From the IMG/VR virus record IMGVR_UViG_3300030117_000497, positions 1 to 37,782 of that record: DNA of 37,782 bases. One strand, written 5' to 3'. Below, piece after piece: positions 1 through 37,782 of the stretch; positions within the stretch are counted from its first letter, which is position 1, and every line of letters starts with the position of its first letter. The position numbers and the translations under genes were made by a program. Below the pieces are notes generated by a model. It saw only the letters and a program-made list of their open reading frames with translations. It made no database searches and was not told the origin of the DNA. The DNA comes from a virus.

Positions 1-567
1 GGTACGCTAGTCGGGCAGATAGCTCACGGCCAGCAGCTTACTATGGATCACCATTGTGAAGAGCTAAAAGACTTTAATTGGATAATTCAGGGCTTGGCAA
101 TGGATTACGTCAAACAGTTTTGCGCTCAGTCTGGTAACCCATTGAAAGGCAAAAGAGAAGTATTAACCGATGAGTTGTGGTCGGTGCATTCTTATGCTGG
201 TGATTATAATCCCATACACGATCATGGTACTAAAACTATTATGGGAGTCTCCTGCACAACCTGGACAAAAGTACCCCAACAAATACTAGATCAGCCCACA
301 GCAGGAAGCCCAGAATACAGCCTGTATAACTCCAGTGGTAATGCCGATGGGTGTCTGGCATTTAGCTATGGTCGCAATAGTTTATTAGATACAGAACGGT
401 TAGCTCCCCCACAAAGTTTTATAATCAAGCCAGAAGTCGGAAAGTTTTTAATGTTTCCTAGCTGGTTGACGCATATGGTTTATCCCTTCGAGGGCGAAGG
501 TGAACGGCGTACTGTCGCTGCAAATTTAAATGTTTGGAAGGTAGAAGATGATGGAACAAGGCACTGA
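1..567 (+). CDS. 2OG-Fe(II) oxygenase-like protein, 5' end cut by window
   Basis: Probable 2-oxoglutarate/Fe(II)-dependent dioxygenase of the kind often found in marine phages (TIGR02466-like double-stranded beta helix). Counting from the first in-window ATG at 43, the sequence shows H59-D60-H61 in NPIHDHGTKTIMG, H144 in FPSWLTHMVYPF and R155/R156 shortly after. This is the usual HxH/D...H...R arrangement for iron and 2-oxoglutarate binding. The frame is open from base 1 to ATG 43 and the encoded residues (GTLVGQIAHGQQLT) look like genuine family sequence, so the gene most likely begins upstream of the window. It overlaps the next gene by 20 nt. The substrate is unknown; it might hydroxylate a virion or host protein. 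Family assignment is fairly good, function is inference. Confidence 0.72.
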   Translation, partial: GTLVGQIAHGQQLTMDHHCEELKDFNWIIQGLAMDYVKQFCAQSGNPLKGKREVLTDELWSVHSYAGDYNPIHDHGTKTIMGVSCTTWTKVPQQILDQPTAGSPEYSLYNSSGNADGCLAFSYGRNSLLDTERLAPPQSFIIKPEVGKFLMFPSWLTHMVYPFEGEGERRTVAANLNVWKVEDDGTRH

Positions 568-781
568 AGAAATTGTAGACACAGAAGTTTTAGAGCAAAC
601 TGAGGTTACTCAACTACCTCCTAATCCTGAGATGTTAACCGCTCGTATGGACGATCTAAGAGAACAAATTGCTCAAATAACGCAGATTATTAATTCTAAT
701 CAAAAACAACTCGATACACACATGGCAGCGTTTAATTGGTATGCGCAACAACTAGAAGCGGTTACTCCGGAGCAAGAATAA
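548..781 (+). CDS. Small coiled-coil hypothetical protein
   Basis: A 77-residue acidic protein with no recognised family. Residues about 30-70 are rich in Q, I, L and N in heptad-like spacing and could form a coiled coil. There is no signal peptide or membrane segment. It starts at tandem ATGs (548/551) preceded by the purine-rich ggaaggtaga, overlaps the oxygenase gene by 20 nt, and its stop codon overlaps the next start (taATG), which points to coupled translation. Function unknown. Confidence 0.6.
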   Translation: MMEQGTEEIVDTEVLEQTEVTQLPPNPEMLTARMDDLREQIAQITQIINSNQKQLDTHMAAFNWYAQQLEAVTPEQE

Positions 782-987
782 TGGCTGCAAAAAAATCTCA
801 ATCTAAAGTTTCAGATTCTCAGACGTTGAACGAGCTAAAAACGCATCAAAAAGAATGCACTTTAAGATACGAAAGGATAGAAGAACGGTTAAATGAAGGT
901 TCTGAAAAGTTTAAAAAACTAGAAATGATGATTTGGGGAGTGTATCCGTTTATGGTTGCGACTATAGTTGCAGCTAAGTTTCTATAG
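781..987 (+). CDS. Small XhlA-like coiled-coil/membrane protein
   Basis: A 68-residue protein with a basic N-terminus, a charged helix (residues about 20-48, ERIEERLNEGSEKFKKLE) and one C-terminal hydrophobic segment (about 50-66, WGVYPFMVATIVAAKF). This helix-plus-C-terminal-anchor layout resembles XhlA/haemolysin-type phage lysis accessory proteins, so a holin-associated role is possible. The start at 781 is preferred because it shares bases with the previous stop (TAATG); a longer reading from 736 would run through the upstream gene out of frame. Function is inference from architecture only. Confidence 0.6.
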   Translation: MAAKKSQSKVSDSQTLNELKTHQKECTLRYERIEERLNEGSEKFKKLEMMIWGVYPFMVATIVAAKFL

Positions 988-996
988 TTGTGAGCT

Positions 997-2886
997 ATGC
1001 CCTTACAAAAGTTTTTATTCAACCCAGGAATCAACAAAGAAGGAACCGCTTATACAGCTGAGGGAGGCTGGTTTGACGGTAATTTAGTTCGATTTCGTAA
1101 AGGACTACCAGAAAAGATAGGCGGGTGGGCTAAAAACTCTCTTAATGCTTATTTAGGAACGGGTCGTAAACTTCACGCGTGGGTTAATCTTCAAGGCACA
1201 AAATTTTTAGGTATCGGAACCCGTGTAAAACTATACATTCAAGAAGGTGATGCGTTTTATGACATAACACCTCTTCGTTCAACTACAAGCGCAGGGGATG
1301 TTACTTTTTCAGCGACTAACGGTTCTTCTACCATTACAGCAACAGACACGAACCACGGAGCAGTGGCGGGAGATTTCGTTACATTTAGCGGAGCAAGTTC
1401 ACTAGGCGGTAATATAGGAGGTTCTGATCTTAATCAAGAATATGAAATAGCTACTATAACTAGTGCTAACGCCTACACTTTTACAGCTAAAGACACCACT
1501 GGTGCAACGCTTACTGCTAATGCCAGCGACAGCGGCAACGGAGGCAGTAGCGTAGTTGGAGCTTATCAAATTAATATTGGACTTGATACTTATGTTCAAG
1601 GTTCTGGTTGGGGATCTGGTACTTGGGGCGGGGGTACGTTTGGTTCTGTTAGCGCATTAAGTGCTTCTAGTCAATTAAGGTTGTGGTCGATTGATAATTT
1701 TGGTGAAGATATGCTTTCTTGCGCAAGAGCGGGGAATATTTTCTTTTGGGATAATACAGATACCGTTTCAGTTAGAGCTAAAGCATTAGAAGATCTTTCT
1801 GGGGTTAATTTACCGCCGACCGTAGGGCTTCAAGTACTTGTGTCAGATATAGACAGACACGCTATTGTATTAGGAGCAGACCCTATTAATACTGACGGGA
1901 CTGCACGCACGAGCGTTATAGACCCGTTACTTATTGCTTTTTGTGACCAAGAAAATATATTGGAATGGGAACCTAAAAGTACTAATACCGCAGGATCTTT
2001 AAGACTTTCTTCAGGATCTCAAATCATAGGCGGCATAAGAGCACGTCAAGAAGTGCTTATTTGGACAGACACTTCGTTATACAGTTTACAATTTATTGGC
2101 CCTCCGCTGACTTTTGGACTAAATCTAATTAACGAAGGTGTGGGATTGATCGGGCCTAACGCAGCTGTTAATTCTCCTGCTGGTATTTTTTGGATGGATC
2201 GTAAAGGTTTTTATGTATATAACGGTTCTGTACAAAATATACCTTGTTCAGTACATAGCTATGTGTTTGACGATATTAACGAAGAACAAAACTTCCAGTT
2301 CTTTGGATTTTTAAACCGACAATTTAACGAAGTAGGTTGGTTTTACAGCTCTAGTGATTCTAACTTACCTAATCGTTATGCTGTTTTTAATTATGTGGAT
2401 AATGTTTGGTCTATAGGACAATTAGATAGGACAGCATGGATCGATGAAGGAATAGAAAATAATCCTAGAGCCGCCGGTGAAGCAAACAGTAACTACTATA
2501 TTTACGACCATGAAACTGGTAACGACGCAGACGGTTCTCCGATGACTAACGTATATATTGAGTCAGGAGACTTCGATATAGGAGAAGGAGAAGAGTTTCA
2601 GTTTATACGGCGTATGATACCAGACGTTAAATTTACAGGGACTGGTGGTTCTGGACAACAAATAAATACAGTGTTAAAGACCCGTAATTATCCTGGTGAT
2701 TCTTTAGCAACAGATAGTACAAGCGCATTTACAGCAACTACTACGAAAATAGATATGCGAGCACGTGCAAGACAAGCCGTAGTTCGTTTTGAATCTGATG
2801 ACGATGCTGCTGAAGGTGTGCAACTAGGAGTAGGCTTTAGAGTCGGTGGTACTCGTTTAGATCTTCGTCCTAACGGTAGAAGATGA
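997..2886 (+). CDS. P22 gp10-like packaged-DNA stabilisation / tail protein
   Basis: A 629-residue virion protein. The N-terminus (FNPGINKEGTAYTAEGGWFD, then VRFRKGLPEKIGGW) is the hallmark opening of P22 gp10-type head-completion/tail-stabilisation proteins of podoviruses, which plug the portal after packaging. Residues about 105-190 look like an inserted beta-sandwich of the kind seen in virion proteins (GSSTITATDTNHGAVAGDFV, then YTFTAKD). The rest is beta-rich with WxxxSLYSLQF- and GFYVYNGS-like segments typical of the family's propeller-like body. It starts 9 nt after the previous stop and overlaps the next gene by 4 nt (ATGA). The family call is by recognition; role in the head-tail connector is inferred from it. 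Confidence 0.7.
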   Translation: MPLQKFLFNPGINKEGTAYTAEGGWFDGNLVRFRKGLPEKIGGWAKNSLNAYLGTGRKLHAWVNLQGTKFLGIGTRVKLYIQEGDAFYDITPLRSTTSAGDVTFSATNGSSTITATDTNHGAVAGDFVTFSGASSLGGNIGGSDLNQEYEIATITSANAYTFTAKDTTGATLTANASDSGNGGSSVVGAYQINIGLDTYVQGSGWGSGTWGGGTFGSVSALSASSQLRLWSIDNFGEDMLSCARAGNIFFWDNTDTVSVRAKALEDLSGVNLPPTVGLQVLVSDIDRHAIVLGADPINTDGTARTSVIDPLLIAFCDQENILEWEPKSTNTAGSLRLSSGSQIIGGIRARQEVLIWTDTSLYSLQFIGPPLTFGLNLINEGVGLIGPNAAVNSPAGIFWMDRKGFYVYNGSVQNIPCSVHSYVFDDINEEQNFQFFGFLNRQFNEVGWFYSSSDSNLPNRYAVFNYVDNVWSIGQLDRTAWIDEGIENNPRAAGEANSNYYIYDHETGNDADGSPMTNVYIESGDFDIGEGEEFQFIRRMIPDVKFTGTGGSGQQINTVLKTRNYPGDSLATDSTSAFTATTTKIDMRARARQAVVRFESDDDAAEGVQLGVGFRVGGTRLDLRPNGRR

Positions 2887-3221
2887 GCAAGATACTACAA
2901 GGGCGTTTGCCTCTAGTTTCTCCGTATGTTCAGCAGTTCGTTGATGTAAATACGTTCAATAGATTCGTTCGTATATTAGAACTTAGTTTAGATGCGGTTG
3001 ATTTTGACGCAACACCTCAATACACCGCCGAAGAAATAGATGAGTTACAGTTTCCAACAGGAGAAGTAATTTGGAACTTAACAGAGGAAGTTCTTCAAGT
3101 TTGGTTAGGTACTCGTTGGGAATACCTTTCTACACCAGAAACTTCAGGGTTAAGCGCAACTGCTACATTAGGAACCATACAGGTAATTGCAAGCGGTAAT
3201 ATAACGGTGGAGATTAACTAA
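2883..3221 (+). CDS. Hypothetical virion-associated protein
   Basis: A 112-residue acidic protein with no recognised domain. The first 60 residues are helical (VQQFVDVNTFNRFVRILELS); the C-terminal 25 residues are S/T/G/A-rich and beta-prone. It is coupled to the gp10-like gene upstream (ATGA) and to the endolysin gene downstream (TAATG). Position between a head-tail gene and the lysis cassette suggests a small structural protein, but nothing in the sequence proves this. Confidence 0.6.
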   Translation: MSKILQGRLPLVSPYVQQFVDVNTFNRFVRILELSLDAVDFDATPQYTAEEIDELQFPTGEVIWNLTEEVLQVWLGTRWEYLSTPETSGLSATATLGTIQVIASGNITVEIN

Positions 3222-3676
3222 TGAGTGAGAAGTTAAGCGAGCATTTTACACTAGGTGAGTGCTGTAGAAGTGAAACAGCACAGCGGCATGGTATAGATAA
3301 TACCGCTACTGGTGAGGAGCTAGAAAACTTAAAACGTGTTCTGGAGAATGTAATAGAACCAGTTAGAGTACATTACGGAATACCGTTTACTCTTAATAGC
3401 GGGTATCGATGTCAAGAATTAAACGCCGCAATAGGCTCGAGTTCTAACAGTCAGCACTGTAAAGGACAAGCAATAGATTTCGAGATTCCAGGGGTACATA
3501 ACGATAAAGTAGCTCGATGGATAATAGATAATTTAGATTATGACCAGTTGATCCTTGAGTTTTATGATGGAGTAGACCCTAACAGTGGTTGGATTCATGT
3601 TTCTTATGTGTCTGTTGGAGAAAATAGAAACCAAGCTCTGGTTTATCATGGCAAGCAATACACGCCATTTGAATGA
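3221..3676 (+). CDS. Endolysin, M15-family peptidase (D-Ala-D-Ala carboxypeptidase-like)
   Basis: Peptidoglycan-cleaving endolysin of the peptidase M15 (M15A/VanY-like) zinc family, 151 residues, about the usual length for a single-domain phage M15 enzyme. The zinc ligands are visible: H79 and D86 in SSNSQHCKGQAIDFE and H126 in SGWIHVSY. LNSGYRCQELNAAIG (about 58-72) is the conserved substrate-groove segment. No signal peptide is seen, so a holin would be needed for access to the wall. It opens the lysis cassette and overlaps the following secreted-peptide gene by 4 nt. Confidence 0.88.
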   Translation: MSEKLSEHFTLGECCRSETAQRHGIDNTATGEELENLKRVLENVIEPVRVHYGIPFTLNSGYRCQELNAAIGSSSNSQHCKGQAIDFEIPGVHNDKVARWIIDNLDYDQLILEFYDGVDPNSGWIHVSYVSVGENRNQALVYHGKQYTPFE

Positions 3677-3900
3677 AAGGCACAATACTAGCCTTTATGT
3701 TAATTACCGTTATTGAGGGAAACGTAGCGCAAGGTTCAGATCAAATGTTGTTTAGAGATATTCATAGATGCCAGCAGTTTGCATATTGGATAGAACACAA
3801 TTGCAGAGATACCCGTTGTAGAGGTGGTATTAAACAGCATAATATAACCGCTTACTGCAAACCAGTGATAACAGCAGCCAACCAAAAATTTTGGGATTGA
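3673..3900 (+). CDS. Small secreted cysteine-containing protein
   Basis: A 75-residue protein with a short hydrophobic N-terminus (MKGTILAFMLITVIEGNVAQ) that could be a signal peptide, followed by a domain with four cysteines (HRCQQF, HNCRDTRCRGG, AYCKP) that could form disulfides in the periplasm. It lies inside the lysis cassette, coupled to the endolysin (ATGA overlap). It may be a lysis regulator or periplasmic exclusion factor; no family is recognised. Confidence 0.6.
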   Translation: MKGTILAFMLITVIEGNVAQGSDQMLFRDIHRCQQFAYWIEHNCRDTRCRGGIKQHNITAYCKPVITAANQKFWD

Positions 3901-3902
3901 CT

Positions 3903-4223
3903 ATGGTTAAAAAATTACAAGAAAATTCTGTTTGGGCTAAATACGATATAGACCAAGACGGAACAGTTTCAGATGAAGAGCTAGAACGAGCGACACAGAT
4001 GATTGAGTTAGACTTAAGAGAAGAGAAACAAGACTCTCAACGCAGAATAGCGTGGGTAGCTATGTCTTCAATGGTGTTATATTCACTATTGCCTCTATTT
4101 CCTTTTGTGCCAGAAGAACGCCTCGCAACTTTGTCTTCTCTAAGCGATATGTTGTTCCTTAGTCAAGCGTCTATTATAGGTTTGTATTTCGGCGCGACAG
4201 CCTATATGTCACGTAAACCGTAG
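3903..4223 (+). CDS. Holin-like membrane protein with EF-hand loop
   Basis: A 106-residue protein. Residues 15-26 (DIDQDGTVSDEE) form a canonical 12-residue EF-hand calcium loop, with D at 1, 3 and 5, G at 6 and E at 12. A charged helix follows, then two hydrophobic segments at about 50-71 and 84-103 separated by a short acidic turn, ending in a basic tail (SRKP). Two membrane helices with charged ends and a place in the lysis cassette suggest a holin or holin regulator. ATG 3903 is preferred over an in-frame TTG at 3891 because it is the first ATG. Calcium binding is inferred from the motif. Confidence 0.68.
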   Translation: MVKKLQENSVWAKYDIDQDGTVSDEELERATQMIELDLREEKQDSQRRIAWVAMSSMVLYSLLPLFPFVPEERLATLSSLSDMLFLSQASIIGLYFGATAYMSRKP

Positions 4224-4232
4224 GGGTTTACT

Positions 4233-4697
4233 ATGATTATTGAATCAGTCGCCGCTGCCGGTGCGATACTATCGACCATCTCAACGGCCATAAATAAATT
4301 AAACGAGGTCGGTGATGGAGCTGCGAAAGCAGTTGAGCTGATGCAAGGGTTTTCCGATGCGCTAGATTCTTTTGAGCGCGAAAAGAAAGATTCGGTTATT
4401 AATAACCTTAGTTCACAGGAGCTTTTAAAATTAGAATCAATAAAACACAGACGCGATCAGTGGGAGAAATCACTCCACGATATGCTCGTAATTCACGATC
4501 CGGCATTGTTACAACGATGGGATGAAGCTAAGGCTAGGCAGAAAGCTAACCACAAACGGCAGATGGAAGCAATCAAGGCGAGAGCTGCTGCTAGAAAGAA
4601 GATGATCCATCAGATATGGGTCATAATGGGTGTTACGGCTATAGGGTTACTTTGTGCATTTATATTAATTGGAGGGGTTATACTAATCTTTAAATGA
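4233..4697 (+). CDS. Membrane-anchored coiled-coil protein in lysis cassette
   Basis: A 154-residue protein. The N-terminal 25 residues are mildly hydrophobic, the centre (about 40-120) is a highly charged helix with many K, R, E and Q, and residues about 125-153 form a strong C-terminal membrane segment (IWVIMGVTAIGLLCAFILIG) ending in FK. This looks like a tail-anchored membrane protein. It sits between the EF-hand protein and the spanins, overlapping the i-spanin start by 4 nt. It could be an antiholin or a second holin component; no family is recognised. Confidence 0.62.
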   Translation: MIIESVAAAGAILSTISTAINKLNEVGDGAAKAVELMQGFSDALDSFEREKKDSVINNLSSQELLKLESIKHRRDQWEKSLHDMLVIHDPALLQRWDEAKARQKANHKRQMEAIKARAAARKKMIHQIWVIMGVTAIGLLCAFILIGGVILIFK

Positions 4698-5137
4698 TGG
4701 GTTTTAAATTAAGTGCAGGACTAGGGTTGGCTTTATTACTTTTAGCAGGGTCGTTTAAGCTGTATTATGACAAGTCTCAGGCTGAGATTGATGCGTTTCA
4801 TATAAGGTTAGAACAGTCAATCCAGAACCAAAAAACCCTAGAACGCACTATAGAAACTCAAAACGAAAACCTTAAAGAAACTATTAGAAACCAAGAACTT
4901 ATGGTTGCTCAAATAGAAAAGCTAACCGATGAAAACCAGCAAGCACAGGCTGAGGTTGAAACCATTAGAAAAAAGTTCGCGAAGCACGATCTCAATGTGC
5001 TTTCTTTGAGAAAACCTGGATTGATCGAGAATATAGTGAACCGAGGCACGCGAGCCGTCGGAGCGGAATTTGAAAAACTTACTAACCCGTACCAGTTTAA
5101 TGAAAGCTCTAATAGTATTAGTATTGCTCCTAATTAG
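4694..5137 (+). CDS. Rz: i-spanin (Rz-like inner-membrane spanin)
   Basis: A 147-residue inner-membrane spanin subunit: one N-terminal membrane helix (about 6-24, LSAGLGLALLLLAGSFKLYY) followed by a long periplasmic coiled coil rich in Q, E, N and K (about 30-95). This is the classic Rz layout. Together with the o-spanin it would bridge and fuse inner and outer membranes in the last step of lysis of a Gram-negative host. The o-spanin start lies inside its 3' end in another frame, as in lambda-type Rz/Rz1 pairs. Assignment rests on architecture and context, since spanins diverge too far for sequence identity. Confidence 0.78.
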   Translation: MMGFKLSAGLGLALLLLAGSFKLYYDKSQAEIDAFHIRLEQSIQNQKTLERTIETQNENLKETIRNQELMVAQIEKLTDENQQAQAEVETIRKKFAKHDLNVLSLRKPGLIENIVNRGTRAVGAEFEKLTNPYQFNESSNSISIAPN

Positions 5138-5489
5138 TGGTTGTTCATGGTTCGGGGACTCAAAACCCTCGATACCTGAAGTCCAACCAGTAGAGGTTGT
5201 AACGGTTGTAAAAGATGCTCCTATGTATCATCCTCCGTTACCAAACGCAGTAACTTTTCTTCCCGTAGAATGGAAGATATTAACTCCTGAAACGATGGAG
5301 GAGTATTTAGAAGATTTAGAAGAAGGGAACGCTCCTGCAAACGCTTGGCACTCTCTTACTTCTAAGGGTTATGAGAACTTATCAGGTAATATTGCGGATA
5401 TAAAACGCTATATCCGTCAGATGCTTTCAATAGTAAAATATTACCGAGAGTTTGACGAAGAACAGCAAGAGGAGCAAGAAACAGAGTAA
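5100..5489 (+). CDS. Rz1: o-spanin (Rz1-like outer-membrane lipoprotein)
   Basis: A 129-residue lipoprotein. MKALIVLVLLLISGC carries a clear signal-peptidase-II lipobox (LISG-C15), so the mature protein would be lipidated at C15 and sorted to the outer membrane. A proline-containing stretch follows (SIPEVQ, MYHPPLPNAV), typical of Rz1 partners, then an acidic tail. The first 38 nt overlap the i-spanin gene in another frame. ATG 5100 is chosen because it places the signal peptide at the N-terminus; an upstream TTG (5070) would add ten residues in front. The stop overlaps the next ATG (TAATG). It is longer than lambda Rz1. Confidence 0.8.
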   Translation: MKALIVLVLLLISGCSWFGDSKPSIPEVQPVEVVTVVKDAPMYHPPLPNAVTFLPVEWKILTPETMEEYLEDLEEGNAPANAWHSLTSKGYENLSGNIADIKRYIRQMLSIVKYYREFDEEQQEEQETE

Positions 5490-6298
5490 TGGCTTCTATA
5501 TACAGTGATGAAATGAAAGAGAAGATTCTTGCGGATTTCTCTAGTAAAAACCCTAAAGTCTCTGCGTCTATTATAGAACGCTTCGGAGAAAACCCTCGTA
5601 GTAAAGGTCTTGGTTCGCTAACCGTAGAACAGTATCGTGATGCAGTAGATGCCCCTCTTTATATGGTAAATGGTGGTCAATCTTCTTTGTACCGAGCTCC
5701 CCCAGGAACTGCTAATGAGGGCGGTGCTTTCATGGATTGGCTTGGAGAACAAGGCACAGATGGTATGAGTCTTTCCGGTATACTGGGTCTTCTTAAAAAT
5801 CTTTCCGCGTTATTTGAGGGTGATCCAAAAACTCCTAATAAAGCTCCTAGATACAAAGCACCTAAAACTGTTGATCTAAAAGGCATGGGCACTATAGGTA
5901 TGGCTTACGGCGGTAGGCCAGAACGATATGAAGGAGGGGGTCTTATTTTTGACGGATTGACCTCTGGCCTAGGAAGTCTGTTTAAATTTATACAACCTTT
6001 CATGCCTTTTCTTAATGAATTATTAATATCTAAATACATAGATAAAGACGATGAAGACGAAGACGAAGAAATGGCTGAAGGCATGAACGACGGAGGAACA
6101 GTCCTAAACCGTAAACTGTTTCTTGGCGGCGGTGAAGTAGACGGGATCGGTGGTGAACGAGATGACTTAGTACCGATATGGGCCAGTGATAAAGAATACG
6201 TTGTATCCGCTAACGGAGTACGACGAATGGGAGGGGGCAACCACGCACGTGGAATTGCAGCCCTTGATAAAATAAATAACGATGGAAGGCTTGTCTAA
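5489..6298 (+). CDS. Glycine-rich virion protein
   Basis: A 269-residue protein, probably structural. Features: helical N-terminus, a GGRPERYEGGG segment (about 143-153), a hydrophobic stretch (about 158-182, LGSLFKFIQPFMPFLNELLI), an acidic run of D and E (about 186-196), and a C-terminal module (about 211-265) with GGGEVDGIGGERDDLVPIWA followed by SDKEYVVSANGVRRMGGG. That last module recurs in phage virion and tail-associated proteins, where it reads roughly GxGTGTSDSIPAMLSDGEFV. Coupled to both neighbours by 1-nt overlaps. Exact role unknown; capsid-internal or adaptor protein is possible. Confidence 0.62.
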   Translation: MASIYSDEMKEKILADFSSKNPKVSASIIERFGENPRSKGLGSLTVEQYRDAVDAPLYMVNGGQSSLYRAPPGTANEGGAFMDWLGEQGTDGMSLSGILGLLKNLSALFEGDPKTPNKAPRYKAPKTVDLKGMGTIGMAYGGRPERYEGGGLIFDGLTSGLGSLFKFIQPFMPFLNELLISKYIDKDDEDEDEEMAEGMNDGGTVLNRKLFLGGGEVDGIGGERDDLVPIWASDKEYVVSANGVRRMGGGNHARGIAALDKINNDGRLV

Positions 6299-7512
6299 TG
6301 GCAGATCCAGCATATAGTTATCAGAGACCGGATGCTTATCTTTACAACCTGTTAGCCGGTACAGGAGGTCTCCTTCCAGGAGTTTCTGATTACTATAAAA
6401 GTCAATTTGAAAACTTAGGTGGACCAGATACAAGCCCGTTTACTTACACAGGCGAGCGTATTGCAGGATTCTCTCCTAGAGAACAATATGCAATGCAGCT
6501 TGCAGATCAGGGCGTAGGTGCGTACCAACCTTATTTCCAACGTGCTGCTGGATTAACCGAAGAAGCCCTCGCTACGCAAGGAGCAGGAGCTTCCGAAGCA
6601 GCAGCCGCGCTACGCCGCGCACAGGGTATGGGGGAGGACTATACCCGCTTAGGCTTAGATACGCTTAAAGAGGGCTATAGGCGCGGAGATAGGCTAACGG
6701 GAGAGTCGGCTAGAAGATTAAGAGATACGGCGGCGGCTGAATATGATCCGTCGACAGCCTATAAAAGCTATATGGATCCTTACGAGGATGAAGTAGTCCA
6801 ACAAGCAATGAAAGATATTCGTGAATCTGCTGCCCAAGGCGATATCGGTCGACGAGCCAGTGAGATTGGCTCAGGGGGCTTCGGAGGTTCTCGTTCTAGG
6901 TTAACACAAGCTGAGTCTGAACGAGCAAGAGACCGTGGTCTAATGGAAGCAGTGTCCGGTATTCGTTCTCAAGGTTATCAACGTGCTCAAGAACAAGGTA
7001 TGAGCGAGTTTGCTAGACGGCAACAGGCTCGACAAGATGCTGCTACAGGACTAGCTGGGTTAGGACAACAAAGATTTGGAATGGCTTCGGCTACAGGACA
7101 AGGTATCGGTGAAGGTGGCCAAGCTATGTACGGCATGGGTTTAGGTACAGGACAAGGATTACAAGCTATCGCTGACCAGTTAGGAGGAGCACAAACAGGT
7201 GCGGCAGGACAGTATCAAGGTTACGGCGCGGCGATGCCAGGATTAATAGCAGGCGATGTACAGTCTCAACTAGGTATCGGTGGTATGAACCGAGCTAGAA
7301 ACCAAGCTCTAATGGATCTCAACTACCAGAACTTCGTAGGCCAGTACAACTTACCAGCTCAGTTGTTCCAAGGTTACGGAAACTTCTTAACAGGTGCAGG
7401 GCCATTACTAGGTGGTACAGGATACTCTGGTCCAACACAACAGACTGGTGGAACTACTGCAACCTACTCAGCTAATCCGTACAATTACTATAACTTTGGT
7501 GGGCCAGGATAA
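6298..7512 (+). CDS. Gly/Gln/Ala-rich virion (possible ejection) protein
   Basis: A 404-residue low-complexity protein. Residues 1-70 carry a recognisable phage-virion opening (YKSQFENLGG, then FTYTGERIAGFSPREQYAMQ). Residues about 90-220 are R/E/A-rich and helical, and 220-400 are dominated by G, Q, A and Y with repeats such as GLGTGQGLQ. There is no membrane segment. It resembles internal virion or ejected proteins of podovirus-like marine phages, which are often encoded next to even larger partners as here. Overlaps both neighbours by 1 nt (TAATG). No enzymatic motif is visible. Confidence 0.6.
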   Translation: MADPAYSYQRPDAYLYNLLAGTGGLLPGVSDYYKSQFENLGGPDTSPFTYTGERIAGFSPREQYAMQLADQGVGAYQPYFQRAAGLTEEALATQGAGASEAAAALRRAQGMGEDYTRLGLDTLKEGYRRGDRLTGESARRLRDTAAAEYDPSTAYKSYMDPYEDEVVQQAMKDIRESAAQGDIGRRASEIGSGGFGGSRSRLTQAESERARDRGLMEAVSGIRSQGYQRAQEQGMSEFARRQQARQDAATGLAGLGQQRFGMASATGQGIGEGGQAMYGMGLGTGQGLQAIADQLGGAQTGAAGQYQGYGAAMPGLIAGDVQSQLGIGGMNRARNQALMDLNYQNFVGQYNLPAQLFQGYGNFLTGAGPLLGGTGYSGPTQQTGGTTATYSANPYNYYNFGGPG

Positions 7513-9686
7513 TGGCATATCAGTTTCAACGAATAGGGCCAGCAGGAGGGAAAGGTCTCCCTTCGATTCAAGTACCTAAGTTACAAGCAGGCCCTAAACT
7601 GCAAACAGGCACACTTCTTAGGCCGCAAGATAAACCTGATAGTAAAGATCAACTCACCGGTGCGCTATTAGGAATGTTGGGGCCGTCTATAGGTAGGTTG
7701 GGTGTTAAAGGACTAGGTGCTTTAATAGGAGAAAAAGCTCCTGATTGGATGCGGCTAGAGGAACAAGATCCTAGAGTTACTGCGGAAGCATTTGATGATC
7801 CTGCTGCACTAGCAAAAATGTCACTACCGGAAAGAGAAACTTTTCAAAAACAAAAAGAATTAATAGACCAAGTTCTTCCTAAGTATAAAACACCTGCAAG
7901 ACTAACAGGGTTTGGCCAATTAATAGAGGGGCTAGGTACTTATGCTCCTAGCTTTTTCTTAGACGAAGATTCTGCAGAATCCTATATAAAAGGAGCACAA
8001 GCTAGTGCTAAACGGTTTGGTGATTATGACGACTCTGTTTTAGACGCCGCATTAGCGCGGTTACAAAAACGCGGCGAGGTTATGGCTAATCGTCCTTCAG
8101 GGGAACAAAGAAAATTCGAAGGGGCTGTTGTTTTAAAAGGAGATAATAAAGCAACCCAAGTCTCACGAACAGGTCTAAGTTATAAAGACGGTAGAAATTA
8201 CATATTAAGTCAAGGTGATCCTGAAATTGACTTAGATGCTGAAGGCAGGTTTGTAGAAACAGGTCAGTATTACTCAAATCCCCAGCTTTCATCTTCGCTT
8301 AGAGATAGACAAAGAGAAGCTGATAAACGTATTGGAACTTTTGTTAATAAAGAAAACGGACATAGCGAAACCGCATACGCTCGTGAAGTCTTCTCAGAAG
8401 ATGGATTAGTTGGAACTGAAATATTTTTAAGACGAGGCCGCAGAGATCAAGACGGAAATTATGTTATAGAAGATATTGCTTTAGAAGACTTACCCAGAGA
8501 CCCTGCTTCTCAAAACTTTAATAAAGATGGTGGATCTAATTGGGAACTTTATCAACATCGTTATGATTTAGCTCCTCCTCCTAAAGACGAAAAAGAATCA
8601 ATTAGAGAACGGTGGGATCAATTAAGAGAGTATGAACACTCTGCTGAACAGTTAGCTTATTTTGCAACAAAAGTTAGAGGGTTAGATCCCTTAGCTTTCA
8701 CCGGAACTGCTCAATTACTTAAAACTATAAACAGTTTAAAAACAGAAGTAAAAGCGTTAGTTAGTACTTTTGGAGGCCGTAGTTTTGAAGAAACGGTTGG
8801 CACAGCATTTACTAGAAAAGCTGGTGACGAAGCAGGGCTGGGAAGTCCTGAAGCTATTCGAATGTATGGAAATTTGCAAAAGTTCATAGATGCTCAAAAT
8901 AAATATCAACCTAACGATCCCTTATTTGTAAAAGCTCAAAATGATTTTATACGGGCCATAGAAGCCTATGAAGCAAAAACTGAAGATCCTTCGTTAAAAG
9001 GTTTATTTTCAGGCATTGGAGACGACTTTTCTGACGTAGCTTCTGATGCGGTAATTTTAAAATCTTTGCAAATACAAATGGCGTATATGGCAGCAGCTAC
9101 TGCTGGACAAACTGGAAGAACACTGTCAGATAAAGACTTGGCATTTTTCTTACAAGCTATTGGTTTTGAAGCTTCTCCGAACCCTGACGTAATTAAAAAA
9201 TCTATGGCTAGTTTTATAGGGGATATCGTTTCTGCACAGCCTACTCGAGATACGTTTACCAGAGAATTTATAAGAAACCCAAACGCTGTTAATAGCTATT
9301 TAAAAGATGAATTGCGAATTTCTGGAAACTTGTTAGATAGGATAGAAGATCCTGAAACAAAACCTGAAGATAGAAAAGCGTTGGTTGCCGCAGTTGAATC
9401 AGAAATTAGAGATAAAACAGGGGACACTCGTTTTATTAGATTTGACCCTACAACTAACAAGTTTAAATATTTTGGTATTTTTGAATATAAAGAAGGAGAA
9501 AAAGACCTCATATATTTATCTGAGTGGGTAAAACCAGGAGGGTTCTTAGACCAAGAAGGTATTAAGTTTAGACCAGCAGACGTTATACGTGCAGCCTCTC
9601 CTGAGCTTCAAGAAAGAGAAGCAGATGCCACAGTTCGACCTAGTGTTAAACGAAGGAGAGAACCAGAAGATTTCACTGATTTTTAA
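7512..9686 (+). CDS. Large virion/internal protein with GRTLSDKD motif
   Basis: A 724-residue protein, mostly charged and helical, with a P/K/G-rich N-terminus. It has no recognised catalytic motif. Residues 535-542 read GRTLSDKD within QTGRTLSDKDLAFFLQAIG; the same octapeptide recurs four times in the product of 14609-15331, which suggests a common binding partner. The region around it (about 500-560) looks like the most conserved part: MAYMAAATAGQTGRTLSDKD. The C-terminal 25 residues are basic and disordered. Lies in the virion-gene block and is probably an internal or ejected protein. Confidence 0.62.
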   Translation: MAYQFQRIGPAGGKGLPSIQVPKLQAGPKLQTGTLLRPQDKPDSKDQLTGALLGMLGPSIGRLGVKGLGALIGEKAPDWMRLEEQDPRVTAEAFDDPAALAKMSLPERETFQKQKELIDQVLPKYKTPARLTGFGQLIEGLGTYAPSFFLDEDSAESYIKGAQASAKRFGDYDDSVLDAALARLQKRGEVMANRPSGEQRKFEGAVVLKGDNKATQVSRTGLSYKDGRNYILSQGDPEIDLDAEGRFVETGQYYSNPQLSSSLRDRQREADKRIGTFVNKENGHSETAYAREVFSEDGLVGTEIFLRRGRRDQDGNYVIEDIALEDLPRDPASQNFNKDGGSNWELYQHRYDLAPPPKDEKESIRERWDQLREYEHSAEQLAYFATKVRGLDPLAFTGTAQLLKTINSLKTEVKALVSTFGGRSFEETVGTAFTRKAGDEAGLGSPEAIRMYGNLQKFIDAQNKYQPNDPLFVKAQNDFIRAIEAYEAKTEDPSLKGLFSGIGDDFSDVASDAVILKSLQIQMAYMAAATAGQTGRTLSDKDLAFFLQAIGFEASPNPDVIKKSMASFIGDIVSAQPTRDTFTREFIRNPNAVNSYLKDELRISGNLLDRIEDPETKPEDRKALVAAVESEIRDKTGDTRFIRFDPTTNKFKYFGIFEYKEGEKDLIYLSEWVKPGGFLDQEGIKFRPADVIRAASPELQEREADATVRPSVKRRREPEDFTDF

Positions 9687-9692
9687 ATAACG

Positions 9693-12600
9693 ATGGCTCA
9701 ATCTCCTTTACAACCGCAATCTAAAATATTTGAATCTAAACGGTTTAATGATTTTCAAAATAGTATTCTTCAACAAAAAGAAGAAGACATTCCGTTTACT
9801 TATGGAGAAGTGTTTACCTCTAGCCCGAAAGTAAAAAATCGATTTGCAGAGCTAGAATATTTACTTGATATAAAAGCTAACCCTGAAGAATATTCTCAAG
9901 ACGTAAGAGACCAAGCTAACGAATATGTTGCTGGTTACGATTCATCTAGTTTTGGGATTGGACCCACCGGTGTTTCTGAAGAATATAATCAGCTTCAAAC
10001 TGGTCTCGGTCGTTATCGCATAGATAGAGAAGCTCAGGCAAGAGCAGCAGGGCCTCCTGCTCCAAGAGAATACTTAACACGAATAGACCCTAAGCTGGGG
10101 ACTCGTAAAATTCCTTTAGATGACCCTCGCTTAGACAACGTAGAAGATTTACAAGAACTAGAGTCTCTTGGAATTTATCAAGGCGACCAATATTATGACC
10201 CTCCTACTGATTTTTCAGACTTTATGGAAAAATACGCAGGTGCAACTCCTCAAGAGTTTTTAACTGGTTTAGTCACTCAAGGTTTTATTGGGATCAACGG
10301 TAGAACTACTTATGACTCACCTTGGCAAATAAAACAAAGATTTTACCCTATAGATTTAACACCTAGAGAAGCTAAATCTTTAGTTGAAAACGAAGATCCT
10401 AACGCTGAGTTTAGATACATAGACCCTAGAGACCCGTTTCGTGGGTTAGCTATACGAAGTGAAAAAACGAATAACGTCTTCGTACCGTTTAAACCTCAAT
10501 TCGGTGGGGAATCTCTTACTGAGGCTCTTTATACAGGAATCACTCAAGAGATGACTCCTATTTTACTAGAAACTTTAGGGCTAAGACTTACAAAAGATAT
10601 AAAAGATCTTGGTTTTAAAGGTTCGATTAAAGGAGGTGCGAAAGACCTTGGACTAGCAACAGGCGCAGCCGCTCTCGGTCGTTATGCTCAGCTGTTGTAT
10701 GGACAACAAACAGGGATAAACCCTGACTTAGACCCTTATCGAGCACTCGAAGACGCTGGGGTTGCTGCTCTTTGGGCTGCTGGTGGTGTGTTTGGTGCTA
10801 ATGTTCTTTTAGGTTTAACAAACGGAATTACCCAAGCTATTACAGGTGAGTTTCTACCTCCCTCTATTATTGCTAGGTTAAAAGACGCGGCTGATAGAAT
10901 AAAAACTCCTAAACGTAAGCCTGAATTTTCTGAAGAAGAATTAAATACCGCAGTAAAAGAAGCGGGGCAAGCGGTCGGTGAAACACTAAATGATTTTCAA
11001 AGAACTACGGGTGAGATTTTACAAGACGATTATTTTCTACAACTAGAAAAAGAACTTTACGGCTATCTAAACGATACTTCAGAAGGCAGAGCTGCTTTCG
11101 ATGCGCTATATGAAAATCAAAGTGACTCTTTAAGGACGTTTTGGCGTTTTTTAAGTCAAGAAGACCCTAGCTTACCCGACAATGTGACGTTTGAATCGTT
11201 TAAAGAATATATAGAACAAAGTCGAGAGGAAAGTTTGCGGCTTGCTAAAGAGGCTGCTGAAAGAGCAACTAAAGACTTAGAAGAAGAGGTGTCTTTTGGC
11301 GAAGCAATCGCAGAAGAAACTCTTGAAACAACCGCTGAACTTGCTGCTCCGATTCTAGATAAGGTCGGCAGAAGAGAAGACAGTCTTTATCCTCGAGACA
11401 CTCCTGAATTAACAATGGCTAAAAGCGAGCGATACAAAGAGTTAAAAGATGAGTATGAAGCTGCTTTAGATAGATATGACAACGTACGATACCCGAAAGC
11501 TTCTGTTAAAAATGTTCGATTTATTAAAGGCCCGTTTGAACAGTTGTTAACAGGTAAAAAAGATCCTGGTCAAATATTAATAAGTTTAGAAGACTCTGAA
11601 GCTGCTCAAATTGCTCGCGAAATAGCTCCAATGACAGGAGAAGGCGTTAGTACAATACAACAGCTATTAGGTGTTCAGTTTATTAAAGATGCTGATGGTA
11701 AAGATAGGATTGCGCCTAAAGCCGATTGGTCATTAAAAGATTACGCAATTGCTCGCGAAGTGGCTCATAGTCTTTCTGTTTCTCATTCAAACGCTAGTGT
11801 GCGAGATTCTATGAGTGCCTTAGTAGATGGGTTTGATCTTCAAATAAAAGATTTATTACGCGAAGGCGCAAAACAACGTCTACGAGAAGAAATCCCAGCC
11901 TTAGCTAATACTAAATCTATTGATGCAAATTTAGTTAATAAATGGATGTTAGATAATGAGTGGGGCGACGATATTACAAATACGTTTACGGCACTTCGGG
12001 AAGAAGGAGCTGGCATAGATGCCGCATGGCTAAGAGATTTAACTAAAAAACGACCAGAAGAAATTGCTGAGTATGTTTTTAGTTCAAACCCGACTAATGT
12101 TGAAAACTTAATGAAAGAGTTGATGAAACAACCTGACTCAACTACAAAAATAAGAGCAATTCGACAATTAGTTTTAAACGAAATTGATGCAAAAGTTGGA
12201 AAAGGAACAGTTCCCGAACAAACTAAAAACTGGAAAGCGTTTAAAGACAAGTATGAAATGCAATTAGCTGCTATTTTTGACGAAAATACATTTATTAAAT
12301 TAGCTAATTGGGAAAACGCTCAAGCGAAAGCCTTGCGAAATATGGATAAAATTGCTGAAGATATTTTACAACTAGAAAAAGAATACGATGGCAATGTTGT
12401 TAATGTTATAGGACGGTTTATAGAAAGCGGAGCAGCTACAAAACGAAACGGTGAAACCGCTGATCTTAATGATTTTAGAGATTTGATGAAAAAATACCCT
12501 TCGTTACAGCCTTATGCAAGAGAGTTATTTAAAAAACAGCTAAGGTCAAAATTCGGAGATCAGATGTTAGAACAAGGTCGAGGAATGTTAGACGGTGGTT

Positions 12601-13193
12601 TCTTAGTTAAGGCTATGAACGCACTCGTTAGCGATCCTGTAGAACCAGGAAAAAAAGGTACAAAAGACCTTGGTTTAATGATGTCTAAACTACTCGGCCC
12701 TGAAGTTGGCCCTCGTTACGCTAAATCTCTAAGACAGTTTAATATACTTTTACAACAAGCAGCAGACCGTAATATGAAAGGTCCATTAAAAGGTTCTGGT
12801 GCAGGAGAAGGTAGATTAGAAAATCAATTAACTAAAACACAAACTTTGCGAACTATAATGAGAGCTTTAATTGCTCCATTAAGTGCGCTAGGCCGTAAAT
12901 TAAATCTTGGTTCTGAAAAAATAGGTATGAATTCTCTTGATAATTTATTATCAATTATTGTGGACCCCTCGAAAATAGACCAATTAATGAGAGTTCAAAA
13001 TGCTAAATTAACCACAGCTAGTTGGCTTAAATTTATGGCAGCTTTAGCTATGGCTAGAAACGTAGATATTGGCTCAGATTTAGATAGAACAGAAATGGAA
13101 AAAGTAGTTGATGATTTGCTTGAAGAGTATCAACTTGAAGATGACTACTTTGCCTCTAAACACCCTATTTTAAAAACAGTTATCGGGGAATAG
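9693..13193 (+). CDS. Very large virion/ejection protein
   Basis: At 1166 residues this is the longest protein in the window. The N-terminal third is D/P/Y-rich; about 285-385 has moderately hydrophobic G/A-rich stretches (GAKDLGLATGAAALGRYAQL; VAALWAAGGVFGANVLLGLT) that could insert in membrane; about 430-560 and 600-1000 are long charged helices; the C-terminal segment (about 1040-1130) has APLSALGRKLNLGSEKIG and IIVDPSKIDQLM, a pattern seen near the end of large virion proteins of marine phages. No transglycosylase or protease motif was found. A DNA-ejection protein is a reasonable guess from size, membrane-prone patches and context, but is unproven. Confidence 0.6.
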   Translation: MAQSPLQPQSKIFESKRFNDFQNSILQQKEEDIPFTYGEVFTSSPKVKNRFAELEYLLDIKANPEEYSQDVRDQANEYVAGYDSSSFGIGPTGVSEEYNQLQTGLGRYRIDREAQARAAGPPAPREYLTRIDPKLGTRKIPLDDPRLDNVEDLQELESLGIYQGDQYYDPPTDFSDFMEKYAGATPQEFLTGLVTQGFIGINGRTTYDSPWQIKQRFYPIDLTPREAKSLVENEDPNAEFRYIDPRDPFRGLAIRSEKTNNVFVPFKPQFGGESLTEALYTGITQEMTPILLETLGLRLTKDIKDLGFKGSIKGGAKDLGLATGAAALGRYAQLLYGQQTGINPDLDPYRALEDAGVAALWAAGGVFGANVLLGLTNGITQAITGEFLPPSIIARLKDAADRIKTPKRKPEFSEEELNTAVKEAGQAVGETLNDFQRTTGEILQDDYFLQLEKELYGYLNDTSEGRAAFDALYENQSDSLRTFWRFLSQEDPSLPDNVTFESFKEYIEQSREESLRLAKEAAERATKDLEEEVSFGEAIAEETLETTAELAAPILDKVGRREDSLYPRDTPELTMAKSERYKELKDEYEAALDRYDNVRYPKASVKNVRFIKGPFEQLLTGKKDPGQILISLEDSEAAQIAREIAPMTGEGVSTIQQLLGVQFIKDADGKDRIAPKADWSLKDYAIAREVAHSLSVSHSNASVRDSMSALVDGFDLQIKDLLREGAKQRLREEIPALANTKSIDANLVNKWMLDNEWGDDITNTFTALREEGAGIDAAWLRDLTKKRPEEIAEYVFSSNPTNVENLMKELMKQPDSTTKIRAIRQLVLNEIDAKVGKGTVPEQTKNWKAFKDKYEMQLAAIFDENTFIKLANWENAQAKALRNMDKIAEDILQLEKEYDGNVVNVIGRFIESGAATKRNGETADLNDFRDLMKKYPSLQPYARELFKKQLRSKFGDQMLEQGRGMLDGGFLVKAMNALVSDPVEPGKKGTKDLGLMMSKLLGPEVGPRYAKSLRQFNILLQQAADRNMKGPLKGSGAGEGRLENQLTKTQTLRTIMRALIAPLSALGRKLNLGSEKIGMNSLDNLLSIIVDPSKIDQLMRVQNAKLTTASWLKFMAALAMARNVDIGSDLDRTEMEKVVDDLLEEYQLEDDYFASKHPILKTVIGE

Positions 13194-13202
13194 GAACAAA
13201 AC

Positions 13203-14606
13203 ATGGAAGGTAACTTTACTGATTTTTTCGGAGCCAACGTAAGAGCTGGCGAAGGGTTTTATAAACCACAGCAACAGTTTGTAGACGCAGCTGAAGAAGT
13301 TACTACGGAACAACCTCAAACTGCACAGGAAGTCAGAGCAACAATACCGCCTAAACCTAAAAGAAGTGATTCTAAATACCAGTTTGGACCATTCCAAGGC
13401 AAAAAAGGTATGGACGCTTTTAAACGTGATCTGTATAATTGGGAAGAACGATACGGGATGTTCCCTACTACAGAAGGTGCTGCAGAGTGGTTACAAGGAG
13501 ATCAAGACCCCTACTATGAAACTACTGAAGGGTCTACTTCGACACAAACACAAACCGAAACACAAACCGAAGACACAGGCCCAACTACACGTGAACTAAT
13601 ACTCCAAGCTGAGCAATGGTTTTTAGATAATAACGTGGGGTTACCGTACAGTCGTCAAGACTACGCCTCTGATGAAGATTATCTAAACGCTTTAACTGGG
13701 TTTATTGATACTTACCAAGCTCCTGTTGCCGAAGTAAATACAGATGATGCTGTTGTTACAGATACAGGAACTACAGATACAACCACTACCACCGGCGGTA
13801 CTACAGAGACAACTACGACTGGCGGTACTCGTTTAGATCAACTTTCAGCAGAGCAGTTGCGCGAGATGGGTTATTTAACCCAAGAAGAAATAGAAGCCAT
13901 GGGGTATATGACCCCCGAACAAATGGCTGAACAAGGCTATATGAGTCGAGCTGAGTTCGATGAGTATTTAGCGCAACAGTCTCCTGGTTTAACTGCTGAT
14001 CAAGTACAAAATATTATTGATCAACAAGATTACGACACTACGTTTAATGAACTAACAACGCGACTAGATGATTTAAATCAAAAATATGCTGACTCGCAAT
14101 CTCAATACGATGCTGATGCAGCGAAAGCACAAATAGATCAAACTAAAAGCGACCTACAAAGTTTTTTCTCAAGCGCACAACCCAGTGGGCCGAGAACAGG
14201 AGCAACCTCTCAGTTTAGCAAACAACCTAGCTTTATCTCTGGTTCTGCTAACCCAATGGCTAATCTAATAAAATCTCAACGAGAAGGTACAGGACAAGAT
14301 CCATACGATTACTACTACAGTAGTTTCACTCCTTCTTATTCAGATTTTGATGAGCCTATGTCTGCCGAAGAGTACGGACAACGATCAGGACCAGTAGCGT
14401 TCGATTACCCGAACCCTTTTACACAGGGCGCGGCTAGTGGAGGCTCTGTTTCTAATTTTCAACAACCTCAACAACCTAGTTTTTTAAAACACGGAGGAGG
14501 TATAGAACAACCCTCCGTTGACCAAGGCATTGGAGCCGCATTAAATTTCCAGACTAATGTAGATCCTTTTCAGAGTGCCTTTAGACCCAATGTGAAAAGG
14601 AGATAG
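13203..14606 (+). CDS. Virion protein with Thr-rich linker and GY repeats
   Basis: A 467-residue modular protein. Residues about 30-85 form a folded-looking segment (FGPFQGKKGMDAFKRDLYNW); about 100-118 is a TQTQTETQ linker; about 186-210 is almost only T and G; about 216-258 has three near-tandem copies of (E)xGY(L/M)(T/S)xxE (EMGYLTQEE, AMGYMTPEQ, EQGYMSRAE); about 262-325 is a coiled coil; and the tail has ASGGSVSNFQQPQ and ends in KRR. Linkers and short repeats suit a virion adaptor or fibre-associated protein. Nothing enzymatic is seen. Start has upstream ataggaac. Confidence 0.6.
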   Translation: MEGNFTDFFGANVRAGEGFYKPQQQFVDAAEEVTTEQPQTAQEVRATIPPKPKRSDSKYQFGPFQGKKGMDAFKRDLYNWEERYGMFPTTEGAAEWLQGDQDPYYETTEGSTSTQTQTETQTEDTGPTTRELILQAEQWFLDNNVGLPYSRQDYASDEDYLNALTGFIDTYQAPVAEVNTDDAVVTDTGTTDTTTTTGGTTETTTTGGTRLDQLSAEQLREMGYLTQEEIEAMGYMTPEQMAEQGYMSRAEFDEYLAQQSPGLTADQVQNIIDQQDYDTTFNELTTRLDDLNQKYADSQSQYDADAAKAQIDQTKSDLQSFFSSAQPSGPRTGATSQFSKQPSFISGSANPMANLIKSQREGTGQDPYDYYYSSFTPSYSDFDEPMSAEEYGQRSGPVAFDYPNPFTQGAASGGSVSNFQQPQQPSFLKHGGGIEQPSVDQGIGAALNFQTNVDPFQSAFRPNVKRR

Positions 14607-14608
14607 AC

Positions 14609-15331
14609 ATGGCAGGATTAACACTAGAAGAATTAGAAGGGTTTCAAACAGGTCGTACTATGTCTGACAAAGACGCACGACAGTCTGGACGCACTATGTC
14701 CGACAAAGATCTTTTAATGGAAGAACTTCGACGATTGCAAGAAGGTCGTACCTTATCTGATAGAGACATTATGGAGGCTTTGTCATATTTAGAAGGGTCT
14801 GCCCCAGAAGTTCCACAATCAGGTCGTGCTTTATCTGATAGAGATATGGTTCCTATGTTGCAAGGAGGAGGACAAACGATGCCTGTGCCGCCTGTCCCTC
14901 CTATGTCACAACAACCACCGCCTCCTGTCCCTGCTGTCGGAGGAGGATTACCGAGTGTTGCTGACAATATGAGAAACGCTATGCCGCCAGCTAAACCACC
15001 ACCCCCTATGCCTCCTGCAGAAAGTCCTGAACAAATGGCAGGAATGCCATCTATGACTCCTGAAGTAGAACAAGCGATTGCTCAAACTATAGAAGTCAGT
15101 GAAACACCAGAAGAAATATTAACTAACGCGATGGCCTCAACTGTGGTTTCTGTTGCTGAATCACCAGAAGAAATTATCAGCACGTTTGAAACTGCTAAAG
15201 AACAGGCACTTATGCAGTATGCTCAGATAACAGGTTCTCCAGACGCGGGAATGTCTGAAACTGACGCTAGGCTTATGGAGTTACTTGGCGGCGGCGACGA
15301 AATGATGATGTCAGAAGAGGTAATGATTTAA
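14609..15331 (+). CDS. Proline-rich virion protein with four GRxxSDxD repeats
   Basis: A 240-residue protein. The N-terminal 80 residues carry four copies of an octapeptide: GRTMSDKD at 15 and 27, GRTLSDRD at 46 and GRALSDRD at 72, mostly preceded by T/S/E. A proline-rich linker follows (about 90-145, with VPPVPPM and PPPPMPP), then an acidic helical tail with two copies of (S/T)PEEI. The octapeptide also occurs once in the 7512-9686 product. This looks like a flexible scaffold with repeated docking peptides. RBS aaaggaga lies 6-7 nt upstream. Its stop codon overlaps the stop of the convergent helicase gene. Confidence 0.62.
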   Translation: MAGLTLEELEGFQTGRTMSDKDARQSGRTMSDKDLLMEELRRLQEGRTLSDRDIMEALSYLEGSAPEVPQSGRALSDRDMVPMLQGGGQTMPVPPVPPMSQQPPPPVPAVGGGLPSVADNMRNAMPPAKPPPPMPPAESPEQMAGMPSMTPEVEQAIAQTIEVSETPEEILTNAMASTVVSVAESPEEIISTFETAKEQALMQYAQITGSPDAGMSETDARLMELLGGGDEMMMSEEVMI

Positions 15332-16770
15332 GTAAGCCACGACTTCCATTTTTCATCGCCTAATACTTCTTGAGCTAGATTTAGTTTGTTCCTAAGAGCC
15401 TTGACGATATTTTCGTCAACGGTTTTTGGTGAAACTAGATCAACATAAGTTACTTTATTTTTCTGGCCTATCCGATGTGCGCGGTCTTCGGACTGTAGTC
15501 TTTTTTCTAAATCAAAATTATTCGAGTAGTAGATTACATTTTGTGCTTGAGTCAGTGTAATCCCGTAGCCTCCTGTTTGTGTATTTCCTACGAAGTACCG
15601 AAGTTCTGAATCAGGATCTTGAAATCGTTCTATAACGCTTTCTCTTTCTTCGTCAGAAGTATCGCCGTAATAACTAGCTACACAATCAGGCCCACCTAGT
15701 TCTTGCATGGTTTCCACGATCTCTCTTATGTTGTGTCGGTAATTTGCCCAGATAATAATCTTACCTCGCATCTCACCGATGACATTGATCAGTTCGTCTA
15801 TCCTATTGTTTTCTATGGGTATTTCTGTTCCCTCGTCTGTTTTCGTATAGCCGCAAACTACTTGGTGAAGCCTAAGCATTTGCGTGAGTACGTTGTTTAC
15901 TGACACCTGTTCCATCTCACCTAGTTCTGCTATCGCATACTCTTTCAGTTCTCCGTAAACTTTCTTTTGTTCAGGGGTCAGTTCTACTTCTCTGCGAAGG
16001 TAAACCTTATCAGGTAAGTCAAGACACTCTTTCTTCAGTACACGGTAGGAAAACCTATCTACACGCTCCGAAAGTTCTTCTAGGTTCTGATAGCCTACGA
16101 CTTGTCTAAATGATCTAGCACCGAAGTGTCGTTTAACGACCTGACCGTAGTGATTCTGAAACGAATAGAACGAAGTAAACCCTAGCAAACTAGGAGAAAG
16201 AACTTCGGTCTGTGAATACAGATCTAAAGGAGACTGCGTAATAGGAAAGCCTGTCAGTATCCTTCTGTATTTAGCGTTTTTAGAAAGTTTGATAAGAGCC
16301 TTGGTACGAGCCGCTTTAGGGTTCTTAATTGTCGTTGACTCATCGATCGCTAACAGTGTCTGATGCGCCAGTATAAAGTTCTCAGCGAAGGTCAGACCTT
16401 TCTTAGTGCTGAAGGCTTCTACGTTCATTACTAGAATCTTTAGCTCGTTAGTTACCTCGAACAAATCCATCAGCTTTTGTTTCTCTTCTTTCTTAGGCGA
16501 TGGAGACCAGACACCTATCCGATGCTCTATGTAATCTGGTAAATGTGTAGGAAGCTCTCGTTCTGACCAGTTACGGTAAACTCCTTTAGGAGCCACAATA
16601 ACCACACCCGTTACTGAGCCTTTACTGTAAAGTATCGCAAAGTTATCTATTAAAACTTTCGACTTCCCCGTACCCATCTCCATAAAGAACGCATAGTGCT
16701 CTTTGTTCCAAGCCTTTAGTAGTGCGTCTTTTTGATGAGCATACGGGTCTGTTTTAAACTCGTATTTCAT
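15328..16770 (-). CDS. SNF2-family DEAD/H helicase-like ATPase
   Basis: A 480-residue superfamily 2 translocase of the SNF2/RapA type. Visible motifs: Walker A GTGKS (33-37), motif II DEST (143-146, replacing DEAH), motif III-like RILTGFP (about 189-195), GGYGITLTQAQNVIYY in the C-terminal lobe, and motif VI QSEDRAHRIGQ (about 426-436), the SNF2 signature. It is the compact phage version with no accessory DNA-binding domain. Likely role in phage DNA replication or remodelling protein-DNA complexes. It is one of only two clear minus-strand genes, has an aaagga RBS just upstream of its ATG, and faces the AT-rich region at 16790-17030. Confidence 0.9.
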   Translation of the reverse strand: MKYEFKTDPYAHQKDALLKAWNKEHYAFFMEMGTGKSKVLIDNFAILYSKGSVTGVVIVAPKGVYRNWSERELPTHLPDYIEHRIGVWSPSPKKEEKQKLMDLFEVTNELKILVMNVEAFSTKKGLTFAENFILAHQTLLAIDESTTIKNPKAARTKALIKLSKNAKYRRILTGFPITQSPLDLYSQTEVLSPSLLGFTSFYSFQNHYGQVVKRHFGARSFRQVVGYQNLEELSERVDRFSYRVLKKECLDLPDKVYLRREVELTPEQKKVYGELKEYAIAELGEMEQVSVNNVLTQMLRLHQVVCGYTKTDEGTEIPIENNRIDELINVIGEMRGKIIIWANYRHNIREIVETMQELGGPDCVASYYGDTSDEERESVIERFQDPDSELRYFVGNTQTGGYGITLTQAQNVIYYSNNFDLEKRLQSEDRAHRIGQKNKVTYVDLVSPKTVDENIVKALRNKLNLAQEVLGDEKWKSWLT

Positions 16771-17030
16771 CTTAATCCTTTCTAAGTTCTACGCGAAGAA
16801 TAATATATATAGAGAAGAATATATATGAGAGATTAAAAGTTTTCTCGCGGCCTCTTTATTCTTCTAATAACTAATAGGAATTCTATTAGTTTTCACTCAG
16901 TAAGAAAATTCTTATAGAACAGACTCTTAACCCTAGTTCTATTAGATCTATTACTCTATTAGACGATTCTGTTAACTTTTTTAAAAAAAGTAAAATTCTA
17001 CAGATAGACTATAGAACTAATAGAAAGCCC
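16771..17030. other. AT-rich origin-like/regulatory region with CTATTAG repeats
   Basis: No gene is seen here. The stretch is strongly AT-rich, with two direct repeats of a GAAGAATA-ATATAT-like run (about 16795-16832), a 9-bp-arm inverted repeat AACTAATAG/CTATTAGTT around a 5-nt centre (16869-16891), further CTATTAG or CTAATAG copies at 16939, 16956 and 17017 plus one near-copy at 16948, and an 8-bp A/T inverted repeat (16975-16991). Repeated short sites in an unwinding-prone region upstream of a helicase gene fit a replication origin or a cluster of regulator sites. It must also hold the promoter for the minus-strand helicase. Confidence 0.45.
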
Positions 17031-17193
17031 GTTTCCAACTACGAGTGGGCGAAGCTCGTTAGGTGAAGGATTCATCGGTATCCTTCGAGTTGTTCGTCCT
17101 ACCGACATATTATAGTTGCCGGTAGTATTTGCGTTCAGCGAGAGTGCCTACAGCGACGTTATTATTACCTGTAGTATTAATCCCAAGAGCTGT
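17031..17193 (-). pseudogene. Relic of tail-fibre TTGxxNxAVG repeats (left part)
   Basis: Read on the minus strand this segment encodes fragments of a repeat typical of phage fibres and adhesins. One frame gives TALGINTTGNNNVAVGTLA (about 17193-17137), then hits a stop. The next frame gives ALSLNANTTGNYNMSVG (about 17146-17096) and runs on to a stop near 17000. Joining the two with a 2-nt shift restores AVGTL-ALNANTTGNYN, as expected for an intact repeat, so a frame-breaking deletion is likely. No start codon with an RBS is seen. The upper end overlaps the last codons of the zinc-ribbon gene in a different frame. Confidence 0.55.
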
Positions 17194-17371
17194 CTGGTTT
17201 TTCTTCGTCCACAGTCATGTAACAAGGTTGTCCACAAGAAGCACACTCCATAACGTGTTCCTCAAACACTCGCCAATAAGAGCTTTCGCAGGTAGGACAT
17301 ACGAGCGCAACTTTCTCTTCTTCTTTTACTAAGTCTTTATCGTATGGAAATTCTATAATTTTTGCAGTCAT
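17177..17371 (-). CDS. Small zinc-ribbon protein
   Basis: A 64-residue protein with two knuckles, C25-P-T-C28 and C43-A-S-C46, in an arrangement expected for a zinc ribbon, plus C50. An acidic tail follows. The N-terminus (MTAKIIEFPYDKD) is common in small phage and bacterial regulators. The RBS is good on the minus strand (ttgaggcaatc before ATG). The start overlaps, as ATGA, a short upstream reading frame made of tail-fibre-type repeats, and its end overlaps another such relic. Probably a DNA- or protein-binding accessory protein. A plus-strand reading of the same segment lacks any family features and is rejected. Confidence 0.65.
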   Translation of the reverse strand: MTAKIIEFPYDKDLVKEEEKVALVCPTCESSYWRVFEEHVMECASCGQPCYMTVDEEKPDSSWD

Positions 17372-17475
17372 GATTGCCTCAAAAAACCTACAGCTGTATT
17401 ATAATATCCAGTCGTTACGAATAGAAATGCTTATAACCGACAGCAACATTTTCCATTCCAGCCGTAACAATAAAA
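17368..17475 (-). pseudogene. Relic of tail-fibre repeats (right part)
   Basis: On the minus strand, one frame reads VTAGMENVAVGYKHFYS (about 17469-17419) then a stop. The shifted frame reads VTTGYYNTAVGFLRQS (about 17418-17371) and then a stop whose TGA is shared with the zinc-ribbon start (ATGA). Both match the (T)TGxxNxAVGxxxL pattern of fibre repeats. The frame break between them suggests decay. No promoter or RBS for an intact product is seen. The segment overlaps the upstream region of the plus-strand gene at 17540. Confidence 0.5.
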
Positions 17476-17480
17476 ACCTC

Positions 17481-17509
17481 TTTACTTTTCAGCGGGTTAT
17501 AACTTAGAC
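17481..17509 (+). promoter_or_regulatory. Possible promoter for the replication operon
   Basis: TTTACT at 17481-17486, preceded by CTC, matches the -35 shared by the other promoters in the window. At a normal 17-nt spacing the -10 would be the poor TTAGAC (17504-17509); the better TATAAC at 17498 is too close (11 nt). It lies about 30 nt before the first plus-strand replication gene. Weak member of the family. Confidence 0.35.
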
Positions 17510-17539
17510 TAAAAAAGTTCGTATAAAGGAGAAAGTAGA

Positions 17540-17887
17540 ATGACTGTATTTGTAGTCCAGGAAGTTCCTGGACGAAACCTAACACCAGCTCTTAAGTATG
17601 GGGAGTTACAACTTCTATTAGAAGCTAGAACTAACCTCATGTTAGGTACTGCGAATGTGGTTCGCGAATTACGGAAGCCTCTTATGAACTTTAACGACGA
17701 TGATTATTTATTGTTAATGGGTGATCCTGCGGCTATAGGACTAGTATGTGCTATGGCTTCGCATCATAACCAAGGACGTTTTAAAGTATTGAAGTGGGAT
17801 CGACAAGAGTCGATGTACTACCCAGTAAGTATGGATGTCCATGGTTACAGCCCAAATAAAGAACAACTAGGAGAACTCCATGTCTGA
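17540..17887 (+). CDS. Hypothetical protein, first gene of replication operon
   Basis: A 115-residue protein with no recognised domain. It is a compact mixed alpha/beta sequence (LKYGELQLLLEARTNLMLG; DDYLLLMGDPAAIGLVCAM). It has a strong RBS (aaaggagaaagtag before ATG) and overlaps the next gene by 8 nt. The LLLMGDPAAIGLV segment resembles a short conserved phage family near replication genes. As leader gene of the operon it may be abundant. Function unknown. Confidence 0.7.
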   Translation: MTVFVVQEVPGRNLTPALKYGELQLLLEARTNLMLGTANVVRELRKPLMNFNDDDYLLLMGDPAAIGLVCAMASHHNQGRFKVLKWDRQESMYYPVSMDVHGYSPNKEQLGELHV

Positions 17888-18452
17888 AAAAGAATTAAGT
17901 TTTGAAGAACTTACCGGAACTTCTTCTGTCGATGAATGGCAGCAAGAAAACACAGATGCTGAACTATCTAAAGTATCTGCAAAAGCTCAAGAACAACTTG
18001 ATCTCGAAAAAGAGATTAAGGATCTTGAAGAACAGCTAAAGGAAACTAAGAGTAGACACCGTGTAGTGTCGGAATTAGAACTTCCCGAAGCGATGCAAGA
18101 AGCAAACCTTGCGGAGATTGTATTAACAAACGGGTCTAAGATTTCCGTTAAACCTTTTTATAAAGGTCATATATCGGAAGAACATCGTGTAGATGCTATG
18201 GCTTGGCTAGTTGATAACGATCATGGTAGCTTGATTAAAAATCAAGTTATTCTCAACTTCGGAAAGGACGAAGACGAAAAAGCTACTGCGACTGTAGAAA
18301 AGTTAAAGCAGCAAGGTCTTTCTCCTGACGTAAAACAAGGTGTGCATCCACAGACGCTCAATGCATTTATAAAAGAGCAAATAACAGGTGGGAAGGATAT
18401 TCCCTCTGACATCTTCGGGATATATGTGGGATCCCGCGCCAACATTAAATAG
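17880..18452 (+). CDS. Hypothetical replication-region protein with coiled coil
   Basis: A 190-residue acidic protein. Residues about 25-65 form a charged coiled coil (LDLEKEIKDLEEQLKETKSR). Residues about 75-190 are a mixed alpha/beta domain with IVLTNGSKISVKPFYKGHIS and HPQTLNAFIKEQ. This two-part pattern is common in marine phage genomes just before a putative ssDNA-binding gene, and some relatives are annotated only as hypothetical. Overlaps the previous gene; 8 nt separate it from the next start. Probably a replication accessory protein, by context only. Confidence 0.65.
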   Translation: MSEKELSFEELTGTSSVDEWQQENTDAELSKVSAKAQEQLDLEKEIKDLEEQLKETKSRHRVVSELELPEAMQEANLAEIVLTNGSKISVKPFYKGHISEEHRVDAMAWLVDNDHGSLIKNQVILNFGKDEDEKATATVEKLKQQGLSPDVKQGVHPQTLNAFIKEQITGGKDIPSDIFGIYVGSRANIK

Positions 18453-18460
18453 AGGTGACA

Positions 18461-19237
18461 ATGGCTAAAAATGTAGCAGAAAAACAAGACAGTGAAGTAG
18501 CTGTCTACGATACCGACTTACTGTCGGCAGGAACTGGCTTAGAGGAGGCGACTAGCGCAGACTATGCAATACCGTTTCTGAGAGTCATACAAGCGATGTC
18601 TCCGCAACTCAAAAAAAGTGACGGTAAATACATCGAAGGAGCGCAACAAGGAATGTTGTATAACACCGTTACTAACGAGTTGTTTGACGGAGAAGAGGGA
18701 GTCTTAGTTATACCTTGTTCCTACTCTAAACAGTGGATCGAATGGGTTCCTAGAACACAGGGAGGAGGCTTCGTTAGTGCAGACCACGACGCTTCCATAC
18801 TCGAGAAGTGTACAAGGAACGATAAGAAAGAATATATTATGGAAAGCGGTAACGAGATCAAAGAGACCGCCCAGTATTTCTCTCTTATAGTTAACGATGA
18901 GGCTGAGCCAGAACAGGTGTTGTTAAGTTTTGCCTCATCACAATTAGGGTTTTCTAGGCGTTGGAACTCAATGCTCAGAACAGCCCGTGTTAAAGACGCT
19001 GAGGGCAACTCTGTCCTCGCACCAATGTTCTCTTATATCTACCGACTAAAAACCGTAGAGCAGTCTAACGACTTAGGCTCTTGGTACGGAGTTACTGCCG
19101 AAAGAGAAAAGCCTACTCCAATAGAACTTGCTCGGCTGTCTCTCGACTTTATGAAAGCGGCTAAAGGCGGGGCTGTTGTAGTACGCCAAGAAGGGGCCGC
19201 TGACGATGTAGCCAGCGACGAAGAGGTTCCATTTTAG
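18461..19237 (+). CDS. Putative ssDNA-binding/replication accessory protein
   Basis: A 258-residue acidic protein of a widespread phage family recognised by ADYAIPFLRVIQAMSPQLKK near residue 35 and YIEGAQQGMLYNTVT after it. The central part is beta-rich and the C-terminus ends in an acidic tail (DDVASDEEVPF) with a terminal phenylalanine, a feature shared with many single-stranded DNA-binding proteins. It sits directly before the primase gene. An ssDNA-binding role is inference from tail, size and context; I do not see an unambiguous OB-fold signature. ATG 18461 with RBS agaggtg is chosen over a GTG two codons upstream. Confidence 0.62.
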   Translation: MAKNVAEKQDSEVAVYDTDLLSAGTGLEEATSADYAIPFLRVIQAMSPQLKKSDGKYIEGAQQGMLYNTVTNELFDGEEGVLVIPCSYSKQWIEWVPRTQGGGFVSADHDASILEKCTRNDKKEYIMESGNEIKETAQYFSLIVNDEAEPEQVLLSFASSQLGFSRRWNSMLRTARVKDAEGNSVLAPMFSYIYRLKTVEQSNDLGSWYGVTAEREKPTPIELARLSLDFMKAAKGGAVVVRQEGAADDVASDEEVPF

Positions 19238-19256
19238 AAAGGTAGAAAGGTGAGGG

Positions 19257-20780
19257 ATGTCTTTACAAGAGCAGTTTGCCCACCGTTTCGCGGGGTTGAG
19301 ACACGGACATAGTGTCTTTACCCCGACGAAAGAAACACGGGAAGATGGGAAAGCAAAAGGTAATTATGTAACGATCTCAAAGACGATAACTCAGAAAGAG
19401 TTACACGAACTTTGGAATCAACATTTAAAAGGTGAAAAGGGTCTCGGCCTAGTGCCGATAGATGAAAACAATAGTTGTGTCTGGGGAGCTATAGACATAG
19501 ATGAGTTCACACTAGACCTCAAAGGTCTGGCTAAGAAACTCAAAAAGTTTAAGCTCCCTCTTGTGGTCTGTCGTTCTAAAAGCGGCGGGGCACATTTATT
19601 TCTGTTTGTCTTCGATCCCGTACCGGCCTCGTCCATGCAGAAAAAACTTCGGCAAGTAGCTTCTGCAATCGGGTTCGGGCAAGCAGAAATATTTCCAAAA
19701 CAATCGAAGCTGTTACTAGAAAGGGGAGACAGAGGAAGTTCCTTGAACATGCCGTACTTCGGAGGAGAAGACTCCACCGGATATGCGTTCGGAGCAACAG
19801 GAAACGTACTCACTCCTCAACAGTTTTTAGATTACGCAGACGGGTTAGTTCTTACTGAGGATGAATTGAATAAGCTGGAGGTGACTCCGGTGCTCGAAGA
19901 TTCTCAGTGGTTAGAACAATCCCCGCCATGCCTAGAGCATCTAATTGCTCAAGGTTTTCCTAAAGGTATGCGTAACTCTGGTTTGTTTAATGTCGGAGTC
20001 TTTCTAAGAAAAAAGTTTCCTGACGACTGGGAAAAACAACTAGAGGAAATAAACCACAAATACATGCAACCACCGTTAAGCGCACAGGAGGTGCTGTCGG
20101 TAGCTAAACAATTACAAAAGAAGGATTATTTCTACAAATGCAACGATCAACCGATCGCAGGGTTCTGTAACAGTCCTTTGTGTAGAACCCGTAAGTTTGG
20201 AGTAGGGGCTTCAGGAGGAACGCCTCTTTTCAGTAACTTAACGAAGCAGAACAGTGATCCACCCATCTGGTTCTTAGATGTAGAAGGTGGGCGGTTAGAG
20301 CTTGAAACAGAGGAGCTTCTTAATCAGACCAAGTTTCAGCGTAAGTGTATGGACAGTTTAAATATTATTCCTCCGAAGGTTAGGGATAATGTCTGGCGGT
20401 CTATCATTCAGCAGTTACTTGACGCGCTGACTATTATTGAAGTTCCTAAAGACGCATCGACAGAAGGCCACTTTAACGAGCTGTTAGAGACTTTTTGTAC
20501 AGAGCGACCAGCTAGGGAGAAAGACGAGATACTATTAGGTAAGCCGTGGTCTGATAAAGGCAGGACTTATTTTAGACTCGCAGACCTAATGGATTTTTTA
20601 CACCGTAAGAACTTTAGAGATTACCCTAGAAACAAACTAACTGCTAAATTAAAAGATCTCGGAGGAGAAGCTCACTTCTTTAATATAAAAGGAAGGGGCG
20701 CGAACGTATGGCACATAGTCGAGTTTGAAACTCAGACAGAGTCACACGACCTACCCGACTTCGATGAAAGAATAATCTAG
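19257..20780 (+). CDS. AEP-superfamily DNA primase (TOTE-like)
   Basis: A 507-residue archaeo-eukaryotic-type primase. Catalytic acidic pair D80-x-D82 in WGAIDIDEF, and the second motif SKSGGAHLFLF (S107 to H113) match the DxD and SxH motifs of AEP enzymes, most like the TOTE-associated primase group. Conserved C225 (PPCLEHL), then GMRNSGLFNVGVFLRK, and a cysteine set C295, C304, C309 (YKCNDQPIAGFCNSPLC) form the PriCT/zinc region found in such phage primases. The C-terminal 170 residues are unassigned. RBS aaggtgaggg precedes ATG. The stop shares its last base with the GTG start of the helicase, so primase and helicase are probably co-translated partners. Confidence 0.85.
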   Translation: MSLQEQFAHRFAGLRHGHSVFTPTKETREDGKAKGNYVTISKTITQKELHELWNQHLKGEKGLGLVPIDENNSCVWGAIDIDEFTLDLKGLAKKLKKFKLPLVVCRSKSGGAHLFLFVFDPVPASSMQKKLRQVASAIGFGQAEIFPKQSKLLLERGDRGSSLNMPYFGGEDSTGYAFGATGNVLTPQQFLDYADGLVLTEDELNKLEVTPVLEDSQWLEQSPPCLEHLIAQGFPKGMRNSGLFNVGVFLRKKFPDDWEKQLEEINHKYMQPPLSAQEVLSVAKQLQKKDYFYKCNDQPIAGFCNSPLCRTRKFGVGASGGTPLFSNLTKQNSDPPIWFLDVEGGRLELETEELLNQTKFQRKCMDSLNIIPPKVRDNVWRSIIQQLLDALTIIEVPKDASTEGHFNELLETFCTERPAREKDEILLGKPWSDKGRTYFRLADLMDFLHRKNFRDYPRNKLTAKLKDLGGEAHFFNIKGRGANVWHIVEFETQTESHDLPDFDERII

Positions 20781-22273
20781 TGTTAAGCAGTAAGGCTCAG
20801 GTCATATTGGGACCTCCTGGAACGGGCAAAACAAGCACGCTACTAGGATTATTGGAAGAGGAACTCGAAAGGGGGACTGAGCCTGAACGCATAGGATTTT
20901 TTACGTTTACTAAACAAGCTGTACAGGAAGGAAAAACGAGAGCAATCTCCAGGTTTGAAATTAACAAGAATCAATTACCGTATTTTCGCACACTCCACTC
21001 GTTATGTTTTTTACAGCTAGGGCTGACTAAAGAGAGTGTGTTAGGAGGCGCAGACCTCCATGATCTAAACGAGAAACTTAACCTAAGATTATCTGGTTCA
21101 GGAGCCTCAGACGAGGGACATATATCAGGTATCTCAAAAGATGACCGTCTACTATTTATAGAGAACCTAGCTCGAATGCGTCAGACCACACTAGAAGATC
21201 AGTGGCAAGAAGTAGACGATGCAGTTGGGTGGTTTGAACTAGAGCGGTTTGCCAGAGGACTTAAACTGTTTAAAGAAGACCGTCTACTGCTAGATTACAC
21301 TGATATGTTGCAGCAGTTTTTAGAGCGAGGGGTTGCTCCGAAACTAGATGTAATGTTCGTAGACGAAGCGCAAGATCTCTCACCGCTACAGTGGGCGGTG
21401 GTTAGAAAACTGTGTGATTCAGCAGAGCGTGTGTATATTGCAGGAGACGATGACCAAGCTATCTATCGTTGGGCTGGTGCAGATGTTGACTATCTAATTC
21501 GTAATTCTAAAGATGCGATAATTCTCAAACAGTCCTACAGAATCCCTAAATCTATTCATAACCTTGCCGAGCGTTGTATCGGACAAGTAAGCTCACGGGT
21601 ACATAAAGTATGGAACCCCAGAAAAGAGAAAGGACTGGTTAGATGGGAAGCAGCATTTGACAATGTAGACATGGCAGAAGGTGACTGGTTAGTCTTGGCT
21701 CGTACTAATTATCTGTTACAAAATGTTGAAGACTACTGTCGATCTGAAGGATGGTTCTTTAAAAACAAAAATAGAGCCAGTATCTCGGAGAAAAAAGTTA
21801 GAGCAGTCCGATCTTGGGAATCGCTCCGCGCAGAGGGTCTTGTTCCCATGATAGAAGTTACCAATGTCTTAAATTATTTAAAGACTCGCGTACCTTCTTC
21901 TCTCGCGGTAATCGACTTTGATACTTTAATTTCCCTTAAAGAACTAAAGAAACACGTTCCTCAGCTAAAAGAAGGATATTGGTACGATGTGTTCGAAGGA
22001 ATCTCAGTTAAAGAACGAAGTTACATCCGAGCGATGTTGAGAAGAGGAGAAAAAATTACACAAGAGCCGCGTATTCGGATTTCGACTATCCATGCGGCAA
22101 AAGGTGGAGAAGCAACTAACGTCATTTTACTTACTGACATATCTTCTCGCGTGTTTAAATCGTACCAACAAAACCCTGATGACGAATCACGAGTGTTTTA
22201 TGTTGGGCTAACTAGGGCAAAGGAGAATCTGTTTTTAATTGAACCGCAAACTCAAAAGTACTACCCACTATAA
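20780..22273 (+). CDS. UvrD/Rep-like superfamily 1 DNA helicase
   Basis: A 497-residue SF1A helicase. Motif I GPPGTGKT (11-18), motif Ia FFTFTKQAVQE, motif II DEAQD (195-199), motif III GDDDQAIYRWAGAD (about 222-235), motif V ISTIHAAKGGEATNV and motif VI YVGLTRAKENLFLI are all present. It is shorter than bacterial UvrD (about 720 residues), lacking the large 2B insertions, as in other phage versions. Likely 3'-5' replicative or repair unwinding beside the primase. It starts with GTG at 20780, overlapping the primase stop. Confidence 0.92.
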   Translation: MLSSKAQVILGPPGTGKTSTLLGLLEEELERGTEPERIGFFTFTKQAVQEGKTRAISRFEINKNQLPYFRTLHSLCFLQLGLTKESVLGGADLHDLNEKLNLRLSGSGASDEGHISGISKDDRLLFIENLARMRQTTLEDQWQEVDDAVGWFELERFARGLKLFKEDRLLLDYTDMLQQFLERGVAPKLDVMFVDEAQDLSPLQWAVVRKLCDSAERVYIAGDDDQAIYRWAGADVDYLIRNSKDAIILKQSYRIPKSIHNLAERCIGQVSSRVHKVWNPRKEKGLVRWEAAFDNVDMAEGDWLVLARTNYLLQNVEDYCRSEGWFFKNKNRASISEKKVRAVRSWESLRAEGLVPMIEVTNVLNYLKTRVPSSLAVIDFDTLISLKELKKHVPQLKEGYWYDVFEGISVKERSYIRAMLRRGEKITQEPRIRISTIHAAKGGEATNVILLTDISSRVFKSYQQNPDDESRVFYVGLTRAKENLFLIEPQTQKYYPL

Positions 22274-22277
22274 ACTC

Positions 22278-22308
22278 CTTTACTTTCAAATAAAAAGTAA
22301 AGTAGAAT
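22278..22308 (+). promoter_or_regulatory. Promoter of the modification/polymerase operon, with inverted repeat
   Basis: TTTACT (-35, 22279-22284), an 18-nt spacer and TAGAAT (-10, 22303-22308). The -35 and spacer form a 9-bp perfect inverted repeat CTTTACTTT / AAAGTAAAG (22278-22286 and 22294-22302, 7-nt loop), which could be a repressor site or an RNA hairpin from upstream readthrough. It lies just after the helicase gene and 25 nt before the next start. Confidence 0.6.
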
Positions 22309-22332
22309 AAGTTACTAAGAAAGGAGAAATAA

Positions 22333-22833
22333 ATGAATATATTTGTTACTGACCCAGATCCAGTAATAAGTGCACAGACGTTGTGTGATAAACACGTTGT
22401 CAAGATGATTCTTGAGTCAGCGCAGATGTTATCAACAGCGTGGCGCGAGTACTCGACAGAATATTCAGATGAGAATGAGTTGTACCAAGCAGCATACATA
22501 AATCATCCCTGTACTATCTGGACTCGATTAGCTCGAGAGAACTATAGATGGCTGTATAAACACTTTATTGCTTTGTGCGAAGAATACACACACCGTTACG
22601 GGAAAAGCCATGCTTCTGCTAGACTCAAAGGGCCATTGATGTGGGCTCCCTTTAAACCCCGTTCTGTCTTGGCTACGATAGAACAACCCTACGGTTTTGT
22701 ATTAGCGATGCCGGATGAATATAAGTCAGACGATGTGTTTGACTCTTATCGAAATTATTTAATAAACGAAAAACAACATTTTGCTAAATGGGAAAAAGAC
22801 CCTAGCCGCAAACCAACATGGTGGAGAATATAA
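22333..22833 (+). CDS. Conserved phage protein (DKHVVK family), function unknown
   Basis: A 166-residue protein opening with MNIFVTDPDP and CDKHVVKMILESAQMLSTAW, a signature of a family that is common in phages, including marine ones, but has no established function to my knowledge. Further conserved-looking parts are NHPCTIWTRLARENYRWLYK and the W-rich end (KPTWWRI). It is all-helical in character with many W, Y and H. It is the first gene after the promoter at 22279, has a strong aaaggag RBS, and leads the modification-gene operon, so a link to DNA or nucleotide processing is possible. Confidence 0.75.
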   Translation: MNIFVTDPDPVISAQTLCDKHVVKMILESAQMLSTAWREYSTEYSDENELYQAAYINHPCTIWTRLARENYRWLYKHFIALCEEYTHRYGKSHASARLKGPLMWAPFKPRSVLATIEQPYGFVLAMPDEYKSDDVFDSYRNYLINEKQHFAKWEKDPSRKPTWWRI

Positions 22834-23696
22834 TGGCCTCTATTAGAAAGAAACTCGAAGAAAACGTAAACAACAGTAAAAACACTCGCATGGATATTGC
22901 TAGTGGAAATATGCTAGGGAACTGGCGACCTGACGAGATCACTCACATGACTCGTTACGATAAGATTTCCTCGCTCTGTATTGAAGAAGCAAAAAAATTA
23001 GGGAGACCTATCAACGTGCTAGAGGCAGGGTGTGGAGAGATATGGGTTCTCCGAAATTTGTACAAAGCCTACACCGTTAAGAAGTCTGACGTGATTGCAT
23101 CTTATCGAGGAGTCGACATAGACCCTGCTTGCCTCAACGAGAAGCAAGGGTACTCCAGCCCTACAGGGCTGGTTCAAGACTCTACTTGGTTTAAGAACTT
23201 TAACGGACAGATTGACATTCAAGACCTCACCGTTAACCCTGTGTTCGACTTACCAGACAACTCTATTGATTTTTTCTGGACTACAGAGGTTATTGAACAC
23301 ATGAACCGTGAGTTTATACAGGCATGGCTTGATGACGCTAATCGAGTATTACGACCAGGAGGTCTGATTTATGTCTCTACTCCTAATCATGACGGGTCTA
23401 ACGACAAGCTACCTGAAGACCACATATACGAGTGGGGGTTCGAAGAACTCAAGAAAGAATTAACTCGACATGCTCGAGGTTGGTTTTTACAGTCTGTAGT
23501 TGGTACGTTTATTCAGATGCCTAAACTAAAAGCAGCTATGCATAAAGACGTAGAGGATGCCGAATGGCGGTTATGGCCTGATCAGTTTGAAATTTTAGAA
23601 GAACGCTATGGTAAACAGTTTCTTAGAGTAGTTGCCGCGACGTTTTACCCAGAAGTATCTAATAACTGCGCATGGATATTAAGAAAAAGACCATGA
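22833..23696 (+). CDS. Class I SAM-dependent methyltransferase
   Basis: A 287-residue methyltransferase. Motif I VLEAGCGE (63-69) binds SAM, the acidic motif II is YRGVDIDPA (about 91-99), DFFWTTEVIEHM (about 150) is the post-II motif, and VLRPGGLIYVSTPNHDG follows as in methyltransferase-11/23-type proteins. No target-recognition domain of a DNA methyltransferase (no N/DPPY or PC motif) is seen, so a small molecule, a base-modification intermediate or a protein is a more likely substrate than plain DNA. Start 22833 overlaps the previous stop (TAATG) and has gtggaga upstream; it replaces a longer in-frame ATG at 22818. Located in the putative base-modification cluster. Confidence 0.82.
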   Translation: MASIRKKLEENVNNSKNTRMDIASGNMLGNWRPDEITHMTRYDKISSLCIEEAKKLGRPINVLEAGCGEIWVLRNLYKAYTVKKSDVIASYRGVDIDPACLNEKQGYSSPTGLVQDSTWFKNFNGQIDIQDLTVNPVFDLPDNSIDFFWTTEVIEHMNREFIQAWLDDANRVLRPGGLIYVSTPNHDGSNDKLPEDHIYEWGFEELKKELTRHARGWFLQSVVGTFIQMPKLKAAMHKDVEDAEWRLWPDQFEILEERYGKQFLRVVAATFYPEVSNNCAWILRKRP

Positions 23697-24607
23697 GTAA
23701 GATGCCTTTTATTTCAGAAGAACTTGTTCTCTATCTGTACTGGATAGAAGAACGAGAGCGAATTAGACAAAAGAAAGAGGATGCTAATGCAGAGCCTCCC
23801 TGGACTGAAGATGAAATATTTAAGATGTTTAAGTTTTGTCAAGTCTATCGAGAAGATGACAGAACGACTCGCTGGTTTGCAGCACACATACGCAGACCGT
23901 TGTCGGCAGAGCCTGAAGTAGTTATGGCTACGATCATCTTCAGGTTTTTTAACCTAATCGAGACGGGCAGAACGCTACTCGAACATAACTTACACCTCGA
24001 CTGGGACAAAGAAAAAGCGATAGAAGAAGTCAGCAAACAGCCTAAGTGGGTAACAGGGGCTTACATAGTTAAGACTCCTAACCGCATGAACAAAGTTAAG
24101 GGAGTTGCTGAGTGTGTTACACACATATGGGTTGAGCGAGAGAGACTGGTCTCCTCTTTAGAAAAGATGACTACGTTACAAGAAGCGTGGGAGTTTTTAC
24201 TACAGTACCCGTACATCGGGCCGTTTGTTGCTTACGAGATCGTAACTGACCTACGCCACACCTACATATTAGACGAAGCTACTGACATCTGTAGCTGGGC
24301 TAACGCAGGTCCAGGAGCTATGAGAGGACTAAACAGGCTTACAGGCAGACCGCTCGGGTTTTGTAAACGCTCACACGACTGGAATAAAGAGATGCAAGAA
24401 CTCTATGCTATCTGCCAAGAGGAGTTGCGGATTAAGTATCGAATGCCGTTTGAGATGCGGGAAGTAGAAGGAGGTCTGTGTGAGTTTGATAAATACTCTA
24501 GGATCTTGAAGGGGGAAGGACGGACTCGTAGCGTCTACGACTACTCGAAAAGAGACCGACCGATAATCGAAGATTTGTATAAAGGAGAAAGTAAATGGGC
24601 AAATTAA
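23693..24607 (+). CDS. Alpha-glutamyl/putrescinyl-thymine pyrophosphorylase-like protein
   Basis: A 304-residue protein that I recognise as the aGPT-PPlase family predicted to act in phage thymine hypermodification. Key parts: YWIEERERIRQKKE (16-29), PPWTED (35-40), FKFCQVYREDDRTTRW (46-61), the HhH-like FLLQYPYIGPFVAYEIVTDL (about 165-184) and WANAGPGAMRGLNRLTGRP (about 200-218). In the proposed pathway such enzymes would replace a pyrophosphate on 5-hydroxymethyl-uracil in DNA by an amine or amino acid. From memory of that literature, the family is related to DNA glycosylase folds. ATG 23693 forms an ATGA overlap with the methyltransferase stop. The neighbour genes (thymidylate-synthase-like, NMAD1-like) support the role. 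Confidence 0.72.
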   Translation: MSKMPFISEELVLYLYWIEERERIRQKKEDANAEPPWTEDEIFKMFKFCQVYREDDRTTRWFAAHIRRPLSAEPEVVMATIIFRFFNLIETGRTLLEHNLHLDWDKEKAIEEVSKQPKWVTGAYIVKTPNRMNKVKGVAECVTHIWVERERLVSSLEKMTTLQEAWEFLLQYPYIGPFVAYEIVTDLRHTYILDEATDICSWANAGPGAMRGLNRLTGRPLGFCKRSHDWNKEMQELYAICQEELRIKYRMPFEMREVEGGLCEFDKYSRILKGEGRTRSVYDYSKRDRPIIEDLYKGESKWAN

Positions 24608-24837
24608 AGCAGCACTTGATGGACATGAGCAGTCTTAAAGTTACTTGGGTTATGACTAAGTACCATGAGTTTCTGCAAATGTGTATGAAAGACCACAGCA
24701 TACCTAACACGTGGTCAGATGCTGTTGCATGGATTCACGAGCAGCAGAAAAACATTGGAGGAACTGGTTGGGTTTCTTTACTTCAGATCGAACAAATTAT
24801 GATTGACAACACGGAGAGCCTATATGAAGGTGATTAG
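24595..24837 (+). CDS. Small hypothetical protein in modification cluster
   Basis: An 80-residue protein, helical, with no recognised family (YHEFLQMCMKDHSIPNTWSD). It has a strong RBS (aaaggagaaagta), overlaps the preceding gene by 13 nt and the following one by 14 nt, so it is clearly part of the operon. No membrane segment or metal motif. It could be an accessory subunit of one of the modification enzymes. Confidence 0.65.
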   Translation: MGKLKQHLMDMSSLKVTWVMTKYHEFLQMCMKDHSIPNTWSDAVAWIHEQQKNIGGTGWVSLLQIEQIMIDNTESLYEGD

Positions 24838-25876
24838 TGCTAACAATGTTAACGATGCTTTTAGAAAAGGCGTTGATTTATTTAGAAGCGATGTAAATTT
24901 TAGAAGACAAGAAAGCCGTAACGGAACAACGCTAGAGTGTATCCATCCAGTTACGACAGTCTATGAAAAACCTTGGGAGCGAGTTTTATTAGAGAAGACT
25001 CGAGATGCTAACCCGTTTTTCCACCTAGTAGAAGCTATCTGGATGATGGCAGGTTCCGAGAACCTAAGACAGCTTACTCATTTTAACGACGGCATGAAAC
25101 GGTTCTCTGATGACGGTAAAACACTAAACGGGGCGTATGGTCATAGGTGGTTAAACACTTTTAAGCTGAACCAAATAGAAACTGTGGTTTCTATGTTAAA
25201 GAAAGACCCAGACTCAAGGCGTTGTGTTATTCAGATGTGGAACGCTGTAAAAGATCTAAACAGCTCTAGCATAGACATCCCTTGCAACACCAATATCTAT
25301 TTTAAGATTCGAGAAGGCGAGCTGCAGATGACAGTCTGTAACAGGTCTAACGATATGATCTGGGGAGCTTACGGAGCGAACGTAGTTCATATGTCAGTTC
25401 TTCAAGAATATATAGCCGCGAGACTCGACGTGCCGATGGGTAAGTACTATCAAATTAGCGATAGCTTTCATGTCTACGAAACCGAACAGTGGGAAAAGAT
25501 TCGCTTAATAGATTTCGACGGGTTTTATCAACAACTCCCTATGTACTATCCCAAAAAACAAGTGCCAATAGTTAACCACCCTCAAACATTTCTATATGAG
25601 TGTAAGTATTTCCTGAATTGTCTACCTGTGAATAAAGACTTAGAGCTAAGTATTGCAGACTGTAACTCGATCAGCTGGGACAGTTTTAAGAATAACATTT
25701 TTCCGTTTGTCATTGAACCAATGATTAAAGCATTTACACAACACAAGAAGAGAGACTACGTTGAAAGTTATAGAGAGATTGAAAGAATTCAAGCAGAAGA
25801 TTGGCAAGAAGCCGCTTTTGCATGGATCAAGAAAAGACAACTCAATTGGGAGGCAAAACATGGCACTGGATCCTAA
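24824..25876 (+). CDS. Thymidylate synthase-like enzyme, possible dUMP hydroxymethylase
   Basis: A 350-residue member of the thymidylate synthase/deoxypyrimidine hydroxymethylase superfamily. Visible: NGAYGHRW (102-109), phosphate-binding SRRCVIQMWN (131-140), catalytic C154 in DIPCNTN, NRSNDMIWGAYGAN (173-186) and HVYE (216-219). N186 sits where thymidylate synthases have the Asn that selects dUMP; dCMP hydroxymethylases carry Asp there. So the substrate should be dUMP, giving dTMP or, in hypermodifying phages, 5-hydroxymethyl-dUMP. The two cannot be separated by eye. It is somewhat longer than bacterial ThyA (264). ATG 24824 with RBS ggagag is preferred to an upstream TTG. Context favours the hydroxymethylase reading. 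Confidence 0.82.
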   Translation: MKVISANNVNDAFRKGVDLFRSDVNFRRQESRNGTTLECIHPVTTVYEKPWERVLLEKTRDANPFFHLVEAIWMMAGSENLRQLTHFNDGMKRFSDDGKTLNGAYGHRWLNTFKLNQIETVVSMLKKDPDSRRCVIQMWNAVKDLNSSSIDIPCNTNIYFKIREGELQMTVCNRSNDMIWGAYGANVVHMSVLQEYIAARLDVPMGKYYQISDSFHVYETEQWEKIRLIDFDGFYQQLPMYYPKKQVPIVNHPQTFLYECKYFLNCLPVNKDLELSIADCNSISWDSFKNNIFPFVIEPMIKAFTQHKKRDYVESYREIERIQAEDWQEAAFAWIKKRQLNWEAKHGTGS

Positions 25877-26195
25877 GTGGCAGGTTATAAAAGATATCGC
25901 ACAGCACGATATAAACAGCTTAATCGAATCTGAGAAGTCTTACGGAGACTCTTGGAAACGTAGGGGAGGGACTGGGGCTTTTATGATGTTAGCCCGTAAG
26001 TTCGACCGTATCGAACAACAGAGTAAAGACTGTAATTACGATGTGTTCGAAGCAGGAGGCAAGTATATCGGAGAGGACGGGTTACTTGATGACATAGGAG
26101 ATCTGAGACGGTATCTGCTTCTAGTAGAAAGCGAGATCAGAACGAACAACACAGACATAAGGAGGCTAGAACATTGGGAATCGGAAGAAGAATAA
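25860..26195 (+). CDS. NMAD1-like (DUF1599) nucleotide-modification-associated protein
   Basis: A 111-residue protein resembling Pfam DUF1599, renamed nucleotide modification associated domain 1. The diagnostic parts are SYGDSW (27-32) and GGTGAFMMLARKFDR (36-50), followed by an acidic helix (LLDDIGDLRRYLLLVESEI). The family is all-helical, possibly MazG-like, and is repeatedly found beside thymidylate-synthase-like and base-modification genes of phages. ATG 25860 has RBS gggagg and overlaps the preceding gene by 17 nt; a longer reading from 25761 is a frame artefact. It supports the base-modification interpretation of the cluster. Confidence 0.72.
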   Translation: MALDPKWQVIKDIAQHDINSLIESEKSYGDSWKRRGGTGAFMMLARKFDRIEQQSKDCNYDVFEAGGKYIGEDGLLDDIGDLRRYLLLVESEIRTNNTDIRRLEHWESEEE

Positions 26196-26347
26196 ACTAC
26201 TGGTTTAGACTTAAGGTATTGGTGCTCTACTTTAAAAGCAAATGGAATAGAGATTCTAAAATCAAGCTAGACAAATACGATCCAGAAATACACTCTAAGA
26301 AAGAAGATGCAGCAGAGACAGATACCACTAATCACTCCAGAAAGTAG
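26174..26347 (+). CDS. Small basic protein with TTG start
   Basis: A 57-residue open frame starting at TTG 26174, with ggaggctagaaca upstream (GGAGG 8 nt away). The product begins LGIGRRINYWFRLKVLVLYF and has a short hydrophobic/aromatic N-terminal half and a charged C-terminal half (KYDPEIHSKKED). It bridges the otherwise uncovered stretch before the polymerase and overlaps both neighbours, which fits translational coupling. No family recognised; annotation rests on RBS and position. Confidence 0.45.
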   Translation: MGIGRRINYWFRLKVLVLYFKSKWNRDSKIKLDKYDPEIHSKKEDAAETDTTNHSRK

Positions 26348-28166
26348 TTGGTCAGCACCTAGTGTTCTCCCTCGTTTCGACGAGCATGAACCACTAGCAG
26401 TAGACCTAGAAACATATGATCCAGCTCTCCGTGAAAGGGGGCCAGGATGGGCGACGGGGGAAGGTCACATCGTAGGTATCGCCGTTTCATCTAACTCATG
26501 GAGTGGCTATCTCCCCATTCGCCATGAGGGTGGTGGAAACTTAGAAGAAGAAATAGTGCTTCGTTGGCTAAAGAAAACTCTCTCCAACCATAAAGGTTCT
26601 TTAGTCTTTCATAATGCACTCTACGATGTGGGCTGGTTAAAGCGAGAAGGAATAGACTTAACGTGTCAAATCTACGACACGATGTTTGCTGCTCCTCTCC
26701 TTGACGAGCACCGTCGCTCATACTCTCTTAATGCTTTGGGGAAGGATTACTGTGCTGCGGAGAAGGATGAGTCACTGCTAGAGGAGGCTGCTAAGGCGTG
26801 GGGAGTAAATGCCAAATCTGGTATGTATGCTCTACCGGCTAAATACGTTGGGCCATACGCTGAGCAGGACGCAGTGCTTACTCTACAGTTATGGAATCAG
26901 CTCTACCCTAGAATCCAGGAAGAAGGGCTAGAGAAGATTTTCAAGCTAGAGTGCGATTTGATTCCGTTGTTGATCGAGATGAGATGGAAAGGAGTGCGAG
27001 TAGACCTAGATCGAGCAGAGCAGGTCGCCGAGGAGCTGTCGAAAAAAGAACAGCAACTGCTGGTCGAGTTTAAGAGAAGGTTTGGAACCAGCGTAGAGAT
27101 CTGGGCGAACGCTTCGATACAGAAGGCGTTTGACGCTAACGATATCTGGTATCCTCGGACTGAGAAAGGCATGGCGAGTTTCCAAGCCCCGTGGCTAGAG
27201 GCTCATGAGCATCCTCTACCTAAGATGATTGTACAAGCTCGGAAGTGGAATAAAGCACGCACTACTTTTGTTGAGAAAATGATCCTGGGTCATCAAGTTG
27301 ACGGAAGAATACATGCAGAAGCCCACCCTCTAAGAAACGACTCGGGAGGGACAGTTAGCGGTAGATTTAGCTACACCAACCCAAATTTACAGCAGGTTCC
27401 CGCTCGAGACCCAGAGCTAGGAAAGCTAATACGATCATTATTTATACCGGAACAGGACGCGATCTGGGGCGCGTTCGACTATTCGCAACAGGAGCCTAGA
27501 TTAACTGTGCATTACGCCTATAAGATGAATCTACGAGGCTCAGAGGACGCGGTTAAGGCGTACTCGGAAGAAGGAGCTGATTTCCATCAGATCGTAGCGG
27601 ATATGGCTAATATTCCTAGGAAACAAGCTAAGAACATCAACCTAGGACTGACTTATGGAATGGGGCACACCAAGCTGATTAAAGAGCTGGGAGTAGAGGA
27701 AGATGAGGCTCGCACTCTACTCGAGCAATACCACCAGAGAGTACCGTTCATCAGAGCCTTACAGGACCAGTGTGCTAGAGTAGCACTAGAACGAGGACAT
27801 ATAAAAACACTCGGAGGAAGAAAGTGCCGCTTCGACTTTTGGGAACCTGTTCATGGAGACGGTCTACCACTAGTAGAAGAAGAGGCAAAAGAGACCTACG
27901 GAAACATAAGACGCTCTTACACCTACAAGGCACTAAACAGATTGATTCAAGGGTCAGCAGCAGATATGACGAAGATTGCGATGCTAGACCTCTGGAAAGA
28001 GGGTTATATCCCTCACTTACAGATTCATGACGAACTAGACTATTCAGTCGGATCAAAGGAGGAAGGTGAATTTATCATGGAGAAAATGGCAAAATGCGTA
28101 GACTTATCCGTGCCACTAGTTGTGGACGCAGAGTATGGAGAAACTTGGGGAGACTCTGCAGAATGA
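26307..28166 (+). CDS. polA: Family A DNA polymerase (PolA-like) with 3'-5' exonuclease
   Basis: A 619-residue replicative polymerase without the 5'-3' exonuclease domain. Proofreading domain: Exo I D33-x-E35 in AVDLETYD, Exo II FHNALYD (D107), Exo III YAEQD (D188). Polymerase domain: RNDSGGTVSGRFSYTNPNLQ (about 343-362), motif A D391-YSQQEPR, motif B RKQAKNINLGLTYG (438-451) with K442, Y450 and G451, motif C H574-D575-E576. All catalytic residues are intact. The residue equivalent to E. coli F762 is L446, the Leu762 type known from marine phages. QQEP replaces the usual QIEL after motif A Asp, as in many marine phage enzymes. Encoded downstream of the modification genes and overlapping the HTH gene by 4 nt. 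Confidence 0.95.
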   Translation: MQQRQIPLITPESSWSAPSVLPRFDEHEPLAVDLETYDPALRERGPGWATGEGHIVGIAVSSNSWSGYLPIRHEGGGNLEEEIVLRWLKKTLSNHKGSLVFHNALYDVGWLKREGIDLTCQIYDTMFAAPLLDEHRRSYSLNALGKDYCAAEKDESLLEEAAKAWGVNAKSGMYALPAKYVGPYAEQDAVLTLQLWNQLYPRIQEEGLEKIFKLECDLIPLLIEMRWKGVRVDLDRAEQVAEELSKKEQQLLVEFKRRFGTSVEIWANASIQKAFDANDIWYPRTEKGMASFQAPWLEAHEHPLPKMIVQARKWNKARTTFVEKMILGHQVDGRIHAEAHPLRNDSGGTVSGRFSYTNPNLQQVPARDPELGKLIRSLFIPEQDAIWGAFDYSQQEPRLTVHYAYKMNLRGSEDAVKAYSEEGADFHQIVADMANIPRKQAKNINLGLTYGMGHTKLIKELGVEEDEARTLLEQYHQRVPFIRALQDQCARVALERGHIKTLGGRKCRFDFWEPVHGDGLPLVEEEAKETYGNIRRSYTYKALNRLIQGSAADMTKIAMLDLWKEGYIPHLQIHDELDYSVGSKEEGEFIMEKMAKCVDLSVPLVVDAEYGETWGDSAE

Positions 28167-28354
28167 GTAAGGGAATTAGTAACGAAAAGAAAGAAGAAAA
28201 CAGACAGCTCTACCGATCAATCTACGAAGAGTATAACAAAGGCGACACCACTTTAGCTCTACTCGGGAAAAAGTATGGGTTGACCAAACAGAGAATATGG
28301 CAGATCGTGAGTCGCTCGAGCCTAGGAGACGGTGATTATTTCTACAAAGACTGA
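28163..28354 (+). CDS. Small helix-turn-helix protein
   Basis: A 63-residue protein with a probable HTH at residues 30-51 (TLALLGKKYGLTKQRIWQIV), of the sigma-70 region-4/recombinase type that reads -35-like DNA. ATG 28163 is chosen because it overlaps the polymerase stop (ATGA); a longer frame from 28094 would read through polymerase motifs out of frame. It could be a small transcription regulator, possibly of the repeated promoters found downstream, which is speculative. It overlaps the next gene by 1 nt. Confidence 0.72.
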   Translation: MSKGISNEKKEENRQLYRSIYEEYNKGDTTLALLGKKYGLTKQRIWQIVSRSSLGDGDYFYKD

Positions 28355-28737
28355 TGCCTAGAGAAGCTCGACTCTGGAATTCGTTAAAGACGAACCTGAA
28401 GAACCAGCTTCACCTGCAAAGAATCGAGACAGGAATCACTGCCTCAGGAGTTCCTGACGTGAACTGTTGCTATGAAGGAATAGAGTTCTGGATAGAACTA
28501 AAATCAATCAAAGGAAACCAGCTGACTCTGAGTCCTATGCAAATTGCTTGGATGGCAACCAGAGCTAAGTTTGGAGGGACTTGCTACGTGTTAGCTCAAA
28601 AACAAAAAGAAATAAAATTATTTCGGGTAGTAGACCTAGCGCAGTTAAAGACTTTGACATGGAAAAGCGAGCCAACGCTTCATTTAAAGTCTCCGTACGA
28701 GTGGGGTTTGCTCCTTAAAGTCTTTAAAAATGGTTAA
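28354..28737 (+). CDS. VRR-NUC-like PD-(D/E)xK nuclease
   Basis: A 127-residue single-domain nuclease of the VRR-NUC family. Catalytic residues: G32-V-P-D35, then E48-L-K50 in FWIELK, then LSPMQIAWM (58-66) with the Gln and Trp conserved in this family. Such phage proteins are thought to resolve branched DNA, for instance as Holliday-junction or flap nucleases. Overlaps the HTH gene by 1 nt (TGATG) and closes the operon that began at 22333. Length is typical. Confidence 0.85.
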   Translation: MPREARLWNSLKTNLKNQLHLQRIETGITASGVPDVNCCYEGIEFWIELKSIKGNQLTLSPMQIAWMATRAKFGGTCYVLAQKQKEIKLFRVVDLAQLKTLTWKSEPTLHLKSPYEWGLLLKVFKNG

Positions 28738-28748
28738 ATTCTTTTTAA

Positions 28749-28796
28749 ATTCTTTTTACCTACTCCTTTACTTTCCAAAAAGCCGCCCCTTATACT
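28749..28796 (+). promoter_or_regulatory. Strong promoter module before DUF932-like gene
   Basis: Upstream block attctttttacctactcc (28749-28766), -35 TTTACT (28767-28772), 18-nt spacer, -10 TATACT (28791-28796). The predicted start near 28803 coincides with the first base of a hairpin. Same architecture recurs at 33226, 35160 and 36817. Confidence 0.7.
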
Positions 28797-28802
28797 TATA
28801 AA

Positions 28803-28839
28803 GGTAACGCGGCACGCCGCTTACCAAAGCCCCGAAAGG
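28803..28839 (+). promoter_or_regulatory. 5'-terminal mRNA hairpins
   Basis: GGTAA (28803-28807) pairs with TTACC (28821-28825) and GCGG with CCGC inside, around a CACG loop with one bulged C. A second small stem CCC-GAAA-GGG follows (about 28832-28840). These begin at the predicted transcription start and would sit at the 5' end of the mRNA, where such hairpins usually protect against decay. Confidence 0.5.
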
Positions 28840-28867
28840 GAAACAGAAAGTAGAATAGGAGCACAAT

Positions 28868-29893
28868 ATGGTAGCAGCAGTAGAAACCATGGCGTGGACA
28901 GGAGACGTGCCTTGGCACGGGGAAGGCGTAAAAGTCGACCCGAACCTGTCACCACGTGAGATGATGGTTGCAGCAGGACTTGATTGGTCTGTTAGCAAAC
29001 GTCCAGGATATACAATCGATACCCCGAAATACGGGGACGATTCAGGGTTGATGCAAACCCCTAGCAGTAACTTTATTGTTAGAGATAGCGACAACTCCAT
29101 CCTCGGTCATTGCGGCAACAACTATATACCCGTACAAAACGAGCGTATCTTCGACTTCTTTCAGAAGTTTGCTAAAGAGACGAACGTCACGATGGAAACT
29201 GCCGGTAGCTTACGCAACGGTAAAGACATCTGGGCACTCGCTAAATTGAACGGTGGCTTTGAACTTCCAGGAGGCGACGAAATAAACGACTACTTGTTGT
29301 TTCGACAGCCCCACGAACCAGGACATAAGTTGCTAGTTCGTGACACTGAGATACGAGTTGTGTGTAACAACACATTGCAATTCGCACTCGGTAAGGAAGC
29401 GAAAGGCGAGTTTCGTATGAGTCATATACATGACTTTAACGACGACATGGCTAGGGAAGCGGCTATGGCAGTTGGTCTTATGAAAGAGACAACAGCTGAA
29501 TTCCAACAAACCGCTGAGTTCTTAGCTAAGAAGAAAGCACAGCACTCTAACGTGTTAGAGTACATTGCTCGTATTTACCAACCTGCTGTGTACGAAGAGT
29601 ACGAAGAAAGCCGACGCCTCAAGGCAGATGGCAAGAAGGTTGGTGAGCTTACGCCTTTACGAGACGAGTTTAGCAAGTTTTCGAACTTGGTTGTAGACGC
29701 CTTGGAACAATCTCCAGGAGCCAACCTAAACTCTGCAAAAGGTACTTGGTGGGGAGCAGTTAACGCTGTGACCTATGTCGAGGATCATTTGCGTACAGGC
29801 GAGAACAAAGTATACAACGCTTTGTTCGGAGACAGCTCGAAGCGTAAGACACAAGCTCTTGAGCTTGCGGTCGATTATGCGAGGGCAGCGTAA
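28868..29893 (+). CDS. DUF932 / phage-plasmid-like protein
   Basis: A 341-residue protein of the DUF932 family (TIGR03299-like), found in phages and plasmids with unknown biochemical role. Diagnostic parts: VPWHGEGVKVDPNLSPREMM near residue 15-35, FFQKFAKETNVTMETAGSLR, LARLNGG-type LAKLNGGFELPGGDEINDYL, and RDTEIRVVCNNTLQFAL with the conserved VCNNTL. It is preceded by the promoter at 28767 and an RBS aataggagcac. Being alone behind a strong promoter suggests high expression. Confidence 0.85.
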   Translation: MVAAVETMAWTGDVPWHGEGVKVDPNLSPREMMVAAGLDWSVSKRPGYTIDTPKYGDDSGLMQTPSSNFIVRDSDNSILGHCGNNYIPVQNERIFDFFQKFAKETNVTMETAGSLRNGKDIWALAKLNGGFELPGGDEINDYLLFRQPHEPGHKLLVRDTEIRVVCNNTLQFALGKEAKGEFRMSHIHDFNDDMAREAAMAVGLMKETTAEFQQTAEFLAKKKAQHSNVLEYIARIYQPAVYEEYEESRRLKADGKKVGELTPLRDEFSKFSNLVVDALEQSPGANLNSAKGTWWGAVNAVTYVEDHLRTGENKVYNALFGDSSKRKTQALELAVDYARAA

Positions 29894-29894
29894 T

Positions 29895-30176
29895 ATGGGA
29901 AGTGTGGTAAAACTTCACAACCATGTTGTGCTAGACCAAGAACTGATTAGTAGAATCTGGGCGGTTACGAACTTCTTGCGCAAGGACGGGGGCACAGCCC
30001 CCGCCATGCGCGAGCTTGCTGAAGAACTAGCAGAGATCATTCCTCTTAAGATGTATGATCAAAACTGTGGTTTATCTGACGAGTTCGCAGACTACGACGA
30101 TCTACTAGACGAATGGGCGGCTCCCATACGGGAACGCATGATACCAGTACCACAAGGGGAACTGCATGACAGATAA
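29895..30176 (+). CDS. Small hypothetical protein
   Basis: A 93-residue acidic protein, mostly helical (ELISRIWAVTNFLRKDGG; MRELAEELAEIIPLKMYDQN). No family recognised. ATG 29895 begins 1 nt after the DUF932-like stop; the longer frame from 29775 runs over that gene out of frame. Overlaps the next gene by 11 nt. Confidence 0.62.
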   Translation: MGSVVKLHNHVVLDQELISRIWAVTNFLRKDGGTAPAMRELAEELAEIIPLKMYDQNCGLSDEFADYDDLLDEWAAPIRERMIPVPQGELHDR

Positions 30177-30468
30177 CGAATGGGAGGGTATCGTACTAGA
30201 TACTGATATTCCTATACCTAAAGATACACGGGGAACTCGAGGAAGTCGATACCCTTGGCCGATATTCGAAGTAGGAAACTCTTTGTTTTTTACGCCTGAT
30301 GACGACGAAGATACGCCTAAGCGGTTAAAAAACCGACTAGACCAGTCTTGGCGCACACACAGTAAGAAACAAGATCCTGAGTGGAGGTTTACTTCACGTT
30401 TTTCAACAGAAACTGATCCTAAAACTAAAAAAGAACGCAGCGGCGTTCGAGTTTGGAGAATGAAGTAA
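30166..30468 (+). CDS. DUF7303-like small protein, copy 1
   Basis: A 100-residue basic protein. The core RYPWPIFEVGNSLFF and the end RFTSRFSTETD...GVRVWRMK match a widespread phage family of the form YPW-x2-x-VG-x-S-F, with a terminal VWR. The product of 31200-31454 is a divergent relative. These proteins look like small DNA-binding folds (WxxLxxGxSFFV, then FxxRxxxxGxRVWR), but the function is not known to me. Its stop overlaps the next ATG (TAATG). Confidence 0.68.
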   Translation: MTDNEWEGIVLDTDIPIPKDTRGTRGSRYPWPIFEVGNSLFFTPDDDEDTPKRLKNRLDQSWRTHSKKQDPEWRFTSRFSTETDPKTKKERSGVRVWRMK

Positions 30469-30665
30469 TGGATAAGGAAGTTGAGGAAGCTATTAAACAA
30501 CTCACAAAAATGTTAGACGACATTAATGCGTTGATGGATAGCATCAAAAAAGATGTATCGCTTTTAGCGGAAACTTTGGACGAACTCAACGTAATGCTTT
30601 ACCCAGATGAGGATTTTGGGCCAACGGGGGCTTATGTCAACCAAGACCCAGACCTCAAAAAATAG
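30468..30665 (+). CDS. Small coiled-coil protein
   Basis: A 65-residue acidic protein whose first 45 residues have heptad-like spacing of I, L and M (EEAIKQLTKMLDDINALMDS), then an extended tail. ATG 30468 is chosen because it overlaps the upstream stop; an in-frame TTG at 30453 is less likely. Probably oligomeric. No function recognised. Confidence 0.55.
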   Translation: MDKEVEEAIKQLTKMLDDINALMDSIKKDVSLLAETLDELNVMLYPDEDFGPTGAYVNQDPDLKK

Positions 30666-30668
30666 TCC

Positions 30669-30697
30669 TTTACTTTTTAGTACAGGGCTAGTAAGGT
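30669..30697 (+). promoter_or_regulatory. Possible promoter of the small-gene operon
   Basis: TTTACT (30669-30674) preceded by TCC as in the other modules, and TAAGGT (30692-30697) at 17-nt spacing. The -10 is poor, and the upstream block of the strong modules is absent. A short GCTG/CAGC stem-loop (30707-30724) lies in the leader before the RBS at about 30744. Weaker relative of the promoter family. Confidence 0.4.
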
Positions 30698-30754
30698 AAA
30701 AGACCGGCTGTTTTTTAGAGCAGCTTTAAATAGAAAGTAGAATGGAGAAATACC

Positions 30755-31144
30755 ATGGCAGCAACAACTGCAAAAAAGTCCTCGGCAACGAAGGCAAAAA
30801 CCGCGCCAGCTAAACCTGTCGCAAATAAGAATGGCATACCTGCCCCTACAGTCTCAAAGACTGGTCGCGCATTACAGCGTTTTGCTTACACTGGTAAGTT
30901 AGCGGCTGATGCAAAAACTAAAGCACCACAATTCGTTGCGGTGATACACGGTATGTCGGGGGACATAGAGTCTAAAGAGTTCAACTCCAAGGACTTTACG
31001 TTGCAATCCTGCTTAGACTTATGTGTTGACGAAGGTATTTTGTCAATGCCTAATACTAAGAAGCCTGAAAATCAGAAAAAACGCATTATTGCTTGCTACA
31101 AGCAGCGTTGGATCGAAGAAGGTTTCATCAAGCGGATTGGGTAG
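30755..31144 (+). CDS. Basic protein with Ala/Lys-rich tail, possible DNA-binding
   Basis: A 129-residue basic protein. Residues 1-25 are an A/K/T/P-rich tail (TAKKSSATKAKTAPAKP) like those of histone-H1-like and HU-extended proteins; the rest is a folded domain (LQRFAYTGKLAADAKTKAPQ; CYKQRWIEEGFIKRIG). It stands first behind a possible promoter with RBS aatggag. A nucleoid or DNA-binding role is suggested by composition only. Confidence 0.65.
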   Translation: MAATTAKKSSATKAKTAPAKPVANKNGIPAPTVSKTGRALQRFAYTGKLAADAKTKAPQFVAVIHGMSGDIESKEFNSKDFTLQSCLDLCVDEGILSMPNTKKPENQKKRIIACYKQRWIEEGFIKRIG

Positions 31145-31151
31145 TAAAACA

Positions 31152-31180
31152 CGTGGAAAGGGGGCGAAAGCCCCTAGACC
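31152..31180 (+). promoter_or_regulatory. Intergenic hairpin with GAAA loop
   Basis: GGGGC-GAAA-GCCCC lies between the 30755 and 31200 genes. A GNRA tetraloop on a short GC stem without a T-run after it suggests an mRNA-stability or processing element rather than a terminator. Confidence 0.4.
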
Positions 31181-31199
31181 ACCTGTAGAGGGAAAATTT

Positions 31200-31454
31200 A
31201 TGTCAGAACAACTTTATCCAATCGGGAAAGTATTAAAAAACATTCCTGCTCCTACAGAAGAGGGAGCAGGGAGACGACGAAGTTGGCCCATATTAAAAAT
31301 TGGAGAGTGTTTTTTTGTTGAAACTGAAGGGCAGTGCGCAAGTTTTATTTCATCACAACGATACCACCTTCGAAAGATCGGTATACTAGATGCAAAAGGA
31401 AGGTTTACGACGCAAAGAAAAAACAACCAAATTGGAATATGGAGAATCAAATGA
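31200..31454 (+). CDS. DUF7303-like small protein, copy 2
   Basis: An 84-residue protein related to the 30166 product: RRSWPILKIGECFFVET aligns with RYPWPIFEVGNSLFF, and GRFTTQRKNNQIGIWRIK aligns with the other copy's FTSR...GVRVWRMK ending. The middle part differs. ATG 31200 follows gagggaaaattt. The frame is open farther upstream but that part overlaps the preceding gene. Function unknown. Confidence 0.65.
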   Translation: MSEQLYPIGKVLKNIPAPTEEGAGRRRSWPILKIGECFFVETEGQCASFISSQRYHLRKIGILDAKGRFTTQRKNNQIGIWRIK

Positions 31455-31615
31455 ACATAACTCACGTTATCGACAGAGCCGAGCGAATTGACGCAATTAA
31501 CCAAGCGGCAGAAAAAACGACAGACCCTAGAATGAAAGAATTCTGGATAAGAACTCACAAAAAACTAATTAGGAATCTTAATGAAAGCAGAAATAGTAGA
31601 CGATGGAACGCTTGA
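31451..31615 (+). CDS. Small basic hypothetical protein
   Basis: A 54-residue basic helical protein (NITHVIDRAERIDAINQAAE, then MKEFWIRTHKKLIRNLNES). Starts at 31451 in an ATGA overlap with the upstream gene and overlaps the next gene by 35 nt. No family recognised. Confidence 0.55.
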   Translation: MNITHVIDRAERIDAINQAAEKTTDPRMKEFWIRTHKKLIRNLNESRNSRRWNA

Positions 31616-31946
31616 TACTGTAGTTCAATACAACGGTAAAGTACGAAGGTACGACACTGAAGTCAGATACTCTTACGACTCAGACGAAGAGTTTTTGAAC
31701 AGTGTCTTTAACGATTTTTACGACGAGGAAAGCGATGAGCTAGACATACTCTACGAATTAATGGAAGGCGACGCAACAGTATGCCTGACTTGCGCAGAGT
31801 GGTTTAGTTTCGATAAGCCTGACGAGTCGAAATATCATTCAATAGAATGTGAAACGTGCGGGTGGCACATGATGCTATCGAAAAAGTTACCAGAAGTACC
31901 TCCGCATCTACACAGGAGATTGGTGAGAGATAATAAGGATATATAA
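31581..31946 (+). CDS. Acidic protein with zinc ribbon
   Basis: A 121-residue protein. Residues 31-63 are acidic (many D and E); C68-L-T-C71 and C90-E-T-C93 form a likely zinc ribbon in the C-terminal half, with HSIECETCGWHM between aromatic residues. The start is inside the previous gene. The mix of an acidic domain and a ribbon suits a transcription or nuclease regulator, but there is no direct evidence. A gene-free, GC-richer, structured stretch follows. Confidence 0.65.
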   Translation: MKAEIVDDGTLDTVVQYNGKVRRYDTEVRYSYDSDEEFLNSVFNDFYDEESDELDILYELMEGDATVCLTCAEWFSFDKPDESKYHSIECETCGWHMMLSKKLPEVPPHLHRRLVRDNKDI

Positions 31947-31949
31947 AGT

Positions 31950-32140
31950 GTCCGATGCGTCATGAGATCCGGCGGGTAGTAGCGTCGGTGAGGGATTCCT
32001 GCGGCCTAACACAGCCGTTCAACCACCCTGCCATCGAAGTATGTTGGTAGGGATAAAAAAGGAGCGATGAAGCTCGTTTGCATCGGGGAGTGGTTTTTCT
32101 CATTTGTTATCCACTTCTGAATTTGACGACAATCGCTCCG
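31950..32140 (+). ncRNA. Candidate structured RNA / leader element
   Basis: A 227-nt gap without a credible gene, visibly richer in GC than its neighbours. Five stems can be drawn: CCGATG/CGTCGG (31952, 31983; one G-U), CGGC/GCCG (32002, 32014), CCCTGCC/GGTAGGG (32026, 32046; one G-U), GGAGCGAT/ATCGCTCC (32061, 32132; perfect) and GGAGTGG/CCACTTC inside it (32087, 32111). An alternative CGATG/CATCG hairpin (32065, 32081) excludes the perfect outer stem, so two conformations are possible. A 17-codon frame with a GGAG just upstream (32067-32120) lies in the switch region. Could be a small RNA or a regulator of the 32174 gene. Confidence 0.4.
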
Positions 32141-32173
32141 ACTACTACATCTTTAATAACTAGAGAGGGAAAT

Positions 32174-32356
32174 ATGGATAGTGAAGAAATAAATAAACAG
32201 GTCGAGGAGTTCCTCAAGAAAGGAGGCTCGATCGAAAAGATTCCAGCAGGAACCAGCACAGAACGTGCACTGAGCGAGAAAAAGAAACTATTCGGGTTGT
32301 CTGGCAGACGACCAGGATTCGACAAAGAACGATTGATTTTAACACCGAAGGATTAA
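32174..32356 (+). CDS. Small protein with FLKKGGSIEKIPAG motif
   Basis: A 60-residue basic protein. EEFLKKGGSIEKIPAGTS is a motif seen in many tiny phage proteins; the rest is basic (GLSGRRPGFDKERLIL). RBS agagaggg lies before ATG 32174. A longer frame from 32078 crosses the structured RNA region and is rejected. Function unknown. Confidence 0.6.
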   Translation: MDSEEINKQVEEFLKKGGSIEKIPAGTSTERALSEKKKLFGLSGRRPGFDKERLILTPKD

Positions 32357-32358
32357 CT

Positions 32359-32679
32359 ATGAACACAGCAGGCGATTTTATGGCTCGACTCGATGACTTT
32401 CTACGAAGAGAGCAAGACGACGCGTGGAGCTACGATGTACTACGAGACAATGTCACAGGTAATCTGATGATAACGCTCAACATTTGGGATCTTCAAGCAC
32501 CTCGACGCGATACAGCGATCGAAGGACTCAATGAAATATGGGACAAACTAAACGAGCTTTGTATAGAAGAAGAGGTCGACAATTTAGAACCCTCTGTTTT
32601 GAAACTAGCCCAGTTTTTACAGACTGACATGGAAAGCGTAGGCTACGGCAGGTTCTACCACAAGCCAGAGGAGAAGTGA
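32359..32679 (+). CDS. Hypothetical acidic protein
   Basis: A 106-residue acidic protein (DDFLRREQDDAWSYDVLRDN; IWDKLNELCIEEEVDNLEPS). Mixed alpha/beta, no recognised domain. Starts 2 nt after the preceding stop; the next gene begins 1 nt after its own stop with an internal gaggag serving as RBS. Confidence 0.6.
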   Translation: MNTAGDFMARLDDFLRREQDDAWSYDVLRDNVTGNLMITLNIWDLQAPRRDTAIEGLNEIWDKLNELCIEEEVDNLEPSVLKLAQFLQTDMESVGYGRFYHKPEEK

Positions 32680-32680
32680 G

Positions 32681-32872
32681 ATGATTAAGGAAGATCAACC
32701 TGTGGACGTTTTAGCTGTTAGACGAAATGGTCTATGGACGTTAAAAATTTTCACACCAGAAAGCCAAAAGGCGAAAGAGGTGATCATGACAAGACATTGG
32801 TTAGACGGATGCAAGTTAATTGAGAACTGGATAGAGAAACAAGATGAGCTACAACAAAAGGAAGATAAATGA
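32681..32872 (+). CDS. Small hypothetical protein
   Basis: A 63-residue protein: a short beta-rich first half (VDVLAVRRNGLWTLKIFTPE) and a helical C-terminal half ending in charged residues. RBS gaggagaagtgag is strong. ATGA overlap with the next gene. No family recognised. Confidence 0.55.
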   Translation: MIKEDQPVDVLAVRRNGLWTLKIFTPESQKAKEVIMTRHWLDGCKLIENWIEKQDELQQKEDK

Positions 32873-33066
32873 AATCAATGGACAAACAACTCAAAGAGTT
32901 ACGAGATGCGGTCACTGACACTGCAACGAAAGCCGCTGCATTACGCTTAGTAGAGGCTGGTATAAAAGCAGAGGACATGGAAGCCATAAGGGCTGGATGG
33001 CAAATGGTTGACGGTCTTACCGAAAGTGCAGATTTATCATTGAACATACTAAACGGAGAAGACTAA
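32869..33066 (+). CDS. Small helical protein
   Basis: A 65-residue protein, almost entirely helical and alanine-rich (LKELRDAVTDTATKAAALRL; IKAEDMEAIRAGWQMVDGL). ATGA overlap with the gene before it. Function unknown; could be a small oligomerising protein. Confidence 0.55.
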   Translation: MKSMDKQLKELRDAVTDTATKAAALRLVEAGIKAEDMEAIRAGWQMVDGLTESADLSLNILNGED

Positions 33067-33108
33067 TGGATCTGAAGAGGAAAATGGAAAGCGTTGACAG
33101 TTGAGGTG

Positions 33109-33225
33109 ATGAGAAAATGTATTGTTTGTAACCGATGGACTGAGATGCGAAGGTTCCACACAACCGAGAAAAAAGGAGAATGGCCAGTTTATCTGCGAGT
33201 CTGCCAAAAGTGTCCCGCTCCGTAA
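33109..33225 (+). CDS. Mini zinc-finger protein (38 aa)
   Basis: A 38-residue protein with C4-I-V-C7 and C32-Q-K-C35 separated by 24 residues of basic and aromatic character (NRWTEMRRFHTTEKKGEWPV). The two CxxC pairs, the RBS gttgaggtg immediately before ATG, and the fit in an otherwise empty 150-nt gap make it a credible mini-gene. Its stop is just before the strongest promoter module (33226). Zinc binding is inferred from spacing. Confidence 0.6.
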   Translation: MRKCIVCNRWTEMRRFHTTEKKGEWPVYLRVCQKCPAP

Positions 33226-33271
33226 GTTCTTTTACCTTACTCCTTTACTTTCGGGCGGCTCCGCTTATACT
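33226..33271 (+). promoter_or_regulatory. Strong promoter module
   Basis: Upstream block gttcttttaccttactcc (33226-33243), -35 TTTACT (33244-33249), 16-nt spacer containing GGGCGGCTCCGC, -10 TATACT (33266-33271). Predicted start near 33278 is the first base pair of the hairpin that follows. Drives the gene at 33325. Confidence 0.72.
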
Positions 33272-33276
33272 ATAAA

Positions 33277-33294
33277 TAGGCGTTAACGCGCCTA
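33277..33294 (+). promoter_or_regulatory. 5'-terminal mRNA hairpin
   Basis: TAGGCG/CGCCTA with a TTAACG loop at the predicted transcript start, followed by an AT-rich leader and gatagaaaggaagaaagat as RBS. Same place and shape as in the other strong modules. Confidence 0.5.
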
Positions 33295-33324
33295 GGATTT
33301 TGATTGATAGAAAGGAAGAAAGAT

Positions 33325-33573
33325 ATGCCCAGACGCTATAAAATGCATAGCACCCGTAAGGTTGCTAGACCTTTACCTGACCGGCCCCTTAAACGGCCCG
33401 AGCCGTTACCTCATACGGTTGACCGAGCGGATTACCCGTCTCGACTACCGACCACAGATTGTACGCAGAAACGTACAGCTCAGAAGATTCCAGGAGTTAC
33501 CGTAGCACCCGCGTATAACAAAGGTGCTTACCAAGTTATTCCCGAGTCAGATATCAAACACATAGGAAGATAG
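33325..33573 (+). CDS. Basic proline-rich hypothetical protein
   Basis: An 82-residue strongly basic protein rich in R, P and K (PRRYKMHSTRKVARPLPDR). Probably disordered in its first half, then PGVTVAPAYNKGAYQVIPES. Could bind nucleic acid. ATG 33325 with RBS aaaggaagaaagat; an in-frame TTG at 33304 lies in the leader. Preceded by the promoter module at 33244. Confidence 0.6.
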   Translation: MPRRYKMHSTRKVARPLPDRPLKRPEPLPHTVDRADYPSRLPTTDCTQKRTAQKIPGVTVAPAYNKGAYQVIPESDIKHIGR

Positions 33574-33574
33574 T

Positions 33575-33796
33575 ATGGATATAAAAGAAGCATTACGGAT
33601 TGTGATAGACAACGTAGAAGTTAACGGCGACTACAATATCGAAAAAGCGATTACTGTCGTAGAGAATGCATTAGAGCTTCTACCAGTAATTAGCCACGGT
33701 GAGGGTCAGCCGTTCCACTACGTCGAAGAGTACGACGACGAGTTACACCCCGAGTGGGTTCGACGTGACGCTCTACACTCTAACCAACAACAATAG
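33575..33796 (+). CDS. Small acidic helical protein
   Basis: A 73-residue acidic protein: helical N-terminal half (IKEALRIVIDNVEVNGDYNI, then IEKAITVVENALELLP) that looks like a paired helix motif, and an extended C-terminus ending QQQ. 1 nt after the preceding stop. Function unknown. Confidence 0.58.
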   Translation: MDIKEALRIVIDNVEVNGDYNIEKAITVVENALELLPVISHGEGQPFHYVEEYDDELHPEWVRRDALHSNQQQ

Positions 33797-33804
33797 GAGG
33801 AAGT

Positions 33805-34053
33805 ATGACTTCATTCGATTTAAACGGTGGCACTGCAGCGGAATGGGCAAACCACCAAATTGGAGAGATGATCTCTATTCTCATTTCAGAAGTTAGCGAA
33901 TGGGAGCCTATGAGTGATCAAGGTGCGCACGACAAACGTAAGATGTTGTCTGCACTAGTTCGAAGGCAGAACGCTATGCTCGACTTAACAGGGGCCGATC
34001 GAATCTGGCAAGACCCAGAACACCTGCTAGGAACACTAAATGAAAACTACTAG
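33805..34053 (+). CDS. Small hypothetical protein
   Basis: An 82-residue helical protein (GEMISILISEVSEWEPMSDQ; KRKMLSALVRRQNAMLDLTG). Strong RBS aggaggaagt. Overlaps the next gene by 14 nt. No family recognised. Confidence 0.58.
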   Translation: MTSFDLNGGTAAEWANHQIGEMISILISEVSEWEPMSDQGAHDKRKMLSALVRRQNAMLDLTGADRIWQDPEHLLGTLNENY

Positions 34054-34354
34054 GTTTGACTCAGCAGATAAACTTACGTGGGAGCCTATCATCGACGACG
34101 ATACACAACAAGCGATGAACGACATGAGTGATATAGCTTATGTTGTAGATAGGGGGAGAAAGCCCTTCGTGTATGTGGGAAAGGGAAGAAGGCCACTTTC
34201 ATATGCAGGAGACATTAAAGGTGCTATGGGACCTGTCGGATTATACATCTATACGATGGAAGATGACGACTGGATATATGTAGCGCATATGATCAGAGAA
34301 GCCGAACACCAGTGTTTTTTATTTCGACATAGAAAAGGAGAAAATTGTGGATAA
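34040..34354 (+). CDS. Hypothetical alpha/beta protein
   Basis: A 104-residue protein: acidic N-terminus, then beta-strand pairs (RGRKPFVYVGKGRRPLSYAG, DDDWIYVAHMIREAEH). Contains one H-x-C. Overlaps both neighbours. Function unknown. Confidence 0.58.
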   Translation: MKTTRFDSADKLTWEPIIDDDTQQAMNDMSDIAYVVDRGRKPFVYVGKGRRPLSYAGDIKGAMGPVGLYIYTMEDDDWIYVAHMIREAEHQCFLFRHRKGENCG

Positions 34355-34559
34355 AAGACATGGATCAGCCTACGACCGAGGGTCAGCCGATGCGTACTAC
34401 CATCGACCCGAAGACCCTCACTACTACAAGAAAGCCAGCTACTCGTCGGATCGAGTAGACAAAAAAGATATGAGCGACGAACAGAAAGCTGAATATCTTT
34501 TAGGCTATTACGAAACGACAGACCGAAAAAACTTTGGAGAAACTGATGAAACGAGTTGA
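34347..34559 (+). CDS. Conserved small phage protein (GSAYDRGSADAYY family)
   Basis: A 70-residue hydrophilic protein starting with GTG. KRHGSAYDRGSADAYYHRPE and DPHYY, then EQKAEYLLGYYE, make up a motif set I recognise from many phage and plasmid mini-proteins of unknown function. RBS aaaaggagaaaatt is strong. Overlaps the next gene by 14 nt. Confidence 0.68.
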   Translation: MDKRHGSAYDRGSADAYYHRPEDPHYYKKASYSSDRVDKKDMSDEQKAEYLLGYYETTDRKNFGETDETS

Positions 34560-34737
34560 TGTGATGAAAATGTGTGCGATTTGTAAAGACCCAATCGACG
34601 TACAGAAGACGCCCGAGGGGGTGGTGTTTTGGACTGAAGGCCACAACGCTATGCCAGTGGTCGAGGGACGATGCTGTACGAGCTGCAACTACTCGGTTGT
34701 GATACCCGCTCGACTCGGGAGGGCGATCAATGCCTAG
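34546..34737 (+). CDS. Small treble-clef-like zinc protein
   Basis: A 63-residue protein with C10-A-I-C13 and C43/C44-T-S-C47 and a conserved TEGHNAMPVVEGRCCTSCN core. This EGHNAxP...GRCC-xx-CN pattern recurs in phages and likely forms a zinc-binding knuckle. ATG 34546 with RBS ttggagaaactg; an in-frame TTG at 34534 is an alternative. Overlaps the 34730 gene by 8 nt. Confidence 0.68.
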   Translation: MKRVDVMKMCAICKDPIDVQKTPEGVVFWTEGHNAMPVVEGRCCTSCNYSVVIPARLGRAINA

Positions 34738-35023
34738 AGAAGTAATCGAGTGGGAATGGGAGGAGGCGTTCGATAAGTTTGGATTCGGAGACGGTGACGG
34801 TTGGAACGGAACCGATATCGTCGCCGACTTTATCGAGAGCCTCGGATACGAAACACAGCGAGACGTGTGGGGGATTCATAACTATGTGATTATGGACGTT
34901 ATGGTGAGATGTGGACCGATACAGATATCGATCATCCCACTGAAGACGAATATTAATTACGACAACCCGCACGACTATCTACCGAGAGACTTGGTTAGAG
35001 AATTGGAGGCAAGATTTGATTAA
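34730..35023 (+). CDS. Hypothetical protein, copy A of a duplicated gene
   Basis: A 97-residue acidic protein. The first 40 residues (PREVIEWEWEEAFDKFGFGD, DGWNGTDIVADFIESLGYET) are almost identical to the truncated gene at the right edge of the window; DGDGWNGT is a striking acidic loop. The C-terminal half is a mixed alpha/beta tail (MDVMVRCGPIQISIIPLKTN). Overlaps neighbours on both sides. Function unknown; see the duplication finding. Confidence 0.68.
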   Translation: MPREVIEWEWEEAFDKFGFGDGDGWNGTDIVADFIESLGYETQRDVWGIHNYVIMDVMVRCGPIQISIIPLKTNINYDNPHDYLPRDLVRELEARFD

Positions 35024-35150
35024 CGCAGACTTATTTGAGTTTAGAAATTGGTTAGAGCAATGCCCGACTCACACTCCTGAAATAATCCAGGAGTTGAACG
35101 GGACAACATTTGTTGTGGTTTTTAGACCGAAAGAAGAGAGGGAAAGCTAA
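35016..35150 (+). CDS. Micro-protein with TTG start
   Basis: A 44-residue frame starting at TTG 35016 after a strong RBS (GGAGG, 6 nt spacing) inside the end of the 34730 gene. The product begins MINADLFEFRNWLEQC and ends in TTFVVVFRPKEERES. Its overlap, RBS and full use of the gap before the 35160 promoter support it. Function unknown. Confidence 0.5.
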   Translation: MINADLFEFRNWLEQCPTHTPEIIQELNGTTFVVVFRPKEERES

Positions 35151-35159
35151 ATCTTTTAT

Positions 35160-35210
35160 ATTCCTTTAGCTTACTCCTTTACTATGGCGGTACTCCCGCT
35201 AAGCTATACT
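35160..35210 (+). promoter_or_regulatory. Promoter module with long spacer
   Basis: Upstream block attcctttagcttactcc (35160-35177), -35 TTTACT (35178-35183). TATACT (35205-35210) is 21 nt away, longer than normal; TAAGCT at 35200 would give 16. The spacer GGCGGTACTCCCGCT resembles that of the 33244 promoter with a 4-nt insertion after it. Confidence 0.55.
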
Positions 35211-35215
35211 TACGC

Positions 35216-35238
35216 CCCGCGTACGCGCGGGATTTTTT
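35216..35238 (+). terminator. Terminator-like hairpin just downstream of promoter
   Basis: CCCGCG/CGCGGG with a UACG (UNCG-type) loop, followed after one A by six Ts: a textbook Rho-independent terminator shape. It lies at the predicted start of the transcript from the promoter at 35178. It may stop transcription from the upstream operon, while the new transcript begins within or beside its left arm. Confidence 0.55.
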
Positions 35239-35260
35239 AATCGATAGAAAGGAGAAAGAT

Positions 35261-35539
35261 GTGACGCGGATAGAAGAACTTGAAGCGCAAGTCGAAAAGC
35301 TAACTAGCCAATTAGCCGCTACCGAAAAGCTGCGAGTTGGTGAAAAAGCGGATATGGCCCGATACATAGGACATATCGTTGACGAAGTAACGAAAGAGTC
35401 TGGACCTGTAGATCTTGGTAAGATAGCTCTGGAAAGAAAGCGTTACGCGCCGGTTCGACAACAATTCGATTATATCGAATGGTACTTACAAAAACTAAAA
35501 AGTAAGTTATACGCAGAACATCTTCCAACCACTAACTAA
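35261..35539 (+). CDS. Small coiled-coil protein with GTG start
   Basis: A 92-residue protein. Residues 1-30 form a coiled coil (TRIEELEAQVEKLTSQLAAT), then a helical segment with ALERKRYAPVRQQFDYIEWY. GTG 35261 has RBS aaaggagaaagat in the conserved leader. First gene of the unit behind the 35178 promoter. Function unknown. Confidence 0.6.
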   Translation: MTRIEELEAQVEKLTSQLAATEKLRVGEKADMARYIGHIVDEVTKESGPVDLGKIALERKRYAPVRQQFDYIEWYLQKLKSKLYAEHLPTTN

Positions 35540-35554
35540 TAAAAAGGAGAAAGA

Positions 35555-36340
35555 ATGCTTAAAGAAGCAAAACTTTACCGAAACGACGACGAAGGCTTGC
35601 CATTCGTACGCAGTGAGCTAGGAAAAGCTCTCGAACCGATAACCGGAATTTTTTCAGTATTGAAACACGCGAGAGGAAAGGAGTTCTTGAACGTGTGGAA
35701 GTCTGAATTCACTCACGACAATATTACCGACTGCTGGTTTGCAAGAACGTACAAAGATGAAGACGGCCAGACTAAGTACTTGATTGACGACGGAGAATGG
35801 TTCGAGGAGACCGCCACTTACGACCGTGTATACGGGATAAGTGACGAAGACTGGAAAACTGTCAATGAAGGTGCGCTGCGAGTCGAACTACAGTACGCCG
35901 AGACAGAAGGCATAGGAATGGTCATAATGAGTCCTCAAGGCTTACGAAAACTACGCGATAGCGAGTCTCAAGCCCACCAAGACTTATACCGTACATTGAC
36001 ACAACTAGCTGACGGTTCGATAGACGAGCGGTTCGAAATAAGGGACATGGTCATTCATAGAGAATTCGTAGGATACGAGGATGGCGACTTCGAAAAGAAA
36101 GAGTTCAAAAAAGTAACGAAACCAAATTACTACATTTGGAACTTTAAGACCGGAGTAGACGGTACGTTCATAACACCTCAGAAGTGGCACTACTACGACG
36201 AGAACGGCAACGTACACTGGAGCGAGAACGACAGGATGTGGGAAGACAACCACGGAAGATGTCACCAACCAGTGGAGCTGATCGAGTCGTTAATAGAATA
36301 CAACTTACTATGGAAGATCACAGCAAACAACCTGATCTGA
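35555..36340 (+). CDS. Hypothetical protein, 261 aa
   Basis: The largest product in the small-gene region. Acidic, W/Y/D/E-rich, mixed alpha/beta (ISDEDWKTVNEGALRVELQY; NFKTGVDGTFITPQKWHYYD; MWEDNHGRCHQPVELIES). No catalytic motif or membrane segment is seen. RBS aaaaaggagaaaga is strong. Followed immediately by duplicated leader module A. Function unknown. Confidence 0.65.
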   Translation: MLKEAKLYRNDDEGLPFVRSELGKALEPITGIFSVLKHARGKEFLNVWKSEFTHDNITDCWFARTYKDEDGQTKYLIDDGEWFEETATYDRVYGISDEDWKTVNEGALRVELQYAETEGIGMVIMSPQGLRKLRDSESQAHQDLYRTLTQLADGSIDERFEIRDMVIHREFVGYEDGDFEKKEFKKVTKPNYYIWNFKTGVDGTFITPQKWHYYDENGNVHWSENDRMWEDNHGRCHQPVELIESLIEYNLLWKITANNLI

Positions 36341-36415
36341 GTAGTTCTCCGAGCGGCCTTACGAGGCCGCTTTAAGAAACACTTAGTTTCATTAACCAAT
36401 AGAAAGGAGAATTGT
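36341..36415 (+). repeat. Duplicated hairpin leader module, copy A
   Basis: Starts right after the stop codon with GTAGTTCTCCGAGCGGC and ends at the RBS of the next gene. Holds an 8-bp hairpin AGCGGCCT/AGGCCGCT with a UACG loop (36352-36371) and a second stem GAAAC/GTTTC with loop ACTTA (36376-36390), then ATTAACCAATAGAAAGGAG. No promoter motif is present in it. Nearly the same element recurs at 37255. Confidence 0.7.
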
Positions 36416-36781
36416 ATGGAAACGATAGCTGCGAACGGAAACGCTCTCATCGATCATTACCTGAACGACGACTTCTGGGACTTGAACGAACCAGAATTTG
36501 AAAGGTGTTTAGAATATCCTAAAGAGGAAGAAGTGATGCGACTCAACCTTGGCGAGTTGGTTTCACCACAAAATTTTGTTCTTGATCTGGATAAACACCC
36601 AGATATACACAACGTCGACTACCACAATTTTGGCAGTTACGAGGTAATCATTTTTAGGTGGGTAGACCCGCGAGGGCTTACAGAGCTTGACTTGTATTAT
36701 CCTGACAGATATTACAAATTCGATATCTGGCAGGGACAGACTATTAGTTACGAATTGTGCCGCTGGATTCCAGAGGACTAA
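36416..36781 (+). CDS. Hypothetical acidic protein
   Basis: A 121-residue acidic, aromatic-rich protein (HYLNDDFWDLNEPEFERCLE, FRWVDPRGLTELDLYYPDRY). Mixed alpha/beta. RBS aaaggag in duplicated module A. No family recognised. Confidence 0.6.
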   Translation: METIAANGNALIDHYLNDDFWDLNEPEFERCLEYPKEEEVMRLNLGELVSPQNFVLDLDKHPDIHNVDYHNFGSYEVIIFRWVDPRGLTELDLYYPDRYYKFDIWQGQTISYELCRWIPED

Positions 36782-36816
36782 CAGAAAGGAAAAGAACGAA
36801 AGCTAATTCTTTTAAA

Positions 36817-36863
36817 GTTCTTTACCCGTACTGCTTTTACTCGCGGTAGTCGCGGGTTAAAAT
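36817..36863 (+). promoter_or_regulatory. Strong promoter module
   Basis: Upstream block gttctttacccgtactgc (36817-36834), -35 TTTACT (36836-36841), 16-nt GC-rich spacer CGCGGTAGTCGCGGGT, -10 TAAAAT (36858-36863). Predicted start near 36870 is next to the hairpin that follows. It lies in a 140-nt gene-free stretch. Confidence 0.65.
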
Positions 36864-36872
36864 AACCGTAGC

Positions 36873-36886
36873 CCCGCGTAAGCGGG
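36873..36886 (+). promoter_or_regulatory. 5'-terminal mRNA hairpin
   Basis: CCCGC/GCGGG with a GTAA (GNRA-type) loop close to the predicted transcript start, followed by an AT-rich leader ending in ttgatagaaaggtag, as in the other modules. There is no T-run of terminator length. Confidence 0.5.
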
Positions 36887-36921
36887 ATTTATAAATTGAT
36901 AGAAAGGTAGAAAGAACCAAA

Positions 36922-37254
36922 ATGCAAAATTTAAAAATTGCTGATTTGACCGTAGCCGAAACACTTAGAGTAACTCCTGAGTTGATAAATATGCTGACGC
37001 AGGTAACTGCGAAAGAGTTTGGAAACTCACCCAACCTTGAGCTGACAGAGCTTGAGTTAGGGGATAGCGACCCGTGGGGATTTGGCGATAAAGCTATTTC
37101 ACCCGCCCGAGTGGACTTGACTATGTTACGAAAAACTAAAGCGATGGAACCAGGAGATGAGATCGTAGTTAGTTTTAAAAGTGACGGAAGTACGAAAGTT
37201 GTTGGACTGATATACGACGGCCATGGTCACGCATACACTGCTAGAATCATCTAA
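36922..37254 (+). CDS. Hypothetical protein
   Basis: A 110-residue protein with a helical N-terminus (LTVAETLRVTPELINMLTQV) and a beta-rich C-terminal half (DEIVVSFKSDGSTKVVGLIY). No recognised domain. RBS aaaggtagaaag. Its stop is followed at once by duplicated leader module B. Confidence 0.6.
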   Translation: MQNLKIADLTVAETLRVTPELINMLTQVTAKEFGNSPNLELTELELGDSDPWGFGDKAISPARVDLTMLRKTKAMEPGDEIVVSFKSDGSTKVVGLIYDGHGHAYTARII

Positions 37255-37334
37255 GTAGTTCTCCGAGCGGCTTTCGAAAGGAGGCCGCTTTAAGAAACAC
37301 TTAGTTTCATTAACCAATAGAGAGGTAGAAAGAT
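37255..37334 (+). repeat. Duplicated hairpin leader module, copy B
   Basis: Starts with GTAGTTCTCCGAGCGGC directly after a stop codon, as in copy A. AGCGGC/GCCGCT (37266-37271, 37284-37289) closes a larger loop that itself holds CTTTC/GAAAG. The GAAAC/GTTTC stem (37294-37308) and ATTAACCAATAG follow identically to copy A. Serves as leader for the gene at 37335. Confidence 0.7.
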
Positions 37335-37652
37335 ATGGATGAAGAGCTAAGAAACATAGTGGACTACAACCACTTGTTCAAACTGGCTGAAGAACGGTTT
37401 TACAACAAGATCGCAGACCCAGAAGAAATGTTCGAGTCTTGGGCTCAGTACAACACTAAGATTGACCACCTTGGAGGAGCCTTATTGATTCATATGGATT
37501 ACGGGTTTCTAGGGTCGACCGAGCACACCTACTGGGTGCTGTTGGAAAGCGGAGAAAGCCACACGATTGACAAACACACGTACAAAAACCTAAACGATGT
37601 GCTGTGGGAATGTTATTCAGAATCACCTTTCAGGGAGAAAGAACATGCCTGA
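37335..37652 (+). CDS. Hypothetical protein
   Basis: A 105-residue acidic protein (YNHLFKLAEERFYNKIADPE; GGALLIHMDYGFLGSTEHTY; WVLLESGESHTIDKHTYKNL). Mixed alpha/beta, no recognised domain. RBS agaggtagaaagat in duplicated module B. Overlaps the next gene by 8 nt. Confidence 0.6.
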   Translation: MDEELRNIVDYNHLFKLAEERFYNKIADPEEMFESWAQYNTKIDHLGGALLIHMDYGFLGSTEHTYWVLLESGESHTIDKHTYKNLNDVLWECYSESPFREKEHA

Positions 37653-37782
37653 AGAATTAATCGAGTGGGAATGGGAAGAGGCGTTCGATAAGTTTGGATT
37701 CGGAGACGGTGACGGTTGGAACGGAACCGATATTGTCGGCGACTTTATCGAGAGCCTCGGATACGGAGTCGAACGTGATTAC
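37645..37782 (+). CDS. Hypothetical protein, copy B of duplicated gene, 3' end cut by window
   Basis: The first 46 codons of a gene whose start (PEELIEWEWEEAFDKFGFGD) is nearly identical to the product of 34730-35023. The nucleotide match covers 106 nt with three differences, two of them silent. After GYG the two copies diverge. RBS agggagaaagaac. The remaining part is outside the window. Confidence 0.68.
   Translation, partial: MPEELIEWEWEEAFDKFGFGDGDGWNGTDIVGDFIESLGYGVERDY

Follow-up and report, generated by a model that had tools for sequence, protein, structure and literature searches.

The described systems closest to the locus considered here are of two kinds. One comprises the fibre and spike arrays of phages, in which the peptide NTTGxxNTAVGxxALxx is repeated and which carry a C-terminal Peptidase_S74 domain (PF13884; PHROG 4636, 5668, 1980). 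The other comprises the PeSL promoter/stem-loop cassettes of T4-like phages (Arbiol et al. 2010; Comeau et al. 2014; both cited in PMC4503421), which, according to the account given in PMC4503421, are intergenic repeats near early-type promoters and small variable genes, and are discussed as aids to module shuffling. In the open-licence literature, we found no description of solitary fibre repeats in phage intergenic DNA, nor of conserved, out-of-frame repeat pieces on either side of a gene.

The window, by which we mean the whole stretch of DNA analysed, is a 37,782-bp IMG/VR virus record, a fragment from a marine phage distantly related to the HTVC023P group; contigs of its IMG/VR relatives reach up to 82 kb. 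Identities to the nearest named phages (HTVC023P, 023Pt_psg01, HTVC027P and DSL-LC04) are 47-52% for the DNA polymerase (52% to 023Pt_psg01 and 48% to HTVC023P) and 44-56% for the helicase (56% to 023Pt_psg01), and the genomes of these phages contain neither TTG repeats nor a match to the small CxxC gene described below. At the right end of the window, in a region of small genes, there are direct repeats of 45 nt (98%; 36363-36407 and 37281-37325) and of 121 nt (95%; 34730-34850 and 37645-37765); in relatives, the matches to these stretches stand in a shuffled order of positions, a sign of module shuffling there.

With the fibre and spike arrays, the repeat region of the window (Table 1) shares the peptide repeat, and its units are homologous DNA with the 51-nt period, apart from one or two lost bases. 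Unlike those arrays, it has four units only, which are frame-broken, intergenic, split by a gene and devoid of fibre end domains. With the PeSL cassettes, as that account presents them, it has in common that its units are intergenic repeats near a promoter-like motif and a small variable gene, and that one element occurs at several intergenic sites (three in the clade, where filled and empty sites could be compared). It differs from them in that the element is coding-derived fibre DNA and in that the phages are not T4-like; a promoter-like motif is adjacent, but the units hold no conserved stem-loop.

Table 1. Features of the repeat region and its neighbours (window coordinates)
Feature	Position	Strand	Remarks
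SNF2-type helicase gene	15328-16770	-	left neighbour of the repeat region
Inserted segment, fibre fragments and CxxC gene, ~450 bp	17027..17475 (ends approximate)		12-genome comparison
Hairpin behind the units, GAAGGAT/ATCCTTC	17064..17087		alignment of relatives
Fibre unit 4, NTTGNYNMSVG	17097..17129	-	49 nt after unit 3 (51 expected)
Fibre unit 3, NTTGNNNVAVGT	17146..17178	-	first bases are the TAA stop of the small gene
Intact 64-aa ORF, two CxxC knuckles (zinc-ribbon-like)	17177..17371	-	GAGG before ATG
Fibre unit 2, VTTGYYNTAVGF	17386..17418	-	50 nt after unit 1 (51 expected); runs into start of small gene
Fibre unit 1, VTAGMENVAVGYKHFYS	17415..17471	-	ends at TAA; motif match, also in relatives
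Putative phage promoter of the 115-aa gene, CTTTACTTTT ... TAGACT	17480..17510	+	directly beside the insertion
Pam3_gp32-like gene, 115 aa	17540-17887	+	right neighbour of the repeat region

All four TTGxxNxAVG units are on the minus strand, and a six-frame search of the window gives no other match; their first motif bases are at 17465 (VTAGMENVAVGYKHFYS*), 17415 (VTTGYYNTAVGFL), 17175 (TALGINTTGNNNVAVG) and 17126 (NANTTGNYNMSVG). From 140 intact units in the fibres of relatives, a profile was derived whose three top scores in the window (33.4, 16.1 and 11.5) fell on three of the four units; the two best were not reached in 100 Markov randomisations (best 11.7, none at or above 15). When a profile of the 12-residue core was used, all four units scored 24-38, against a maximum of 12 in 600 kb of random DNA. 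The spacings within the two pairs, 50 and 49 nt versus the 51-nt period of intact arrays, indicate a frame shift within both of them. That two bases are missing near 17140 is supported by the intact fibre array of an unrelated phage (L150), which reads NALNANTTG through an identical 17-mer. On all these points, i.e. the location of the four matches, their improbability by chance, the shift in each pair and the two bases to be restored, an earlier note on this DNA had been correct. Assembly or sequencing error as the source of the shifts was rejected, four separate contigs showing identical spacings.

Homology of the insert to the fibre repeat is thus evident from the profile scores, and also from the presence of the same DNA in frame in other phages: the unit DNA pattern was found in IMG/VR at 39 loci, 38 of which have it in frame inside long arrays, the 39th belonging to this clade (G004). 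The insert does not form a single open frame at the 51-nt period, being interrupted by stops, shifts and the intervening gene, and it consists of repeat fragments only, with neither an N-terminal fibre domain nor a C-terminal Peptidase_S74. No donor array for the units was found in IMG/VR by exact pattern, and a DNA-level search of named phages with the repeat region returned chance matches only.

The earlier note was right about the fibre origin of the repeats, but it overlooked the intact CxxC gene which the units bracket, one pair on each side, and because of which they must be seen as two pairs rather than as one run. Among the sequences fetched, this gene is found only in the window and three relatives. 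With a dN/dS of about 0.07-0.14, it is, by this measure, under purifying selection. Its TAA stop codon falls in the opening bases of unit 3 (TAATACTAC), and in G003 the stop likewise lies in that unit though the C-terminus differs; owing to this difference, an extension of the gene into unit 3 by frame shifting was dropped. The gene is only 64% identical between the window and G003 with synonymous sites saturated, so that a recent exchange of the entire repeat/gene block can be discounted. Profile libraries did not name it convincingly, no convincing relative was found in bacterial genomes or named phages, and its AlphaFold model (pLDDT 46) is too poor for use.

When the intergenic region between the helicase and the 115-aa gene was compared across 12 genomes, the segment proved to be absent from six relatives (G006-G009, G012 and G015; helicases 71-73% identical). 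In these empty sites, the intergenic region is 296-304 nt long and an AT-rich leader is directly joined to the promoter-like CTTTAC motif. At this joint, about 470-490 nt more are present in the window, G001, G002 and G003, and about 70-110 nt more in G004 and G005, which have fibre pieces without the CxxC gene, their complete TTG units pointing the opposite way. Since six relatives are without it, the ~450-bp segment is an insertion, and an ancestral fibre gene at this site is excluded. The AT-rich region, which had been called origin-like, also exists in the empty sites and is therefore not part of the insertion. The unit stands as two exact 31-nt tandem copies in G004 (L006, 10588-10647) and as one in G005 (L007, 6175); as these genomes are nearly identical, unit number changes quickly at this site. 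A second copy of the helicase AT-rich leader was noticed in G003 (744-886; 74% over 147 nt with window 16863-17004).

The motif of the putative promoter, CTTTACTTTC, recurs between genes of these phages. An intergenic motif, (C/G)TCCTTTACTTTC, is present at window positions 17480, 22275, 28763, 30665, 33240 and 35174, with a TAxxxT-like box about 17-18 nt further on, and similar copies exist between genes of relatives; it has the look of a promoter specific to the phage. Although GCTTTACTTTCT (codons for ALLS) does occur in fibre arrays, that CTTTACTTTC might be a fibre remnant was rejected as a coincidence, because its spacing to AVG at the intergenic sites differs from that of an in-register repeat. 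The stem of the hairpin behind the units is kept at roughly this position in relatives with other sequences (AAGGATG/CATCCTT and AGGGT/ACCCT, in an alignment read by eye).

The earlier note had suggested looking for variants in related phages, and three relatives, G001, G002 and G003, do carry the same units with the same shifts, except that TTG reads TTR in unit 1 of G001. Part of a fifth unit, RTAVGYNALVA, is kept in these three and lost in the window. Between the window and G003, 135 of 164 unit positions are identical (82%), versus 72 of 171 fourfold sites of the adjacent helicase (42%; p = 2e-14); for G002, the figures are 142/163 (87%) and 116/194 (60%; p = 7e-9), and for G001, the closest genome, 148/163 and 170/203, which is not informative. 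The units do not, then, change at the synonymous-site rate of a neutral pseudogene, and to call them decayed, as was done at first, is misleading. However, the adjoining intergenic DNA is conserved too, the neighbouring leader and promoter (0.81 and 0.86) as much as the units, so that the constraint may be regional and not unit-specific.

Two further gene junctions hold solitary units. At site 2, a unit directly follows a stop codon in G009, G010, G012, G016, L157 and L164, and the homologous gene end is empty in the window, G001, G002 and L119; G009 has one unit more than G012, in inverted orientation. The site 2 unit is identical in G009 and G012 at 33 of 33 nt, whereas fourfold identity there is 0.83. 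Site 3 is the end of a gene in G007; both its stop codon and a ribosome-binding site (GTAGGAGG) come from the unit, which is absent from G008, L122, L126 and L127. No out-of-frame solitary unit was found at 38 other array-bearing loci (2-14 kb each); in L094, two units stand in a second open frame. From site to site, the units vary in orientation and spacing and so give no sign of a single shared mechanism.

Our preferred reading, held with moderate confidence, is that recombination carried fibre-array DNA into gene junctions, in one case along with a small gene, and that this DNA was retained there as non-coding sequence. An ancestor of the clade would have acquired a segment of about 450 bp between the leader of the SNF2-type helicase gene and the next gene's promoter, made up of fragments of a fibre array (four TTGxxNxAVG units or more) around the small CxxC gene, the fragments not being translated as fibre. 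These pieces probably arose through recombination with a fibre array, in which 20-40 similar 51-bp units would offer many short homologies. They would then have been kept as untranslated gene borders, with unit 2 at a gene start, unit 3 at a stop and unit 1 beside the promoter. The placement of units at such borders (stop codon, ribosome-binding site, promoter-adjacent DNA) is observed, and a function there would follow from it only by inference. The reading draws its support from the fibre identity, the empty sites, the kept shifts, the selected gene, the conservation, the two further junctions and the variable number of units at these sites. Against it stand the possibly regional nature of the constraint, the occurrence of the filled site in only four genomes, the differences in unit orientation and spacing between sites, the failure to find a donor array and the absence of a shared RNA structure.

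The main rival explanation is that the segment is a plain relic, inserted by illegitimate recombination and not yet lost, its units being roleless and its gene present by chance or by hitch-hiking. The insertion itself is shown, decay is compatible with the frame shifts and with the window's loss of unit 5, and no defined structure or motif accounts for the conservation. But identity to G003 and G002 far above that of fourfold sites is not what a relic should show, nor is the complete identity of the site 2 unit. Conservation thus weakens this explanation, which we consider rather unlikely although worth keeping in mind. The same evidence divides the suggestion of the earlier note that the repeats are a pseudogene left by recombination: the empty sites uphold inserted, frame-broken fibre DNA, and the conservation above synonymous sites speaks against free decay.

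Another possibility, which seems to us distinctly improbable, is that the units are an expression element of the CxxC gene, units 1 and 2 forming a leader, perhaps with a 13-codon ORF, and units 3 and 4 with the hairpin a trailer. Units do lie before the start and at the stop codon, and four genomes keep an inner short ORF within unit 1, M(E/K/R)NVAVGYKHFYS, in which, codon 2 aside, the changes are synonymous; the variable core sites are distributed 7/7/15 by codon position, a weak bias (p = 0.03). However, this ORF is without a good ribosome-binding site, the conserved stretch crosses the frame shift, and the leader folds no better than shuffled sequences. Folding of the units gave no common structure across genomes (z-scores of -0.7 and -2.8 for the window, -0.6 and -0.4 for L003, -0.8 and +0.5 for L005).

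An intact fibre gene with such repeats, which the earlier note had proposed to look for, does exist in relatives: most of the larger ones have one array, 880-1040 aa where complete, and a Peptidase_S74 domain is present in the fibre gene of G001, the one tested. In G001, the end of the array lies ~480 bp outside the left end of the window, counted from the position equivalent to its base 1. It is true, as was remarked at the time, that the window holds no intact fibre gene, but this is probably an effect of the contig ending short of it. Arrays are located at a contig end in G002 and G009 and at both ends in G015, which fits expectation if repeats break assembly. On the 81.9-kb contig of G012 (IMGVR_UViG_3300037962_000140), there are two different arrays, 20086-22801 and 78514-81562, of 905 and 1016 aa with 15 and 19 motif hits and ~58 kb apart; this may be one genome with two arrays or a joined assembly of two strains. 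Although arrays and solitary units coexist in seven genomes (G001, G002, G007, G009, G010, G012 and G016), the proposal of the earlier note that the units are a reservoir, recombining into the fibre gene and varying the fibre, is highly implausible, for the units are too few, keep their frame shifts in all four genomes, are missing at this site from the six relatives with empty sites, and reach no more than about 68% identity with their own genome's array, versus 92-93% with each other between G001 and G002. Exchange with the expressed fibre gene, or gene conversion by the genome's own array, should have raised that identity, and no such rise is seen in G001 or G002.

We may extend the preferred reading, i.e. 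the recombination of fibre-array DNA into gene junctions, only as a speculation that is on balance unlikely: fibre-repeat DNA would be a conserved non-coding junction element in these phages, at which small genes are gained and lost through recombination between solitary units, perhaps also with the array. Repeat-rich fibre genes are usually regarded only as host-range determinants. If fibre repeat DNA does seed junctions as well and is afterwards retained in a non-coding use, this would give small accessory genes a concrete way into phage genomes, and would be an instance of coding DNA taken over for regulatory or structural purposes where the genome is compact.
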